Shown here piece by piece: positions 1 to 64,000 of a stretch of DNA of 64,000 bases; positions within the stretch are counted from its first letter, which is position 1; each line of letters opens with the position of its first letter. The notes under the pieces are model-generated. The model saw only the letters and a program-made list of their open reading frames with translations. It ran no database searches and had not been told where the DNA came from. This stretch comes from Halalkalicoccus sp. CG83. GTDB taxonomy: Archaea > Halobacteriota > Halobacteria > Halobacteriales > Halalkalicoccaceae. The DNA is taken from assembly GCF_037081715.1 (NCBI RefSeq), contig NZ_JAZDDH010000002.1:62001-126000 (forward strand), given 5' to 3'. The translations under genes and the position numbers were made by a program.

Positions 1-32
1 GTGAACTGCTCGGATCGGAGTGGTGGGGGAAC

Positions 33-3000
33 ATGAGTGCCGAACCGGTCACGCTGGACCTCGATCGGCGATCGTTCCTCAAGGCCAGCGCGCTCGCGGG
101 TGCGGTCGCGCTCGGCGGCGCTGGCGCGGGCCAGGCCCTCGCACAGGACGAGGAGGAGGAGAAGCCGGGGACGAGGCCCGACGCCGAGATGTCGAAGACG
201 ATCTGTAACTACTGTGCGGTCGGCTGTGGCTTCCGCGGCGTCAAGGAGGGCAATTCGTTCGTCGCGATGGAGCCGTGGTTCGAGAACCCGATCAACAACG
301 GCTCGCTCTGCTCGAAGGGAGCGGGGATCCTCGAGACCGAACACTCCGACCGGCGCCTGAAACGCCCGATGCGTCGGATCGACGGCGAGTGGCAGTCGAT
401 CTCGTGGAACGAGGCCTACGACATCATCGAGGAGAAGTACGCCGAGATCCTCGAGGAGTACAGCCCCGAGAGCGTCATGATGATGGGCAGCGCCCACCAC
501 GCGAACGAGGAGGCCTACGCCTTCCGAAAGCTGGCGGCGTTCATGGGGACGAACAACTGCGACCACCAGGCGCGGATCTGTCACTCGCCCACCGTCACCG
601 GACTGGCGAACACGTGGGGCTACGGGGCGATGACCAACACGATCAACGACTACCGGAACTTCGATCTCCTGCTCATCATCGGGCAGAACCCCACCGAGTC
701 CCACCCGATCGCGATGCAGCACATCCTCGAGGGACAGGCCCGAGGGGGCACGATCGTCTCCATCGATCCCCGGTACACGAAAACCTCGGCACACGCGGAC
801 CACTACCACCGCCTCCGGCCGGGCACCGACGTGGCGCTGCTGATGGGGCTGATGCGCTACCTCCAGCAGCAGAACGAACTCGACCAGGAAATGCTCTCGG
901 GCCGGGTCAACGGCTGGCCCGACGTCGAGACCGAACTCGAACACTACGACCTCGAAACGGTCGCCGACATCACCTGGATCGACGTCGAGGACCTCGAGGC
1001 GATCGGCGACCTGATGATCGAGAACAAGCCCAACATCCAGATCGAGTGGGCGATGGGCGGCACCCAGCACAACAACGGCACCCAGAACATCCGGTCGTAC
1101 GCGCTGACCTCGCTGGCTGCGGGAAGCGCCGCTCGAAGCGGCGGCGGCCTGCAGGTGATGCGCGGACACGCGAACGTCCAGGGCGCAACCGACCTCGGGG
1201 TCGACGCCACGATCCTGCCGGGCTACTACTCGGTGTCGGCGCCCGGCTCGTGGGTCCACTGGACGAACGTCTGGGACCAGAGCCCGTGGACCAGCGGCTC
1301 GACGGACTTCTGGGACCTCTACGAGCGCTTCGCGCTGATGCCGAACGACATGTGGCAACAGATGACCGAGGGCGACGAGGCGGCCGCGGCGGGGGAGGCA
1401 GAGGAGGAGGAGGAGAGCGAGGGCGAGGACGACGTGGCCGAGGACGTCGAGGAGGCCGAGGACACCGGGTCGGGTCCCGAGCAGGACTCACCGACCGAGG
1501 CCGGCGACCAGTCGGGCGACCCCGCCGACCAGGGCGGCTCCGGCGACGTCGACAACCCCGATCAGGACACCACCCAGCAGGCCGAACGCCGGATCGAGGA
1601 CCGTTCGATGATGTTCCAGGACGGGCTCACCGTCGCCCGCTGGTACGAGGCCGCCCTCCAGCAGGAGGATCGACTCCACGAGTCGAACCTCTACCAGCCC
1701 GACCCGCTGAAGATGACGTTCATCTGGGGCCACTCGGTCAACTCCATCACCGAGATGGACAAGATGAAGAAGGCGATGGAGGCGCTCGAGCTTCTCGTGG
1801 TGGTCGACGTGTTCCCCTCGATTGCGGGAACGCTCGCCGACGCCGACGCCGACAACATTCTGTTGCTCCCGGCGTCGAGCCAGTACGAGCACCACCGCTC
1901 GGTGACCAACTCGCATCGCTCGGTCCAGTGGAGCGAGCCCGTCTCGCCGCCGGCCCACGACTCCAAGCCGGACCTCCAGATCATGCAGGAGCTGGCCGCG
2001 CGCTTCGGGTTCGGACAGCACTTCGACTGGGGGAGCGGCGAGGAGCTGTACAACGGCAAGAGCACCTACGAGGCCGTTCTCCGGGAGATCAACCTCGGGG
2101 TGCGAACGGTCGGCTACCAGCAGAACCCCGCACGCCTCCAGCGACAGAAGGAGTACGACGGGGACTTCAGCACCGAGACGCTGCGGGCCGACAGCGAGGG
2201 AACGCCGGTCAGCGGCGAGTTCTGGGGGCTGCCGTGGCCCTGCTGGGGCGACGAGCACCCCGGCACGCCGATCATCTGGCGTGATGACATCCACCCCGCC
2301 CAGGGCGGCCACGACTTTCGGGCGAACTGGGGTATCACCGCTCCCAGTCCCCAGGAGTGGCAGCAGACGAACGTCGACAAGGAGTACCCGCTCACGGAGA
2401 CGGTCGCCCAGGAGGGTGAGGCGGGCCTCGACATGCTCCGGGATGCCTATCAACCCGACTGGTACGACGGCGAGATCGAGGGCGTCCCCCAGTACCCGGG
2501 CTTCACGACGGTCCTTCCCGAGGATCCGTCTGACGCCTCGTCGATGACGCTCCCGATGGAGTACGCGCTCCGCGACGACACGTCGGTCTACGACTGTGCG
2601 GCCGCGTTGAACGAACAGCGCGGTCACCAGCACGATCTCCAGTTCTACGAGCAGTTCGACAACCCCCAGCCGGACCCGCCGACAGGACGCGGTCGGGCGC
2701 GGGGGGTCGCGTGGAACTTCATCGATACGGTGCCGAAACACCGCGAGCCGATCGAGAGCCCGCGGCCCGACCTGGCCGAGCAGTGGCCCGCGAACGGGGA
2801 GCAGACGAACTTCTTCCGTCTCGACCAGAACAACGCCGTCACCCAACAGGAGGCGACCCAGCGCGCCTACGACGAGGGGATGAACACGATCCTCACCACG
2901 GGTCGACAGGTCGAACACCAGGGCGGCGGCGCGGAGACCCGGAACAACGAACTCACCGCGGACATCCAGCCCCACATGTACGCCGAGATCCATCCCGACA

Positions 3001-3422
3001 TGGCGGAGGAGCTCGATATCACCGGGGGCGACGACCACGTCATCCTCACCTCCCAGGACAAGGGCTCGATCCTGGTGAAGGCGAAGGTGACCTACCGGCC
3101 ACAGGGTTCCGACGAGGTCTTCTGTCCGTATCACTGGGGCGGGGTCCGCCACGGCCAGGAGTTCACCGACAACTACCCCGAGGGGACCAAGCCGCTCGCG
3201 ATCGGCGAGAGCGCGAACTTCATCACCTCGAGCGGGTTCGACGCCGAGACCCAGATGCAGGAGACCAAGGCGGGGATGGTTCGCGTCGAGAAGGCGACCG
3301 AGGAACGCATGGAGGAACTGAACATGGAGTTCATCGACTACCCACAGGACGAGCACGGCCTCGGCGGGTCTGTCGAGTGGGACGTCCGCGATTACGACAT
3401 GCAAGCAACGGGGGACGACTGA
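33..3422 (+). CDS. fdhA: Formate dehydrogenase-type molybdopterin oxidoreductase, catalytic subunit (Tat-exported)
   Basis: Catalytic subunit of a membrane-bound formate dehydrogenase, oxidising formate to CO2 at a Mo/W-bis-MGD centre. Seen: twin-Arg signal at residues 12-17 (RRSFLK) with a hydrophobic stretch, [4Fe-4S] cysteines 58, 61, 65 and 93, and the FDH active-site motif ARICHSPTV with Cys183-His184, so a cysteine replaces the selenocysteine of FDH-N. The molybdopterin-binding C-domain ends near residue 1120. A strongly acidic low-complexity insert (about residues 445-520) is unusual for the family and probably a halophilic surface loop. The gene starts an operon with the FeS and cytochrome b subunits. 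The Tat signal places the active site outside the membrane. The promoter lies upstream of the window. Confidence 0.9.
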   Translation: MSAEPVTLDLDRRSFLKASALAGAVALGGAGAGQALAQDEEEEKPGTRPDAEMSKTICNYCAVGCGFRGVKEGNSFVAMEPWFENPINNGSLCSKGAGILETEHSDRRLKRPMRRIDGEWQSISWNEAYDIIEEKYAEILEEYSPESVMMMGSAHHANEEAYAFRKLAAFMGTNNCDHQARICHSPTVTGLANTWGYGAMTNTINDYRNFDLLLIIGQNPTESHPIAMQHILEGQARGGTIVSIDPRYTKTSAHADHYHRLRPGTDVALLMGLMRYLQQQNELDQEMLSGRVNGWPDVETELEHYDLETVADITWIDVEDLEAIGDLMIENKPNIQIEWAMGGTQHNNGTQNIRSYALTSLAAGSAARSGGGLQVMRGHANVQGATDLGVDATILPGYYSVSAPGSWVHWTNVWDQSPWTSGSTDFWDLYERFALMPNDMWQQMTEGDEAAAAGEAEEEEESEGEDDVAEDVEEAEDTGSGPEQDSPTEAGDQSGDPADQGGSGDVDNPDQDTTQQAERRIEDRSMMFQDGLTVARWYEAALQQEDRLHESNLYQPDPLKMTFIWGHSVNSITEMDKMKKAMEALELLVVVDVFPSIAGTLADADADNILLLPASSQYEHHRSVTNSHRSVQWSEPVSPPAHDSKPDLQIMQELAARFGFGQHFDWGSGEELYNGKSTYEAVLREINLGVRTVGYQQNPARLQRQKEYDGDFSTETLRADSEGTPVSGEFWGLPWPCWGDEHPGTPIIWRDDIHPAQGGHDFRANWGITAPSPQEWQQTNVDKEYPLTETVAQEGEAGLDMLRDAYQPDWYDGEIEGVPQYPGFTTVLPEDPSDASSMTLPMEYALRDDTSVYDCAAALNEQRGHQHDLQFYEQFDNPQPDPPTGRGRARGVAWNFIDTVPKHREPIESPRPDLAEQWPANGEQTNFFRLDQNNAVTQQEATQRAYDEGMNTILTTGRQVEHQGGGAETRNNELTADIQPHMYAEIHPDMAEELDITGGDDHVILTSQDKGSILVKAKVTYRPQGSDEVFCPYHWGGVRHGQEFTDNYPEGTKPLAIGESANFITSSGFDAETQMQETKAGMVRVEKATEERMEELNMEFIDYPQDEHGLGGSVEWDVRDYDMQATGDD

Positions 3423-4097
3423 ATGTCAACGAACGACCCTACAGAAGCGAAACTCAGCAACGGCGTAATGAGCGTCGGCGACGGGACGCGGATCTTCCCC
3501 GACGTCGAGGCGTGTATCGACTGTGGCGGCTGCGTGGTCGCCTGTAAACGAACCTGGGACGTCCCCGTCGACGAACAGCGCATCGACATCACGACGATGC
3601 TCGAGGGCCACGAGGCCGACGAGGGGTACAACGGCAAGCAGGTCCAGGCGATCGAGGACGGGAAGAACCCCGGCGAGACCAGCCTCCCGATGCAGTGTTA
3701 TCACTGCGATAACGCCCCCTGTGTGTCGGTCTGTCCGACCAACGCGCTGCAGAAACGTGACGACCGGTTCGTCGAGGTCGTCGACGACCTCTGCATCGGC
3801 TGTCAGTACTGTCTGTCGGGCTGTCCGTTCGGCGCGCCGCAGTATCCCGACTCCGACGACGGCGTCCCCTCGATCGTCGGCTCGGGCGGAACGATGGACA
3901 AGTGTACCGGCTGTCAAGAGCGCCAGGAGGCGGGTCAGGGGCCCGCTTGCGCCGAGGAGTGTGCGACCAACGCCATCCTCGTCGGTTCGACCGGTGAGAT
4001 CGCCGACGAACTCGAGAAACGCGGCAGCGGCTCCTTCTTCAACGACACCGCCCTGGAGGTCATCTTCGGGGAAGAAGCGGACATGATGAAACGATGA
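3423..4097 (+). CDS. fdhB: Formate dehydrogenase iron-sulfur (beta) subunit, four-cluster ferredoxin
   Basis: Electron-transfer subunit linking FdhA to the membrane cytochrome b. Seen: four Cys clusters typical of the FdnH/HybA/DmsB family, namely CIDCGGCVVACK near residue 30, CYHCDNAPCVSVCP near 94, CIGCQYCLSGCP near 122, and CTGC...CAEEC near 158. At 224 aa it is shorter than E. coli FdnH and lacks that protein's C-terminal membrane helix, so membrane attachment must come from a partner. The ATG follows the fdhA stop directly, and its own stop overlaps the next start (ATGA), indicating translational coupling in one operon. Confidence 0.92.
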   Translation: MSTNDPTEAKLSNGVMSVGDGTRIFPDVEACIDCGGCVVACKRTWDVPVDEQRIDITTMLEGHEADEGYNGKQVQAIEDGKNPGETSLPMQCYHCDNAPCVSVCPTNALQKRDDRFVEVVDDLCIGCQYCLSGCPFGAPQYPDSDDGVPSIVGSGGTMDKCTGCQERQEAGQGPACAEECATNAILVGSTGEIADELEKRGSGSFFNDTALEVIFGEEADMMKR

Positions 4098-4618
4098 GTT
4101 CCGATTCCACATCCGATCCCGACGGCGAGACCGAGGTGGCGGCCGCCGAGGACCCGCAGGAACCGACCGAGAACCGTCGCGGGCTCTCGGATCGAACGGC
4201 GTTTTGGACCAGCCTGCTGCTCTCGATCGTGATCGCGGTCGGGTCGATCTGGGTGGTCGGCCGACTGGGCGACTTCTTCGAGGCACTCCAACGCGTGCGC
4301 CCGACCATCGAGGGCGGCGGCGTCGGCGCGGAGTGGGTTCGGGGCAACACGTTGCCCGCCCTCGAGTGGCTGATCACGCTCGTTCACTTCGCGGACGTGA
4401 TCATGGGCGTGTTCATCCTCGTGATGGTGTTCATCCACTGGATCGCGTTCCGCCGGCTCGCGGCGCGGATGCGCCCGCCGGACGCGCCACGACGGAGCAG
4501 CGACGCCGTCGCCACCGACGGCGGTGAGCGGTCCTTCGGATCGCAAACGGTAGAGAACGAGCGAGACCAGCCGGCCGAGGACGAACCCGCAGGTCGACGT
4601 GGAGGTGACTCGGCGTGA
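4094..4618 (+). CDS. Small two-helix membrane protein of the formate dehydrogenase operon
   Basis: A 174-aa protein with an acidic N-terminus, one membrane segment near residues 36-56, a second near 96-116, and a charged C-terminal tail. I do not recognise a family. It overlaps fdhB by ATGA and the cytochrome b gene by GTGA, so it is translated with both and is probably an accessory or anchor subunit of the complex. That may matter because FdhB here lacks its own anchor helix. The tail encodes a TDGGERS stretch whose DNA word CCGACGGCGGTGAGC recurs twice in the tail of the next gene. Function is inferred from context only. Confidence 0.75.
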   Translation: MSSDSTSDPDGETEVAAAEDPQEPTENRRGLSDRTAFWTSLLLSIVIAVGSIWVVGRLGDFFEALQRVRPTIEGGGVGAEWVRGNTLPALEWLITLVHFADVIMGVFILVMVFIHWIAFRRLAARMRPPDAPRRSSDAVATDGGERSFGSQTVENERDQPAEDEPAGRRGGDSA

Positions 4619-5727
4619 CCAACCTCGACCACGGCAAGTTCTCCCGCGTCACCACGATGTTCCACTCGCTGCTGGCGCTGACGGTGTTCGTCCTGTTCTT
4701 CACGGGCTACTCCGTCGCCTTCAACAGCGAGCTCTGGTGGCTCGTCGAGCTCATGGGCGGCAACCAGGGGGTGCTCGCGATTCACCGGATCGCCGGCTTC
4801 GCGCTCATCCTGCTGACAAGCTTCTGGGTGCTGTATATGCTGCTCCGGATGGGCGGCTCGGCGAGCTTCGCGGCGGTGTTGCCCAACCCGGACGACATCG
4901 CCGCCTTCGTTCAGGACGTGAAGTTCGCGTTCGGGATGGCCGACGAGCGCCACCCAAACGCACGCCAGTTCGCGGGCTACTCCGCCGAGGAGATCCCGAT
5001 GCTCTCGTACATCGGGAAGGGCGTCGTCGCCATCTTCACCGTCGAGCTGTTGCTGTTGATGATATCGGGGCTGTTGATCTGGCAGAAGACGATGCTGATC
5101 GACTTCTACAACTCCCAGTCGGTCGTCATCGCGTTCGTCGGCTTCCACGGGCTGCTCGGCGTCATCATGATGATGGGGGTGATGTTCCACACGTTCGAAC
5201 ACACTGCCCATCCCGCGTTCTACCCCGTCGAGATGAAGGCGTTCCTCCCGAAGAAGGACACCCCCGAGTACCACGGCGACGAGGAGACGTCCTCCGTGAC
5301 GGGCATCGAGCAGCTCCGTCTCAAATCGAGCTGGGGCTGGGCGACGAACCTGCTCGGCGCGCTCGTGATCATCGGCGTCGTGAGCGTCCTGATCGCCAGC
5401 ATGGACTACGGCGGTTATCCGATCCCGGAGACGCTCGTCTTCGGCGAAGGGAGCGTGCTTCGTACCATCGGCGTGAACATCGGGATCCTCGTGCTGTTCA
5501 TCGGGCTGTTCCTCTCGATGTACGGTAACGTTCTCCGGGCGCGCTACATGCGCCAGCGCCGCGAGGGGCGGAGCCGGAGCGCCACCGTGACCGACGGCGG
5601 TGAGCGAAGCGAGGGGTCGCGATCCTCGTCGGACCGATGGTCCGACGGCGGTGAGCCGAGCGGTGCGAGGCGAACGTCGGAAGACGAGGGGAGCGATTCA
5701 TCCGGAAGCGAGCGGGCCGACGACTGA
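4615..5727 (+). CDS. fdhC: Formate dehydrogenase cytochrome b (gamma) subunit
   Basis: Membrane cytochrome b556-type subunit that passes electrons from FdhB to the quinone pool. Seen: helices near residues 15-35, 55-75, 140-160, 170-190, 245-265 and 285-305, with candidate haem-ligand histidines in HSLLAL, HRIAGF, FHGLLG and HTFEHTAHP, matching the FdnI/Ni-Fe hydrogenase cytochrome b family. It starts with GTG inside the stop of the preceding gene. The last ~60 residues are a Ser/Gly/Asp/Arg-rich tail not expected for the family. That tail contains a perfect DNA palindrome and two copies of a word shared with the preceding gene. Confidence 0.9.
   Translation: MTNLDHGKFSRVTTMFHSLLALTVFVLFFTGYSVAFNSELWWLVELMGGNQGVLAIHRIAGFALILLTSFWVLYMLLRMGGSASFAAVLPNPDDIAAFVQDVKFAFGMADERHPNARQFAGYSAEEIPMLSYIGKGVVAIFTVELLLLMISGLLIWQKTMLIDFYNSQSVVIAFVGFHGLLGVIMMMGVMFHTFEHTAHPAFYPVEMKAFLPKKDTPEYHGDEETSSVTGIEQLRLKSSWGWATNLLGALVIIGVVSVLIASMDYGGYPIPETLVFGEGSVLRTIGVNIGILVLFIGLFLSMYGNVLRARYMRQRREGRSRSATVTDGGERSEGSRSSSDRWSDGGEPSGARRTSEDEGSDSSGSERADD
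5627..5647. repeat. Perfect hairpin with GAT triloop inside the fdhC tail
   Basis: A 9-bp perfect inverted repeat (CGTCGGACC / GGTCCGACG) with a 3-nt GAT loop, read in frame as part of the low-complexity FdhC tail. The words at 5590, 5642 and (in the neighbour gene) 4514 share CCGACGGCGGTGAGC. The design resembles the triloop hairpins at 16489-16555 and 58477-58545. Confidence 0.7.
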
Positions 5728-5899
5728 CCGCTCCCGGTACCACTCCCTCGTCGAACGAAACCCTCGAAGAAGACCTGCGTTCTCCCCTCTCTCGGCGACG
5801 CGACCGTCCGCCGGATCGATGCTTCAGAAACGGTGCGCTCCGAGCGCTACGGAACGAGAGTCCGAGCGGCGGCTACGATCGAGCGGTGATGGACGGGCG

Positions 5900-6373
5900 T
5901 TACGCGTCGAGCTCCCGCTTGAGCATTTCGACGTTCCACTTGTTCGCCTTCCACGCCGCGTCGAACACCGTCCCGATCACGGGGATCGATCCGACGACGG
6001 CGTCGACGGCGACCAGGCCGACCATGAGTGCGAGCTTCGATTTCGATACTCCCACCCGTGCCGCCTCTCCGATGATGTAGAGCGAGATCAGCGTCGCGAT
6101 GGCGTCCCCACCCACGGGGACGATCCCGAGAATGGGGTCGAGACCGATACGGTAGTCCGTCCCCGGCACCGGCACCGCGTCGTCGAGCGCGTCGCCCAGC
6201 CACTCGATGCGCTCGAGCGTCGCCTCGACGTCTCCGGAGAGGGGGACGTCCTCGAGGCTCCAGTCGAACTCCCCGGTCTCGTCGCCGTTCCAGTCGAGTT
6301 CCCCGGTCTCGTCGTCGTCCCAGTCGGTTCCCGCATCCTCCTCCCAATCGTCTCCTCCATCATTGCTCGCCAT
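5900..6373 (-). CDS. DUF4112-type small membrane protein
   Basis: A 157-aa protein. The first ~60 residues are Asp/Glu/Trp-rich with a repeated DWxxDETGE motif, probably a variable acidic linker. The C-terminal ~95 residues carry the DUF4112 signature: DPILGIVPVGGDAIATLISLY, then a second hydrophobic segment and VIGTVFDAAWKANKWN, as in small bacterial and archaeal integral membrane proteins of unknown role. The start is the ATG at 6373 (MASNDGG). The longer open frame upstream is antisense to the neighbouring gene and is rejected. Confidence 0.8.
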   Translation of the reverse strand: MASNDGGDDWEEDAGTDWDDDETGELDWNGDETGEFDWSLEDVPLSGDVEATLERIEWLGDALDDAVPVPGTDYRIGLDPILGIVPVGGDAIATLISLYIIGEAARVGVSKSKLALMVGLVAVDAVVGSIPVIGTVFDAAWKANKWNVEMLKRELDA

Positions 6374-6501
6374 GTCCTCTCTAGTTGTAGGACGGGTAAA
6401 GACGCTGGCCCCGCACTCGCAAGTCAGTCCGCCGGGCCGTCCCGTCGGCGTTCTCGCCTCCGTCTCGTCCCGGCGCTCTACGGCTCCGTGAGTCCGATCG
6501 G

Positions 6502-6900
6502 CTATCCGACCAGTTCCGTCGACTCCTCCGAGAGTTCGACCATCACGTCCTGTCGGGATTGGGCGTCGATCTGGTCGAGGTTGCGGGTCAGGACCTCGAG
6601 AATGTCCTTCGGTTCGGGGTAGACCAGCATGTTCCCGTTCCCGTCCTCCATCACGAGCTGGGTGTCGGAGAGGTTCACCCGGTTGCCCTCGATGCTCGCG
6701 ACGATCGCGGGAAGCGCCTCGGCGCCGCCGGTGTCGCCCTCCTCGACCATCGTGATGTACAGTGAGTCCATCCCGATGAGGTCCTTGTACTCGCGGACGC
6801 GCTTCGCACACTCGACCATGTCACGAGTTACCTCGGTCTTCGACGGATTGCCGTGCTCGCCGTTGAAACAGTGTTTGCACACCCGGAGCTCCATTCGCAT
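6502..6900 (-). CDS. Conserved haloarchaeal protein, CKHC motif, unknown function
   Basis: About 132 aa beginning MRMELRVCKHCFNGEHGN. The CxxC followed by a later Cys suggests a bound metal or redox cysteines. The remainder is a compact soluble domain without membrane segments. I recognise it only as a haloarchaeal-type conserved hypothetical. ATGs at 6900 and 6894 are both possible; upstream residues look non-coding. It is divergent from the small membrane protein at 6980, so the 80 bp between them hold both promoters. Confidence 0.7.
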   Translation of the reverse strand: MRMELRVCKHCFNGEHGNPSKTEVTRDMVECAKRVREYKDLIGMDSLYITMVEEGDTGGAEALPAIVASIEGNRVNLSDTQLVMEDGNGNMLVYPEPKDILEVLTRNLDQIDAQSRQDVMVELSEESTELVG

Positions 6901-6979
6901 GTCCCGGGCTTGCCGCCGGGCGTGCATTACGGTTGCGCCTTCCGAAACCCTTAGTTGGATGCCTCGTGATACCGCGCGT

Positions 6980-7159
6980 ATGGCAGGGATCCTCAACATG
7001 GTCTACGTCGCGCTCGTCTTCCTCGTGGCGGTCGGCGGGCTGCTCGCGCTCGCCTACACGACGCGGGAGTTCCGGAGCGACCGGGGGTTCGCCGTCGACC
7101 TCGCGCTGACGGTGCTGGTCGCGGCGCTCATCGTCGGGCTGGCACTCACGGTAGTATGA
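6980..7159 (+). CDS. Small two-helix membrane protein
   Basis: A 59-aa protein made of two hydrophobic helices (about residues 6-26 and 38-58) joined by a short charged loop (TTREFRSDRG). The Met start at 6980 gives a clean N-terminus (MAGILNMVYVAL). Function unknown. Codon use and hydrophobicity are those of a real small membrane protein rather than a chance frame. No clear Shine-Dalgarno precedes it, as in many haloarchaeal leaderless genes. Confidence 0.65.
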   Translation: MAGILNMVYVALVFLVAVGGLLALAYTTREFRSDRGFAVDLALTVLVAALIVGLALTVV

Positions 7160-7257
7160 CCGTCTCGCCGAGTTCGAGCGTTCACGCGTCGTAGCCGTCC
7201 CCGCGAAGCTCCGACGCGAACGGACCAGGAACGAAGAGCAGACGCACCGAGACGCGG

Positions 7258-8556
7258 CTACCGCGTTTCGACGTCGGTCCCGACCGAGACGGCCGATCCG
7301 AGCTCCGGTGCGCTCGCATCGAAGCCGACACCACGGAGATCCGTCGCGAACCGCTCACAGCGGTCTCCGTGATTGACGAGCAGCTTCGCGTCCCGGTACG
7401 GTTCGAGGAACTCCAGCAATCCCCTCCGATCCGCGTGCGCCGAGAAGTCGTAGGACTCGATCCGCGCGCTCACCGGCATGACCCGTCCGTCGATCTCGGC
7501 CCGTCCGGTCTCGAGCAGTTCGCGTCCGGGCGTCCCCGCCACCTGATAGCCGGTGAACGCCAGCGTGTTCGTCGGGTTCCGACGGATCTCGGGGACGTAC
7601 GTCATCGCCGGTCCGCCGGTGAGCATCCCGCTCGTGGTGACGATCGCCGCCCGCTGGCCGGCGATCCGCCGACGTTGGCCGTCGCGACCGGTAACGAACC
7701 GCGCGTGGGAGGTCGCCCGCCGAAGCGCCTCGGCGTCGCGGACGAACTCCGGGTACGTCCGGAGCATCTCGGTCACCCCCTTGCCCATCCCGTCGACGTA
7801 GCATGGAAGGTCGTGGGTCTCACAGATCAGCAGCATCTCCTGGGTACGCCCGATCGCGAACGCCGGCACCACCACGGTGCCGCCCTCGTGAAGCGTCGTC
7901 TCGACGCTGCGGGCGAAGCGTTCCTCCACGGCCGCCCGGTCGTCGTGTTGCACGTCGGCGTACGTACTCTCACAGATCACGACGTCGGCGTCGGGACGGG
8001 CGGTCGTTCCCGGGACTAATCGTTGAGAATCGGTGTGGAAGTCACCGGTGTAGAGTAGCCGGACGTCGCCGTCGTCCACCAGGACGTGCGCGCTGCCGGG
8101 GATGTGGCCGGCGTCGAACAGCGTCACCTCGTAGCCGGCGGCCTCGAACGTCTCGCGGTAGCCATGGGTCTCCGAGACCTGCGACAGCCGCGCGACGTCG
8201 GTCTCGGTGAACGGACACCGGTAGGAGCCGCCGTGGAGCTTCAGCGTGTCACGCGCGAGCGTTCTGGTGAGCTCTCTCGTCGGTGGCGTCCAGTGTACCG
8301 TCGGCCGGGAGTCGCCAGAGAGCAGGGCGGGCACCGCGCCGGCGTGATCGAGGTGGCCGTGCGAGACGACGACCGCCTCCGGCTCCGGGTTTCCGAGAGG
8401 GAGGCGCGGCGGGTTGTCGGTGCTCATCCCGAAGTCGATGAGGAGCGACCCGTCGCCGTCGGACCGCGTCCGATCGCCGGCGGGGCCTCGTCCCTCGCCC
8501 ACGAGGAGCGCGCTGCGACCGATCTCGCCGGCACCGCCGAGGAACTCGATCTCCAT
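7258..8556 (-). CDS. Metallo-beta-lactamase/beta-CASP ribonuclease-like protein
   Basis: Predicted zinc-dependent RNA nuclease of the beta-CASP branch (CPSF73/RNase J-like) without KH domains. Seen: MEIEFLGGAGEIGRSA start typical of the family, HxHxDH zinc motif in SHGHLDHAGAVPALL, GHIPGSAHV and LLYTGDFH motifs, beta-CASP region, and C-terminal histidine motifs in ESYDFSAHADRRGLLEF and LVNHGD. Length about 432 aa from the Met at 8556. An upstream ATG at 8634 adds 26 residues of low-complexity sequence and cannot be excluded, because an AT-rich box lies 30-40 bp before it and this clade often uses leaderless starts. Confidence 0.88.
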   Translation of the reverse strand: MEIEFLGGAGEIGRSALLVGEGRGPAGDRTRSDGDGSLLIDFGMSTDNPPRLPLGNPEPEAVVVSHGHLDHAGAVPALLSGDSRPTVHWTPPTRELTRTLARDTLKLHGGSYRCPFTETDVARLSQVSETHGYRETFEAAGYEVTLFDAGHIPGSAHVLVDDGDVRLLYTGDFHTDSQRLVPGTTARPDADVVICESTYADVQHDDRAAVEERFARSVETTLHEGGTVVVPAFAIGRTQEMLLICETHDLPCYVDGMGKGVTEMLRTYPEFVRDAEALRRATSHARFVTGRDGQRRRIAGQRAAIVTTSGMLTGGPAMTYVPEIRRNPTNTLAFTGYQVAGTPGRELLETGRAEIDGRVMPVSARIESYDFSAHADRRGLLEFLEPYRDAKLLVNHGDRCERFATDLRGVGFDASAPELGSAVSVGTDVETR

Positions 8557-8634
8557 CGACGAGGGGTAGTCGCCGGACGGGTTTGTGCGCGTTGATCCGC
8601 CCGTCTCGCTCGGGACGTCCGGCAGGATCCGCAT

Positions 8635-8747
8635 CGGGCGTAAATTGTACGATAACCATAGACATCATTTAATATGTGGAATAGCGTAAGAGTACTGTCT
8701 CAACCCGCTACGATCGTGGGTCTGAGCCGAGAAGAAGTGACGCAACG
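8635..8747. promoter_or_regulatory. Divergent promoter region between nuclease and protease genes
   Basis: The 113 bp between the two divergent genes are locally AT-rich, centred on ATTTAATATG at 8667-8676. This can serve as a TATA element for the minus-strand nuclease gene (about 35 bp from its longer start) and possibly for the plus-strand protease. Assigned by eye; no operator is recognisable. Confidence 0.4.
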
Positions 8748-10058
8748 ATGAACGACACAGTAGGCATTCAGGACGTCCCCGCGGACGTCCGACGAGAACT
8801 AGAAGAGCACGCCAACGTCGTCGGTGAGGGGATCGGCCTCGAACGGACTGAGGCGGAGGGATTGACGGACCGCGTAGCCGTCGTCGTCCTCGTCGAGGAG
8901 AAGGTGGAGGCGTCCGAACTGGACGAGGACGACCTCCTTCCCGAGACGATCGAGATCGACGGCGAGGAGCTACCGGTCGACGTACAGGAGGTCGGCGTGG
9001 TCACCGCCCAGGAGGCCGTCGAGGTGGCTCCTTCGGAGGCCGACCCCCTCGCCGTCCACGACGTCGTTCCCCTGGAGATGGACGAGGACGCCGACGTTCA
9101 GACCGCGGTCGAAGGGTTCGGCCGGGTCAAGAAGATGCGCCCCGCCCCCGGCGGCGTCTCGATCGGTCACCCGGCCGTGACCGCGGGGACGCTCGGGAGT
9201 TCGCCGCTCCGAACGAGACACGGTAAGACGGTGTTTCTCACCAACAACCACGTCGCCGCAGCCAGCGGCGATGCGAAGGTCGGCGACCCGGTCCTCCAGC
9301 CCGGGCGGTTCGACGGCGGCGCGGACCCGGCGGATCGGATCGGTACGCTCCTCGAGTTCAGTACGATCACCTTCGGCAGCAACGGTCGGAACGTCTCCGA
9401 CAGCGCGCTCGTCGAGATCGCTCCCGATCACGTACAGACGGACCTCTTCGAGCTCCAGGAGGACATCCGGGGCTGGGAGGGGGCGGTAGTCGGCCAGTTC
9501 TACACCAAGACCGGCCGGACGACCGGCGTGACCCGGGGCAGGTGTACTGCCCGTAACGTCAACATCGGGGTGAACTTCGGCAGCAAGGGCATCGCGAACT
9601 TCGTCGGTCTCGACATGTTCGAGCGGATGTCCGCGGGCGGCGACAGCGGGAGCGTCATCGGGATCGAACGACCCGAGGGGTTCTACGGAACCAGCCTCCT
9701 GTTCGCGGGCAGCACCCAGGCCACGTTCGCCATCCCCATGAGCACCGTCCAGCAGGTGCACGGTCGGCTGGTGCCCATGACCTCGCACGACCTCGTGGAG
9801 GCGGAGGACCTCCGGATCGCCGGCCACATCGCGAGCGGATCGCTCGCGGCCAGCGAGACCAAGTACCAGTGGTTCGGCCCGTGGGACCCCAAGTACGAGG
9901 TCGACTTCACGGTCCATCCCACCTCGAACGGCGGCTACATTCGGGGCTCGGTCGACTCGCTCTACCGGAACCAGGCCGGAACGTACTACCTGGTGAAGAT
10001 GGAGAACCGACAGAACGTGGCCGCGAACTACGACGTCCGGTACGTCGTCCGGCGGTGA
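8748..10058 (+). CDS. Trypsin-like serine protease, Nal1-type, apparently cytoplasmic
   Basis: A 436-aa chymotrypsin-fold peptidase with a complete apparent triad: His168 in LTNNHVAA, Asp218 in SDSALVEI, Ser300 in SAGGDSGSVIG. The N-terminal ~95 residues (HANVVGEGIGLE...DRVAVVVLVEEK) match the domain that precedes the protease in bacterial Nal1-like proteins. After the protease a ~100-residue C-terminal beta-rich extension ends VRYVVRR. There is no signal peptide or membrane helix, so it probably acts in the cytoplasm on an unknown substrate. A 60-aa gene follows after 11 bp with its own Shine-Dalgarno and may be a partner. Confidence 0.85.
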   Translation: MNDTVGIQDVPADVRRELEEHANVVGEGIGLERTEAEGLTDRVAVVVLVEEKVEASELDEDDLLPETIEIDGEELPVDVQEVGVVTAQEAVEVAPSEADPLAVHDVVPLEMDEDADVQTAVEGFGRVKKMRPAPGGVSIGHPAVTAGTLGSSPLRTRHGKTVFLTNNHVAAASGDAKVGDPVLQPGRFDGGADPADRIGTLLEFSTITFGSNGRNVSDSALVEIAPDHVQTDLFELQEDIRGWEGAVVGQFYTKTGRTTGVTRGRCTARNVNIGVNFGSKGIANFVGLDMFERMSAGGDSGSVIGIERPEGFYGTSLLFAGSTQATFAIPMSTVQQVHGRLVPMTSHDLVEAEDLRIAGHIASGSLAASETKYQWFGPWDPKYEVDFTVHPTSNGGYIRGSVDSLYRNQAGTYYLVKMENRQNVAANYDVRYVVRR

Positions 10059-10069
10059 TCGGAGGGCCC

Positions 10070-10252
10070 ATGCAGCTCACCATCACCATCGACGGAGACG
10101 AGATATCGACCACCGCGTTCGGCACGGACGAGGTTCAGGAGGCCATCGACGTGGCCGAGCCCGCTCCCGAACGGTTCCGTGGCTTCGACGCGGAGGACGA
10201 GGTCGTCCGGGACGCGCTACCCGCGCCCGCCCGATTCCAGCCGTCTCCGTAG
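10070..10252 (+). CDS. Small acidic protein downstream of the serine protease
   Basis: A 60-aa acidic protein (MQLTITIDGDEISTTAFGTD...) that I do not recognise. A GGAGGG ribosome-binding site at 10061-10066, just after the protease stop and 3 bp before the ATG, supports translation in the same transcript. The N-terminal beta-hairpin-like start resembles fragments seen in protease-associated small proteins. A regulatory, inhibitor or substrate role toward the protease is a guess from position only. Confidence 0.6.
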   Translation: MQLTITIDGDEISTTAFGTDEVQEAIDVAEPAPERFRGFDAEDEVVRDALPAPARFQPSP

Positions 10253-10285
10253 CGCGAAAGAGGTCCCTTCAGCCGGGGGTCCTAC

Positions 10286-10302
10286 GTGCCAGTGACTGGC
10301 AC
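10286..10302. repeat. 17-nt perfect palindrome in the intergenic region
   Basis: GTGCCAGT-G-ACTGGCAC, an 8-bp perfect stem around one base, lying between the small acidic protein and rps6e. Its GTGCC...GGCAC arms recur in the hairpin inserted into the DUF4385-type gene (23884-23903) and, spaced wider, at 56511-56534. It may be a regulator site or part of a dispersed hairpin family. Confidence 0.5.
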
Positions 10303-10440
10303 TCCGGCGTCAGGCGGGGCTCGTAGCCGAGGCCGGCGGTCCGCAGGAGATCCGAAGACGTCGCCCGGCTGCGGCGGGAGCTCTCCCGGGACGTTCGTAA
10401 CGACGACGTCCGCAACGTACCGGAACGCCGCTTCAACACG

Positions 10441-10449
10441 CTTTTTACC
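10441..10449 (+). promoter_or_regulatory. TATA box of rps6e
   Basis: CTTTTTACC centred about 26 bp before the ATG of rps6e. This spacing is what a leaderless haloarchaeal transcript requires, and it supports the chosen start. Confidence 0.6.
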
Positions 10450-10470
10450 CGCGGTCGACTCCTACCGACC

Positions 10471-10863
10471 ATGGCTGACTTCCAGGTCGTCGTCTCGGAT
10501 CCCGAGACCGGCACGACCTACCAGCGTGACGTCGACGGACAGGACGCGAACCGATTCCTCGGCATCGACCTCGGCGAGGAGGTCGACGGCGACGCGGTCG
10601 GACTCCCGGGCTATACCCTCGAACTCACCGGCGGCTCCGACGACGCGGGCCGACCGCTGCGATCGGACGTCTCGGGGCCCGCCCTCAAGCAGATCCTGCT
10701 GACGGGCGGCACCGGCTACAAACCCCAGCGCGACGGGGAGCGAAAGCGCGTTACCGTCCGTGGTCGCGAGATCAGCGAGGAGGTCGCACAGATCAACGCG
10801 AAGATCAGCGCCCACGGCGAGGAGAGCGTCGAGGAGCTCTTCGGCGGCGACGAAGACGAGTAA
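10471..10863 (+). CDS. rps6e: 30S ribosomal protein S6e
   Basis: Archaeal/eukaryotic S6e (130 aa), a component of the small ribosomal subunit. Recognised by [64 protein letters not shown] and [21 protein letters not shown], which follow the archaeal S6e pattern over its full length. A TATA box 26 bp upstream implies a leaderless message. The next two genes follow closely and are probably cotranscribed. Confidence 0.96.
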
Positions 10864-10871
10864 CCCTTCTA

Positions 10872-11297
10872 ATGGACCGGATCGCGAGCGACAACCCCGC
10901 GATCGAGACGCGACGGGCGACCGTCGCACGCCACGGCGGCACGCGGAAACGCGTCGAGATCCCCGGCAACGATCCGACCGGCGAGGTCGTCCGGCTCGTC
11001 CTCGACGGGACGATGTACCACGCCCGGATCGAGGGCGGGTTCGCCGACGCCGATCCCCACGTCGCCGGCGCGTACGAGACGCCCGAGATGGCTCGCTCCG
11101 GCGACGGCGCCGAACATCTCCAGGCGTGGCTCGACGCGGCGAACCGCTCGCCCGGTAGCACCGTCCTGCTCGACGTGATCGAGCCCGAGTTCGCCTACGG
11201 ACTCCGAGAGCCCGGTGAGGAGGTCGTCTACGACGCGATCGAGAAGCCGCGCGACAGCCTGGCCTCGATCGCCCGCGACCTGGAGGAGATCGGATGA
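10872..11297 (+). CDS. Conserved haloarchaeal protein (DUF7112-like)
   Basis: A 141-aa soluble protein (MDRIASDNPAIETRRATVARHGGTRKRVEI...) found by family habit directly after rps6e in haloarchaea. No catalytic motif is visible. It lies 8 bp after S6e and overlaps the next gene by four bases (ATGA), so all three probably share a transcript. The family name is from memory and uncertain; function unknown. Confidence 0.75.
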   Translation: MDRIASDNPAIETRRATVARHGGTRKRVEIPGNDPTGEVVRLVLDGTMYHARIEGGFADADPHVAGAYETPEMARSGDGAEHLQAWLDAANRSPGSTVLLDVIEPEFAYGLREPGEEVVYDAIEKPRDSLASIARDLEEIG

Positions 11298-11719
11298 GCG
11301 AGAGCAAGCGCGAGGAGTTCCTGGCGGGCGAGCGGCCCGACGACGTGGCGATCTACCTGGCCGAGGGCGTCGTCGACGATCCCGACGCGCTCTCGGCGTA
11401 CGGCGAGCGACTCGACGATGGCGTGCTGCTGGTCGTCCCCGGTGAGAGCGGGCGAAACGCCTTCTCGACGGCCACCGGGAAGGACGCGATGGCGTTCGCG
11501 AAGGAGGCGATGGGCGAGGAGGGCGAGATCGACGCCGACCTCACCGGCGGGCGCTGTCCCGCCTGTGGCGACGAGGAGATCCGTATCGTCTTCGCGTTCG
11601 CCGAGGAGCCGAACGAGGAGGTCGGCGGGATCTACGCCGAGGGTACGGTGATCCACGCCTACGCCCAGTGTGCCTGTGGCACCGCCTTCTCACAGCGCTG
11701 GGTCGCCGGCGAGCGTTGA
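11294..11719 (+). CDS. Conserved haloarchaeal protein with zinc-ribbon-like CPAC...CAC (DUF5807-like)
   Basis: A 141-aa protein with an N-terminal alpha/beta part and a C-terminal cysteine pair, CPACGDEE and QCACGTAFSQRW, spaced as in a zinc ribbon. Its start overlaps the preceding stop (ATGA), placing it third in the S6e operon. This suggests a translation- or RNA-linked role, but that is inferred from context only. Confidence 0.75.
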   Translation: MSESKREEFLAGERPDDVAIYLAEGVVDDPDALSAYGERLDDGVLLVVPGESGRNAFSTATGKDAMAFAKEAMGEEGEIDADLTGGRCPACGDEEIRIVFAFAEEPNEEVGGIYAEGTVIHAYAQCACGTAFSQRWVAGER

Positions 11720-11786
11720 TCCCGGTGTTCGGCCCGAACCGCTCGCGGCCGCAGGCCTGATACGAGTCCGGGAAGTAGTTCCGTCA

Positions 11787-12479
11787 ATGGCTTCCTACGA
11801 GACCACGGAGACGACCCGCGGCTTCCTCCTCTCGGGACGCGAGTGGAAGGTCGTCGGCCTCGCCACGGGACTGATGTCGCTCAACGTGCTCCTGATCTAC
11901 GTTCTCGTCGCGACGCCGCTGGCGGTCGTCAACGAGTACCTCTTCTCGGCGCCGATCCTGGGCGTGCTCGTCTACGGGGCGGCGCTGATGGCCGGCGAGT
12001 GGGTCGCGGAACGCGGCATCGAGGACGGCAACTCGGCGCTCGCGTTCGGCGGGATGGCGCTCCTCCAGCTCGCGTTCGGCACGTTCGGCGCGGGCGTGCT
12101 GTCCTTCCTCTCGCGGGGGCTTCACGTCCCGGCGATCGCCATCACGGCCGTCGTGACCGGGGTACTGACGCTCGTCATCGCGACGTACGTCTACGCCCGC
12201 TCGAAGGACTTCGATGACTGGGGTACGTACGCGACCGTCTCGTTCGTCGGCGGTCTGATCGCCATCGCGATCGGCACGTTCGTTCTTCCCGTACTGCTCC
12301 TGGTCGGGTTCGTCCTGGTCTTCCTCGGGTTCCTGTTTCGCCTGGGCTGGGAGATCTGGCGCGTGCGCGAGCGCCGTGCTCCCGTCGCGCTCCAGGCGAT
12401 CGGCGTCTACATCGCCGTGATGGGCGTGTTCGTCCACGTCCTACAGATCGTCGTTCGGATGCTCGCCCGCCGCGAGTGA
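11787..12479 (+). CDS. Multi-pass membrane protein, conserved haloarchaeal
   Basis: A 230-aa integral membrane protein with about six helices: residues ~24-46, 55-75, 90-112, 117-139, 150-175 and 205-225. The short N-terminus MASYETTETTRGFLLSGREWKVVG is probably cytoplasmic. No transporter signature is recognisable. The Met at 11787 is chosen because the upstream part of the open frame is Pro/Ala-rich noise. It stands alone between the S6e group and the broken acetyltransferase gene. Confidence 0.75.
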   Translation: MASYETTETTRGFLLSGREWKVVGLATGLMSLNVLLIYVLVATPLAVVNEYLFSAPILGVLVYGAALMAGEWVAERGIEDGNSALAFGGMALLQLAFGTFGAGVLSFLSRGLHVPAIAITAVVTGVLTLVIATYVYARSKDFDDWGTYATVSFVGGLIAIAIGTFVLPVLLLVGFVLVFLGFLFRLGWEIWRVRERRAPVALQAIGVYIAVMGVFVHVLQIVVRMLARRE

Positions 12480-12542
12480 ACCCGGCGGGCCCACCACTGC
12501 TGGGCCCGCTACGTTTTTGACCACACGGTCGGAGGGAGCGGC

Positions 12543-13154
12543 ATGACGGCACGCATCCGGCTTGCGTTCGAGGAGGACGCCGCAGCGATCCGTCGAATCT
12601 ACGTCCCGATCGTCGAGGAGACGACGATCTCCTTCGAGACCTGCTCGCCTACCGAGTCGGAGATCACGGATCGGATCGCCTCGACGCTCGAGCGATACCC
12701 GTGGCTCGTCTGCGAGACGGGCGGGGAGGGGAACGGACGAGAGGTCGTCGGCTACGCTTACGCCGGCACACACAGGAGCAGGGACGCCTACCGGTGGTCG
12801 GTCGACGTCTCGGTCTACGTCGATCCCGACCATCGTCATCGGGGGATCGCCCGTGGCCTCTACACCTCGTTGTTCGCGCTGCTCCGTTGACAGGGGTTCT
12901 TCAACGCCTACGCGGGGATCGCGCTGCCGAACCCCGCCAGCGTGACGCTCCACGAGTCGATGGGGTTCGAGCCGGTGGGCACCTACCGAAAGGTGGGCTA
13001 CAAACGCGGCGAGTGGCACGACGTGCGCTGGTATCAACGACGGATCGGGGAGCACTCGAAGGAACCCGAACCCCCGATCGGGCTGCCGGACGTGCGCGAC
13101 TCTCCCGAGTGGGATCGCGCGCTCGCGAGCGGCGAATCAGTCCTCGGCTTCTGA
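12543..13154 (+). pseudogene. GNAT N-acetyltransferase (phosphinothricin acetyltransferase-like) broken by an in-frame TGA
   Basis: The two halves are in one reading frame. Residues 1-115 (MTARIRLAFEEDAAAIRRIY...VDPDHRHRGIARGLYTSLFALLR) hold the acetyl-CoA loop, then TGA at 12888-12890. The frame continues QGFFNAYAGIALPNPASVTLHESMGF...YKRGEWHD to 13154, which is the expected C-terminal half of the PAT/bar-like family. A single CGA-to-TGA change would explain it; homologues commonly have a basic or acidic residue there. The rest of the gene has not decayed, so the stop is recent, read through, or a sequencing error. The 3' end overlaps the convergent DHH gene by 18 bp. Confidence 0.85.
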
Positions 13155-14285
13155 GTCCGGCGCCGAGTCCGTCTCCTCCGGCTCCCTCGACTTGGCCTCC
13201 TCGTCCGCTCCCTCCGTCTCCTCCGGTGCGAGCGTTCGGAACGCGTCGAGGATCACCTGTTTGGTCACCGCGCCGCGGGTCGTCCAGTGGTGGGCGTAGT
13301 CGAGCATGTCGTCGTAGACGTCGGGCTTGCAGCCTGCGGCCTTCGGGTGGCCGCCGCCGCCGACCTGGCTCGCGACCTCGTGACACCGCTCGAACGCGTC
13401 GCTGCCCCGGATCGACGCGCTGCCGGCGGGCTTGACGATCACCGAGGCGTCGGCGCCCCGCTCGCGCATCGCCTCGGCGACCTCGTTCTGCGAGCACCGC
13501 CCGTAGGTGACGCCGACCGTCCAGGGGCCGATTTCGCGGGTCTCACCGCGTTCGACGGCCAGATCGATCAGCGCCTCCTTCTCGACGCGGCGCTCGGCGA
13601 GGTAGTCGAGGACCTCCTCGGGGAGGTCGGGGCCGTGTTCGATCACGACCTCGACGTACTCCTCGGGCTCCGACCAGTAGGAGAAGTCGGCGAGGTCGTC
13701 GCTCCGGGGGTCCTCCCGGATCCAGAGGTCGTGGTCCCGGGTGACGGCGGCGAGCTCGACCAGGTGGCGGGGTATCTCCTCCTCGAGCGCCCGGACCGCG
13801 ACGTCGGCGGTACACTCCTCGTCGCTGTCGCCGACGACGAGCTCCGCGCCCGCCTCGCGGACCGCCGCAGCGACGTCGTCGTCCCACTGGTGGTGGTCGA
13901 ACCACCTGACGGAGTCGGCGACGTAGACGGCCGCCTCCAGCTCCTCGTCGACGTACTCGTAGCGGTCGGGACAGAGGTCGCAGACGAACAGCTGCAGGTT
14001 CGGCTCGCCGTACTCCGCGACGCGGGCGAGCGAGTCCTCGATCTCGTGGGGGCTCGTCGGCAGCAACACGACCTCGCCGTAGAGTTCGCGGAGGATCGCG
14101 ACGCAGGCCAGACCGTCGGCGTCGGGGTCGGCGATCACCGCCACGGAGGCTCCCGCGAGCGCCTCCTCGGCCTCGGCGTCCGCGGCGGCCTCCTCGAACT
14201 CGTCGGGGTAGAAGAAGCCCTGACCCGGCAGCACGGATCGCCGGGACAGCGACAGCGTCTCGTCGTCGATGAGGGTCTCGTCCAT
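13137..14285 (-). CDS. DHH-family phosphoesterase (RecJ/NrnA-like)
   Basis: A 382-aa predicted phosphodiesterase or exonuclease of the DHH superfamily. Seen: VIADPDADGLACVAIL motif I, LFVCDLCPD, the signature WFDHHQWDDD, RDHDLW, and a C-terminal DHHA1-type glycine motif GGGGHPKAAG near residue 320. These indicate Mn-dependent hydrolysis of single-stranded DNA/RNA or small oligonucleotides. The tail after residue 350 is acidic low complexity. The last codons overlap the convergent acetyltransferase pseudogene. Confidence 0.88.
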   Translation of the reverse strand: MDETLIDDETLSLSRRSVLPGQGFFYPDEFEEAAADAEAEEALAGASVAVIADPDADGLACVAILRELYGEVVLLPTSPHEIEDSLARVAEYGEPNLQLFVCDLCPDRYEYVDEELEAAVYVADSVRWFDHHQWDDDVAAAVREAGAELVVGDSDEECTADVAVRALEEEIPRHLVELAAVTRDHDLWIREDPRSDDLADFSYWSEPEEYVEVVIEHGPDLPEEVLDYLAERRVEKEALIDLAVERGETREIGPWTVGVTYGRCSQNEVAEAMRERGADASVIVKPAGSASIRGSDAFERCHEVASQVGGGGHPKAAGCKPDVYDDMLDYAHHWTTRGAVTKQVILDAFRTLAPEETEGADEEAKSREPEETDSAPDSEAED

Positions 14286-14326
14286 GTCCGTGACTCGGTG
14301 CCGATACTGAAAGCGTCCGCGATCCG

Positions 14327-14761
14327 CTACCGGCCGTCCTCGTCGAGCTGTCGCACCGTCAACACCGGGACGGGGCAGGTGCGCACGACGCCCTCGGCGA
14401 CGCTGCCTAGAAGCAGGCGGTTCTCGCCGTGGCGGCCCCGCGTCCCGGTGGCCACGAGGTCGGCGTCGTGTTCGCGTGCGTAGGTGTCGATCTCCGTGAT
14501 GGGGCGTCCCTCGCGGACGGCGGTGAGCACCTCGCGATCGGTCCGCCCCTCGAGGGTGTCGAGCGCGCGTTCGCCCTCGGCCTCGAGGGCGTCCCTGAGA
14601 TCGTCCTTGAGTGCGTCGGGCGAGGCGTCGACCTCACCCGAGTCGACGACGTACAGCGCGTGGACGGTCGCGTCGAAGCGCTCGGCCAGATCGAGCGCGA
14701 CGCCGATCGCTCGGGAGACGCTCTCGGAGCCGTCGGTGGCGACGACGACGGTGTCGAACAT
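14327..14761 (-). CDS. UspA-type universal stress protein
   Basis: A 144-aa UspA domain with N-terminal MFDTVVVATDGSESVSRAI and the ATP-binding C-terminal motif VATGTRGRHGENRLLLGSVAEGVVRTCPVPVLTV (G-2x-G-9x-G-S type), so it probably binds ATP. It is divergent from a second Usp gene at 14839, with a short shared promoter region. Regulatory target unknown. Confidence 0.92.
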   Translation of the reverse strand: MFDTVVVATDGSESVSRAIGVALDLAERFDATVHALYVVDSGEVDASPDALKDDLRDALEAEGERALDTLEGRTDREVLTAVREGRPITEIDTYAREHDADLVATGTRGRHGENRLLLGSVAEGVVRTCPVPVLTVRQLDEDGR

Positions 14762-14838
14762 GGAGGCGATACCGCGGCGGACGGAATAAACTCCCCGGTG
14801 GGTGAGCGGGTGGGTTTTTGGGGAGCGACGACCCAGAG

Positions 14839-15300
14839 ATGAGCATGACAGACGCGACCCCGTCGATCGAGACCGTCCTCGTGCCCGTCGACGGCAGCGA
14901 GGAATCGATCACGGCCGTCGAGTACGCCACCGCGATCGCCGAGAAGTACGACGCGAGCCTCCACGTCCTCTACGTGCTGGGCGAGGAGGTCGTTCGCGGG
15001 ATCGAGACCGACACGATCGACCGCGAGGCCGTCGCCGACGAGGCGGCCGCCTTCGTTGACGTGACTGCGGAGATCGCCGACGAGGCGGGCGTTCCGGTCA
15101 CGAGCTCCACCGCCTACGGCTTCTCGACCACGCAGAAGACCCGCCACCCCGGAAGCGCCATCCTCGACTGTGCGGAGGACGTAGACGCCGACTTCATCGT
15201 CGTCCCGCGCGAGCCCTCGCCCGACGAACCCGGCGAGATCCTCGAGCGAGCGGCCGAGTACGTCCTGCTGTACGCGAGCCAGCCGGTCCTCTCGACCTGA
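14839..15300 (+). CDS. UspA-type universal stress protein
   Basis: A 153-aa UspA-fold protein (MSMTDATPSIETVLVPVDGSEESITAVEYAT...). The C-terminus (DFIVVPREPSPDEPGEILERAAEYVLLYASQPVLST) lacks the glycine-rich ATP loop seen in its neighbour, so it may be a non-ATP-binding variant. The ATG at 14839 is preferred over a TTG 21 bp upstream. Head-to-head with the gene ending at 14327. Confidence 0.88.
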   Translation: MSMTDATPSIETVLVPVDGSEESITAVEYATAIAEKYDASLHVLYVLGEEVVRGIETDTIDREAVADEAAAFVDVTAEIADEAGVPVTSSTAYGFSTTQKTRHPGSAILDCAEDVDADFIVVPREPSPDEPGEILERAAEYVLLYASQPVLST

Positions 15301-15315
15301 CGACGGTCGACCGGA

Positions 15316-15840
15316 TCAGTTCAGCCGCAGCGTCATCTCGAGCTCGAAGTTCTCGACCGAGCACCGCTCGAACCCCACCGACTCGTAGACGTGCACCCCG
15401 GCGTGGTTCCACCGCTCGACGGTGAGCCACACCTTCTCGACGCCCTCACGCTCGCCGTGGCCGAGCAGTCCGCGAATGAGCTTCGTGCCGATGCCCGCGC
15501 CCTGGTAGTCCTGATGGACGAAGATCGCCAGCTCCACGGCGTCGTTGTCGTCGGGGACGAGCGTCGCGTGACCCACGACGCGCTCGCCCTCGAGCGCCAC
15601 GACGTCCTGGCCCTCATTGAGGATCGTATCGAGCCAGCTTCGGATCCGCGACTCGCGAGCCGGCGGGAGCCCTTGTGCACGGTCCGCGGGGTCGAAGGTG
15701 TCGTACATCTCGACGAGCGCGTCGAAGTGTTCGTCCTCGTAGACCCGAACTTCGATATCGCGGTCCTCTGCGTCGGTGAAGGTGATCGGTGGTGTCTCGT
15801 ACGGTCCCGCGACCTCGTCGGGGTAGTCGTACTCCGGCAT
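15316..15840 (-). CDS. GNAT-family N-acetyltransferase
   Basis: A 174-aa acetyltransferase. The acetyl-CoA-binding segment is visible as IFVHQDYQGAGIGTKLIRGLLGHG, followed by VWLTVERWNHAGVHVYESVGFERC, the usual GNAT C-terminal half. An N-terminal region of about 20 residues (MPEYDYPDEVAGPYETPPITF) precedes the fold. Substrate unknown. The start lies 1 bp after the stop of the upstream Usp gene on the same strand, so both are likely cotranscribed. Confidence 0.88.
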   Translation of the reverse strand: MPEYDYPDEVAGPYETPPITFTDAEDRDIEVRVYEDEHFDALVEMYDTFDPADRAQGLPPARESRIRSWLDTILNEGQDVVALEGERVVGHATLVPDDNDAVELAIFVHQDYQGAGIGTKLIRGLLGHGEREGVEKVWLTVERWNHAGVHVYESVGFERCSVENFELEMTLRLN

Positions 15841-15841
15841 T

Positions 15842-16210
15842 TTAGCGAACCAGCGTGACGGTGGTCTCGGCGTTCAACACGACGAACTCCGCGATCGAGC
15901 CGACGCGGATCTTCCCCATCGGGCTGCGCTCGCCCCCGCCCAGAACGATCTGATCGTACTCGCCGCTGTCGGCGATCTGGACGAGCATCGCGCCGGGATC
16001 ACCCTCGACGTGTCGGATCTCCGGATCGAGGTCGTACTCCGAGAGCCGTTCGATCACCTTCTCCTCGATCTCCTCGGGGGTCAGCTCCGTGTCGGGGTTC
16101 TCGAGGATGGCGACCGTCAGCGAGTCGCCCGCGCTCGTCGCGCGCTCGGCGGTCCGGCTGAGCGCGTGCCAGGAGTCGTCGGTGCCGCCGATGCCCAGGA
16201 GCAGCTTCAT
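15842..16210 (-). CDS. UspA-like small universal stress protein
   Basis: A 122-aa protein starting MKLLLGIGGTDDSWHALSRT with a C-terminal ATP-loop-like segment (DQIVLGGGERSPMGKIRVGSIAEFVVL). It is the third Usp-fold protein within 2 kb. The Met at 16210 is chosen because homologues start with this strand; the nine upstream residues in the open frame are unrelated. First gene of a probable two-gene unit with the GNAT gene. Confidence 0.85.
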   Translation of the reverse strand: MKLLLGIGGTDDSWHALSRTAERATSAGDSLTVAILENPDTELTPEEIEEKVIERLSEYDLDPEIRHVEGDPGAMLVQIADSGEYDQIVLGGGERSPMGKIRVGSIAEFVVLNAETTVTLVR

Positions 16211-16290
16211 GGCGCGCGCTTCGGGATCTCTTCGCAAAAGCCTACCGGGACGGGCGATACGCTTTTCCTCGCGGCTCCGAAAGCCACTCC

Positions 16291-17097
16291 ATGCCCGAGC
16301 CCTCCGGCCCCAACGCGGACGAACGCCCGCCCTCGGACGGCGAACGGACTGACCTGAACGACGCCGGAATCGACGAGTCCCCGCAGACCTCGGAGGACGA
16401 AAACTCGGCGGATCCTCGCGACTCTTCCGAACCGTCGGACGACCGGGAGACTCCCGACGACGGTGACGACTCCACTGGGTCGTCAGCCCGTCAGGCCGTG
16501 CCTGACGCCGGTGACGGATCGAGCGATCCGTCGGCCCGTCAGGACGTTCCTGACGACGTTCGAAGCTACGCTCGATTCACGAAGATGGACGGGGCGGCCT
16601 ACGACCGGGTCAACGGCTTCCTCCGCGATCGGACCTACGTCACCGCCCGCGAGTGGGCGATCGCACGGCTGTGTGCCGACTTCCGCACCGAGACCGGCGT
16701 CGAGATGACGAAGATCGGCGAAAACCTCCCCGAACTCGTCCCCTTCATGACCGACACGTACAGCCCGCAGGCGGTCAACCAGGCGCGCGCCTCCTTCGAG
16801 GAGAAGGTCACGAAGTCCGGCGCGACGTTTCTCTACGGTGCCATGTCGGGGTTCTTCACCGCCGAGGAACTCGACGAGCTGATGTACGAGGCCACCGAGG
16901 TCGCGAAGTTCCTCCTGGAGATCGAGGGTGCCGACCTCACCGTCGAGGAGGAACTCGACGTCGAGGACCGCATCTCCGAGGTGATGCGCGACGTCCGTCG
17001 CTCGAGCGAGCGGCTGCGCGCCGAGGAAACCGGCCACGGCCACGAGAACTGCCCGCACTGCGGTGGCGACCTGACCGAAACGGACGCCGACGACTGA
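16291..17097 (+). CDS. Conserved haloarchaeal protein (DUF5806-like) with hairpin-coded tail insert
   Basis: A 268-aa protein. Residues ~95-240 form the conserved helical domain (RFTKMDGAAYDRVNGFLRD...FLYGAMSGFFTAEELDEL...RISEVMRDVRRSSERLR). The C-terminus ends in a HxxxCPHCGGDL half zinc ribbon. The first ~90 residues are Asp/Ser/Pro-rich disorder. Inside them DNA at 16489-16555 holds three perfect palindromes encoding two copies of SARQxVPD, read in frame. The family name is from memory. Function unknown. Confidence 0.8.
   Translation: MPEPSGPNADERPPSDGERTDLNDAGIDESPQTSEDENSADPRDSSEPSDDRETPDDGDDSTGSSARQAVPDAGDGSSDPSARQDVPDDVRSYARFTKMDGAAYDRVNGFLRDRTYVTAREWAIARLCADFRTETGVEMTKIGENLPELVPFMTDTYSPQAVNQARASFEEKVTKSGATFLYGAMSGFFTAEELDELMYEATEVAKFLLEIEGADLTVEEELDVEDRISEVMRDVRRSSERLRAEETGHGHENCPHCGGDLTETDADD
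16489..16555. repeat. Three in-frame perfect hairpins within a coding region
   Basis: Hairpin 1 at 16489-16507 (CGTCAGGC-CGT-GCCTGACG), hairpin 2 at 16513-16532 (GACGGATCG-AG-CGATCCGTC) and hairpin 3 at 16537-16555 (CGTCAGGA-CGT-TCCTGACG). Hairpins 1 and 3 lie 48 bp apart, share the CGT loop and differ by a compensatory C:G to A:T pair, so pairing has been kept while sequence changed. Confidence 0.8.
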
Positions 17098-17110
17098 GTT
17101 TCCGGCCGAC

Positions 17111-17944
17111 CTACTCCTCTTCTTCGAACAGCGTCGTCGGATCGAGCGGTTCCTCGATCGTCAGGTCGTCCCAGCCGACGCTCCCCTGTTCAAGGATGTT
17201 CTCGACGCTCATCTCGGGGGCGCCGAACACCGTCTGGACCGCGAGCGGCAGACTCTCGTCCGGTTCCGGTTCCTCGAAGTCGTCCTCGCCGACGACCAAC
17301 CGCATGACCATTCCGAGGAAGAGATGTGGGAGGCAGAACAGGTCGTAAACGCCCGGTACGTCGAACTTGTACAACCAGTGCTCCTCGGCCATGTACGGCG
17401 GTGACGTGAATGGCGGGGCGTCGTCCGGAATCCGCTGGGGAACCTCGAAATACGCCGGCTCGGAGAACCGCGGGGTCATCGCGGTCACCGTATGAAGGCT
17501 CTCCTCCGGCGGGGAGACGTTGTAGAAATCGACGACGTCCCCGGTGTCGATGCTCAGTCCGACCGGATCGAAGAGGTACTCCGGGAAGTCCTCCTGGGGG
17601 TGTTCGTGGTCGCCGTGTGCGACCCCCGGCTGGATGTCCGTCTCCTCCGAGGGTGCCTCTTGGAAGAGGACGTTGCGCGGTTCGATGTCCAGCTCGACGA
17701 CGTGATCCGGCTGGGTCGGCCACTCGCCCTCGTCGTCGCCGGCCAGTGCCGTATAGCCCGAGAGGCGGTCGATACACGGCGGACACCAGCAGTCGCCCCT
17801 CTCGCCGTTTCCGCCCGAGCCGTGTTCGCTGGCCGCGCCGACGCTCGCGAACGTCGACAATGCCGATCCGGCACCGACCGCCTTCAGTACGGTTCGACGA
17901 CGACGGTCGAACGATCCCTCGTTGTGCTTGTCTTGCTCTGACAT
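17111..17944 (-). CDS. Tat-exported cupredoxin (halocyanin-like)
   Basis: A 277-aa protein with a twin-Arg signal (RRRRTVLKAVGAGSALSTFAS) and a plastocyanin-like fold. Type-1 copper ligands are visible: His in EESLHTVTAM, then Cys-x2-His-x4-Met in LFCLPHLFLGM. A short CWCPPC segment follows the signal and may bind metal or form a disulfide. No lipobox is seen. It is probably an extracytoplasmic electron carrier or copper protein. The TAATAAAA box about 26 bp upstream indicates a leaderless start. Confidence 0.85.
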   Translation of the reverse strand: MSEQDKHNEGSFDRRRRTVLKAVGAGSALSTFASVGAASEHGSGGNGERGDCWCPPCIDRLSGYTALAGDDEGEWPTQPDHVVELDIEPRNVLFQEAPSEETDIQPGVAHGDHEHPQEDFPEYLFDPVGLSIDTGDVVDFYNVSPPEESLHTVTAMTPRFSEPAYFEVPQRIPDDAPPFTSPPYMAEEHWLYKFDVPGVYDLFCLPHLFLGMVMRLVVGEDDFEEPEPDESLPLAVQTVFGAPEMSVENILEQGSVGWDDLTIEEPLDPTTLFEEEE

Positions 17945-17966
17945 GCGATTCGCGGCTCGACGAGTC

Positions 17967-17974
17967 TTTTATTA
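17967..17974 (-). promoter_or_regulatory. TATA box of the cupredoxin gene
   Basis: Read on the minus strand as TAATAAAA, centred about 26 bp before the ATG at 17944, as expected for a leaderless haloarchaeal transcript. Confidence 0.55.
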
Positions 17975-18431
17975 ACTATTATGTAGATAAAGCCATCAGC
18001 GAAACCGGATCGTTCTTTCCTCCTGGTCGGTCTACCCGCCATTCCGGGGTCGAATCTGGGGTTCTCCCGCCACCGAAACGTCTCGGACCTTCGACCGGAC
18101 CCGATCGAGCGTGGCGGCCTAACGGGTCGTTATCGACCGCGGACGGACTTCGGCGTCGGCAGTAGGAGAGGCACGGATGCCGCCGAGTGGCCCCGTTCGG
18201 TCGTGTGGCACTCGAACGGCGGTTTCGTAGCAGGAGGACTCGCGAGAAGCAGGACCGCCGCCCGCGCTGCGAGGAGGACCTCGGGACGTCCGCTCGCCTC
18301 CGATCGGTTCTACGGAGAACGAATCGGGACGGCCACACGTCCTGACTCCACGGCTCCGTCGGTTCCTCGAATCGCCGTCGGTGGGTGGTGCTCCACTACC
18401 CTCCGGACTCCCGAATCCGGTAACGGATCGG
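17975..18431. other. Intergenic stretch without a supportable gene
   Basis: About 450 bp of high-GC sequence. Open frames exist on both strands but they are Arg/Pro/Ser-rich and show no recognisable motif. Possible decayed coding sequence; nothing specific seen. Confidence 0.4.
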
Positions 18432-18599
18432 TCACTGGGCGGACGAGGAGAACGATCGATCCGCGACCGGGGCGGAGCGCGAGTGTTGATAGCAGCTCAG
18501 TCCTGCGAGCGGCACGATCGCCTCACACGGCGATCCGTCCTTGCAGCTGCGCCCGCAGACGAACTTTCCCTCCGCGTTCGTCGGCGTCTCCCTCGACAT
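18432..18599 (-). CDS. Small cysteine-rich protein (CxxxCxxGxPC...CxxH)
   Basis: A 55-aa protein beginning MSRETPTNAEGKFVCGRSCK, then DGSPCEAIVPLAGLSCYQH. The spacing C-x3-C-x4-5-PC-x9-C-x2-H is that of short metal-binding domains seen in many small prokaryotic proteins. A GGGAGGAGA Shine-Dalgarno lies 5-13 bp upstream and an ATTATTAAT box at 18632-18640 sits about 37 bp upstream, both on the minus strand. Function unknown; too short for routine gene callers. Confidence 0.6.
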   Translation of the reverse strand: MSRETPTNAEGKFVCGRSCKDGSPCEAIVPLAGLSCYQHSRSAPVADRSFSSSAQ

Positions 18600-18686
18600 G
18601 ATCCGTCTCCTCCCTCTTCACATTAGACACGATTATTAATGAACGTTACGACGTGGGCGGCGACGGTCGTTCAGTGCCGGCATTCT

Positions 18687-19160
18687 TCACTGCTCAGGCC
18701 GGAAGATCGAGGGGTCGTCGTGCGAGAAGACGACCGTCTCGCCGTCCAGTTTTCTCAGGTAGGTCCGAAACGAACCCTCCTCGGTCGCGCGTTCGAACGT
18801 CTCCTCGGTCTCCTCACGGTCGTAGTACGCCGGGAAGACCACCGCCGTCTCGTCCTCCGGATCGCGCATGACGACCACCAGGAGGACGACGTCGCCCTCC
18901 TCGCGGGCGTAGACCTCCGAACTCGGGAACGAGAGCCCCCGTTCCTCGACCAGCGCCGCGAGCGGTTCGTACTCGTTGCCGGGGATCAACACGTCGAGTC
19001 CGCAGCGATCGTGCTCGTGGACGGCCGTGACGCTTCCGGGGTGGACGACGAGCGTCTCCCAGCCGTCCTCCTCGAACTCCTCGGCGATGGCCTCGGCCTC
19101 CCCCGTGAGCGTCTCCCAGTATGCGCTCGCGACCTGTGCCGCCCGATCCGGCCCTCTCAT
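18687..19160 (-). CDS. Conserved haloarchaeal protein, unknown function (DUF7529-like)
   Basis: A 157-aa soluble acidic protein (MRGPDRAAQVASAYWETLTGEAEAIAEEFEEDGWETLVVHPGSV...) with an alternating beta/alpha pattern and no catalytic motif. The Met at 19160 is chosen because the upstream part of the frame overlaps the dihydroorotase end in another phase. It lies 37 bp after pyrC on the same strand and may be cotranscribed with it. The family name is tentative. Confidence 0.75.
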   Translation of the reverse strand: MRGPDRAAQVASAYWETLTGEAEAIAEEFEEDGWETLVVHPGSVTAVHEHDRCGLDVLIPGNEYEPLAALVEERGLSFPSSEVYAREEGDVVLLVVVMRDPEDETAVVFPAYYDREETEETFERATEEGSFRTYLRKLDGETVVFSHDDPSIFRPEQ

Positions 19161-19197
19161 TGCTCGAAGGCGACGCGCGAGCGCCAAAAGCGGTTCG

Positions 19198-20481
19198 CTA
19201 CTCCCGGACGTTCCGGCCGGTGGGGTCGCCGAACGCGCCGCTGTCCTCGTCGTTCTCGTAGACCCGCTTTCCACGGACCATCGTCCACTCAGGAAAGATC
19301 CCTTCGCGGCCCTCGAAGGGCGTCCATCCCGCCTTCGAGTGTAGCTCCTCGCCGCGGATCTCCCGCGGGGAGTCGAGGTCGTAGAGCGCGAGGTCGGCGT
19401 CCATCCCCTCGGCGATCCGGCCCTTTCGCGGCAGGTCGAAGACTCGTGCGGGGTTCGTCGCGACCAGGTCGCGAACGCGCTCGCGGGTGAACTCGCCGCG
19501 CTCGGCGGCCGCGAGCAACAGCGGCACCATCGTCTCGACGCCGGGGACGCCGCTGGGGGCGTCCCAGATCCCCGCGTCCTTCTCCTCGCGGGTGTGGGGC
19601 GCGTGGTCGGTAGCGACGACGTCCACGGTGCCGTCGCGGACCCGTTCGAACACTCCTTCCCTCCGATTCTCGCTTCTGAGCGGGGGGTTCATCCGGCCGA
19701 ACGTCCCCAGTTCGTCGAGGTCCTCGCGCGAGAGAAACAGGTGGTGCGGGGTGACCTCGCAGGTCGCGCCCGCCCCCTTCGCGGCGTCGATCCCCTCTGG
19801 CGTGCTGGTGTGGGCGACGTGGAGAGCGGCGTCGCTTCGCTCCGCGACCTCGCAGGCGCGTTCGACCGCCGCCGCCTCGGCCTCTGCGGTCCGGTAGGCG
19901 CTCCAGGCGTCCGGATCGTCCTCGCCGCGTTCGCGAACCGCCTCCGAGAAGCGGGTCGCGTCCTCGGCGTGGACGGTCACGACGCACTCGCCCGCGGCCC
20001 GCTCGACCGCCTCCTCGAACAGCTCGGCATCGATCCCCATCTCGCCCGTCGAGTCGGCGAGAAAGACCTCCCCGAGCGCGAACAGCGGGCGCGAGAACAG
20101 TTCGTCGGGCTTCCAGTCGGGCGTGACCCCGCCGTTGATCCCGTAGTCGACGTACGACCTCTCGGCCAGGGCGGCCTTCTCGTCGAAGCTCGCTCCGTCG
20201 ACCGTCGGCGGATCGGTGTTGGGCTGGTCGATAACGGCCGTGACGCCACCCGCCGCGGCCGAGAGCGAGCCGGTCTCCCAGGTCTCCTTGTGGGGGAAGC
20301 CGGGTTCGCGGAAGTGGACGTGGACGTCGATCGCGCCCGGCAACAGCAGCTTTCCCTCGGCGTCGATCCCGACGTCGTCCGCGTCGTCAGAGAGCCCCGG
20401 TCCGACGGCGGCGATCCGCTCGCCCTCGACCCGCACGTCGACCGACCGACCGTCCGCGAGCGTCGCGTTCCGGATGAACAT
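19198..20481 (-). CDS. pyrC: Dihydroorotase
   Basis: Amidohydrolase that cyclises carbamoyl-aspartate to dihydroorotate in pyrimidine synthesis (427 aa). Seen: LPGAIDVHVHFREPGFPHKETWETGS with zinc ligands His54 and His56, TVHAED, VTPHHLFLS, ATDHAPHTREEKD with the catalytic Asp, and GVPGVETMVPLLL, all typical of class I dihydroorotases with acyclic-imidohydrolase tails. The start at 20481 (MFIRNATLADG) fits family N-termini; 15 upstream residues are rejected. Confidence 0.93.
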   Translation of the reverse strand: MFIRNATLADGRSVDVRVEGERIAAVGPGLSDDADDVGIDAEGKLLLPGAIDVHVHFREPGFPHKETWETGSLSAAAGGVTAVIDQPNTDPPTVDGASFDEKAALAERSYVDYGINGGVTPDWKPDELFSRPLFALGEVFLADSTGEMGIDAELFEEAVERAAGECVVTVHAEDATRFSEAVRERGEDDPDAWSAYRTAEAEAAAVERACEVAERSDAALHVAHTSTPEGIDAAKGAGATCEVTPHHLFLSREDLDELGTFGRMNPPLRSENRREGVFERVRDGTVDVVATDHAPHTREEKDAGIWDAPSGVPGVETMVPLLLAAAERGEFTRERVRDLVATNPARVFDLPRKGRIAEGMDADLALYDLDSPREIRGEELHSKAGWTPFEGREGIFPEWTMVRGKRVYENDEDSGAFGDPTGRNVRE

Positions 20482-20506
20482 TGCCCCCTCTCTCGCTTCC
20501 GGTGAC

Positions 20507-21211
20507 CTACGGCTTTCGGTCGACACGGTCGACTTGGTCGACCCGTTCGATCCGCACCTCCCGGTCGCCGATCAGCCACGACTCGATCTCGCGAGCCACC
20601 GTGTGGGAGTCTGCCTCCCCGCCCGCGCGTTCGACGCTGCCGACCGACCCGGGATCGAACGGCGAGTCGAGCGCCGCGTAGACCGGTTCGAGGACGGCCG
20701 CGATCTCCTCGTGGCCGTCGACGACGACGATCCCCGAGACGAGCGCGCTATCCGAGCGGACGCGCTGGGCGATCCCCACCAGCTTTCCCCGACAGGAGAG
20801 CGAGTGACGGCCGGGACAGAAGCTGTCCGGGGGCTCGCCGCGCTCGACGGGCGCGCCGACCTCCCGGAGTGCGCGCTGGACGCGGTCGCTCGCGCGCTCG
20901 TAGCGCTCGTTCATCCCCGTCCGGGGGTCCTCGATCGGGAGCGCGAGCGCGAACGCGAGCGTCGAGCCCGTGTAGGCGACCGCCCGTCCACCGACGCTCC
21001 GTTCGAGCGGGGTGAAGCCTCGTTCGCGGGCGGCCTCGCGGGCCGCCTCGTAGCCCGGTTCGTTGCTCTCGCGCCGGCCGAAGACGATCTGGCGGTTGGG
21101 CGTCCACACGCGCAGGGCGGGCTCGCGGCGCTCGCCCGCCGTCTCGAGCATCTCCGCGGTGACCTGCCGGTCCGACGCTCGCGTTTCGGCCCGACCGCGC
21201 AGGACGCGCAT
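20507..21211 (-). CDS. Lipoate/biotin protein ligase family protein
   Basis: A 234-aa LplA-like protein. Seen: LRVWTPNRQIVFGRRESNEPGYEAA, ERSVGGRAVAYTGSTLAFALALP (the RxxGGxAVxH-type loop, here with Y), and the catalytic-lysine segment CRGKLVGIAQRV. Probably transfers or binds a lipoyl or octanoyl group; several archaeal relatives need a partner domain, and none is adjacent. It ends close to the start of pyrC, 25 bp away, and could be cotranscribed. Confidence 0.85.
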   Translation of the reverse strand: MRVLRGRAETRASDRQVTAEMLETAGERREPALRVWTPNRQIVFGRRESNEPGYEAAREAARERGFTPLERSVGGRAVAYTGSTLAFALALPIEDPRTGMNERYERASDRVQRALREVGAPVERGEPPDSFCPGRHSLSCRGKLVGIAQRVRSDSALVSGIVVVDGHEEIAAVLEPVYAALDSPFDPGSVGSVERAGGEADSHTVAREIESWLIGDREVRIERVDQVDRVDRKP

Positions 21212-21307
21212 GCGTCGCCGTTGGGGGCCGAGGAGGATATACTGTCGGCCGCGACCGTTCCTGGCATAGGGCGACGGTATAAGCGCGACCCGCCCCTACG
21301 GTCGGCG

Positions 21308-22201
21308 ATGACCGTCGTCCTTCCCGACGAGGTACTCGCGCGCTATCCGCGGTTCTCGCTCTACAACTCGCCCTACCCAGCCCACGATCGGGGCCGTGCG
21401 ATCGACCTCTATCCCGCCGAGGGAGCGCCGAGCCCCGTCGCCGGCGAGGTACGCGAGACGCGGACGGTTCGCGCGCCACCGAAACCCTACGCGCCGGAGC
21501 ACGACCACCTGATCCTGATCGACGTCGACGAGTCACGTGCGTCGGTCCGTCGGAGCGCCTCGTCCGGCGACGACGGTGACCGGATCGCCCGCGTGCTCCA
21601 CGTCGATCCCGCCGTCTCGGCGGGCGACCGCGTCGAGGTCGGCGACCCGCTCGGCTCGACGATCCGCGCGGGTTTCTTCGCGCCCTGGGTCGACGATCAC
21701 CTCCACCTCGGGTTCCGATCGCACGACGCGAACCCGTACCGGGCGTCGGGTTCGGTCCCGATCGAGGTCGAGTCGACGGTCGAGCCACTCGCGTGGGACG
21801 GGACCGGCGAGGTCCGTGCGGTCGGCGAGACGTTCGTCGTGCTCGACGCGCCCGCTCACCCCGAACCCGGGAGGCGGTTCGCCGCGATCGGCGACGACTC
21901 CGGAGAAACGGCGCTCGACGGCGGACTCACGCACTACGACGGTGGCGGGGCGCTCGCCGGCGCGTCGGGCCCGGTCGAACTGCTCGGCGAACGGATCGGG
22001 GTCGCCGACGGGCGCGACCTGGCGTGGGATCCGGTTCGGGTGCTCGCGAACGACGAGCCGATCACCGGCATCTCGCTGTCCGTCGGACGGACGACGGCGG
22101 GAACGAAGCTCGTCCACCCCGATCACGACTTTTCGATCGGCGACCTGATCGAGGTGCGAATCGAGCGCCGTCCGAGTTCCGGCGACCGGACGTCCCGGTA
22201 G
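21308..22201 (+). CDS. Haloarchaeal protein with M23-peptidase-like N-terminal domain
   Basis: A 297-aa protein. The first ~150 residues resemble a LytM/M23 scaffold: GRAIDLYPAEGAPSPVAGEV (HxxxD region with Arg in place of His), an HDHLILID strand and DDHLHLGFRSHDANP (HxH motif). The C-terminal half is beta-rich with no match I know. Since haloarchaea lack peptidoglycan and the first metal His appears missing, it may be a non-catalytic relative. No signal peptide is visible. Confidence 0.65.
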   Translation: MTVVLPDEVLARYPRFSLYNSPYPAHDRGRAIDLYPAEGAPSPVAGEVRETRTVRAPPKPYAPEHDHLILIDVDESRASVRRSASSGDDGDRIARVLHVDPAVSAGDRVEVGDPLGSTIRAGFFAPWVDDHLHLGFRSHDANPYRASGSVPIEVESTVEPLAWDGTGEVRAVGETFVVLDAPAHPEPGRRFAAIGDDSGETALDGGLTHYDGGGALAGASGPVELLGERIGVADGRDLAWDPVRVLANDEPITGISLSVGRTTAGTKLVHPDHDFSIGDLIEVRIERRPSSGDRTSR

Positions 22202-22285
22202 TCGGTGGTACCGGACACGACGACGCCCTGCCCGTCCGACCCGGCGACTCGCCAGCTACAAACGGGCGGACGAACGACGACGGGT

Positions 22286-22741
22286 ATGACGGACCTCTCG
22301 GTCGACGGCTCGTTCCTCCAGTCGTACATCGACGAACACCACGACTTCCTCTCCTGGCTCGGCACCGACGTCGACGCCCTCGAGAAGGGCCGGATCGTCC
22401 TCTCGCTCCCGTACGACGAGAAGCTCACCAACGCCCGGCCCGGCGGGAGCGAGGACCGCCCGGAGATCAACGGCGGGGTCGCCGCGACGCTGATCGACAC
22501 CGCCGGCGGACTCGCGCTGCGGACGACCCTCGACGACCCCCTCGAGGGCGGGGTGGCGACGATCAACCTCAACGTGAACTATCTCGAGCGCGCGACGGGC
22601 GACCTCACGGCGACCGGGGAGGTGATCCGTGCCGGGAACAGCGTCGGCGTCGGCGAGGTCGTCGTCGAGGGCGAGACCGACGGCGAGTCCCGACGAGTGG
22701 CTACCGGTCACGGGTCGTATCGACTGTTCAGAAGCGAGTGA
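22286..22741 (+). CDS. PaaI/hot-dog-fold thioesterase
   Basis: A 151-aa hot-dog-fold protein. Seen: an acidic N-terminal helix region, EINGGVAATLIDTAGGLALRT (the HGG-type active-site helix, with NGG here), ATINLNVNYLERATGDLTATGEVIRAGNSVGVGEVVV and a C-terminal strand. It is a probable acyl-CoA thioesterase of the PaaI group. The ATG at 22286 is preferred to a GTG 81 bp upstream. Confidence 0.87.
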   Translation: MTDLSVDGSFLQSYIDEHHDFLSWLGTDVDALEKGRIVLSLPYDEKLTNARPGGSEDRPEINGGVAATLIDTAGGLALRTTLDDPLEGGVATINLNVNYLERATGDLTATGEVIRAGNSVGVGEVVVEGETDGESRRVATGHGSYRLFRSE

Positions 22742-22801
22742 CGGTCCGAACGTGAAGCGAAGGTGGTCGCCGATCCGAGGGGACCCCGGATCCGCCCTGC
22801 T

Positions 22802-23125
22802 CTACTCGTTCTCCTCGAGTTCGTACTCCCAGGCCTCGTAGCCGCCGGCCATGCTCGTCACCGCCCCCGCGTCCTCGACGGCCTCGTAGCTGCCGATCAG
22901 CTTCGCGGCCTGAACCGAGCTCTTGCCGATCGGGCAGGCGACGACCACGTCGCCGTCCCAGTCGTGTCGATCGATCTCCGTCGGCAGCCGGTTCATCGGG
23001 ATGTTGACCGCGCCGGGTATGTGTCCCCGTTCGTACTCGCTCTCCGGCCGGATGTCGACGATCCGGACGTCGTCGCCGTCGTCGATCCGCTGCTTTACCT
23101 CCTCGGGGGAGATCTCCTCGACCAT
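22802..23125 (-). CDS. Single-domain rhodanese
   Basis: A 107-aa rhodanese (sulfurtransferase) domain. Seen: VRIVDIRPESEYERGHIPGAVNIPMNRL and the active-site loop VVACPIGKSSVQAAKLI with Cys64. Length fits a GlpE-type single domain. It probably moves sulfur or detoxifies cyanide in the cytoplasm. The next gene on this strand begins 540 bp upstream, so cotranscription is not evident. Confidence 0.92.
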   Translation of the reverse strand: MVEEISPEEVKQRIDDGDDVRIVDIRPESEYERGHIPGAVNIPMNRLPTEIDRHDWDGDVVVACPIGKSSVQAAKLIGSYEAVEDAGAVTSMAGGYEAWEYELEENE

Positions 23126-23239
23126 GTGGGATCGATCGGGGACGAAGCGCCGTTAGGCTGTCGCTCCCCCGATCGCGATGGGCGGCGGTCGGCGGCTCTC
23201 GACCGGTCGGGTCGGCCCGCCGGAGTTCGAGATCGGCCG

Positions 23240-23665
23240 CTACCGTCGGTCACCCACGACGCGAACGATCTCCCCTTCGAACCGCTCGTTCTCGCCGTTC
23301 CAGCGCCACGCGCCGACGAACGGCTCGCCGTCGAGCGCGACGATCACGTACGAGAACCCCGGCCACGTCGCCCGATCGGCGTCGGTCTCGCTCGGCTCGG
23401 TCGGGCCGGCGGGATGCGAGTGGTAGAACCCGACGACGTCTCGGCCCGCCTCCTCGATCCCGTCGATCAGCTCGAGCTGCTGCTCGGGGTCGATGTGGTA
23501 GCGCGTCTCCGGGGTCTCGGCGACGTTTCGCGCGCGGTGGACCGTCTCGACGTGCGAGCGCTCCTCGCCGTGTTCGCCGCCGAGGACGCCGCAGACCTCC
23601 TCGGACGTCCCCTCGCGGGCGTGTTCGACGATCGCGTCGTAGCTCGCCCGGTCGAACTCTATCAT
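23240..23665 (-). CDS. JAMM/MPN metalloprotease (desampylase-like)
   Basis: A 141-aa JAB1/MPN+ protein with the full zinc motif: Glu23 in SEEVCGVLGG, His82-x-His84, Ser92 and Asp95 in YHSHPAGPTEPSETD. It is of the size and type of the haloarchaeal desampylase that removes ubiquitin-like SAMP proteins from targets. The ATG at 23665 is chosen; a longer open frame upstream is noise from the frameshifted neighbour. A rhodanese lies downstream, in keeping with a sulfur/ubiquitin-like context, though only suggestively. Confidence 0.88.
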   Translation of the reverse strand: MIEFDRASYDAIVEHAREGTSEEVCGVLGGEHGEERSHVETVHRARNVAETPETRYHIDPEQQLELIDGIEEAGRDVVGFYHSHPAGPTEPSETDADRATWPGFSYVIVALDGEPFVGAWRWNGENERFEGEIVRVVGDRR

Positions 23666-23702
23666 GCCGCGAACTCGCCCTCCGGCGCCAAGGCGTCTCC
23701 GG

Positions 23703-24189
23703 TCATCCCTCGCGGTGGGCCTCCTTCGCCTCCTCGTAGGCCCCGTCCCCACGGACCTGCTCGAGGTACGTCTCGAAGCGAAGCGCCGCCTCGCGTTTCT
23801 CGGGATCCGCCCACTCCTCGGGCTCGCGCTCCTCGCCGTCCTCGTACTTCCGTCCGCCGGGATACCTCGCGTAGCGCATCGCCAGCGTGCCCGCTGGCAC
23901 GCTTCTGGGCTGGCGGCGGCAGCCGCCCGGCCCGCGTGTAGCCCATCTGGAGGTACTTGCGGGCCATGTCCATCCCCGGGAAGTCGTCGGCCTCCCTGTA
24001 CTCCTCGTAGCGCTCGTGGATCGCCGCCGCGGACTCCTCGGCCTCCTCGGGCGTCTTGAACGTCCACAGCGGGAGCAGTTCGTCCTTGTACGGCTGGACC
24101 TTGAAGACGCCCTCCTCGCCGCGGCCGATCTCGTACTCCTCCGGTCGTTCGCGGAAATCGATATCGTATTCGGGGCTATCGCCGCTCAT
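23703..24189 (-). pseudogene. DUF4385-like gene frameshifted by a hairpin insertion
   Basis: N-terminal part from 24189: MSGDSPEYDIDFRERPEEY, then FKVQPYKDELLPLWTFKTPEEAEESAAAI and DDFPGMDMARKYLQMGYTRA. The expected continuation (RYARYPGGRKYEDGEE...EPEEWADPEKREAALRFETYLEQV) is in a different frame and ends at 23703. Between the two halves lies about 52 bp of extra sequence at 23877-23928, not a multiple of three, which causes the shift. Both halves are otherwise undamaged. Function of the family is unknown. A second, diverged N-terminus lies just upstream. Confidence 0.8.
23877..23928. repeat. ~52-bp hairpin-rich insertion in the DUF4385-like gene
   Basis: Contains AGCGTGCC-CGCT-GGCACGCT (23884-23903) and GGCGGC-A-GCCGCC further right. 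Removing it joins MGYTRA to RYARYPGGRKY in one frame, matching the family pattern. Exact ends cannot be set without an intact homologue. Confidence 0.65.
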
Positions 24190-24425
24190 TCGTGTCTCCG
24201 TAGTTCCGCGAGCGAACTCGGTGAGCGAGCGGTCGGGCCGAGCGACCGGAGGGAGCGAGGCCCGTTTTCGTGCAGGTTTTGCCAGCGAGTGAACGAAGTG
24301 AACGAGCGCGGCAAAAGGTGCTTGAGGACGCCCTCCTCGCCGCGGCCGATCTCGTACTCCTCCGGGTTCTCGCGGAAGTCGATATCGTACTCGGGACCGT
24401 CGTCCTCGGCGTCGGGATCGCTCAC
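24186..24425 (-). pseudogene. Second, diverged copy of the DUF4385-like N-terminus
   Basis: Starts GTG at 24425 and encodes MSDPDAEDDGPEYDIDFREN, then PEEYEIGRGEEGVLK, paralleling the start of the gene at 24189, with substitutions (EN for ER, VLK for VFK) and a different leader. After K (near 24321) it runs into low-complexity spacer (24190-24320) containing CACTTCGTTCACTCGCTGGC and AAAACCTGCACGAAAAC before reaching the other copy. A remnant of an alternative 5' end rather than a separate gene. Confidence 0.75.
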
Positions 24426-24484
24426 GGTCTCCAGTCGGGCGGGACGACACTACCCTTTTGCGCCGGTCGATCGTACGCGCTTAC

Positions 24485-25237
24485 GTGACCCTCTCTGACG
24501 ACGCGATCGGGTCGCTCGCCGATCGCGTCCACGGAGCCTTCCGCGACGCCCGAGCGACGACGCCGCCCTCGGCGAGCCACGAGCTCACGATCGAGGACGC
24601 CTACCGGGTCCAGCGGGCGGCCGTCGAGCGTCGCGGGGAGCCGCTCGCGGGCTACAAGCTCGGCTTCACGAACGAGCGCGTTCAGAACCAGGTCGGCGTC
24701 GACCGACCCGCCCACGGCCGCCTCACGGCCGACACGGTCTCCGACGAGACGTCCGTCGGTGTCGACGACTTCGTCTCGCCGCGGGTGGAGCCGGAGATCG
24801 CGTTCGTCCTCGAGTCGATCGAACCGCCGGCCGAGGTCCACGACGTGCTGGCCGCGACGCGGGCGGTCCTGCCGGCGATCGAGGTCGTCGACAGCCGGAC
24901 CGGGAGCTGGTCGCCGACGCCCGTGGACGCGATCGCCGACAACGCGCTGGCCGCGGGGGTGCGCCTCGGGTCGACGGCGAACGCGATCGCGGGAACCGAC
25001 CTCTCGATGGAGGCCGTCCAGCTCCGGAGGAACGGCGAGCTCGTGGAGACGGGCGTCGGCGCGAACGTCCTCGAACGCCCCGTTCGGACGGTCCGCTGGC
25101 TCGCGAACCGTCGCCCCCTCGAGGAGGGTGCGCTCGTGCTCACCGGGTCGCTGACGCCGACGGTCGAGCTGGCTGCGGGCGACGTCGTCGAGGCTCGCTT
25201 CTCGACGCTCGGGAGCGTCTCGATTCGCGCCGACTAG
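24485..25237 (+). CDS. FAH-superfamily hydratase/decarboxylase (2-keto-4-pentenoate hydratase-like)
   Basis: About 250 aa, MhpD/DmpE-like. Seen: the N-terminal helical ASHELTIEDAYRVQRAAVERR, GYKLGFTNERVQNQVGV, VEPEIAFVLES (metal-binding acidic pair), AVLPAIEVVDSR, IADNALAAGVRLG and VLTGSLTPTVELAAGD. It probably acts in meta-cleavage-type aromatic catabolism or as a related oxaloacetate decarboxylase. GTG at 24485 is taken as start; a TTG 27 bp upstream is possible. Convergent and overlapping by four bases with the hydrolase at 25234. Confidence 0.87.
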   Translation: MTLSDDAIGSLADRVHGAFRDARATTPPSASHELTIEDAYRVQRAAVERRGEPLAGYKLGFTNERVQNQVGVDRPAHGRLTADTVSDETSVGVDDFVSPRVEPEIAFVLESIEPPAEVHDVLAATRAVLPAIEVVDSRTGSWSPTPVDAIADNALAAGVRLGSTANAIAGTDLSMEAVQLRRNGELVETGVGANVLERPVRTVRWLANRRPLEEGALVLTGSLTPTVELAAGDVVEARFSTLGSVSIRAD

Positions 25238-25833
25238 TCGAACTCGATCTCCGCTCTGGTCGTGGCCTCACCGAACAGCCACGCCGAGTGCTCGACCGCG
25301 TACTCGAGGTGGCCCTCCTCGAGGTAGCCCAGCGCGTCCTCGACCACCACGGGTCGGAAGTCTCGGAGCCCCGCGCTGCCCGCCGTGTGGAAGACACAGA
25401 CGTTCGCGAGCGTGCCACAGAACAACAGGTCGTCGATTCCGTGGGCGCGAAGCCACCCCTCGAGTTCGGTGCGGTAGAACGCGTCGTAGGTGTGTTTCTC
25501 GACGACGTGGTCGTCCTCCTCGGGTTCGAGCTCCTCGACGATCCCCGCCTCCCAAGAGCCTTCGACGACGTGCTCGCCCCAGCGCTCGAACTCGTCGTAG
25601 TAGTGGGCGTCCTCGAACTGCTCGGGCGGGTGGACGTCCCGCGTGTAGACGAGCTGCACGTCGGCCTCGCGGGCGTGTTCGATCACGTCCCGTACCGAGT
25701 CGATCGCCTCCTCGCTCGCGGGGGCGTGGAGGCTCCCCTCCGGATGACAGAAGCCGTTCTGCATGTCGACGACGACGACCGCCGTCCGGTCGGAATCGAA
25801 TCGCATGTCCGGAGGTAGGGCCTCGTGTGTCAT
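25234..25833 (-). CDS. Isochorismatase-family cysteine hydrolase (nicotinamidase-like)
   Basis: A 199-aa isochorismatase-fold hydrolase with apparent triad Asp23 (VVVDMQNGF), Lys113 (VVEKHTYDAF) and Cys146 (GTLANVCVFHTA). HPPEQFEDAHYYDEF matches the metal-site region of nicotinamidases only loosely. A nicotinate phosphoribosyltransferase lies 1.6 kb away, which makes a nicotinamide-to-nicotinate step plausible but not shown. Confidence 0.88.
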   Translation of the reverse strand: MTHEALPPDMRFDSDRTAVVVVDMQNGFCHPEGSLHAPASEEAIDSVRDVIEHAREADVQLVYTRDVHPPEQFEDAHYYDEFERWGEHVVEGSWEAGIVEELEPEEDDHVVEKHTYDAFYRTELEGWLRAHGIDDLLFCGTLANVCVFHTAGSAGLRDFRPVVVEDALGYLEEGHLEYAVEHSAWLFGEATTRAEIEFD

Positions 25834-25876
25834 AACCTACCGGATGGCTTTTACCGGTCGCGACCTCCGTTGGGGT

Positions 25877-27433
25877 ATGCGTCGTCCTGCGGTGGTCTCG
25901 GCCGTTCTGTTCGTCGCCGTCACGGCCGCCGCGCTCGGGTTCGTCGGACCGATCGCGTTCGGCGACCCCGTCGAGGCCCAGCAGGGAGACGAGGAGGCCG
26001 ACTGGCGCGAGTACGACGCCGACGACGAGTTCGAGATCGACGAGGCCGACGGGTTGAACGACGAGGAACTCGAGGCGGTCGTCTCGCGGGCGATGGTCCG
26101 TGTCGAGGAAATCAGGGGAATCGAGTTCGAGGAGCGCCCGCCGGTCACCGTGATCACGCGCAGCGAGTTCCAGGAGGAGTACGCCGGCTTCGGCGCCGAA
26201 CCCACCGAGGAGGCCGCGGCCTTCGAGAACGCGAAGTACCGAGCGCTGTTCCTGGCGGGCGAGGACGTGAACGCGGCGGAGGCCAGAGCGGAGAACCAGG
26301 GCACCTCCGTCATGGGCTTCTACGAGCCCTCTACGGGCGAGATCGTCCTCGTCGCCGAGGGGGACCAGCCTCGGATGAACGAGACGATCCTCGCCCACGA
26401 GCTCTATCACGCCTACCAGGACGAACGCTGGGGGCTCGCGAACTACGACGCCGCGACCCAGGACGGCCGAAACGCCGAACTCGGGCTGATCGAGGGCGAC
26501 GCGGTCTACGTCGAGACGCTCTACGACCGGCGGTGCGGCGAGGAGTGGGAGTGTCTGAGCCCGCCCGGTGACGGAACCGAACCCGGCGAGGCCGACCGGC
26601 CCGACCGGCCGGCGAACGTCGGCATCCTCCTGCTCGACTTCCAGCCCTACGACGACGGGCCGGTGTTCGTCGAGTCGATCCACGAGAACGAGGGATGGAA
26701 GGGGGTCGATGCCCTCTACGACGTCCCGCCCGAGACCGCAGAACAGGTGATCTCCTCGGGGGCCTACCCCGACGACGACCCCCGCGAGGTCGGGCTCGAC
26801 GACGACCACGGTGAGGCGTGGGAGCGGATCGAACCCGACGGGCGGCCCGATCACGACCGGCTGGGGATGGCCGCGATCACCACCATGTTCGTCCATCCGC
26901 TCTACGAGGGAGACGGGGAGCCGGTCGTCGCCGCCGACGACTGGTTTACCACCGATCCCGACGAGGAATCGCCGCCCTACGGCGCGCTGAACTACGAGTC
27001 GGAGTACGCCACGGGCTGGGAGGGCGACCGATTCCACGCCTACCAGCACGAGGACGGCGCCACGGGCTACGTCTGGCGGATCGCCTGGGAGTCGCCCGAG
27101 GACGCCGAACGGTTCCTCGAGGGCTTCGACGCCCTGATCGCGTACTGGGGCGGCGAACGCACGGCGAGCGACACCTACGCGATCGAGGAGGGCGGCTACC
27201 GGGGCGCCTACCACGTCGCGAGCGAGGACGACGTCGTGACCGTCACCCACGCACCCACCGTCGACGCCCTCCCCGAGGTGTACGCGGACGCCGAACCCGA
27301 TTCCGGCGATCCCGTCCCCGAGGAAACGGACGGCGAGGGCGAGGAGGGGCCGACGGACGAGCTACCCGGGTTCGGGATCGCGGTCGCGGTCGTCGCGCTG
27401 CTCGCGGCGACGTACCTCGTCGCTCGTCGCTAA
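25877..27433 (+). CDS. Hvo_1808-like surface protein with HExxH-type motif and PGF-CTERM
   Basis: A 518-aa exported protein. N-terminal signal or anchor helix (about residues 5-28), then an extracytoplasmic domain with a zinc-protease-like HELYHAYQDERWG, and a C-terminal acidic linker followed by PGFGIAVAVVALLAATYLVARR. The latter is a PGF-CTERM signal processed by archaeosortase in haloarchaea. It is probably a lipid-anchored surface metalloprotein. The start at 25877 sits about 27 bp after CTTTTACC, fitting a leaderless transcript; an ATG at 25844 lies upstream of that box. Confidence 0.83.
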   Translation: MRRPAVVSAVLFVAVTAAALGFVGPIAFGDPVEAQQGDEEADWREYDADDEFEIDEADGLNDEELEAVVSRAMVRVEEIRGIEFEERPPVTVITRSEFQEEYAGFGAEPTEEAAAFENAKYRALFLAGEDVNAAEARAENQGTSVMGFYEPSTGEIVLVAEGDQPRMNETILAHELYHAYQDERWGLANYDAATQDGRNAELGLIEGDAVYVETLYDRRCGEEWECLSPPGDGTEPGEADRPDRPANVGILLLDFQPYDDGPVFVESIHENEGWKGVDALYDVPPETAEQVISSGAYPDDDPREVGLDDDHGEAWERIEPDGRPDHDRLGMAAITTMFVHPLYEGDGEPVVAADDWFTTDPDEESPPYGALNYESEYATGWEGDRFHAYQHEDGATGYVWRIAWESPEDAERFLEGFDALIAYWGGERTASDTYAIEEGGYRGAYHVASEDDVVTVTHAPTVDALPEVYADAEPDSGDPVPEETDGEGEEGPTDELPGFGIAVAVVALLAATYLVARR

Positions 27434-27471
27434 CCGCGTGGTTTTTTCGCACGCCCGGGCGAACGGGGCAC

Positions 27472-28638
27472 ATGGACGGAGACGCCGAGGACGAAGACGA
27501 AAACCCGTTCGACACGCTCTCGCCGGGGGCGATTCTCGACGGCACGGCGACGGACGCCTACTTCGATCGCACCGAGGCGACGCTCGAACACGCCGGCCGC
27601 AACCCCGACGTGACGGTCGAGGTGACGGCCGACCAGTTCCCCACCGGCGAGTTCGAGGTGTTCGCGGGCGTCGAGGACGTCGCGAACCTGCTCTCCGGTC
27701 TCGCCGTTGACGTTCGTGCGATCGAGGAGGGACGGCTGTTCGACGGCGGGCCGGTGATGCGGATCGAGGGGCCGTATCTGGAGTTCGCCCGCTACGAGAC
27801 GTCGATCCTCGGCTTCCTCTCGCAGGCGAGCGCGTTCGCCACCGCCGCGCTCGAGGTCCGCCGGGCCGCCCCCGACTCGCAGGTGCTCAGCTTCGGAGCG
27901 CGCCACCTCCACCCGATGCTCGCGCCGATCGTCGAGCGGACGGCGCTCGTAGCGGGCCTCGACGGCTTCTCCCACGTCGCCGCCGGCGAGGTGATCGGTC
28001 GAGAGGCCGGCGGAACGATGCCCCACGCGCTGATCATCTGCTACGGCCGGGGAAACCAGGAGGAGGCCTGGCGGGCCTTCGACGAGGCTGTCGCCGCCGA
28101 CGTGCCGCGGGTCGCGCTCTGTGACACCTTCTCCGACGAGGTCGACGAGACGTTGCGTGCGGCCGAGACGCTCGGCGACGACCTCGACAGCGTGCGGATC
28201 GACACCACCTCCTCGCGACGCGGGGACTTCCGCCAGATCCTCCGGGAGGTGCGCTGGGCGCTCGACGAGCGGGGCCACGAGGACGTCGGGATCTTCGCGA
28301 GCGGTGGGCTCGGTCCCGACGACCTGCGCGAGCTTCGCGACGTCTGTGAGGGATTCGGGGTCGGCAGCGCGATCACCAGTGCCGATCCGATCGACTTCGC
28401 GCTCGACATCGTCGCCATCGAGGGCGAGCCGATCGCCAAACGCGGGAAGCTCGCGGGCGTGAAGGAGGTCTACCGGACGCCAGACGGCGGTCACCACGTC
28501 GGGCTGGCGAAGCGGGAGCCGCCCGAGAAGGGAGAGGCGCTGTTGAAGCCGTTGATCGAGGACGGCGAGATCGTCAGGGAGTTCGACATCGATGCGTCGA
28601 GAGAACGGACACGGGCGGACGCCGAGGACGTCCGCTGA
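27472..28638 (+). CDS. Nicotinate phosphoribosyltransferase
   Basis: A 388-aa type II phosphoribosyltransferase of NAD salvage (nicotinate + PRPP to NaMN). Seen: LSPGAILDGTATDAYFDRT, FEVFAGVEDV, the glycine/histidine motif SFGARHLHPMLAPIVERTA, GTMPHALI, LCDTFSDEVDETL, IRIDTT-like VRIDTTSSRRGD, and the phosphate-binding FASGGLGPDDL. It follows the surface protein by 38 bp but is functionally unrelated to it. Confidence 0.92.
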   Translation: MDGDAEDEDENPFDTLSPGAILDGTATDAYFDRTEATLEHAGRNPDVTVEVTADQFPTGEFEVFAGVEDVANLLSGLAVDVRAIEEGRLFDGGPVMRIEGPYLEFARYETSILGFLSQASAFATAALEVRRAAPDSQVLSFGARHLHPMLAPIVERTALVAGLDGFSHVAAGEVIGREAGGTMPHALIICYGRGNQEEAWRAFDEAVAADVPRVALCDTFSDEVDETLRAAETLGDDLDSVRIDTTSSRRGDFRQILREVRWALDERGHEDVGIFASGGLGPDDLRELRDVCEGFGVGSAITSADPIDFALDIVAIEGEPIAKRGKLAGVKEVYRTPDGGHHVGLAKREPPEKGEALLKPLIEDGEIVREFDIDASRERTRADAEDVR

Positions 28639-28642
28639 GTCG

Positions 28643-29248
28643 TTATCCGAGGTGTTCGATCGAGCCCTTGGGCTCGCGCTCGCGGAACACCTCGCCGTCG
28701 AACAGCACGACCATGACGTCGTCGTCTTGCCAGGCGTTCGGCGGTAGGCCGGCCTTCCGGCAGGTTCGATCGAGGTACTCGTGGGCGCTCCAGCCGTTCT
28801 CGACGGGGATCGTCGGGTAGAGCCAGCCGCTCTCGTCGCCGGCATCGACGGCCACGCCGTGTCTGCCGAGTTCGAGGTCCGAGAGCGGGTCGTCGGTGAG
28901 GACCAGGCTGCGGACGATACAGGTCGAGACGCCGACGGTGTCGAGTTCGGCCGCACGTACCTCCGAGCCACAGGAGTCGTCGCTCGCGGCGCTGATGGCG
29001 GCGTCGACGATCGCGTGTCCCAACTGGTCGTTGGTCTGGTAGGCGCCGGCACAGCCCCGCAGGCTCCCCCGGCCACGGGTGGACTCGATGCGTACCAGCG
29101 CTCCCGTTCGCTGGTAGAACGCATCGCGCATGCTCCCGGGCTGTTCTCGTTGACCGTGCAGAACGTACGACTCGATCGACTCGCGAGCCAGTTCGACGGC
29201 CCGAACGCCGTCCTCATAACTAAGGCTCACGCTTTGCGCCTCGGACAT
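28643..29248 (-). CDS. AMMECR1-domain protein
   Basis: A 201-aa protein of the AMMECR1 family (TIGR00296 type) with the signature LRGCAG in STRGRGSLRGCAGAYQT, then AAISAASDD, PLSDLELGRHGVAVDAG and a C-terminal W-containing EYLDRTCRKAGLPPNAWQDDDV. Its biochemical role is unsettled; archaeal members have been linked to radical-SAM or Memo partners, and none is adjacent here. The start at 29248 (MSEAQSVSLSYED) is chosen; a longer frame upstream is noise near rnpB. Confidence 0.9.
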   Translation of the reverse strand: MSEAQSVSLSYEDGVRAVELARESIESYVLHGQREQPGSMRDAFYQRTGALVRIESTRGRGSLRGCAGAYQTNDQLGHAIVDAAISAASDDSCGSEVRAAELDTVGVSTCIVRSLVLTDDPLSDLELGRHGVAVDAGDESGWLYPTIPVENGWSAHEYLDRTCRKAGLPPNAWQDDDVMVVLFDGEVFREREPKGSIEHLG

Positions 29249-29351
29249 ACACCGTACGTGGAGAGTGTGCGACTTCAACGCTTCCCTTTGGCTCGGTCCG
29301 TCAGACGCTTCGGGCGAACGGCTTATGCGGCGAAGGCGAGTAGACTGGACC

Positions 29352-29705
29352 GGCAGAGGGAGTCCGGCCACCGCGGCGTGTCCCACCGGGCACGCACGCG
29401 AGGAAAGTCCCCCCACCGTTCGGGCGGGCGACCGGGCGCAAGCCCGGAGCGGGAGACCGCTGGCTCTGGAACAGAGACGAGACCGCTTCGCTCGATCGAT
29501 GAGGCGTGCGAACCCGACCGAGAGGAAGGGGAGCTAACCCGCCGAGAGCGAGAGCGGAGAACGGATGGAACGGCCACCCTCGCCGGTGCAAGTCCGCGCC
29601 GCGCGATGCGAGAGCATCGCCCAGGTAGCCCGAACGGAGGCGCGGACGCTCAGCCGAATGCCGGACCGAACAGAAGGGGGCTTACTCCCCTCAGCCGTTT
29701 TCACG
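29352..29705 (+). ncRNA. rnpB: RNase P RNA (archaeal type A)
   Basis: Catalytic RNA of RNase P, which trims tRNA 5' ends. Seen: conserved CR-I GAGGAAAGTCCCCCCACC at ~29399 pairing in P4 with ACAGAAGGGGGCTTAC at ~29678; GTCCGGC (about 29370) pairing with GCCGGAC (about 29668) as P2; GAGGGAGT pairing with ACTCCCCTC as P1, which sets the ends. The middle holds several GC-rich stems expected of P3 and P7-P12. Ends are accurate to about 10 nt. Confidence 0.93.
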
Positions 29706-29735
29706 TCCCGTACCGCCGGAGCCCGACCCACGTTA

Positions 29736-29766
29736 ATAACTTAGGTCCGATTCATTACTAGGGTTT
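29736..29766 (+). promoter_or_regulatory. Operator-like sequence upstream of the P-type ATPase
   Basis: AACTTAGGTCCG at 29738-29749, shared with the site before the ZIP gene (CTTTAGGTCCG), followed by ACTAGGG. A TATA-like GTTAATAC lies at 29797-29805, about 27 bp before the ATPase ATG. The motif resembles DtxR/MntR-family boxes and a DtxR-family gene follows; assignment is inferred. Confidence 0.45.
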
Positions 29767-29827
29767 ACTGAAAGCACGCCGGAAAATCGCAGGGAAGTTA
29801 ATACACGTCGGACCCGAAGGACGGGTG

Positions 29828-32062
29828 ATGACCACCAACGGAGGCGACGAGCCCGAGGTGGGACGGTTCTCGGTCCCCGAAATGGACTGTCCCTCCTGTG
29901 GCGGCAAGGTGGAGTCCGGCCTCTCCCGGCGCGCCGGCGTCGAGTCCGTCGAGACCCACCCGGCGAGCGGCCGGGTCGTCGTCCGGTACGATCCGGCGGT
30001 GACCGACCGCGAGGCGCTGATCGCGGCGATCGAGGGGACCGGCTACGCCGTCGAGGGCGACGCGGACGAGGGCTCCTCGGAGCCCATCCGGCGGAGCCCG
30101 CGGGCGATCGCGACGGCGCTTGGAGGCACGATCCTCGTCGTCGGCCTCCTGCTTCGCTTCGCCCTCCCGGGAGTCGACGCCGCGCTGTTCTCGATCCTCG
30201 GCCGGACGTACCTGCTCTCGCACGGCCTGTTCGTCGCCAGCGCGGCGATCGCCGGAGCGCCGATCCTCCGGGCGGGTCTCTACTCCGCCCGGGCGCGCTC
30301 ACTCGACATCGACTTCCTGATGGGGCTCGGCATCCTCGGCGCGGTGGCCGCTCACCACCCCTTCGAGGGGGCGACGCTCGCGGTCCTCTACAGCGTCGCC
30401 GAACTGCTCGAGCGGTTCTCGATGGAGCGTGCGCGCCGCTCGCTCCACGAACTGATGGAGCTCTCGCCCGACACGGCGACGGTCCGGCGCGACGGCGAGG
30501 AGCGAACGATCCCCACCGAGGAGGTCGCCGTCGGCGACGTCGTCGTCGTCCGGCCCGGCGAGCGCCTCCCCATGGACGGGGTCGTGCTTGAGGGCGAGAG
30601 CGCGGTCGACCAGTCGCCGATCACCGGCGAGAGCGTTCCCGTCGACAAGGCCGAGGGCGAGGAGGTGTTCGCGGGGACGATCAATGAATCGGGCTACCTC
30701 GAGGTGCAGGTGACGAGCGAGGCGGGCGAGAACACGCTCTCGCGGATCGTCGACCTCGTCGCCGACGCCGAGCGCAAGAGGACCGACCGCGAACAGTTCG
30801 TCGATCGGTTCGCGAGCGTCTACACGCCGGCGGTGGTCCTCGCGGCACTGCTCGTCGCCGTCGTACCGCCGCTCGTGCTCGGCCGGGCGTGGGACGTCTG
30901 GTTCCTCCGGGGGCTCACGCTGCTCGTGATCTCCTGTCCGTGTGCGTTCGTCATCTCGACGCCGGTCTCGGTGGTGTCGGGGATCACCAGCGCCGCGCGC
31001 AGCGGCGTGCTGATCAAGGCCGGCACCCACCTCGAGGCGATGGGCGAGGTCGAGACGATCGCGCTCGATAAGACGGGGACGCTCACCGCCGGCGAGCTCG
31101 CCGTGACCGACGTCATCCCGGTCGGCGACCGCAGCGAGGAGGAGCTGCTGCGGTGTGCGGGTGCGATCGAACGCCGGAGCGAACACCCGATCGCGGCGGC
31201 GATCGACGAACGCGCCGACGGGTCCGGCGCCGCCGCCCGAGCGGTCGCGGGCTTCGAGAACCTGGCCGGCAAGGGCGTGCGCGCGGAGCTCGACGGAGTC
31301 GCCCACTACGCCGGCAAGCCCGCGCTGTTCGAGGAGCTCGGCTTCGACCTCTCGGGAACGCGGCTTCGAAGCGACGGTGGCCTCTGTCTCGAGGAGGGCT
31401 GTCGCGAGGACTGCGAGAGCCTCCGCGACGAGGTCGTCGCCCGGCTCGAACGCGAGGGGAAGACGGTGGTGCTCGTGGGCACCGACGAGCGGATCGAGGG
31501 CGTGATCGGGGTCGCCGACGAGATCCGTCCCGGCGCGCGCGAGGCCGTCTCCCGGCTGCGCGAGCAGGGGATCGAGCGCGTGGTGATGCTCACCGGCGAC
31601 AACGAGGGGACCGCCCGTACCATCGCCCGCGAGGTGGGCGTCGACGAGTACCGCGCGGAGCTGCTCCCCGAGGAGAAGCTCGACGCCATCGAGGCGCTCG
31701 AACGCGAGGGGCGCGTGGCGATGGTCGGCGACGGCGTCAACGACGCGCCCGCGCTGGCGACCGCGTCCGTCGGCGTGGCGATGGGCGCCGCCGGAACCGA
31801 CACCGCCATCGAGACCGCCGACGTCGCGCTGATGGCCGACGACCTCTCGCGGCTCCCCTACCTGGTTCGGCTCTCCCGGACCGCCAACGGCGTCATCCGG
31901 AGCAACATTGGCGGGAGCCTCGCGGTGAAGGCCGTCCTCGCGGCGGGCGCGCCGTTCGGTCTCGTGACGATCGTCCACGCGGTCGTGATCGGCGACATGG
32001 GGATGAGCCTCGCGGTGACGGGCAACGCAATGCGTCTGGCCCGGATCGAACCCGAGGAGTAG
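29828..32062 (+). CDS. P1B-type heavy-metal ATPase, Zn/Cd/Pb export type
   Basis: A 744-aa metal-pumping ATPase. Seen: N-terminal heavy-metal domain with Cys21-x2-Cys24 (MDCPSCGG), actuator TGES, transmembrane CPC (SCPCAFVIS), DKTGTLT phosphorylation site near residue 414, SEHP, GDGVNDAPA, and the final helices NIGGSLAVK and VIGDMGMSLAVTGNAMRL. The Lys in the first and Asp in DxG in the second are the P1B-2 (Zn2+/Cd2+/Pb2+) pattern rather than copper. An extra cysteine pair (EEGCREDC) sits in the nucleotide domain. Next to a DtxR-type regulator and a ZIP transporter, so it probably exports excess zinc or cadmium. Confidence 0.93.
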   Translation: MTTNGGDEPEVGRFSVPEMDCPSCGGKVESGLSRRAGVESVETHPASGRVVVRYDPAVTDREALIAAIEGTGYAVEGDADEGSSEPIRRSPRAIATALGGTILVVGLLLRFALPGVDAALFSILGRTYLLSHGLFVASAAIAGAPILRAGLYSARARSLDIDFLMGLGILGAVAAHHPFEGATLAVLYSVAELLERFSMERARRSLHELMELSPDTATVRRDGEERTIPTEEVAVGDVVVVRPGERLPMDGVVLEGESAVDQSPITGESVPVDKAEGEEVFAGTINESGYLEVQVTSEAGENTLSRIVDLVADAERKRTDREQFVDRFASVYTPAVVLAALLVAVVPPLVLGRAWDVWFLRGLTLLVISCPCAFVISTPVSVVSGITSAARSGVLIKAGTHLEAMGEVETIALDKTGTLTAGELAVTDVIPVGDRSEEELLRCAGAIERRSEHPIAAAIDERADGSGAAARAVAGFENLAGKGVRAELDGVAHYAGKPALFEELGFDLSGTRLRSDGGLCLEEGCREDCESLRDEVVARLEREGKTVVLVGTDERIEGVIGVADEIRPGAREAVSRLREQGIERVVMLTGDNEGTARTIAREVGVDEYRAELLPEEKLDAIEALEREGRVAMVGDGVNDAPALATASVGVAMGAAGTDTAIETADVALMADDLSRLPYLVRLSRTANGVIRSNIGGSLAVKAVLAAGAPFGLVTIVHAVVIGDMGMSLAVTGNAMRLARIEPEE

Positions 32063-32072
32063 ACGCCGACAG

Positions 32073-32096
32073 ACTTAGGGATTAGCCCCGTCTAAC
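32073..32096 (+). promoter_or_regulatory. Operator-like sequence before the DtxR-family gene
   Basis: ACTTAGGG followed by CCCCGTCTAACC just upstream of the regulator's start. The 9-mer CCGTCTAAC also occurs before the ZIP gene, suggesting autoregulation. By eye only. Confidence 0.45.
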
Positions 32097-32103
32097 CCGA
32101 CCG

Positions 32104-32787
32104 ATGATGCTCAGCGCGGTCATGGAGGACTATCTCAAGGCGATCTACCACCTCCAGAGCGAGACCGACGACGAGCGCGTGCGGACCTCGGCGATCGCCG
32201 ACTACCTCGACGTGACGCCGCCGACCGTCACGAGCATGCTCTCGAAGCTCGAGGAGCGAGAGCTCGTCGAGCGAGAGAAGTACAAGGGGGTCGCGCTCAC
32301 GCCCGACGGCGAGCGCGTCGCCCTCGAGGTCGTCCGTCACCACCGCCTGCTCGAGGCCTATCTCACGGAACACCTCGATTTCACGTGGAGCGAGGTCCAC
32401 GACGAGGCCGATCGACTGGAACACCACATCAGCGAGGCGTTCGAGGAGCGCGTCGCGGCGGCGCTCGACGACCCGAAGGTCGACCCCCACGGCGCGCCGA
32501 TCCCCAACGAGGACCTCGAACCGCCCGCGACCTCCGCGGGAACGGCACTCGCGGAGTGCGAGGAGGACGATCGGGTCGTCGTTCGCGAGGTCAGCGATCA
32601 CGACCCGGAGATCCTCGAATACCTCTCCGAGCGGGGGATCAACCCCGGCGTCGAACTCGAGATCGTCGAGGTCGCCCCGTTCGGGATGATCACCGCCCGT
32701 CCCGCGGACCGCGAGGGAAGCCTCTCGCTGCCCGAGCGCGTCGCGCTCCACGTCCGGGTCGCGCCCGTCACCGAGGTGACGTCCTGA
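32104..32787 (+). CDS. DtxR/MntR-family metal-dependent transcriptional regulator
   Basis: A 227-aa iron-/manganese-/zinc-sensing repressor family member. Seen: N-terminal winged helix (MEDYLKAIYHLQ...IADYLDVTPPTVTSMLSKLEERELV), metal-binding/dimerisation helices (VVRHHRLLEAYL, HDEADRLEHHISEAFEERV, DPHGAPIPN), and a C-terminal FeoA/SH3-like domain. Three sites with TTAGG/CTAAC elements near this gene, the ATPase and the ZIP gene make it the likely controller of the locus. Confidence 0.92.
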   Translation: MMLSAVMEDYLKAIYHLQSETDDERVRTSAIADYLDVTPPTVTSMLSKLEERELVEREKYKGVALTPDGERVALEVVRHHRLLEAYLTEHLDFTWSEVHDEADRLEHHISEAFEERVAAALDDPKVDPHGAPIPNEDLEPPATSAGTALAECEEDDRVVVREVSDHDPEILEYLSERGINPGVELEIVEVAPFGMITARPADREGSLSLPERVALHVRVAPVTEVTS

Positions 32788-32805
32788 TCGCGGAGTTCGG
32801 CCCAT

Positions 32806-32834
32806 AATATATTTACTTTAGGTCCGTCTAACAT
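32806..32834 (+). promoter_or_regulatory. TATA box overlapped by operator upstream of the ZIP gene
   Basis: AATATATTTAC at 32806-32816 is followed at once by TTTAGGTCCGTCTAACAT, an inverted TTAG-N6-CTAA element. This placement over the start of transcription fits repression by the adjacent DtxR-family protein. Confidence 0.55.
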
Positions 32835-32882
32835 CGGATGATGAATCACCGCCCCTCGGTCGGGCCCAGGGGGGGCATGTAG

Positions 32883-33809
32883 ATGTCCTCCGGCTACGAC
32901 CTCTCCCGATACGACCCTCCTCGTTGGCTGCTCGCCGTCGGTCCGATCGCCGTGCTCGCGATGGCGGTCGGAACGCTGTTTCTCACCTCGCCGTTCGGCG
33001 ATAGCGCGGCGATAGCGAACGCCACCTCGATCGAGGTGCTCTGGTCGCTCTCGGTGATCGGTTTCTTCGCCGGCATCCTCCCCGTCCTGATCGGCATGCT
33101 CTGGTTCCCCTACGTCCGCTCGCTCGACGGCCGGTGGGTCCACGCGGTTCTCGCCCTCTCGGCGGGGATCCTGGCGTTCGTCGGCGTCGAGATCGTCGCC
33201 GAACTGTTCGGCTACGTCGCGGACGTCGGCACCGCCCGCCTCGGCGAGGCCGTCGCCGTCGTCGGCTCCCTCGGAACCTTCCTCGCGATGTACGGGGTGA
33301 GCGTCTGGCGGCGGCGAGTCGTCGCGGCCGGCGGACTCGGGGACGGGCTGCACGTGGCGTATCTGGTCGCGATCGCGCTCGGGCTGCACAGCCTCGGTGA
33401 GGGACTCGCGATCGGCAGCGCGTTCGCCCTCGGCCAGGAGGGGCTGCTCACGCTGCTGGTGATCGGTTTCCTGCTGCACAACGTCACCGAGGGCCCGACG
33501 ATCATCGCCGCCATCGCGCGGGACGCCGAGGCGCCGCCGATCCGTCACTTCGCGTTCATGGGCGTGCTCGCGGGGGGGACCGTCATCGTCGGCGGCTGGG
33601 TCGGCTCGCTGCTCGTCTCGCCGCTCGTCGCGACGGCCTTCTTCGCCGTCGCGCTGGGCGCGATCGCACAGGTGATCATCGAGGTCGCCCAGCTCGTTCA
33701 GGCGGACGCCGGGCGGGTCCTGACGCGGCTCAACGCCGTCACCTTCGCGCTCGGGGTCGGACTGATGTTCCTCCTCGAGGACGTCCTCGTCGGGGGACTG
33801 TTGCTGTAG
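32883..33809 (+). CDS. ZIP-family metal transporter
   Basis: A 308-aa membrane protein with about eight helices and the ZIP metal-site motifs HSLGEGLAIG (helix IV) and HNVTEGPTIIAA (helix V). ZIP proteins move Zn2+ or other divalent cations into the cytoplasm. Together with the exporter and regulator upstream it forms a metal-balance module. The ATG at 32883 follows an in-frame TAG, fixing the start. Confidence 0.9.
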   Translation: MSSGYDLSRYDPPRWLLAVGPIAVLAMAVGTLFLTSPFGDSAAIANATSIEVLWSLSVIGFFAGILPVLIGMLWFPYVRSLDGRWVHAVLALSAGILAFVGVEIVAELFGYVADVGTARLGEAVAVVGSLGTFLAMYGVSVWRRRVVAAGGLGDGLHVAYLVAIALGLHSLGEGLAIGSAFALGQEGLLTLLVIGFLLHNVTEGPTIIAAIARDAEAPPIRHFAFMGVLAGGTVIVGGWVGSLLVSPLVATAFFAVALGAIAQVIIEVAQLVQADAGRVLTRLNAVTFALGVGLMFLLEDVLVGGLLL

Positions 33810-33889
33810 CGAACGATCGGAGGGCGGTTCCCGAGGTCGACTCCCGGACGTCCCCCTACTTTTATCGTGAACATCTACGGGGATTGGAT

Positions 33890-34963
33890 ATGGGTCATCG
33901 ATCCCACTCAACCGACGAGTCGACGGACCGACGCTTCGACCGTTCACGACGCCGGTTCCTCGCGGGAAGCGCCGCCACGCTCGCGCTTCCGACGGTAGCG
34001 AGCGCGGCCGGCGCGAGCGAGCACGGAGCGGAGACGGACGACGAACTCGAGGCACACGACGTGACCGCCGGAGACGGGCTCCGACTGCGGATCTGGGAGC
34101 GCTCGCCCGACGACCCCGAGGAGGCCGTACTGTTCGTTCACGGCGCGACCTACGGCGGTCGATCGATGTTCGACCCGCCGGTCCCCCAGGAGTACGAGAC
34201 GTGGATGCGGTTCGCCGCGAACCGGGGGCAGGCGGCGTTCGCCGTCGACGTACGCGGCTACGGCGAGAGCGAGCGCCCCGAGTTCGTCATGCGAAACGGC
34301 GAGCCCCCGGTGCGTGCGACGAGGGCCGCCTGTGACGTCGCCGACGCGCTCGCGTGGATCGGCGAGCGGTTCGACCGCGTTCACCTCGTCGGCGTCTCCT
34401 GGGGGACGATGATCGCCGGAACGCTGTTCGACGATCACGATCCGGAGGTCGTCTCGCTCGTCCAGGGGGCGCCGGTCTACGACCTCAGTCCCGAGCTCCG
34501 CGAGGCGTTCGATCACGACGGTACCTCCTATCGGACCGTCACGAAGCCCGAGGTCGAGGAGCGCTGGAACGCCCAGATCCCCGAGGACGCGGATCCCGCG
34601 GCCTTCCGCGGGGCCGACCCCGACGACGACTTCGTGCTGGACGCGGTCTGGGAAGCCCTCCACGACTCGGGCCAGCGTGCGAGCGAGGAGGAGATCCTCG
34701 CGCCCAACGGCACCCTCGAGGACGTCCAGCAGTCGCCGGTGTACGACGCCGCGGCGATCGACGTGCCGACGCTGATCGCACGGCCGTCGCTCGACACCAC
34801 CTCGACCCGCGAGGACGCGCTGGCGCTCTACGACGCGCTCGAGGTACCCGAAGGGCGTGCCGAGTACGCCGAGTTCGACGGCGCAACCCACATGATCCAC
34901 CTCGAACGCCGCCGTCACGCGCTCTACGACGCCGTTCACGGCTTCCAGGGGCGCGCGCCGTAA
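33890..34963 (+). CDS. Tat-exported alpha/beta hydrolase
   Basis: A 357-aa alpha/beta hydrolase with a twin-Arg signal (RSRRRFLAGSAATLALPTVASA). Seen: oxyanion region VLFVHGATYGG, nucleophile elbow VGVSWGTMIAG (Ser), and a C-terminal His in DGATHMIHLE; the Asp is probably in DVPTLIARPSLD. The substrate is an ester or peptide of unknown kind. Start at the ATG 33890, about 20 bp after CTTTTATC; a TTG 6 bp earlier is less likely. Confidence 0.85.
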   Translation: MGHRSHSTDESTDRRFDRSRRRFLAGSAATLALPTVASAAGASEHGAETDDELEAHDVTAGDGLRLRIWERSPDDPEEAVLFVHGATYGGRSMFDPPVPQEYETWMRFAANRGQAAFAVDVRGYGESERPEFVMRNGEPPVRATRAACDVADALAWIGERFDRVHLVGVSWGTMIAGTLFDDHDPEVVSLVQGAPVYDLSPELREAFDHDGTSYRTVTKPEVEERWNAQIPEDADPAAFRGADPDDDFVLDAVWEALHDSGQRASEEEILAPNGTLEDVQQSPVYDAAAIDVPTLIARPSLDTTSTREDALALYDALEVPEGRAEYAEFDGATHMIHLERRRHALYDAVHGFQGRAP

Positions 34964-34990
34964 CGTCCCGATCCGATCTCGTTCGGACGA

Positions 34991-35248
34991 TCAGATCTGG
35001 CGAATCCAGACGCCATCGTCGTCGACGCGATCGATCGCCGCGTCGTCCAGGTCGTAGGTTCGATTCCTCCCGTCGCCCTCGTCATTTCCGTCGTCCCAGC
35101 CGAGTGCCTCCTTGATCGCGTCGGTGATCCCCTCGTCGCTCTCGACGCTCGCCCGTCCGTCGCTCACGTCCGAGACGGTGCCGATCCGCTCGCCGTCCGC
35201 GGTTCTGACCGGCTTGTCGCGGTCCTCGTCGGTGAACTCGTGTGCCAT
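34991..35248 (-). CDS. Small PRC-barrel-like acidic protein
   Basis: An 85-aa acidic protein (MAHEFTDEDRDKPVRTADGERIGTVSDVSDGRASVES...) whose first 45 residues follow the PRC-barrel pattern (G-x-x-V-x-T-x-D-G-x-x-I-G-x-V). The C-terminal segment (TYDLDDAAIDRVDDDGVWI) completes the barrel-like strand. Such proteins are common in haloarchaea and of unclear role. Confidence 0.75.
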   Translation of the reverse strand: MAHEFTDEDRDKPVRTADGERIGTVSDVSDGRASVESDEGITDAIKEALGWDDGNDEGDGRNRTYDLDDAAIDRVDDDGVWIRQI

Positions 35249-35664
35249 ACCTCCCCTATCCACGGAACACACCTCTCGCTGTGGGTGACGATCGCAAGGG
35301 CGTTTTCAACCACCCTTCTCCTCTTCCCGGCCCCACCTTACGATTCATCGAGCTTCGGTACGAGAGAACCCATCAGCCCGCGTTCGTTCACGCGAGCAGG
35401 AGCCCTCGTCCACGACCGAGATCGGACCGCCTCGACTCATCGGGACGCTCGTACTGCCGAGGGAGGCGTTTAACCGGCCGCTCAGTTGGCGTGTTCATCG
35501 CCGAGAGGTTCATCGGCTACCGACGAGTCCAGGGGAGGTGTGCCGAAGAGAGGGCCCGTATCCGGACCGTTCCGTTGTGTAGAGACAGCGCAGCCGCTAA
35601 CCGGGGTACCGGATGATATGCCCCCAGTTCCCAAACGGTTCCGTAGTACACGTCCGATTACGTC
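35249..35664. other. Intergenic stretch without a supportable gene
   Basis: 416 bp. No convincing coding signal on either strand. The frames present are Arg/Pro-rich or extensions of antisense frames. The 3' part must contain the promoter of the M29-like gene at 35665. Confidence 0.4.
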
Positions 35665-36654
35665 ATGATGCGCGAACTCGAGTACAGCGTCGTCTGTCGT
35701 GAGGTCATCGAAGCGGTCGGCGAGGTAACGGCCGATGAGGAGGTCCTCATCGTCACTGATCCGCTGATGGTCGATATCGCCCGCCCGCTCGCCGCTGCGT
35801 CCCGTGGTCTCGGCGCACCGACGTCCATCGTCGTCAAACCGCGTCTCGAGGCGCACAACGTCGAACCGCCATCCGCTGTAGCGGGCGCCATGCGGAACGC
35901 GGACGTCGTCTTCGACGTGGGAACGCACGACGTCGCCCACACGGACGCTCGCCGGGCGGCCTCGAACGCCGGCACCCGGTTCGTGTTGATGCGTGGAATC
36001 ACCGAGGAGGTGCTGATCGATCAGATGGATACGGATTACGACGACCTCCGCCGCGTGACCCGCGCGGTCTCGGCGATCCAGACCGCCGCCGAGTCGGCGC
36101 GGGTGAGGAGCGCTCGAGGCACGGATCTGACGCTCGATCTGACCGGCCGAAGCGGATTCCCCATCGATGACGGATTCGATGCGGGGCTCGTCGTGCTGCC
36201 GGCCGGCAAGTCCGCGATCACGCCCGTCGAGGGGAGTGCACAGGGAACCGTGGTCGTCGATTACTCCATCGATTCCATCGGCCGGCTCGATGAGCCGGTC
36301 GAACTCACGATCGATGACGGTCGCGTGACTGCCATCTCGGGCGGCCCGCAGGCGCAGGACCTTCGCGACCTCGTCGAATCCAAGGGCGAGTGTGCGCGGA
36401 ACGTCGCCGAGGGCCCGTCCATCGGAACGAATTCGGAGGTGAGCCTCACGGGGAACCAGGCTACGGACAAGAAGAAGCGGGGAACGATGCACATCGCCAT
36501 CGGCGACAACGTGACCCTCGGGGGCGAGGTCGAGTGCGACGTCCACCTCGATATGACGCTCTCGGAAGCGACCGTCACGTTTGACGGATTCACCGTCCTC
36601 GATGCGGGACGGTTCCGACGCCAAGCGGTGATAGACCACGCCGCCGAGTTGTGA
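35665..36654 (+). CDS. M29/NicX-like aminopeptidase-family protein
   Basis: A 329-aa protein of the thermophilic M29 aminopeptidase/NicX superfamily: N-terminal Rossmann-like part (EVLIVTDPLMVDIARPLAAASRGLGAPTSIVV), central domain, and C-terminal half with MHIAIGDNVTLGGEVECDVHLDMTLSEATVTFDG, which carries the His/Asp/Glu metal-site region. Codon use shows more A/T in third positions than the flanking genes, hinting at transfer. Convergent with a second M29-family gene at 36983. Peptidase versus dioxygenase activity cannot be told apart here. Confidence 0.8.
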   Translation: MMRELEYSVVCREVIEAVGEVTADEEVLIVTDPLMVDIARPLAAASRGLGAPTSIVVKPRLEAHNVEPPSAVAGAMRNADVVFDVGTHDVAHTDARRAASNAGTRFVLMRGITEEVLIDQMDTDYDDLRRVTRAVSAIQTAAESARVRSARGTDLTLDLTGRSGFPIDDGFDAGLVVLPAGKSAITPVEGSAQGTVVVDYSIDSIGRLDEPVELTIDDGRVTAISGGPQAQDLRDLVESKGECARNVAEGPSIGTNSEVSLTGNQATDKKKRGTMHIAIGDNVTLGGEVECDVHLDMTLSEATVTFDGFTVLDAGRFRRQAVIDHAAEL

Positions 36655-36982
36655 CGGCGTCCCGAATCACGGAGCTGATTCCGTCTCTCATCTCCGTTCC
36701 ACCGCTACAGTATGACTTCGTGATGAATACCGCTCTGGGTCCGGTACGCGATTCTGGGACGGTAGGCAGGGTACGATCCGTCGTTACTCGTTTTCCTCCG
36801 TCGCCTCTTCGATTTGATACGAATCCGCTCGATCCCGCGAACCCTGCACGAAAACCGATTCGCTACTTCTCGAACCCCTCCTCCCAGCGGAACCGGCCGT
36901 TTCGCTGGACGACCTACGCGCACCGTTTTCCGCTCGCTCGCTCGTGCTCACTCGCGCAAAACCCTGCACGGAAAAGAACCGT
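36655..36982. other. Intergenic region between two convergent M29-type genes
   Basis: 328 bp with no gene. The right half holds a diverged second copy of the end of the minus-strand peptidase gene (see 36841-37035) and a CGCTCGCTCGCTCGTGCTCA low-complexity spacer. Confidence 0.6.
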
Positions 36983-37035
36983 CTACCCCTCGAACCCGTC
37001 CTCCCATTGGAATCGACCGTTCCGCTGGACCACCT
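36841..37035. repeat. Diverged direct repeat carrying two alternative 3' ends of the peptidase gene
   Basis: Copies of about 75 bp at 36841-36915 and 36961-37035, exactly 120 bp apart, both starting ACCCTGCACG and ending GCTGGAC(G/C)ACCT, about 77% identical by eye. On the minus strand the real gene ends VVQRNGRFQWEDGFEG-stop. The outer copy reads VVQRNGRFRWEEGFEK-stop. Changes are conservative, as between alleles. Confidence 0.8.
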
Positions 37036-38074
37036 CGTCGTCGATCTCCAGCTCTCCCTCGCTCACGTCGGTGATCAGGTCGACGTGGACCGCGCTCTCG
37101 TTTCCGGCCTCCCCATCGGGCAGGTTCGAGTCGTAGGCCCGCCCGAGCGCGAGGTGGACGGTGTCGCCCATCTTCTCGTCGAACAGCACGTTGTCGGTGT
37201 AGCGATCGATGCCGCGGTTCATCCCGATGCCGAGTTCGCCGAGTCGGCGCGCACCCTCGTCGGTCCCGAGCACCGTCTCGAGCACGTCCTCGTTGGCCCC
37301 CGCCTCGTAATCGACCACCTCGCCGTCCTCGAACCGCAGGTACACGTCCCGTAGACGCCTCCCGTTCACCGTCATCGGGACGTCGAAGAAGACCTCGCCC
37401 TCGGTGTCGTCGGGTGCCGTAAACACCTCTCCCGAGGGAAGGTTGTGCGAGTCGTAGGCCACGCTCGCAGCGGAGTTAACGGCCGTCCGACCCTCGATCG
37501 ACATCGTCAGGTCGGTGTCCTCCTTCACGAGTCGGACCTCGCTTCCCTCGTCGAGCAGCTCCTTCATCCGCGCCATCTCCCCGGCGAGGGACTCCCAGTC
37601 GCGCAGCATCGCGCCGTAGGCGAACGCCTGGTACTCCTCGTAGGCCATGCCGGCCTGCTGGGCGAGGCTCCGCGTCGGATGAACGGTCGAGACCCAGTCG
37701 GTCGCCATGCGCGCCTCCCGGACCTCGGCGCTCGCGCTGGCGTATTCCTGACGGACGTCGCCGGGGACGTCCGCGGTCGCGCTCGTGTTGCGCCCGCCAC
37801 CCAGTCGGAGGTAGACGTCGGCGTTCTCCACCAGCGCGAGTTCGTGGACGCCGGCCTCGAACTCGCCGTCATGGGCGGTGAGATACGCCCGGGTGACCTC
37901 GGCGGAGTCGTAGGTCGCGACGAGGTTCGCACCCCGCTCGCCGAGTTCCTCGGCGACGGCGACCGCCAGGTCGTGGGCGCCCTCCGCGACCGAGAGGACG
38001 ACGTCGTCGCCCCGTTCGACCCGCGCGCTCCAGTCGACCAGCACCTCTGCGTGTTCGTGGATACGTTCGTCCAT
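36983..38074 (-). CDS. M29-type aminopeptidase
   Basis: A 363-aa member of the thermophilic aminopeptidase (M29, AmpS/AmpT) family. Seen: VDWSARVERGDDVVLSV start, LATDWVSTVHPT-like MATDWVSTVHPTRSLAQQAGM, NLPSGEVFTAPDDTEGEVFFDVPM (the GEV metal-site motif), ELGIGMNRGIDRYTDNVLFDEKMGDTVHLALG and ESAVHVDLI (His-x-Asp). It probably trims peptides in the cytoplasm with a two-metal centre. Its 3' end is duplicated downstream with divergence. Confidence 0.9.
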   Translation of the reverse strand: MDERIHEHAEVLVDWSARVERGDDVVLSVAEGAHDLAVAVAEELGERGANLVATYDSAEVTRAYLTAHDGEFEAGVHELALVENADVYLRLGGGRNTSATADVPGDVRQEYASASAEVREARMATDWVSTVHPTRSLAQQAGMAYEEYQAFAYGAMLRDWESLAGEMARMKELLDEGSEVRLVKEDTDLTMSIEGRTAVNSAASVAYDSHNLPSGEVFTAPDDTEGEVFFDVPMTVNGRRLRDVYLRFEDGEVVDYEAGANEDVLETVLGTDEGARRLGELGIGMNRGIDRYTDNVLFDEKMGDTVHLALGRAYDSNLPDGEAGNESAVHVDLITDVSEGELEIDDEVVQRNGRFQWEDGFEG

Positions 38075-38148
38075 GGCCGAGAAGCGCACAGCGGGGAGAA
38101 AAGGGCGGCGGTCGCGACGATCGCGGGGTCATAGCGGTCAGCGCCGTC

Positions 38149-38583
38149 CTACCGCTCGTCGGACGCGTAGCCGGGTGACTGCTCCTCGATGACCTTCGCG
38201 GCCTCCTCGAGCTCCTCGGCGCTCGTCGCGATCACGTCGTCGAGCGAGACGATCCCCTCGAGCTGGCCCTCGTCGTCGACGACCGGCAGCCGGCGGACCT
38301 TCGCGTCGCCGAACGCCGTCGCCAGCTCGTAGGCCCCGGTGTCGGCGGCCACCGTCTCGGGATCCTCGCTCATCAGGTCCTCCGCGACCAGCGAGCTCAC
38401 GTCGTCCTCCTGGCCGACCGCCAGCGCGATCGTTCGGTCGGTGACGATCCCGACCGGCGCGCCGTCCTCGACGACGACGACCGAGCCGACTCGCTCGTCG
38501 TTCATCGTCTCCGAGATCTCGCTCACTTCGGCGTCTCTCTCCACCGTTATGACGTCCTCTCTGGCGAGATCTAGAACGGGCAT
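38149..38583 (-). CDS. Two-CBS-domain protein
   Basis: A 144-aa protein of two CBS motifs: residues ~7-60 (VITVERDAEVSEISETMNDERVGSVVVVEDGAPVGIVTDRTIA) and ~72-130 (MSEDPETVAADTGAYELATAFGDAKVRRLPVVDDEGQLEGIVSLDDVI). CBS pairs bind adenosine nucleotides and act as sensors; the partner here is unknown. Stand-alone gene downstream of valS on the same strand. Confidence 0.92.
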   Translation of the reverse strand: MPVLDLAREDVITVERDAEVSEISETMNDERVGSVVVVEDGAPVGIVTDRTIALAVGQEDDVSSLVAEDLMSEDPETVAADTGAYELATAFGDAKVRRLPVVDDEGQLEGIVSLDDVIATSAEELEEAAKVIEEQSPGYASDER

Positions 38584-38667
38584 TGCAGTCGTCGGTTCGG
38601 CGGTGAGGCACGTAAGAAACGGGGTTGCGATGGCTGAGGTTTTACGACGACGGGTCGAGACGCTCGC

Positions 38668-41316
38668 TCAGGGGAAGACGAGCACGGTCGCGCCGTCCGT
38701 CTCGAGCACCGCGACCTCCTCGCCGCCCTCGGCGCGGTGTTCCTCGCGGATCTCGACCGCCTCGCCCGGCAGGGTGACCGTCTCGCCCTCGACCTCCAGT
38801 TCGATCTCGTCGTCGAGGGACTTCTGGCGCTCGATATCGGTGGGATCGCTCTCCTCGAGCGCCTTGAGGACCGCACCCGCCCGATCGCGGAACTCCGGGC
38901 CGATCACGCTTCGATCGGGGTCGACCTCCACGGGGACGAGTTCGACGTCCGGTCGTCCCTCCTCGACGTAGACCGGGGCGTTGATCGTCTCGCTCAGGTC
39001 GTAGGTGTCGAGCGCGTCGATCGACTCGGGGTAGACCTCGATCCGATCGAGCTCGGCGTTGAGCGCCATCCCCGCCTCTGACTTCCAGCCACGGACCGCG
39101 CTCGCGACCGCCGCGATGGTGCCGCCGACCGCCGTAGCCTCCTCCCGGTCCCAGTCGATCCTGACCGCGGGCCACTCGGCGGCGTGGACGCTCTCCTCGA
39201 CGCCGGGGAGCTCGTTCCAGATCTCCTCGGTCACGAACGGTGAGAACGGCGAGAGCATCCGCAGTGATCCCGAAAGCGCAGTGTAGAGCGCGTGGCGGGC
39301 GGCGTTTCGCTCGCCCGGTCGGCCCTCGTAGAGTCGGCCCTTCACCAGCTCGAGGTAGTCGTCGGCCAGGTCGTGCCAGACGAACTCCCGGATCGTTCGG
39401 AGCGCGCTATCGAACCGGTAGGCGGCCATGTCCTCCTCGACCTCGTTCGCGACGCGATCGAGCTCGGTCAGGATCCACTTGTCGGCGGCGCGGTAGGCGG
39501 GTGCGTCGATGGCGGGAGTGTCCTCGTCGAGGTGGCCGTCGGCGAACCGGCTGATGTTCCAGAGCTTCGTGAGGAAGCGCGAGGCGCTGGTGACCTCCTT
39601 CGACTGGAACTGGATGTCGCTTCCGGGTTGCCCTCCAAGGGCGATCGCCTGACGGAAGGCGTCGGCGCCGTGCTCCTCGACGACCTCCTCGGGCTGGACG
39701 AAGTTGCCTCGGGATTTGGACATCTTGTTGCCGTCCTCGCCGAACACCATGCCGTTGATCAGCGCCTCTTCCCAGGGGATCTCCCCCTCGAGCGCCGCCG
39801 TCCGGAGGATCGTGTAGAACGCCCACGTGCGGATGATGTCGTGGCCCTGCTCGCGCAGTTGAACCGGCGAGAAGTCGGCCTCGGGCCAGCCCGCGACGTG
39901 CATCGCCGAGATGGAGGAGTCCATCCAGGTGTCCATCACGTCGGTCTCGCCGCGCCACTCGTCGCTCCCGCAGTCAGAACAGGCCGCGTCGGGGCCCTCG
40001 CGCGTCGGCTCGACGGGAAGCTCCTCGCTCTCGGCGACCCGGACGTTGCCACACTCCTCGCAGAACCACGCGGGGATCGGAGTGGCGAAGACGCGCTGGC
40101 GGGAGATGACCCAGTCCCACTCCATGCCCTCGGTCCACTCCTCCAGACGGGCGTACATGTGTTCGGGAATCCACTCGATCTCCCGAGCGTTCGAGAGGAT
40201 CTCCTCCTGGTCGACCCGGATGAACCACTGCTCCTTCGAGAGGATCTCGATCGGCGTGTCACAGCGCCAGCAGGTTCCCACGGACTGCTCGACGACCTCC
40301 TCGCCCTGGAGGTAGCCGCTCTTCTGGAGCGCCGAGGGGATCCGATCCTTCGCCTCCTCGATACTGAGCCCCTCGAACTCCGTGGCGCGCTCGTTGAGGT
40401 GGCCGTCCTCGGTCAGCACGGTCCTGAGGGGCAGGTCGTACTCGGCCCACCAGTCGACGTCCTGCTTGTCCCCGAACGTACAGATCATCACCGCGCCGGT
40501 GCCGAACTCCGAGTCGACCTCCTCGTCCTCGATGAGCTCGACCTCCTGGCCGAACAGCGGTACGTCGAACGTCTCGCCCACTCGGTCGCCGTAGCGGTCG
40601 TCGTCGGGATCGACCGCGACTGCGACGCACGCCGGAAGCAGCTCCGGTCGGGTCGTGGCGATCTCGATGTCCGTCTCGCCGTCGTCGTCCGCCCGCGACT
40701 CCTCCGGCGGAGCCGCGCCGTCGAACCGGATCGTGTAGAGGGTGCCGCCGCGGTCCTCGTTCTCGACCTCGGCGTCGGCGATCGCCGTCTCACAGCGCGG
40801 ACACCAGTTGACGGGGTGTTCGTCCCGGTAGACGTACTCGCGCTCGCTCATCTCGACGAACGAGCGCTGGGTCTTCCCCCAGTAGTCGGGGTCCATCGTC
40901 TTGTACTCGTGGTCCCAGTCCTGGGAGAAGCCGAGCAGCCCCATCGTCTCCTTCATCGCGTCGATCTGCTCCTCGGTGTGCTCGATGCAGAGCTCGCGAA
41001 ACTCCTCGCGCGAGACGTCGGTGCGGTGGATGTCGTGGTTCTCCTCGACCTTCACCTCGGTGGGCAGACCGTGGCAGTCCCAGCCCTGTGGGAACAGCAC
41101 GTCCTCGCCCTGCAGTCGGTGAAAGCGCGCGGCGAAGTCCATGTAACACCAGCCCAGCGCGTTCCCGATGTGGAGGTTGCCAGTCGGGTACGGCGGCGGC
41201 GTGTCGATCACGTAGTCTGGGTGCTCCTCCTCGTCGGCGTAGCCGTAGACGTCCGAGTCCTGCCAGCGCTCGCGCCAGCGAGGCTCGACGCTTGCGGGGT
41301 CGTAACTATCGTTCAT
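38668..41316 (-). CDS. valS: Valyl-tRNA synthetase
   Basis: Class I aminoacyl-tRNA synthetase charging tRNA-Val (882 aa). Seen: [17 protein letters not shown] (HIGH motif as HIGN at residues 49-52), the editing (CP1) domain with [19 protein letters not shown], the zinc-type cysteines CEECGN and [17 protein letters not shown] near residue 530, and an anticodon-binding helical domain. It lacks the long C-terminal coiled coil of bacterial ValS, as usual in archaea. Confidence 0.97.
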
Positions 41317-41520
41317 GGGGTGTGTCTCTCTACTGAGCGTAAGTGGATTGCGTTGTCGAATCGATCGCTAACGACGTACTACCGACTGGGTCACGCTCAT
41401 GCGCGAGTCCAGCGGGCGGGCTCGCATAAGCCTTCCCGTCGCAGCGACACGGCGAGGGCCGTCGTCCCGTTCGGCCCGCGAACCACAACCGATACCTTCG
41501 ACCCCGCGCCATCGCCGAGC

Positions 41521-42432
41521 ATGCAACTGGGCGTCATCGGACTCGGACGGATGGGCCGGATCGTCGTCGATCGGTGTCTCGACGCGGGCCACGACGTCGT
41601 CGCGTTCGACCTCTCGGCGGAGGCGACCGCGCGGGCGGCGGAGGCCGGCGCGGAGGCGGCCGACTCCGTCGAGGATCTCTGTGACCGGCTCGAGGCGGGC
41701 GAGGAGGGCGGACGGCGGATCTGGCTGATGGTTCCCGCCGGGGAGGCCGTCGACGCCACCCTCGCGGATCTCGAACCCTACCTCACGAGCGAGGACGTCG
41801 TCGTCGACGGCGGCAACTCCCACTTCGAGGCCTCCGTCCGGCGAGCCGAGGCCACGGAGGCGGCGTATCTCGACTGTGGGACCTCCGGCGGGCCCGCCAG
41901 CGCCGAGGCGGGCTTCTCGCTGATGGTCGGCGGACCCCGGCCCGCCTACGAGGCGCTCACCCCGGTGTTCGACGCCGTCGCGACCGGCCCCGAGGGCCAC
42001 GACCGGATGGGACCCTCGGGGGCGGGCCACTACGTGAAGATGGTCCACAACGGCGTCGAGTACGCGCTGATGCAGGCCTACGGCGAGGGGTTCGAACTGC
42101 TCCACGAGGGCCGCTACGATCTCGACCTCGAGAGCGTCGCCCGGACGTGGAACAACGGCGCGGTCATCCGGTCGTGGCTGCTCGAGCTCTGCGAGGAGGC
42201 GTTCCGCGAGGAGGGCATCGATCTGGGCGACGTCGACGACTACGTCGCCGGCGGCTCGACCGGGACGTGGACCGTCCAGGAGGCGCTCGAACAGGAGATC
42301 GCGCTGCCGATCATCTACCAGGCGCTCGCCGAGCGCTTTGGCTCCCGAGCGGATGAGGGTCGGTTCTCGCGGCGGCTCTCGAACCGCCTGCGTTACGGCT
42401 TCGGCCGCCACGAGGTCGCTCGAAGGGAGTGA
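41521..42432 (+). CDS. gnd: 6-phosphogluconate dehydrogenase (decarboxylating), short type
   Basis: A 303-aa NAD(P)-dependent 6-phosphogluconate dehydrogenase of the GndA/YqeC type. Seen: MQLGVIGLGRMGRIVVDR nucleotide-binding motif, VDGGNSHFEAS, the catalytic DCGTSGGPASAEAGFSLMVGG, GPSGAGHYVKMVHNGVEYALMQ (Lys/Asn) and VAGGSTGTWTVQEAL. This type serves the oxidative pentose-phosphate route in haloarchaea. The stop at 42430-42432 is followed by a diverged copy of the gene end. Confidence 0.93.
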   Translation: MQLGVIGLGRMGRIVVDRCLDAGHDVVAFDLSAEATARAAEAGAEAADSVEDLCDRLEAGEEGGRRIWLMVPAGEAVDATLADLEPYLTSEDVVVDGGNSHFEASVRRAEATEAAYLDCGTSGGPASAEAGFSLMVGGPRPAYEALTPVFDAVATGPEGHDRMGPSGAGHYVKMVHNGVEYALMQAYGEGFELLHEGRYDLDLESVARTWNNGAVIRSWLLELCEEAFREEGIDLGDVDDYVAGGSTGTWTVQEALEQEIALPIIYQALAERFGSRADEGRFSRRLSNRLRYGFGRHEVARRE

Positions 42433-42585
42433 TCGGCCACGAACGAAGCGAGCGTAGCGACGGCCGACCGGAAGGCGGTCGTCGCGCTTTTCGCCCACGT
42501 TTCGCCGAGGGCTGGTAAAGCCAGCCCGTAGCGCAAAAGGTGGACGGCTCCGGCCGCCACGAGGTCGCTCGACGCGAGGAGAGCG
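42397..42585. repeat. Duplicated 3' end of gnd with spacer
   Basis: Gene end at 42397 (GGCTTCGGCCGCCACGAGGT...) recurs at 42546 (GGCTCCGGCCGCCACGAGGT...), 149 bp apart. The second copy reads GRHEVARREESAPAG instead of GRHEVARRE-stop. The spacer carries GCGCTTTTCGCCCACGTTT, a hairpin GGGCTGG-TAAAG-CCAGCCC at 42509-42527, and GCGCAAAAGGTGGAC. Confidence 0.75.
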
Positions 42586-42625
42586 CGCCGGCCGGCGTGA
42601 CGTCGAGCCCGGCAGCGACGCGCGT

Positions 42626-43303
42626 TCAGACGCGGTAGACCTCGCCCCGGTCGTACTCCAGGGTGGTCGCCACTCGGTCGGCGAGCTTCCGGTCGAACTC
42701 CCGCTCGAGTATCCACAGCGCCAGATCGATCCCCGAGGTGACCCCGCCCGCGGTCAGCACGTCGCCGTCGTCCACGACGCGAGGCACCGCCTCGCTCATG
42801 CGGCCAGAGGAACCCCGCTCCTCGCCGTCCACGACACGAGGTACGCCAGAACCCCCATCGTCGTCCCGCGCCTCGACCACCTCGGCCGCGGTCTCGCGCA
42901 GGTCCTCGAGCGCGCCCGCGTGGGTGATCGCGGGCCGGCCGTCGAGCAGTCCGGCGCGTTCGAGCAGCATCGCGCCCGTGCAGACCGAGGCGAGCGTCGC
43001 GCCGGCGTCGTGTTTCGCCCGTAGAACCGGCGGAAGCTCGTTGCGCCGGTACTCGCCCCAGGTCCCCCGGTCGTCGCGTCCGTTCCAGCCGCCGCCGGGG
43101 ACGACGAGCAGGTCCGGCTCCTCGAGAACGCCGTCGGGTTCGACGCGCAGTCCGTGGCTCGCGGCCACCCGATCGACCGGCTCGCGGGTGACCGTCGAGA
43201 CGTCGAGATCCGCGCCACGGTCTGCGGCGGTCGCGAACGTCTCGTAGGGCCCGATCGCGTCGAGCTCGTCGAACCCCTCGTACAGCAGAACGTCGACGTC
43301 CAT
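42626..43303 (-). CDS. DJ-1/PfpI-family protein
   Basis: A 225-aa class-I glutamine-amidotransferase-like protein. Seen: MDVDVLLYEGFDELDAIGPYETFA (Glu/Asp start motif), LLVVPGGGWNGRDDRG and the nucleophile Cys in LASVCTGAMLLERAGLLDG, TAGGVTSGIDLALWILE. It is of the isocyanide-hydratase/transcription-factor-like branch, without a DNA-binding domain. A ~35-residue Arg/Glu/Gly-rich insert lies near residue 155-190. Function uncertain. Confidence 0.87.
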   Translation of the reverse strand: MDVDVLLYEGFDELDAIGPYETFATAADRGADLDVSTVTREPVDRVAASHGLRVEPDGVLEEPDLLVVPGGGWNGRDDRGTWGEYRRNELPPVLRAKHDAGATLASVCTGAMLLERAGLLDGRPAITHAGALEDLRETAAEVVEARDDDGGSGVPRVVDGEERGSSGRMSEAVPRVVDDGDVLTAGGVTSGIDLALWILEREFDRKLADRVATTLEYDRGEVYRV

Positions 43304-43405
43304 GTTCGGCTATCGACGACGGCGACCGTAGCCTTTACTCCACCATCGCGTTCGGACCCCATCCGGATCGATCTCTTCCGCGTGGCGCCGGTCTACGTCG
43401 ATCCG

Positions 43406-43582
43406 TCACGTCCACTTCCCCGGACGGCGATGGCCGAACCGGACCGACTCACGGTCGAACGACCGGTGAACGACCGTGTGTTCGGTTTCGAGGTAGTGTC
43501 GGATCGCTTGCCCGGTGCAGTCACCTCCGCGGCGCTCTTCGTCCGAATCCGTGATCCAGTCACAGGCGGTACAGTAGTGCAT
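43406..43582 (-). CDS. Small C2H2-like zinc-binding protein
   Basis: A 58-aa protein starting MHYCTACDWITDSDEERRGG, then DCTGQAIRHYLETEHTVVH. The C-x2-C and H-x6-H pattern, with an extra Cys, suggests one zinc site, a type common among small haloarchaeal proteins. A GGGGGAGGG Shine-Dalgarno lies just upstream on the minus strand. Upstream residues of the longer frame are ignored. Confidence 0.65.
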   Translation of the reverse strand: MHYCTACDWITDSDEERRGGDCTGQAIRHYLETEHTVVHRSFDRESVRFGHRRPGKWT

Positions 43583-43734
43583 CTCACCCTCCCCCGGACG
43601 CGCCGAGACGGCCCTCGGTCGGTCGCGTTCCTCCTTCGAGGGGATCACCTACGTCCGTTCCGAGCCGCGGTCCGTGTCGGTTCCTGGCTGGAATCACGAC
43701 GTCGCCTCTCGTCCGTTCGCCGGACTCGCGGCCG

Positions 43735-44025
43735 TCATCGCCCGCTCTCCGCCAGCGAGACGTCGCCGTTCCCGGTCACCGTGACCTCATAGCTGTCGTA
43801 CGCGAAGGTGATGGCTCCCTCGCGTTCGTCTCGACTGTCGTTCAGACTGGCGACGAAGGCATCGAGCGCGTCGGGGTCGATCGACGGGTAGAGGGGTGGG
43901 AGATCCAACGGGGAGACGGCCTTTGCGTTCGCGACCGCGCTGACGATGGATTCACTGGCGCTCCGAACGGGCGGACAGACAGGCGTCGGGTCGGTAGCGT
44001 TCGGCGCGGCCAACCAATCATTCAT
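43735..44025 (-). CDS. HalOD1 output-domain protein
   Basis: A 96-aa single HalOD1 domain: ASESIVSAVANAKAVSPLDLPPLYPSIDPDALDAFVASL, then AITFAYDSYEVTVTGNGDVSL. HalOD1 is a haloarchaeal output domain often attached to response regulators; stand-alone forms are common and unassigned. Preceded upstream by AT-rich sequence with CTATAAAAG near 44081. Confidence 0.87.
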   Translation of the reverse strand: MNDWLAAPNATDPTPVCPPVRSASESIVSAVANAKAVSPLDLPPLYPSIDPDALDAFVASLNDSRDEREGAITFAYDSYEVTVTGNGDVSLAESGR

Positions 44026-44285
44026 ACTCTCCTATCAACGGATGACGATATGAACCTATCGGAGCGTAATTCGAGATCCCCTATAAAAGAGTGTTCAGAG
44101 TAGAATCTCGCATATATTATCGATATCTCGTGGACTTTCGATGTCTTCCGTCCTTCCATTATAAAGGATCCAGCGTAGGATCGAAAATCCACTCATAGAT
44201 CGGATTTATAGGAACTATCGAGACGCACTTCCTTCGTTGCAGGGAGCTTCGATACGCTCTTGGCGGCGGAGGATCGACGCCACAC

Positions 44286-44765
44286 GTGGACCCGTATCAG
44301 CTCGACGACGTGGACGAGCGCCTTCTGAGCCTGCTGCAGGAGAACGGGCGGTATACGGCGACCGATCTCGCCGAACGGATCGGCGTCTCCGACAACACGG
44401 TTCACAACCGGATGCGGAGGTTGGAGGAGGCGGGTGTCATCACCGGATACACGGCGACGATCGATCACAAGCGGACGGAGCTCTCGCTCTACTTCCTGTT
44501 CACCTGTACGGTTCGCATCAGTCGGCGCTCCGAGATGGCCAACGAGGCGCTCGCGATACCCCGAGTGCTCGAGGTGACCGAGCTGATGACTGGCGAGAGG
44601 AACCTCCTGATCAAGGTGGTCGGCGCCAAGGACGTGGAAATCTCCCGGACCGCCGAACGGCTGGACGAACTCGGTATCGAGGTCAACGACGAGGACCTCA
44701 TCCGTGCCGAACACGCCGTCTCGCTCGACTACGTTCGGCTCCGAGGGCTGGACTCCGAGGAGTGA
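44286..44765 (+). CDS. Lrp/AsnC-family transcriptional regulator
   Basis: A 159-aa Lrp-type regulator: N-terminal winged helix (LDDVDERLLSLLQENGRYTATDLAERIGVSDNTVHNRMRRLEEAGVITGYTATID) and a C-terminal RAM/ligand domain (LYFLFTCTVRISRRSEMANEALAIPRVLEVTELMTGERNLLIKVVG). Target genes unknown. The 260 bp upstream are AT-rich and include CCTATAAAAGAG and CATATATTATCGATAT, promoter-like elements for this gene and the divergent HalOD1 gene. Confidence 0.92.
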   Translation: MDPYQLDDVDERLLSLLQENGRYTATDLAERIGVSDNTVHNRMRRLEEAGVITGYTATIDHKRTELSLYFLFTCTVRISRRSEMANEALAIPRVLEVTELMTGERNLLIKVVGAKDVEISRTAERLDELGIEVNDEDLIRAEHAVSLDYVRLRGLDSEE

Positions 44766-44927
44766 ACGTCGACACCGCGGTGACGACCCTCGCGACCGGC
44801 GTCCGGGTGACGTGAAGGCCGAGCCGGTCTACCGTTCTCCATGAACGTCGTCGCGATCCGCGCCCCGGGGCGATTCGAGTGAGGTGGATCAAAACGCTGT
44901 TAACCCACCCTTCCGTACCCCCCGGAC

Positions 44928-45509
44928 ATGGTAGACGTATTCGCCGCATCGATCGGGGCCTTCCTGACGCTCACCGTGGTGGTCCTGCACTTCGCGCGGG
45001 GCACCGAACGGTCGATTCCCGACGACATCTCCGAGGAGGTGCTCGAACGCCGCGCGGCGACCGTCCCCGAGACCGACTTCCCCGAGCCGATGAACCGCGC
45101 GATCGGCGGCGGCGGCGGTGCCGCTGCGGCCGTCGGCGCCGGCGGCGAGGGCGCCGAGGGCGAACTCGAGGAGGGCGGCGAGGAGGCCGCCGGGCCGGGC
45201 GACATCCCCGAGGACGAGATCGAGTACTTCGAGATCGAGTACGCGAAGGAGGGCGAGACGATCGAGGTCGCCAACAACGAGACGCTGCTCGAGGCCGGCG
45301 AGGACGAGGGGTGGGACCTGCCCTACGCCTGTCGGCAGGGCCAGTGCGTCTCCTGTGGCGGGCAGATCGCCGACGGCCCCTCCGAGGACTTCGTCGAACA
45401 CGACAACCAGCAGATGCTCGACGAGAACGAACTCGAGGACGGCTACACGCTGACCTGCGTCGCCTACCCGCGCGGGGAGTTCACCCTCGAGACCAACGAG
45501 ACGCCCTGA
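44928..45509 (+). CDS. Membrane-anchored [2Fe-2S] ferredoxin
   Basis: A 193-aa plant-type ferredoxin. Residues ~3-23 form an N-terminal membrane helix (DVFAASIGAFLTLTVVVLHF), then an acidic Gly/Ala linker. The ferredoxin domain holds the cluster loop CRQGQCVSCGG plus a later Cys in LTCVAYPRGEF. The anchor keeps this electron carrier at the membrane; its partner is unknown. Confidence 0.9.
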   Translation: MVDVFAASIGAFLTLTVVVLHFARGTERSIPDDISEEVLERRAATVPETDFPEPMNRAIGGGGGAAAAVGAGGEGAEGELEEGGEEAAGPGDIPEDEIEYFEIEYAKEGETIEVANNETLLEAGEDEGWDLPYACRQGQCVSCGGQIADGPSEDFVEHDNQQMLDENELEDGYTLTCVAYPRGEFTLETNETP

Positions 45510-45579
45510 GGCTCTCGTTCACCTCGCCAACGCGGCGCGATCACAGCGTTGATACCGTCTCTTCTTCTCCTGAAACGTA

Positions 45580-46992
45580 GTGGCTGACTCGGAACGAAGC
45601 AGCCTCACCGAGGGTGGGCTGGTGCGTCCGATGGCCCGGCTGGCGTGGCCGATCGTCGTCTTCCAGCTCCTGCAGGTCACCTACAACCTCGCGGACACCC
45701 TCTGGCTGGGGCGGCTCTCGGCGGACGCCGTCGGCGCGATCAGCCTCGCGTTCCCACTGGTCTTCCTCCTGATCGCGGTCGCGAGCGGCTTCACTACCGC
45801 CGGCTCGGTGCTCGTCGCCCAGTACACCGGCGCCGAGAGCGAGCGCTCCGCGGGGCTGTTCGCCGGCCAGACGCTCGCGTTCGTCACGCTTCTGGCAGCC
45901 GTTCTGGGTGCCATCGGCTACCTCTACACCGGGGGGATGCTCTCGCTGTTGCCGAGCCAGGCCGCTACCGGCGAGCGGGTCGTCCCGCTCGCGGCAGACT
46001 ATATGCGGGTGTTCTTCCTCGGGCTTCCGTTCCTGTTCGGCTTCTACGTCTTCGAGGCGCTGATGCGCGGCTACGGCAATACCCGCGCGCCGATGGCGCT
46101 CATGTTCGGCAGCGTCGCCGTCAACGTCGTCCTCGATCCGTTCCTGATCTTCGGCTGGTGGGCCTTTCCCGCGCTGGGCATCGAGGGCGCAGCGGTGGCG
46201 ACCGTGTTCTCGCGGGGATTAGCGACGGTCGCCGGGTTCTACGTCCTCTTTCGAACCGGCGTGGGGCCCGACGTCGAACTCTCGCATCTCCGCCTCGATC
46301 CCGCGAACGTCCGCGAGATCGTCGAGCTGGGCGTTCCCACCTCGCTCGAGCAGTCGGCTAACGCGCTCGCGCTGGTCGTGCTCACCGCGATGGTGGTCTC
46401 GTTCGCCCCGCCGGTGGTCGCGGCCTACGGGCTCGGCAACCGGCTGATCTCGCTGGTCTTCCTGCCCGCACTCGGGATCTCGCGGGCGACCGAGACGATC
46501 GTCGGCCAGAACCTCGGCGCCGAACGCCCCGACCGCGCCGAACGGGCCGTCCGCCTCGCCGTCGGCGCCGCGAGCGGCGTGATGTTCCTGGTCGCCCTGG
46601 TCGCCGTCGCCTTCGCCCGGCCGATCAACGCGGTCTTCCTCGGCGACGTCCCCGGGGCCGCGGAGACCGTCTCGCTCGCGACCGAGTACCTCCGGATTCG
46701 TTCCGCGGAGTTCGCGTTCATCGGCGCGATGCAGGTCGTGCTCGGGGCGTTTCGCGGCGCCGGCAACACCAAGACCGCGATGGCCCTCTCGTGGCTGAAC
46801 CTCTGGGGGGTGCGCGTCCCCGCCGTCTATCTGCTCGCGTTCGTCCTCGGATGGGGCGCGACCGGGATCTGGGTCGGCATGACGCTCGGACACGTCGTTG
46901 GCGCGGTGCTCGCCGGTGGCTGGTTCCTGCGGGGAACCTGGAAGGAGTCGGTGATCGACTCTCCGGACTCGGTGGCGGCCGCCGAGGACTGA
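45580..46992 (+). CDS. MATE-family efflux transporter
   Basis: A 470-aa, twelve-helix MATE (NorM/DinF-like) exporter: LAWPIVVFQLLQVTYNLADTLWLGRLSADAVGAISLAFP is the conserved first-helix region, repeated in pseudo-symmetric form in the second half (LGVPTSLEQSANALALVVLTAMV; GLGNRLISLVFLPALGISRATETIVGQNLGA). It probably expels organic cations or metabolites by Na+ or H+ exchange. Starts with GTG at 45580. Last chromosomal gene before the tRNA and the element. Confidence 0.93.
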   Translation: MADSERSSLTEGGLVRPMARLAWPIVVFQLLQVTYNLADTLWLGRLSADAVGAISLAFPLVFLLIAVASGFTTAGSVLVAQYTGAESERSAGLFAGQTLAFVTLLAAVLGAIGYLYTGGMLSLLPSQAATGERVVPLAADYMRVFFLGLPFLFGFYVFEALMRGYGNTRAPMALMFGSVAVNVVLDPFLIFGWWAFPALGIEGAAVATVFSRGLATVAGFYVLFRTGVGPDVELSHLRLDPANVREIVELGVPTSLEQSANALALVVLTAMVVSFAPPVVAAYGLGNRLISLVFLPALGISRATETIVGQNLGAERPDRAERAVRLAVGAASGVMFLVALVAVAFARPINAVFLGDVPGAAETVSLATEYLRIRSAEFAFIGAMQVVLGAFRGAGNTKTAMALSWLNLWGVRVPAVYLLAFVLGWGATGIWVGMTLGHVVGAVLAGGWFLRGTWKESVIDSPDSVAAAED

Positions 46993-47035
46993 CGCTTCAC
47001 AACGGTTAAACGGCCGACGTGAGTACTTCCGGTAA

Positions 47036-47108
47036 GGGCGCGTAGCTCAGTGGACAGAGTACTTGGTTCCGGACCAAGATGCCGCGGGTTCAAATCCCGT
47101 CGCGCCCG
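47036..47108 (+). tRNA. tRNA-Arg (anticodon CCG)
   Basis: A 73-nt cloverleaf: acceptor GGGCGCG pairing with CGCGCCC, D-arm GCTC...GAGT, anticodon stem CTTGG/CCAAG with loop TTCCGGA (CCG), and T-arm GCGGG-TTCAAAT-CCCGT. Intronless. Its last part is the left attachment site of the integrated element, whose end rebuilds the 3' end of the gene. Confidence 0.95.
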
Positions 47109-47110
47109 CT
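47077..47110 (+). other. attL within tRNA-Arg
   Basis: 34 bp beginning AGATGCCGCGGGTT and ending CCCGTCGCGCCCGCT, covering the variable loop, T-arm and acceptor 3' strand. The same 34 bases recur at 58463-58565, split into 14 + 20 bp by an insertion. Confidence 0.85.
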
Positions 47111-47282
47111 CTGCTGTATGCCGTCTCGGATTGACCCGACGGCGTCCAGGTGTTTATAAATCCGCTGCTCATTTTGGCACCCGATTTGAACACGCGATGA
47201 AGCGCGCCTCTTATCCTTCAGGTGGTTCAATAGATTTGTTATCGAGCATCCGGTTTAACTGTTTGCTACTGTTTAACACTCG

Positions 47283-47809
47283 AAATGGAACCCACTGAAC
47301 ACAAGGACTACAGCGGTTGGGAGTTCGCAAAGTCCGCGGGCGGATTACCGAAGTCAAGACCAACAGGCGGAACCCGGTTCCGAGGATGCTACCCGGGTCG
47401 AACCCGATGAAACACGTTCGCAGCACTACTTGAGTAGACACGCGCGCTACCGGAGAACCGTTGCTGACCGAACGACGGCAGACGCATTGAGACGGTGGCT
47501 GAAAGAGCGAGAAAACTACGGGATGTACCGTGAAACGGATTCATTGTGGTTAACGAGGGAGGGAAACCCCTACCAATTACAACCCCTCCGATACCTTCTC
47601 AGCCGTCTCTGCGATATTGCAGACATCCCAACGGAGAACCGGAAGATGTCGTGGTATGCAATCCGCCACTCCTTGGAACATACATGACCGCAGAACGGGA
47701 TTCGAAAGCAGCACGGAGCCAACTACGACACAAGTCACCCCAGACAACGATGCGATACGACCAAACACCTGTAGAGGACAGGAAAGAAGCTCTGGAACGG
47801 ATAAGATAA
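47283..47809 (+). pseudogene. Broken tyrosine recombinase (C-terminal part)
   Basis: Remnant of a second integrase. One frame reads YLSRHARYRRTVADRTTADA, then ALRRWLKERENYGMYRETDSLWL, and MSWYAIRHSLEHT, containing an R-H-x-x-x-type box. A frameshift near 47680 moves to another frame giving YMTAERDSKAARSQLRHKSPQTTMRYDQT, with the catalytic-tyrosine segment. The N-terminal domain is absent or unrecognisable. It suggests an earlier element or an older version of this one used the same site. Confidence 0.75.
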
Positions 47810-47813
47810 ATAG

Positions 47814-48419
47814 TCATACATCGCTATTTTGTCCGTTATTTGGCTCAACCTCAGTAGAGCTCTGTCGGTTGGGCGTCAATCCTGCTGCTTCAAGGGCGGC
47901 ATTCCATGACCCGAACCGAGTATGATATGTCGTTGGACTGAATTTGCCGTGGTCACGCATGTCGGTCATTTTGGGTGTCGATTCAAGCTCATCAGCAAGC
48001 CGTTGAAGCTCCGCTAGTAATTCATCAGCTGCGAGTTCGGCAGGCTGTTGGCTGTTGACTGACAATCCGGCCGCCATGATTGCGTTGTTCCATGAGTCAA
48101 ACCGTTCCTGATAGACCTTCGCGCTGAACCGTCCATGGTCGGCCATATCAGTCTTCGTCGGCGTTGTCCCGAGTTCATCCGCGAGTTGCTGGAGTTCTTC
48201 GGCTAACGCATCGGCGGGGATTTTAGCTGGTCCGCGTTTGTTTGGCTCAAAGCCAGCCGCGGCAAGCGCATCGGTCCACGACCCGAATCGCTTTTGATAT
48301 GTCTTTGCGGTAAATGCGCCATGGTCACGCATATCTTGCACCTTCGGCGTAGTTCCGAGTTTGTGAGCAAGTTGCTGGAGTTCCCTTAACAATTCATCGT
48401 CCGGAATACGTTCAGGCAT
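47814..48419 (-). CDS. Protein of three homing-endonuclease-associated (HNH) repeats
   Basis: A 201-aa protein built almost wholly of three ~62-residue repeats (about 4-58, 66-120, 128-182), each following ELQQLAxELGTTPxxxDMxDHGxFSxxxYxxRFxSWxxAxxAAG. This matches the repeat that accompanies HNH homing endonucleases and probably binds DNA. No nuclease domain is attached, so it may regulate or target DNA for another protein. Confidence 0.82.
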   Translation of the reverse strand: MPERIPDDELLRELQQLAHKLGTTPKVQDMRDHGAFTAKTYQKRFGSWTDALAAAGFEPNKRGPAKIPADALAEELQQLADELGTTPTKTDMADHGRFSAKVYQERFDSWNNAIMAAGLSVNSQQPAELAADELLAELQRLADELESTPKMTDMRDHGKFSPTTYHTRFGSWNAALEAAGLTPNRQSSTEVEPNNGQNSDV

Positions 48420-48649
48420 GCTTCATCACTCCATATGTCTGGCTTCATTATTTCGTTTGTTCCCTTGCCTGTCTCTGATACTCACTATATGGTACCAGTT
48501 ATTTTCAGATAAGAATGAGCAATCCTTTGAAGATGGTTTTATCGTAGCTAAGTTATAGCAATTTGGTTCGAGCAACTGCAAGGAGTGTGTTTAAGTATCC
48601 TGCGTCTGTCGTTGTATATGTGGTAGCGGATACCACCGAGGTAAAAACA

Positions 48650-49066
48650 ATGAGTGACAAAAACCAACCCGATGAGGCGCGCCGAACGTTCATAAAAGGA
48701 GCTGCAGCGACTGGTGTAGCGGCGACTGGTCTCACTGCATTTAGCGGTAGTGCTGTCGGACAGCAGCAGCGAATTCGAAGCCTGAACATAAATCTGACGG
48801 AGCAAGATGGATTGCTGAACGTAGTCGTCCAGAATGTGAACGCTCTGAATAATGTCAATGTTGAAGACATCGTCGTCACCGTTATTGGGGGAGACGTCCT
48901 CAGTAACATTGAGGTTGACATCCGGAACATTGACGTTAACGTTGAGATTATAGACGACGTTAACGTGGAGAATGTACTGAATAACAATGTTGTTCAGGTC
49001 GCGGTTGTTGCACTTAGCGATACTGGTGATATCGTCGCACAAGGAAGCGATGCCCTCAACCTCTAA
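48650..49066 (+). CDS. Tat-exported Asn/Val-rich repetitive protein
   Basis: A 138-aa protein with a twin-Arg signal (EARRTFIKGAAATGVAATGLTAFSGSAVGQ). The mature part alternates hydrophobic and polar residues (NINLTEQDGLLNVVVQNVNA, LNNVNVEDIVVTVIGGDVLS, NIEVDIRNIDVNVEIIDDVN), a pattern that predicts stacked beta-strands. Related short repetitive Tat proteins occur in haloarchaea; function unknown. It may be a surface or secreted fibre-like protein carried as cargo. Its low-GC codon use matches the element. Confidence 0.7.
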   Translation: MSDKNQPDEARRTFIKGAAATGVAATGLTAFSGSAVGQQQRIRSLNINLTEQDGLLNVVVQNVNALNNVNVEDIVVTVIGGDVLSNIEVDIRNIDVNVEIIDDVNVENVLNNNVVQVAVVALSDTGDIVAQGSDALNL

Positions 49067-49154
49067 GTTGACGAATAACAACGACAACGATGAGTAGTTG
49101 ACGTTATTTAATTTTTATTGGAGGGGGACTCCACCGCAGTCCACGTGAAACCCG

Positions 49155-49565
49155 TCAGTTACGACTGCGTCGCTCGGTTGACTCCCGGGTATCGATTCTA
49201 AGCCCGTTGTGGTACGACATCCGCATTCGGGCGTCCCAACCCTTATGCGAGATTGTCGAATCAAGAAGGCTAATGTCTAATCCACTCCATGATGGAAAGG
49301 TAGCAACACTCTCTCCATAGTCAGTAAAGGTCACTCGATACATGCGGCGAGTCGGCGTTTCAGCGAGTTGGGAGATATTCGTTACAGTAGGGTCAGCGGC
49401 CAGTCCCTCCTCAAAGGCTGCTAAATCACTGTTCTCTGCCCAAAATAGGTAGGTAATACCATCACTGGTTTGGTATTGTTCTTCATGACTGATGATTGTC
49501 TCGGGGGCGTGAGCGAGGGCGTCTTGAAGGATAGGCGAGTCCACTCGGAACTCAACGACTAACAT
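49155..49565 (-). pseudogene. Truncated Bat-like regulator (N-terminal sensor part only)
   Basis: 136 aa that match the N-terminal region of bacterio-opsin-activator (Bat)-type HTH regulators: LVVEFRVDSPILQDALAHAP, LFWAENSDLAAFEEGLAADPTVTNISQLAETPTRRMYRV. The C-terminal HTH_10 DNA-binding domain is missing; the protein ends in an Arg/Ser-rich tail. It is either a truncated remnant or a stand-alone sensor domain that could interfere with full-length regulators. Confidence 0.65.
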
Positions 49566-50110
49566 ACGACTACTATGGCAAGGAGGGAGAAAGAAGTAAC
49601 AGGTGAACCACTGGAATCGAATGAGACTCCGGGAGATTGCGTTTCCTCAATGTTGTCTTAAACACCATGATGAACCATCCACTTTTTCTTTGGTAGTGGA
49701 CCGATTTGTTCACCATGGTGGCAGCGACAGTCTCGCTATGCTACCAAGTATCAGGGAGAACCCAGGTACACGCCTGTCGGTTTGCTCTGAACTGAAAACC
49801 GGGGAAAGAGCTCATCCATCCTCCCGGTTTTTTGGGAACATTCCACTGCTCCCATCTTCCCACCATCCACCATGATGGACACCACTGGGATACTAATACT
49901 GCCCTGGTATCCACTTCGTGTATTGGTCTCAGAGGAACTTCAATTAGCAGCATGGTAAATCATGGAGGTATGATGAATTGGAAGCGATGTAGGGACCCGG
50001 TATCGACCTCGGGCAGCATCTCCAAGAGAAGTAGGACCGCATAGTGAACGACCTCCAAGATGGGTCTCAGTTAGCCCGCCATCTCGATGACGCAATCACG
50101 TCCATCCTCT
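49566..50110. other. Gene-poor stretch with a terminator-like hairpin
   Basis: 545 bp without a supportable gene. It has an inverted repeat AAAACCGGG...CCCGGTTTT at 49795-49831 followed by extra T residues, which could end transcription from the left, and several CACCATGATGG-like words. Short open frames here have no recognisable content. Confidence 0.45.
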
Positions 50111-50254
50111 TTATCGTTCTTCTTTCCAGAAGTGCCCACAGTCTTCACATTGGTAATTGTAAACATCCTGATAATCGGTAGACCGAACCGCGTCCTTCTT
50201 GGTTTTGATATTGGTTGAACCACATTCGTCGCAAGCCGGACTATTCGCTTGCAT
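50111..50254 (-). CDS. Small zinc-ribbon protein
   Basis: A 47-aa protein: MQANSPACDECGSTNIKTKK, then DAVRSTDYQDVYNYQCEDCGHFWKEER. The two CxxCG knuckles about 28 residues apart form a classic zinc ribbon, as in small viral and plasmid DNA/RNA-binding proteins. Below usual length cut-offs. Function unknown. Confidence 0.7.
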   Translation of the reverse strand: MQANSPACDECGSTNIKTKKDAVRSTDYQDVYNYQCEDCGHFWKEER

Positions 50255-50868
50255 CACATGATGCGTTAGGTCTTGCCTGTTAAATTCTTTAGGTAATGAA
50301 CGAATATGCGCTGTCGAACCCCGGCGGTTTACTGACGTAGGCGACTGGCGGTAGTCCGCGGTCTCTTTCTCCGGCGTTTGATGTCCATGCTACTACTTCT
50401 CCATGCCCATCCCCTGGTAGCCACTCCTTGGGTATTCCCTGGTTCCTGTCTTCCCCGATGGTTATGGCCACCCCCCAGTGGTTGTGGGTTGACCTGTTGG
50501 CTTCATGTCCTCCTGTAGGTCCTGAGTGCCGTTCTCCGAGGAGTTACTTTCTTCCATGTCTCTTTCCCAAAGAACAAATCCGCTCTCTCGGCTTGTTGTG
50601 GCCTCACCCCCTGTCCTGAATAGGGTATATTTCGAGCACTAAAACTTCTGACTGGTATATCAGGACTGGTCCGAAACTGTCCGTGTGAAGTAATTTCATC
50701 CAGCTTTTTGCTCGGGGTCAACCTCATCCCGAAATTCCGCTGGGAAATCTGCCATTCAGCTTAATGCAACGTCCCACGAATAAAACCAGCTATTGGCAAA
50801 TACCGCTAATTACTGGAGCAAAATCCCCCTCCCAATAAATATAAATACTCATACAGGTGAGGAATATT
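50255..50868. other. Gene-poor stretch and promoter of the HEPN-like gene
   Basis: About 610 bp. Minus-strand frames of 60 and 74 codons exist without recognisable motifs. Near the right end, AATAAATATAAATACTC (50834-50850) is a good TATA region about 25-30 bp before the next gene, and GGTGAG (50857) a Shine-Dalgarno. Confidence 0.45.
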
Positions 50869-51741
50869 ATGGTTGAGAAAACTTGGACCCGGATTTCAGA
50901 TAAATATGATGAATATATCACTCGATACCCGGACGAAGGACTACTTGGAGGAAAATTACCTCTCCGAGATTCTATTCTTTCAGGGAAAGGTAACTATTAT
51001 GAAGCAATCGAAGGCAAGTTAGAAAGAGAGTGCTTGATTGGGTATGATTCAGAGACCTCCCCAATAGAAAATCTTCCTTCAGAAATCCGTATGAAGCTCC
51101 CAATAAAACTGACTCAGACTCTTCAAGTTCAGGTGACATCAGACAATCGACATTATTGGAAGACGACCTACGATACAGTGGATAACGCCCATAACTCGCA
51201 TGGTTTCTTGAGGAACGGCCAGTGGTATGCTATCAGGAATTTATTCCATCTTTCACTGTGCCATTATGAGACGATAAATCGGCCTAGCCACCATAGACAA
51301 TCTGACTATGTTCAGAAGGTGTTTAGGAATACAAGTACTATAGCCGCATACGTATCATACCCCATACTTGAAGGATACCTAAAATATCGTTGTAGACATG
51401 TGATTGAAAGAGATGGGACTGTGACACAGTCGAATGAAATTAAGAAAGTAAGACGAGGGGGATATTATGAACAGGGCAACAGATGCAGTAGTCTACTCGA
51501 CATTCTTGTATACTTCGAGGAAAATATCGCAAATTCAAACTTAGAAGAGAACCTCGAACAGATGAGAGAAAAAATAGCCAACTTTGGGAATGTTGGAACA
51601 GATGAGGCATATGGACTCATCTACGGATGGCGAAATTCTAATTTACATGGTGAAGCGGAATCAGATGTGCAGTATGGAATCGTACTGAATTTGCTATGTC
51701 TATTGATTTGGGAAGAATTAATTCGAAATGATATGGTATAG
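50869..51741 (+). CDS. HEPN-like protein, candidate RNase of the element
   Basis: A 290-aa protein I do not recognise over its full length. The C-terminal ~95 residues are helical and contain GWRNSNLHGEAE, an R-x4-H motif followed by a hydrophobic helix (IVLNLLCLLIWEEL), the pattern of HEPN-domain RNases (ApeA-like). The N-terminal ~190 residues have beta-rich and mixed content. AT-rich codon use, its own TATA box and Shine-Dalgarno indicate independent expression. A defence or toxin role would fit HEPN proteins on mobile elements but is inference. Confidence 0.6.
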   Translation: MVEKTWTRISDKYDEYITRYPDEGLLGGKLPLRDSILSGKGNYYEAIEGKLERECLIGYDSETSPIENLPSEIRMKLPIKLTQTLQVQVTSDNRHYWKTTYDTVDNAHNSHGFLRNGQWYAIRNLFHLSLCHYETINRPSHHRQSDYVQKVFRNTSTIAAYVSYPILEGYLKYRCRHVIERDGTVTQSNEIKKVRRGGYYEQGNRCSSLLDILVYFEENIANSNLEENLEQMREKIANFGNVGTDEAYGLIYGWRNSNLHGEAESDVQYGIVLNLLCLLIWEELIRNDMV

Positions 51742-51758
51742 CTGAGAATTCTCAACTC

Positions 51759-52174
51759 CTAATTCTGGTCCGAAGTCTTCAGCCGTTTCCGCCGGTTAGC
51801 CTGCTTTACTCCTCTCCGGACTGCTTGCTCAAGTTCAACATCGTCACCATCCGCGTAGTTATTGATGGTCATGTCGTACTGGGTCCGTTGGTCGTAAGTA
51901 CCCCCTCCGGTTTTGATGGGTTTCGTATCCTCTCTCGGAGTGGGAATCCAGGTTTCGGTCCGCTCACCTATCCTTGAGTAGCGGGAGACATGGTCCCAAC
52001 GGGGTCATTCAGGGCCTCTCCGATTCTCCAACCTTTCTCCGGGTCAACCTTGATATCCTCATAGCCTTCGAACCGTTCAATCTCATAGTCGGCCTCCATT
52101 TTCTCCATCTCGAAGAAGGGAAACCGGTTCAATTCAATCTTGTTGACGGCCTTGATGGTTGCATTCACCATCCA
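51759..52174 (-). pseudogene. Frameshifted fragment of a virus/plasmid gene
   Basis: Minus strand: a first frame gives MVNATIKAVNKIELNRFPFF, then EMEKMEADYEIERFEGYEDI and KVDPEKGWRIGEALNDPVG. A shift near 51990 leads to WDHVSRYSRIGERTETWIPT and GGGTYDQRTQYDMTINNYAD, ending KRLKTSDQN-stop at 51759. Both pieces have good coding composition. The 5' end is missing next to the nuclease-like gene. The product family is not recognised; it resembles a virion structural protein in general character only. Confidence 0.55.
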
Positions 52175-52215
52175 GTTGAGGTCACCACCAAGTTCTATCC
52201 TGTTAGGATATATTG

Positions 52216-52884
52216 CTACGACTCATAGTTTTTCAGAATTATCATCAATTTGTTGTAAAGGTGTGTATCAATTCTTGACAGATTTTTTATACTGTTCGGG
52301 GATGGGGGAAGAGACATTCCCGGATTTAACGAGCGCCCAGATGCGGAAACTAATACCATACTCCTTGTTGGTGCTTTCGGATGGCGTAGTGTTAATTGAA
52401 CCTCAACTCCGTTATGTAGTGCCCCTTCTGAATCTTGAGAGTGAGCAGCTGGTAGCCACGAAGATTCCCCGCAGTCAGTTTGAATACCATGATTATACAT
52501 AGGGGCATTCTTCAGAAGATGAGTAAAATTATATTCAGATGGAATGAATGCCAGTTCGAAAAATAACATTACTTCATCAAATTCGAATTCAGGCGTTGGT
52601 GGGCCCCGTTCATTAGATGAATAGAAGTATCGGCGCATCTTATTGAATTGCCGTATTATCGCATTAGCACCTGTAACTGACCGTACTGCGTGTTCAGATT
52701 TGACTTCAATAAGATGAGCTTCTATCAGAGCTTCCCCAGGTTGATAGAATACAACATATAAATCAGGGACTCCCCTTCTACCCGAATTTCGATAACTTGC
52801 TTCAGGTTCAAGAATATCTACTACATCCTTGGCCTCGTAATGCCGGATTAGACCATTTGTTAAATCATCTTCACGAAACCCCAT
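52216..52884 (-). CDS. PD-(D/E)XK nuclease-like protein
   Basis: A 222-aa protein. The N-terminal ~90 residues show a PD-(D/E)XK core: GVPDLYVVFY with Asp41, then HLIEVKSE with Glu60-x-Lys62, and a following helix with Gln79 (IIRQFNKMRRYFY). An N-terminal helix (DDLTNGLIRHYEAKDVVDIL) fits the fold. The C-terminal half is low in recognisable motifs. It may be a resolvase, restriction-type or defence nuclease of the element. Confidence 0.65.
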   Translation of the reverse strand: MGFREDDLTNGLIRHYEAKDVVDILEPEASYRNSGRRGVPDLYVVFYQPGEALIEAHLIEVKSEHAVRSVTGANAIIRQFNKMRRYFYSSNERGPPTPEFEFDEVMLFFELAFIPSEYNFTHLLKNAPMYNHGIQTDCGESSWLPAAHSQDSEGALHNGVEVQLTLRHPKAPTRSMVLVSASGRSLNPGMSLPPSPNSIKNLSRIDTHLYNKLMIILKNYES

Positions 52885-53045
52885 GATAGTATACCATTTA
52901 CACCACTGTTACTTATCCACATCGGCAATAGAATATCTGAACTCTACCGTCACAGCACCCTTATTAGTAGATAATACATCAGTACAGATGTCGGTTTATA
53001 GTGTCATTTGGGAAATGAAGGACAGTAATCATGTCGTAAGGTCGC

Positions 53046-53174
53046 TTAATCAATCTCTTCCCTGGCATTCGTAATTACGCTCTCAGCAGTCATTATCACG
53101 GCTCCAAGGGCAAACCCCAGAACCACATGCTTGAAGAATAGCAGTACATCTACGAGTAGTAGTAGCAGGTCCAT
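53046..53174 (-). CDS. Small single-helix membrane protein
   Basis: A 42-aa protein: MDLLLLLVDVLLFFKHVVLG, then FALGAVIMTAESVITNAREEID. One long hydrophobic helix followed by a charged tail, typical of small membrane proteins of haloarchaeal viruses and plasmids. Function unknown. Support is coding-like composition and clean ends only. Confidence 0.45.
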   Translation of the reverse strand: MDLLLLLVDVLLFFKHVVLGFALGAVIMTAESVITNAREEID

Positions 53175-53237
53175 ATACTCTGTCAGTCGCTTTTTACCCA
53201 ACCGAAGGTTCTTCCATCCTCTCCGTTGCTAACCACC

Positions 53238-53549
53238 TTAGCGGGCACATGAGGCCGTGTCGATGAAGCCACCTACTAACCTGGATTGGGAGGCATCAAT
53301 CCACTCTGCATCCTCTTCTTGATTCATGCCAGCTTCCAGGTACAGAACCTCCAGGACCTCCTTATCCCGATAGGCCATTTCATCCTCTAGGTGTTTCGGA
53401 GGTTTCCGGTCGTCCAGGTAGTGAACTCCGAGGTACGCCTTGATAGCTCCCCAATGGGTGTCGTACTTCTCTGCTATCTCCGCGATTGACATTTCATTCA
53501 CAATGTGGTCACGGAGGAGTGGTTGCTTTTGTTTGTACGGTTCGGTCAT
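53238..53549 (-). CDS. Small HTH-like DNA-binding protein
   Basis: A 103-aa protein. Residues ~12-40 (LLRDHIVNEMSIAEIAEKYDTHWGAIKAYLG) form a helix-turn-helix of the resolvase/sigma-like type. The rest is acidic and helical. It begins one base after the stop codon of the helicase-like gene, so they are cotranscribed and it may regulate the unit. Confidence 0.65.
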   Translation of the reverse strand: MTEPYKQKQPLLRDHIVNEMSIAEIAEKYDTHWGAIKAYLGVHYLDDRKPPKHLEDEMAYRDKEVLEVLYLEAGMNQEEDAEWIDASQSRLVGGFIDTASCAR

Positions 53550-53550
53550 T

Positions 53551-55590
53551 TCAGAAGCTCTTCCCCTTCTGGTTTGTCGCCTCTTCTTCTTCCTCAACAT
53601 CCACGATTCTATGCCGGAAGTCGTCTCCCCGGAAGTTCTCGATTTCTCGCTCGGCCTTTCCAATGTCGATGAAAATACTCCAACCGATGTCCCTCTCCTT
53701 CTTCTTCGGTTCTCCATCGTACAGACCGATGTAGGGATACTTCTCGGGTCCATCCCTCATCCGACCGTAGTAATCCTCCACCGACCCCAGGATGTCCTCG
53801 CTCAGGTCGTGCTCCCGCGCGTACTTCCGGATTTTGTCCAGGGACTTGGAGAGGTTAATCCGTAACTCGTTCTCCGAGGCCACCTTGTAATGGACTTCGG
53901 GCTTCAGCATGTTGTCCGAAGCCGCTCTACTGGCGATGTCAAAGAGGGTATCAACGTGTCGAGCACGGTTCTCCCCGCCGTTAGCCCCGGTTACGGAGTA
54001 AAGCATGGCCTTCTCAACGTCCTCATCCGTGAAGGTCAACTCGGCATCGAGGGCATCAGCGAATTTTTGGTAGAGCGTACATCCGAAGTGGATTGTTTGC
54101 ATTCCCTGGATGTCCATTTCATCGGGGAGTTGGATGTCATTCTCCTGGATAAGCTCCCAGGTCTTTTCCCCCGATTCCTCCCACCGTTGCCGGAGGAAAC
54201 CCTTGTCGTGATTGAGGAGGAACTTGAGCCAGGCCACCACATGCTGCGAGAGGTCATAGCCGCTGTAGTGAGCGACGTTACCATTCCCTCGGTGAGAAGT
54301 ACCGGTCAACTCCGAGAAGGCTCTGTTCGTATCTGAACCCGTCTCAGTGGAACTTGACTTGAAGGCAACTGCAATCTGTCGCCTCTCCTCTGCCGCTCCT
54401 GAAATGGACTCCTCACCACTAACTACGACCGGGGCCTCAAGCTCGTAGGAGTCGTTTGACCCGTCCTTATTCCCGCTCATGATGAGGGACGGTCGGGTAG
54501 TTTTTCGGAGCTTGTCGTGGAAGTTATTGACCTTGTAATCCTGCATGTCGCTCGGCTTGTACTCATCGAACCAAATGGGAATGGAGTTGGTTGAGGAGAG
54601 AGCCACCTTCTCGTTGAAATCCCCGTCCTTGATGGTCAAGGGACGCTTCCCCATCCCGAACATATCCCAGAGTACACCGAGAGTAGCGGTTTTCCCCGCC
54701 CCGGTATCTCCCGTTACGGATAGCAGATTGAATTCTCCTTCCCAATCGAGGATGTATGGCTTCACGGAGGAGGCATAGAAGAAGCCAATAACGGGAAGTA
54801 ACCGCTCCGTGTCTCGGGTTCGGGGAAGTAGCTCAATAATTTCGGCTACCTTCTCCCGGTCGAATTTATCAGGGCAACTCCATGCCCGCTCCGTGGCAAT
54901 ATTCCGGGCATCATAGAGGATTTCCTCCTCCTCGCTCCACCCGTCTGCCGTAAGGTTCCGGTTGGGAGTGACCCAAACCCCATCATTCAGACCGAGGTGA
55001 TGGGTTCCTTTCTTCTCGACCCGGTCTTGCTTGGTGATGTACTGCCTCAGGTCTGCAAGATTTCCGTCGCTTCCCTTCCAAACGGTGGTCTCTCCAACGC
55101 AAACCTCCCGCTTGAACTTCCGCTTATCGTGGAAAACTCCGGTGTCAACGGTCACCTCGAAAGGACTCTCATCCATGCGCGGATGGACGACGAAATTCAT
55201 CTTCTTCTCGTCGTTGGGAGTCGTTACAATGGACTTGTACTCCAGCGTGAAGTTGGACCACTCTTCCCAGTGCTCTCCCTTATCACGGCCGTAGCCCCCG
55301 TTGCTCTCGGAGACATTCAGGTTAGGAGTGCTATCCGGCAGGGAATTCTCCCTTATTTCTTTGACTCGCTTTTGTCGTTCTTCATACTTTTCCTTCTGCT
55401 CTTCGGTCAAATCAGAATTAGTCATATTTTCACTTTCGTTCTCCTCTTCCTGCTCTTCTTCCTCCTTCTTCCGAAGGTCAGATTTCTTGATAGTCTCTCC
55501 CTCGTTAAACCGGGGGTTGTTCAAATCCAGAAACCCCGAAGAATCAAAAGGAGAGTCCTTGTGCTCGCACTCAATCTCGTCAAAGTCCAT
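53551..55590 (-). CDS. P-loop ATPase, helicase/primase-associated type
   Basis: A 679-aa protein. Residues ~35-85 are a Lys/Glu-rich coiled coil. The middle carries an ATPase core with Walker A GDTGAGKT (294-301) and Walker B IPIWFDE (337-343), preceded by ERLLPVIGFFYASSVKPYILDWEGEFNLLSVTG, as in DUF927/superfamily-3-like helicases of archaeal plasmids and viruses. It is probably the replication helicase or initiator of the element. Upstream lies a 49-aa gene, then the long non-coding region with phased TGGAACA repeats. Confidence 0.75.
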   Translation of the reverse strand: MDFDEIECEHKDSPFDSSGFLDLNNPRFNEGETIKKSDLRKKEEEEQEEENESENMTNSDLTEEQKEKYEERQKRVKEIRENSLPDSTPNLNVSESNGGYGRDKGEHWEEWSNFTLEYKSIVTTPNDEKKMNFVVHPRMDESPFEVTVDTGVFHDKRKFKREVCVGETTVWKGSDGNLADLRQYITKQDRVEKKGTHHLGLNDGVWVTPNRNLTADGWSEEEEILYDARNIATERAWSCPDKFDREKVAEIIELLPRTRDTERLLPVIGFFYASSVKPYILDWEGEFNLLSVTGDTGAGKTATLGVLWDMFGMGKRPLTIKDGDFNEKVALSSTNSIPIWFDEYKPSDMQDYKVNNFHDKLRKTTRPSLIMSGNKDGSNDSYELEAPVVVSGEESISGAAEERRQIAVAFKSSSTETGSDTNRAFSELTGTSHRGNGNVAHYSGYDLSQHVVAWLKFLLNHDKGFLRQRWEESGEKTWELIQENDIQLPDEMDIQGMQTIHFGCTLYQKFADALDAELTFTDEDVEKAMLYSVTGANGGENRARHVDTLFDIASRAASDNMLKPEVHYKVASENELRINLSKSLDKIRKYAREHDLSEDILGSVEDYYGRMRDGPEKYPYIGLYDGEPKKKERDIGWSIFIDIGKAEREIENFRGDDFRHRIVDVEEEEEATNQKGKSF

Positions 55591-55740
55591 TCTCGAAGTC
55601 GTTATGTCGCAGTAAATCCAATATTGGCATGTTGACGGGTGGAGCCGTCAGACATGCAGCCTCTACCTCTGCTTTCCGAAACCGGAACAGTGGCTACTCC
55701 GAACCACGTATTCTGTCGGTCTCGATAGTGAAATATTCAG

Positions 55741-55890
55741 TCAGTCATTAATGAATTCCTCATCCAGTTTTTCCCGAACGAACTCGGAGAGGTTGAAGTA
55801 ACCGTCACCTCTCACCGGGTCCTTGTGTCGTTCCTTCAATGAAATGGACGTTATCCACGTTTCTTCTTCTTTCTGAAACTTAGTTGACAT
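55741..55890 (-). CDS. Small protein, possible ribbon-helix-helix type
   Basis: A 49-aa protein: MSTKFQKEEETWITSISLKE, then RHKDPVRGDGYFNLSEFVREKLDEEFIND. The end (YFNLSEFVREKLDEEF) resembles the helix of Arc/CopG-like DNA-binding proteins. Upstream on the minus strand a TATAGAATTTTT box lies about 40 bp before the ATG. It is the first gene of the helicase unit and a possible copy-number or transcription regulator. Confidence 0.5.
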   Translation of the reverse strand: MSTKFQKEEETWITSISLKERHKDPVRGDGYFNLSEFVREKLDEEFIND

Positions 55891-57312
55891 TGTTGAAAAT
55901 CGTGTCCTACCGCTTATCGGTCAAAAATTCTATACCTCAGTAGCTCCAATCTCGGATTGGCTTCTAACCACCCGAAATTGCGGTCGTTATTTTTGGTCAC
56001 GGTCCTGCAAGGCCCGCTGTTGGGTTCGAGTAGTATCGAACTGGATTTCTTGCATCGAACAGGAGGATTCTGATTGCCTTCGGGGAACCACCCCCAGGCA
56101 TGAACCTCGGTGGTTCAAATCTCCTCACCCCGGAAGTGCTACTTCCGTTCCGTCAGTGGGCGAGTTACCTGGGCCAGCTAACTCCTACCCACTCCTCAGT
56201 TACCACTATTTTGGGGTCGGTTGAGGAGACACAATGCCTCAACCAACGTGGTAGCGACTGTAGGAGGGCCGAATCCGGAGTTACCCTGGAGGGCACCGGA
56301 CACGACTTGTGGCTTTCATCGGGGCTTTCGTTCAGGTCATTTCCCACCTAATAATAAGGGATACTCAGTAATAAATGCTATGTGACAATAATTACCACAG
56401 TTTTGGGAGATAGAAAGCTTCTCTTCTCGTTTTGAGAGTTCTCTTTTCGGGATAAGAAAATTCCAGAATTTAAGTTTGGGAATGATGGGGTAGATTGAAG
56501 GAAAGGAGTGCGTGCCAGAATTACAGTTGGCACGGGTGTAAAACCTGGCTCCTTTATATACTCCTGGGAATCCCTCACCCTGTTTCATGAAAAACTCCCG
56601 AGGATGTTCCAGCATGTTCCGGCAATGTTCCACCCCCTGGAACACCAAAAATCGCGAGAAGGGGAGGAGGTGAGAAGGAAATGTTCCACTGTTCCACCTA
56701 ATTCTCTCTACAGTGTGTGTAACGGTGAGGAAGGTACTGGAATTACTATCACCACCTCCAACCGATTTACACACGTTGTTCAGAGAATTTGGTGGAACAT
56801 TTAGAAGAGTAATTACTATAACGGTAGTAGGAGGCTGTTACCTACGGAATACTGGAGATAAAAATGTTCCATCCCCCATGGAACATCGGTGGAACACGGT
56901 GGAACAGGTAGAACATTTTCCCGTGGAGCCCGGAAATTGACTCCTAAAAGGAGGTAGTAGTCTCCGGGTAGCCTACGGTATTTCCTGGAGAAATCGCATT
57001 GAAGCCCTACCTACTACTGGCTTTGAGCTCGTGAGAATGGGAAGGAGTGGAGTATAGTGAGAGTATTCACTTCGTAGTCTACAAGGACATACTCGTTTGG
57101 AGTGAATCCTGGTACTGAAAATACCCGTGGAGGGCTTGTCTTCCTGGAAAGGAGATATACCTGCGTATTCGGGCTTCCTAAGCCCTGAAACCCCGGAATC
57201 TGAGTATCTAACTTTCTCTGGGATTCTACGATGGAGACGATGGATGCCCCTCGTATCTCTTGGGGACCACTGAGAACGGTAATGCGGGGAATTGACGACG
57301 GGTAGGGTGGGT
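55891..57312. other. Long non-coding region, candidate replication/control region of the element
   Basis: 1.4 kb between the divergent-facing ends of the helicase unit and the integrase, with no convincing gene. It holds GAACCACC...GGTGGTTC hairpin arms (about 56084-56115), CGTGCCA...TGGCACG (56511-56534), the TGGAACA cluster, AT-rich runs (56340-56480), and a CTCCT-AAA-AGGAG-like palindrome at 56941-56954. Confidence 0.6.
56605..56915. repeat. Iteron-like cluster of TGGAACA/TGTTCCA
   Basis: Ten exact copies (56605, 56626, 56638, 56682, 56690, 56793, 56865, 56879, 56890, 56900) and two with one mismatch (56615, 56909). Left group steps are 10, 11 and 12 bp and right group steps 11, 10 and 9 bp, so sites face one side of the helix. 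The left group is mostly TGTTCCA, the right TGGAACA, giving an overall inverted layout. Confidence 0.8.
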
Positions 57313-58338
57313 TTAGATGTTGTCGAGATATGTCCGCCGCTGTTCTACTTTTTCCTCCTCCGTCCGTTGGTCATAGTGCTTTTCCAACACGTCTGGTCCG
57401 ACGTTCATCCGGTCGCTGACAACCTTCTCGGGTACCTCTTCGGTAAGATGATGGGTGATGGAGCCCCGTCGAATAGCATGAGGACTCACGACAGATGGAC
57501 AGTCGTAGTATGCCTTCTTGTGGTCATCGCGGGCTACGCATGTCTCCATGTCTCTGTTGTGGGGACATTCCCCTGAAATCACACATGGGCGCGTCCATCG
57601 GTAGACCCGGTCTCGAATAGTACTTTTTGTGGCTCGTCCCTGTGAAGTAGTAATAAGCGGACATCTTCCATACTCATCAACTGTATCCGGTCGATTGTGG
57701 CTCATCCAGTCCTCTATGACTTGACAGAGCTCTGTATTCAGAGCTATCAATCGCTCTCCCTTCGCTTTGTTTTTCAACGGTGTCCCTCGGTCTGGGCGAT
57801 GGTGGGTCTGAAGCCGTTGGTTTTCCAAGTCATAGTCGTCAACGTCGAGTCCATAGATGGCCCCGGTTCGCATTCCGGTATGCCAGAGCAAGAGAACCGT
57901 CACATGGTCAAATGACGCGTAGTGGAAGCGAGCAAGATAGTTGAGGATTCTCTCTGCTCGGTCGGACTCTAACATCACTTCTCGTTGGTTATCTCCGTCA
58001 TCCAACGTCGGAGAGACCACCTTGTCTGAGAGGTCGGGTTGAACAGCGTCGATGGCTTCACACCAGCGAATGAATACTCGGACTGTATCCATCTGTGTCT
58101 TTACCGTGACTTTGTTGAGGTCTCCATCATCTCGCCGCCAGAGCTTATAGCGGTGCATGTCACGGCCACTGAGACCGTTCAGGTTGTCGATACCCTCCTC
58201 GTCGCACCATCGAATGAGATGGTTCAGACGGTATCTATGGGCCTGCAGACTCGCTTTTGTGAGGTCAGTACGCCTGTCTTGGAGGTAGAGCTCAAGAGCT
58301 TCCTCCGGGGTCATGGGTTCGAGGTTGGTTTCGTCCAT
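57313..58338 (-). CDS. int: Tyrosine recombinase (integrase) of the element
   Basis: A 341-aa phage/Xer-type integrase, complete. N-terminal SAM-like domain (residues ~10-95: EALELYLQDRRTDLTKASLQAHRYRLNHLIRWC). Catalytic domain with Arg157 (WHTGMRTGAIYGLDVDD), a Lys around 191, His287-x2-Arg290 (SPHAIRRGSITHHL) and Tyr322 (LEKHYDQR). A cysteine-bearing insert (CVISGECPHNRDMETC) precedes the HxxR box. It lies 125 bp from the distal att copy and catalyses insertion into tRNA-Arg. Confidence 0.93.
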   Translation of the reverse strand: MDETNLEPMTPEEALELYLQDRRTDLTKASLQAHRYRLNHLIRWCDEEGIDNLNGLSGRDMHRYKLWRRDDGDLNKVTVKTQMDTVRVFIRWCEAIDAVQPDLSDKVVSPTLDDGDNQREVMLESDRAERILNYLARFHYASFDHVTVLLLWHTGMRTGAIYGLDVDDYDLENQRLQTHHRPDRGTPLKNKAKGERLIALNTELCQVIEDWMSHNRPDTVDEYGRCPLITTSQGRATKSTIRDRVYRWTRPCVISGECPHNRDMETCVARDDHKKAYYDCPSVVSPHAIRRGSITHHLTEEVPEKVVSDRMNVGPDVLEKHYDQRTEEEKVEQRRTYLDNI

Positions 58339-58462
58339 CGTTATCGCCTCGAACCACCCGAAGGATGGTCGATAGCCGGCCTGGCCCGTCCAGGATATCC
58401 GGTAGCTGGTTCCGAAGTCGTCGGAAGCCCGCGCAGCGCCTCAAGGGCGCGAGCAGGACCCG

Positions 58463-58565
58463 AGATGCCGCGGGTTCCCCTCGAACGAAGTTCGAGGGGG
58501 CACGTCGAAGGCTCTGCAACTTTGTTGCAGGTTCTTCGACTCTGTCAAATCCCGTCGCGCCCGCT
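58463..58565. other. attR (original tRNA-Arg 3' end), interrupted
   Basis: 14 bp (58463-58476, AGATGCCGCGGGTT) and 20 bp (58546-58565, CAAATCCCGTCGCGCCCGCT) identical to attL, separated by 69 bp of hairpin DNA. The break falls in the T-loop. Since the tRNA gene is rebuilt at the left end, this copy is free to be disrupted. Confidence 0.85.
58477..58545. repeat. 69-bp double-hairpin insertion within attR
   Basis: Hairpin 1 (58477-58499): CCCCTCGAAC-GAA-GTTCGAGGGG, a 10-bp perfect stem. Hairpin 2 (58504-58540): nested stems GTCGAAG/CTTCGAC and CTGCAAC/GTTGCAG around TTT with a small GCT/GTT internal loop. Perfect pairing throughout implies a recent insertion or selection on structure. Confidence 0.85.
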
Positions 58566-58576
58566 CGCTCACTTCG

Positions 58577-58681
58577 CTCGCGTGCGCCCCTGACTGCCGC
58601 TCGTTACGTCACCGGCGGTTTCGCCGCCGATTTCCGGCGGGACCTTCGGTCCCGCACGGCTCGCGGCAGTCCCGTCGTGCC
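58577..58681. repeat. 105-bp hairpin-rich repeat, copy A
   Basis: About 92% identical to 59741-59845 by eye. Contains GGCGGT-TTC-GCCGCC, GCGGGACC-TTC-GGTCCCGC and the outer arms ACTGCCG...CGGCAGT. It begins 11 bp after attR. Confidence 0.8.
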
Positions 58682-58814
58682 TATATTTGAAACACATCTA
58701 ACCGCCATCCAACGCCGGTGTTGCTTACTAGATGAGACGTATGCGAGATACGGAGGTTGCACGTCTATCGAACGGCCCCCTTGACGAAGAATAGTGTTTG
58801 AGCGCAACTGCCGT

Positions 58815-59099
58815 TCAGGTGGAGACGTGTCCACGCGTCCAGCCAGGGTCGTGGCCGGTACGGTTTATGATGTCCGACCGACACGCTGGACAGTAGTCGG
58901 GGGTGACGGATTCACCTCGAGGAACGTACACTGCGCCGTCACACTTCACACACGCATCCGCGACGATGGTCGCGCAGTTCGCACAGACGCTGAAGTCGTC
59001 AACCGTGAGTTCGCGCAGGGGTTCGAGCTGTTTATCGAGGAGATACTCGTCGATGACCGTCTGGCAGTTCTGGCATGGTTTCATGTCGATGCATGTCAT
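58815..59099 (-). CDS. Small multi-zinc-knuckle protein
   Basis: A 94-aa protein with CQNC, CANC, CVKC and CPAC knuckles, enough for two zinc ribbons (MKPCQNCQTVIDEYLLDKQL; DFSVCANCATIVADACVKCDG). Haloarchaeal proteins of this make-up are common and unassigned. A GAGGT precedes the ATG at 59099; an alternative start is 59084. It lies between the two 105-bp repeats. Confidence 0.7.
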   Translation of the reverse strand: MTCIDMKPCQNCQTVIDEYLLDKQLEPLRELTVDDFSVCANCATIVADACVKCDGAVYVPRGESVTPDYCPACRSDIINRTGHDPGWTRGHVST

Positions 59100-59260
59100 A
59101 CCTCGTGACCATACGGTAAATACCTGTCCCGAAACCGAACTAACTGCCGAAATCCGAACGAACTGTACGCACGACCACCCGTTCGAGGTATGGAGACGGG
59201 AGCCGTGGTACCGCGATGCTCGGAAGTGTTATCAGTCGTTGGAGACTACATTTGTTTGTA

Positions 59261-59467
59261 ATGGCAAACGGAAAAGTTGATTTCTTCAACGATACTGGCG
59301 GCTACGGTTTCATTTCGACTGACGACGGCGACCTCGACGACGACGAAGACGTCTTCTTCCACATGGAGGACGTCGGCGGAGAGGACCTGACGGAAGGTAC
59401 TGAGGTCGAGTTTGACATCGAGTCCTCACCGAAGGGGCCCCGCGCGGCGAACGTCGTCCGACAGTAA
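59261..59467 (+). CDS. cspA: Cold-shock domain protein
   Basis: A 68-aa cold-shock (OB-fold) protein: MANGKVDFFNDTGGYGFIST with the RNP1-like KVDFFNDTGGYGFI, the second motif VFFHMEDV, and a haloarchaeal acidic insert (DDGDLDDDED). Binds single-stranded RNA/DNA as a chaperone. The Met at 59261 is chosen over an upstream Met because it matches the family start. Confidence 0.92.
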   Translation: MANGKVDFFNDTGGYGFISTDDGDLDDDEDVFFHMEDVGGEDLTEGTEVEFDIESSPKGPRAANVVRQ

Positions 59468-59943
59468 TACCGAGACACACTCGTCGCTCACAGCGACAAA
59501 CACTACCTTCGATTTTTCAGACGGTTACACGTTCCAGCCGAGGCTATCTCTACCCTCCAGAAACACCGACATCAAGAACGTTGTGTGACCGATACGCGCC
59601 CCGTATCTCGCAGGACGCTACGAAATCCTCTGATGACTACCGTATATCTCCGATCTCGGATCCGTCAAACTCGGCCGTTTCACGCCGCAAAGGGCGATTC
59701 GTTCGCCCTGTGAACGAGCGCCCTGCGCCCGTTGGTCTCACTCGCGTACGCCCCTGACTGCCGCTCGTTACGTCACCGGCGGTGAAGCCGCCGGTTTCCG
59801 GCGGGACCTTCGGTCCCGCACGACTCGCGACAGTCCCGTCGTACCCGTCGTTCTACATGGCGCTTCCCCGTTCACCGATTCGCTTCCGTAACGGAGACGA
59901 TACGCCGAAAAGAGACCCTGTGTCTACGGATCCTCGACCGCGA
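59468..59943. other. Intergenic region with hairpin repeats
   Basis: 476 bp without a gene. A palindrome AGGGCGA-TTCGT-TCGCCCT lies at 59691-59709 and copy B of the 105-bp repeat at 59741-59845. The rest is unremarkable. Confidence 0.6.
59741..59845. repeat. 105-bp hairpin-rich repeat, copy B
   Basis: Aligned with copy A without gaps. The inner hairpin loop is GAA instead of TTC (GGCGGT-GAA-GCCGCC), the GCGGGACC-TTC-GGTCCCGC hairpin is unchanged, and outer-arm differences are G to A changes. Confidence 0.8.
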
Positions 59944-63184
<3,241 letters not shown>

Positions 63185-63300
63185 GCTCGAGGTTCGCGCT
63201 CTACGGACTTAGCCTCCGGCACCGCATACGACGGCGACGTCGGCCCGTTCCCGGCCGACGGCCGGCCCGAACCCGCCCGTCGATGGTTCGGAACGCGGCG

Positions 63301-63975
63301 CTACCCCGTCATCATCGACTCGTCCTGAACGGCCTCCCCGCCAAGCCGTCGCTCGACGAGCGCGAGCAGGCTGTCGAGACCGATCGCCAACAGCGCGCCG
63401 GGTATCGCGCCGGCCAGGATCCGGGACGTGTCGAAGAGGTCGATGCCGCTGATGACCCAGACCCCGAGGCCGCCGCCGCCGATGAAGAACGCGAGGTACG
63501 CCGTGCCGACGTTGATGACCGTGCTCGTCCGGATGCCGGCGAACACCACCGGCACCGAGAGCGGGAGCCGGATCCGCCGCAGGACGTCGGTGTCGGTCAT
63601 TCCCATTCCGCGAGCCGCCTCGACCGTACTCTCCTCGACGTTCTCCAGCCCCGTGATCGTGTTCGTGAGAATCGGCAACAGCGCGTAGACGAACAGCGCG
63701 ATCACCGCAGACCTGAACCCCAGACCGAAGACCGGAAACGCAAGCGCGATCACCGCGAGCGTCGGGATCGTCTGGGCGACGTTCCCGACCGAGAGGATCG
63801 TACTTCGGAGGCGGTCGTACCGAACCGCGACGATGCCGAGCGGGACGGCCACCAGGATCGCAGCGACCTCCGAGATCAGCACGAGTGCGAGGTGCTGGCG
63901 GAGCAGTTCGAGGAACTCGACCCAGTTCGCCGTCAGATACTCCGCCGCGCCGTACAGGTTGCCGAGGACGCTCAT
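63301..63975 (-). CDS. ABC transporter permease, glycine betaine/choline (OpuB/ProW) type
   Basis: A 224-aa permease with five or six helices and the inner-membrane coupling motif EAARGMGMTDTDVLRRIRLPLSVPVVFAGIRTS typical of ProW/OpuBB. IPTLAVIALAFPVFGLGFRSAVIALFVYALLPILTNTITGL is the family core. It should import compatible solutes with an ATPase and binding protein lying beyond the window edge. Confidence 0.92.
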   Translation of the reverse strand: MSVLGNLYGAAEYLTANWVEFLELLRQHLALVLISEVAAILVAVPLGIVAVRYDRLRSTILSVGNVAQTIPTLAVIALAFPVFGLGFRSAVIALFVYALLPILTNTITGLENVEESTVEAARGMGMTDTDVLRRIRLPLSVPVVFAGIRTSTVINVGTAYLAFFIGGGGLGVWVISGIDLFDTSRILAGAIPGALLAIGLDSLLALVERRLGGEAVQDESMMTG

Positions 63976-64000
63976 CGCTCGACCTGCGCGCGCTGTGTGT

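Follow-up and report, generated by a model that had tools for sequence, protein, structure and literature searches.

An integrated element at tRNA-Arg(CCG)

The DNA analysed here, hereafter the window, is a 64-kb stretch of Halalkalicoccus sp. CG83 (GCF_037081715.1, NZ_JAZDDH010000002.1, positions 62,001-126,000, forward strand). It holds an integrated element that extends from a tRNA-Arg(CCG) gene, the single intact tRNA gene that ARAGORN reports in the 64 kb, to position 58566, a span of low GC (about 0.43-0.55 in the element body, against about 0.6-0.7 in most of the flanks) with an integrase gene near its distal end. The 3' part of the tRNA gene (47077-47111) is repeated at that end. The features of the locus are the following:

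47036-47109, + strand: intact tRNA-Arg(CCG), the proximal end of the element (ARAGORN; Rfam RF00005, 68.2 bits)
47110-58477, no strand: body of the integrated element, about 11.4 kb (composition; distal flank like the empty sites of relatives)
57313-58338, - strand: tyrosine recombinase (integrase) of the IntSNJ2 type, 341 aa (Pfam PF00589, E 5.8e-12; match to SNJ2)
58405-58475, + strand: integrase-side (P) arm, with homology to that of G345 (L117), an element in another family (blastn, 79% over 71 nt)
58436-58450, + strand: hairpin 0 (GCGCCTCAAGGGCGC), inside the arm and absent from G345 (sequence, inspection)
58463-58477, + strand: left half of the tRNA copy (variable loop, 5' T-stem and TTC), 15 nt, AGATGCCGCGGGTTC (sequence; host-tracking test)
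58477-58499, + strand: hairpin 1, a perfect 10-bp stem with a GAA loop (fold, hairpin scan)
58504-58540, + strand: hairpin 2, a 7-bp stem, a symmetric 3x3 mismatch (GCT/GTT), a second 7-bp stem and a TTT loop (homologous to att hairpins of G236, G320 and G275)
58547-58566, + strand: right half of the tRNA copy (3' part of the T-loop, 3' T-stem, acceptor strand and 2-3 nt beyond), 20 nt, AAATCCCGTCGCGCCCGCTC (sequence; empty sites)
58567-58700, + strand: host flank originally behind the tRNA gene, with haloarchaeal hairpin repeats (comparison with empty sites)

In relatives without an element at tRNA-Arg(CCG) (G005 and others), a comparable hairpin-rich flank lies directly behind the tRNA, and a repeat similar to it follows the distal copy in the window. 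Since the empty sites carry this comparable flank, the right half and the sequence downstream of it are taken as host-derived and the boundary as a normal attR. Farther along, 58574-58681 and 59738-59845 are 108-nt hairpin repeats, 92% identical, whose copies differ in one hairpin loop, TTTC against TGAA, as though the hairpin had been flipped. Within the element, 47814-48419 (-) encodes a protein of three HNH-associated repeats (PF18780, E 8.6e-71), and the 679-aa protein of 53551-55590 (-), weakly similar to a family of phage DNA primases (phrog_1139, E 9e-4), is possibly the replication protein. The 294-aa protein of 50857-51741 (+) matches no family and has a C-terminal RNSNLHGE motif reminiscent of HEPN-type proteins.

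An integrase of the IntSNJ2 type

The window integrase is 44.5% identical over 99% of its length to that of the SNJ2 virus, and this full-length similarity, together with the catalytic domain, places it in the same family; a protein scan of genome contigs returned only two distant loci. With IntSNJ2-type systems (Natrinema virus SNJ2 and other betapleolipoviruses) the element shares a related tyrosine recombinase, a putative core at the 3' end of a tRNA and a haloarchaeal setting. It differs from them as follows. First, the SNJ2 int operon contains two small accessory genes ('recombination accessory proteins'), whereas no ORF of at least 90 aa lies directly upstream of the window int on its strand, where the att copy occupies the place. 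Second, the attP of Halfgib1, and apparently that of SNJ2 too, is located 3' of int, but the window att lies 5' of int. Third, the SNJ2 att is a short 14-nt core (PMC8371274), whereas the window att carries in addition a tRNA left half and two hairpins. The 20-nt right half, the likely crossover region, is compatible with the short tRNA-3'-end core of this type.

A distal tRNA copy split by two hairpins

The sequences AGATGCCGCGGGTTC and AAATCCCGTCGCGCCCGCTC are contiguous in the tRNA (47077-47111) but separated in the distal copy by 69 extra nucleotides, the ends of which are ambiguous by one C; beyond that C there is no target duplication. The original prediction had described a 34-bp att split into 14 and 20 bp by a 69-bp perfect double hairpin that folds completely. 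The split and the length of the insert stand, the left piece being 15 nt within the ambiguity of the one C. Hairpin 1 is indeed perfect, but hairpin 2 contains the 3x3 mismatch, and the fold is incomplete, since a linker of 4 nt and, on the right, some 5 terminal nt stay unpaired. Folded as DNA, the insert reaches -23.2 kcal/mol, against -9.15 +/- 2.25 for shuffled sequences (z -6.2, 0/200). Hairpin 1 is the longest perfect short-loop hairpin in the window; one 10-bp hairpin in 64 kb is unremarkable, as it is present in 7 of 20 shuffled windows, but the present pair within the split copy is not. Neither the own genome nor the family yielded a second copy of the 69-nt insert.

Recurrence beside related integrases

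When 392 genomes of the order were searched, the three best outside matches all fell on hairpin 2 (93-96% over 27 nt): 96% in G236 and G320 and 93% in G275, which represent two other haloarchaeal genera. In each case the match abuts a tRNA right half and lies upstream of an integrase (about 55% identity), at a distance of about 220-250 nt. The window arm recurs in a third other genus (79% over 71 nt), its match to the G345 arm having an E value of 4e-14 in a blastn comparison within a 13-sequence set. An assembly artefact, which the original prediction had allowed for, is unlikely, as hairpin 2 and the adjoining arm recur at att sites of other genomes.

The regions upstream of about 75 related integrases were then surveyed, and att copies fell by inspection into three classes: uninterrupted long copies (e.g., L009, L010, L014, L108, L131, L132 and L135), the short 3'-end core alone (the most frequent class) and split copies. 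Ten split sites with an identified host tRNA, including the window, were verified as tRNA left half, hairpins and tRNA right half. They involve five tRNAs: Arg(CCG) in the window; Arg(CCG) or Arg(TCG) in G004; Arg(TCG) in G236 (with its near-twin G320), G228, G345 and G465; Arg(CCT) in G275 and G295; Tyr in G031; and Phe in G214. Unrelated hairpins fill the same T-loop position at tRNA-Tyr and tRNA-Phe. In G202 the left half extends to the anticodon, and G452, G078 and G141 show related layouts with the host tRNA unconfirmed. A type-c hairpin gave matches in four genomes (G345, G202, G078 and G141), and in every one of them it neighbours an integrase of the IntSNJ2-like family.

Since hairpins of the same family recur between tRNA halves in other genera, those of the window are not a one-off insertion and are most simply part of an attachment arm; judged from these sequences, the split copy seems to belong to the machinery of insertion and not to be an isolated accident. 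The original prediction had asked whether every relative with this integrase has the same hairpins inside att. The answer is mixed: hairpins of that family do accompany related integrases from other genera, but in L009 and L010, whose integrases are the closest (64% identity), the copy is uninterrupted, and of the near-sister integrases L134 and L128 the former has a split and the latter an intact copy. Because these two differ in att state, the hairpins are not needed by every member.

Several other arrangements of tRNA fragments were encountered. In G031 (L109), two tandem split copies of the 3' half of tRNA-Tyr lie about 140 bp apart, with double hairpins in each T-loop. In G325, a chromosomal tRNA-Arg(CCG) gene (L211, 1422-1572; G325:C4, about 8266-8420) is split in the T-loop by a similar insert, its right half being decayed and an Orc1/Cdc6-like gene lying downstream; no intact tRNA-Arg(CCG) was found in the G325 genome, and such an insert can thus end up on the tRNA side. 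Non-coding cassettes of about 100-150 bp stand directly behind intact tRNAs or distal att copies at L204 and L206 (tRNA-Ile), L203 (tRNA-Phe), L208 (tRNA-Ala), L023, L026, L033, L087, L102 and L110. They are bounded by copies of the tRNA 3' end that match the neighbouring tRNA and contain an inverted T-arm half, a hairpin (often of GCGAAGC type) and the T-arm half again; possibly they are mini integrative cassettes. Finally, L002 (tRNA-Arg(TCT) of the own genome) and the empty tRNA-Arg(CCG) sites L042, L043 and L045 carry, behind the tRNA, tandem partial copies of its 3' end (CTCCCATCGTGCCCG or TCCCGTCGCGCCC), set about 80-130 bp apart and with hairpins between them.

Hairpin 2 pairing and the integrase tree

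Among the window, G236, G275 and G465, hairpin 2 keeps 14 of 14 pairs, seven of them changed on both sides, a result reached in none of 500 shuffles; the test covers four sequences, the inner loop of G465 was shortened by hand, and the changes could reflect replacement rather than stepwise substitution. A hairpin-in-loop reading of hairpin 2 with a 3-nt duplication (GTT...GTT) was also considered and set aside, as it has few independent examples behind it.

On the integrase tree the split state is polyphyletic, and the window integrase groups (100/99) with integrases that have mostly intact copies. A clade of the window, G004, G345 and G465 is rejected (AU p 0.008), as is a single origin of P-arm-type split sites once G236, G320, G275 and G228 are added (AU p 0.0003), both groups having been named after the att sites had been seen. 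Hairpin types and arm sequences are spread over well-separated integrase clades. By this comparison, hairpin modules appear to stay with att sites and not with one integrase lineage, and att modules may have been exchanged between elements.

The left half follows the host tRNA

The 15-nt tRNA segment left of the T-loop was compared across the ten sites by its best ungapped match within 200 nt of the right half. In all ten the left half matches the tRNA of its own host best or tied best. The trace of the comparison (diagonal sum) is 136, which none of 200,000 permutations reached (maximum 133); as the hosts are related and several of the tRNAs similar, these figures are not a formal probability. 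The contrast is clearest between G236 and G275, where the arm and hairpins are common to both but the left and right halves differ by target, tRNA-Arg(TCG) versus tRNA-Arg(CCT): the left half is AAGTTGTCACGGGT in one member of the pair and TCTGATCGCGGGT in the second, in agreement with the respective target tRNA.

In G345, the left half has two mismatches to the host and fits the tRNA-Arg(CCG) of a relative (L046) better than the Arg(TCG) that is now the target, as if a switch of target from tRNA-Arg(CCG) had affected the right half alone. The match to G345 had suggested that the left half is merely an inherited part of the arm, an idea that was weakened when the host tRNAs were read, although G345 itself agrees with an older Arg(CCG) target. 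That the left half is an unselected relic does not agree with the host matching at ten of ten sites.

A probable modular attP arm with a likely crossover in the right half

The 69-nt double hairpin is probably, though far from assuredly, part of the element's own modular attP arm. In the circular element, attP would probably run from the arm through the tRNA left half, hairpin 1 and hairpin 2 to the tRNA right half. The IntSNJ2-type recombinase would exchange this right half with that of the host tRNA-Arg(CCG), and integration would rebuild an intact host tRNA at the far end; the arm, left half and hairpins would remain beside the integrase, joined to the displaced 3' end of the host tRNA. The crossover most likely falls in the right half, because the proximal tRNA has no insert and a comparable host flank follows the right half directly in empty sites of relatives, because the G004 element at the same tRNA shares 13 nt alone (CCCGTCGCGCCCG) and because the related SNJ2 integrase has a 14-nt att (PMC8371274). 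As such a crossover leaves the left half and the hairpins with the element, the split T-loop would be a product of the attP layout and not damage after integration, and to speak of a 34-bp att inactivated by an insert, as in the original prediction, is misleading.

Next to the crossover, the hairpins would most likely function as an element with structure or dyad symmetry, and they would most likely keep the second copy from serving as a usable tRNA or att site. The earlier idea of a structured signal for the recombinase is compatible with the pair conservation of hairpin 2, and that of a tiny mobile hairpin element survives in part, as a probable exchange of att modules across integrase clades rather than as a demonstrated transposon. 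Searches of plasmid and phage nucleotide records yielded no free circular attP with the split layout; viral contigs gave no match to three longer patterns and seven matches to a 17-mer of hairpin 2, by estimate about the chance number. Besides this negative result, several points speak against the attP model: the differing att states of the near sisters L128 and L134, the grouping of the window integrase with those of mostly intact att, the rejection of a single clade of P-arm-type split sites, and the fact that a crossover confined to the right half leaves the host matching of the left half, with its two mismatches in G345, without explanation. The left half might keep its match through sequence exchanged among co-resident elements, through conversion templated by the proximal tRNA while the hairpins are looped out, or through recombination with the hairpins extruded.

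Alternative explanations

A different origin, possible if rather doubtful, is that displaced copies free of selection acquire small hairpin elements in their T-arm palindrome once the larger element has integrated, a neutral process that would recur since hairpin loops would be preferred targets. The polyphyly of the split state, the near sisters L134 and L128, the unrelated hairpins in the same loop at tRNA-Tyr and tRNA-Phe, the missing target duplication and the likewise split chromosomal gene of G325 all agree with such insertion. A precedent exists in Haloquadratum SMR-A, elements of about 110 bp that insert without duplication into palindromes of IS605-type elements and PATEs; with SMR-A and with terminal-only PATEs the insert shares its very short length, palindromic make-up, lack of target duplication and haloarchaeal host, and like SMR-A it sits in a palindrome, that of the T-arm (PMC3119063). 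However, SMR-A elements end in inverted repeats and are present many times per genome in near-identical form, whereas the insert is single-copy in its own genome and its ends are not inverted repeats of each other; nor, for a single copy, can conserved ends be defined, PATEs and IS605-derived elements being recurrent, with a conserved terminal oligonucleotide and palindromes near the termini. Moreover, its closest relatives lie at integrase att sites, as do all best matches to hairpin types a and c, and the arm beyond the left half is also shared, for which a lone hairpin insertion does not account. Insertion after integration may be the right account of G031 and G214.

It also seems conceivable, though unlikely, that attP is a split tRNA mimic, in which the hairpins would extrude from the supercoiled circle, joining the tRNA halves into a match to the target; once extruded, they would mark attP and give direction. 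The CTX-phage attP and integron attC are folded recombination sites with hairpins between or within tyrosine-recombinase half-sites. The window att resembles them in having hairpins between or within two site halves; in those systems a folded strand recombines, whereas here a single-stranded or folded recombining form would be hypothetical. If true, the split mimic would represent an archaeal case of a hairpin-excluded tyrosine-recombinase site and would account for the match of the left half to the host tRNA across the insert that parts it from the right half.

Quite unlikely is a lock that blocks excision, as the original prediction had also proposed, in which the hairpins would make attR unusable or excision costly, since a crossover in the left half would leave them in the tRNA gene. 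The insert does lie in the T-loop, where the overlap region would be expected for a recombinase that used the T-stem dyad, and the only tRNA-Arg(CCG)-like gene found in G325 is split by such an insert. Yet the data all agree with a crossover in the right half, a part left uninterrupted by the hairpins, so that excision need not be blocked, and the recurrence of hairpin 2 in elements of other genera at different tRNAs argues against a dead end.

Archaeal tRNA introns can sit in the T-loop, but an intron, like an artefact of assembly, is barely credible here: the distal copy has no tRNA 5' half, its RNA folds into two hairpins with no bulge-helix-bulge evident on inspection at the junctions, and recurrence in other assemblies speaks against an artefact. 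In favour of an intron, introns carried by attP have been proposed earlier (Sugahara et al., 2012, as cited in PMC8371274).

Implications for haloarchaeal integrative elements

By definition, an archaeal att site is the stretch over which element and tRNA are identical without interruption, whereas here the tRNA copy is split by hairpins and both halves fit the current target. No description of this layout was found in the literature searched, a scope outside which many subscription papers lie. If the modular attP arm is functional, it shows how such integrases mark attP or change tRNA targets; if the hairpins are neutral, tiny haloarchaeal hairpin elements use displaced T-arms as landing sites. 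In both cases, a simple search for direct repeats will overlook where elements of this kind end.
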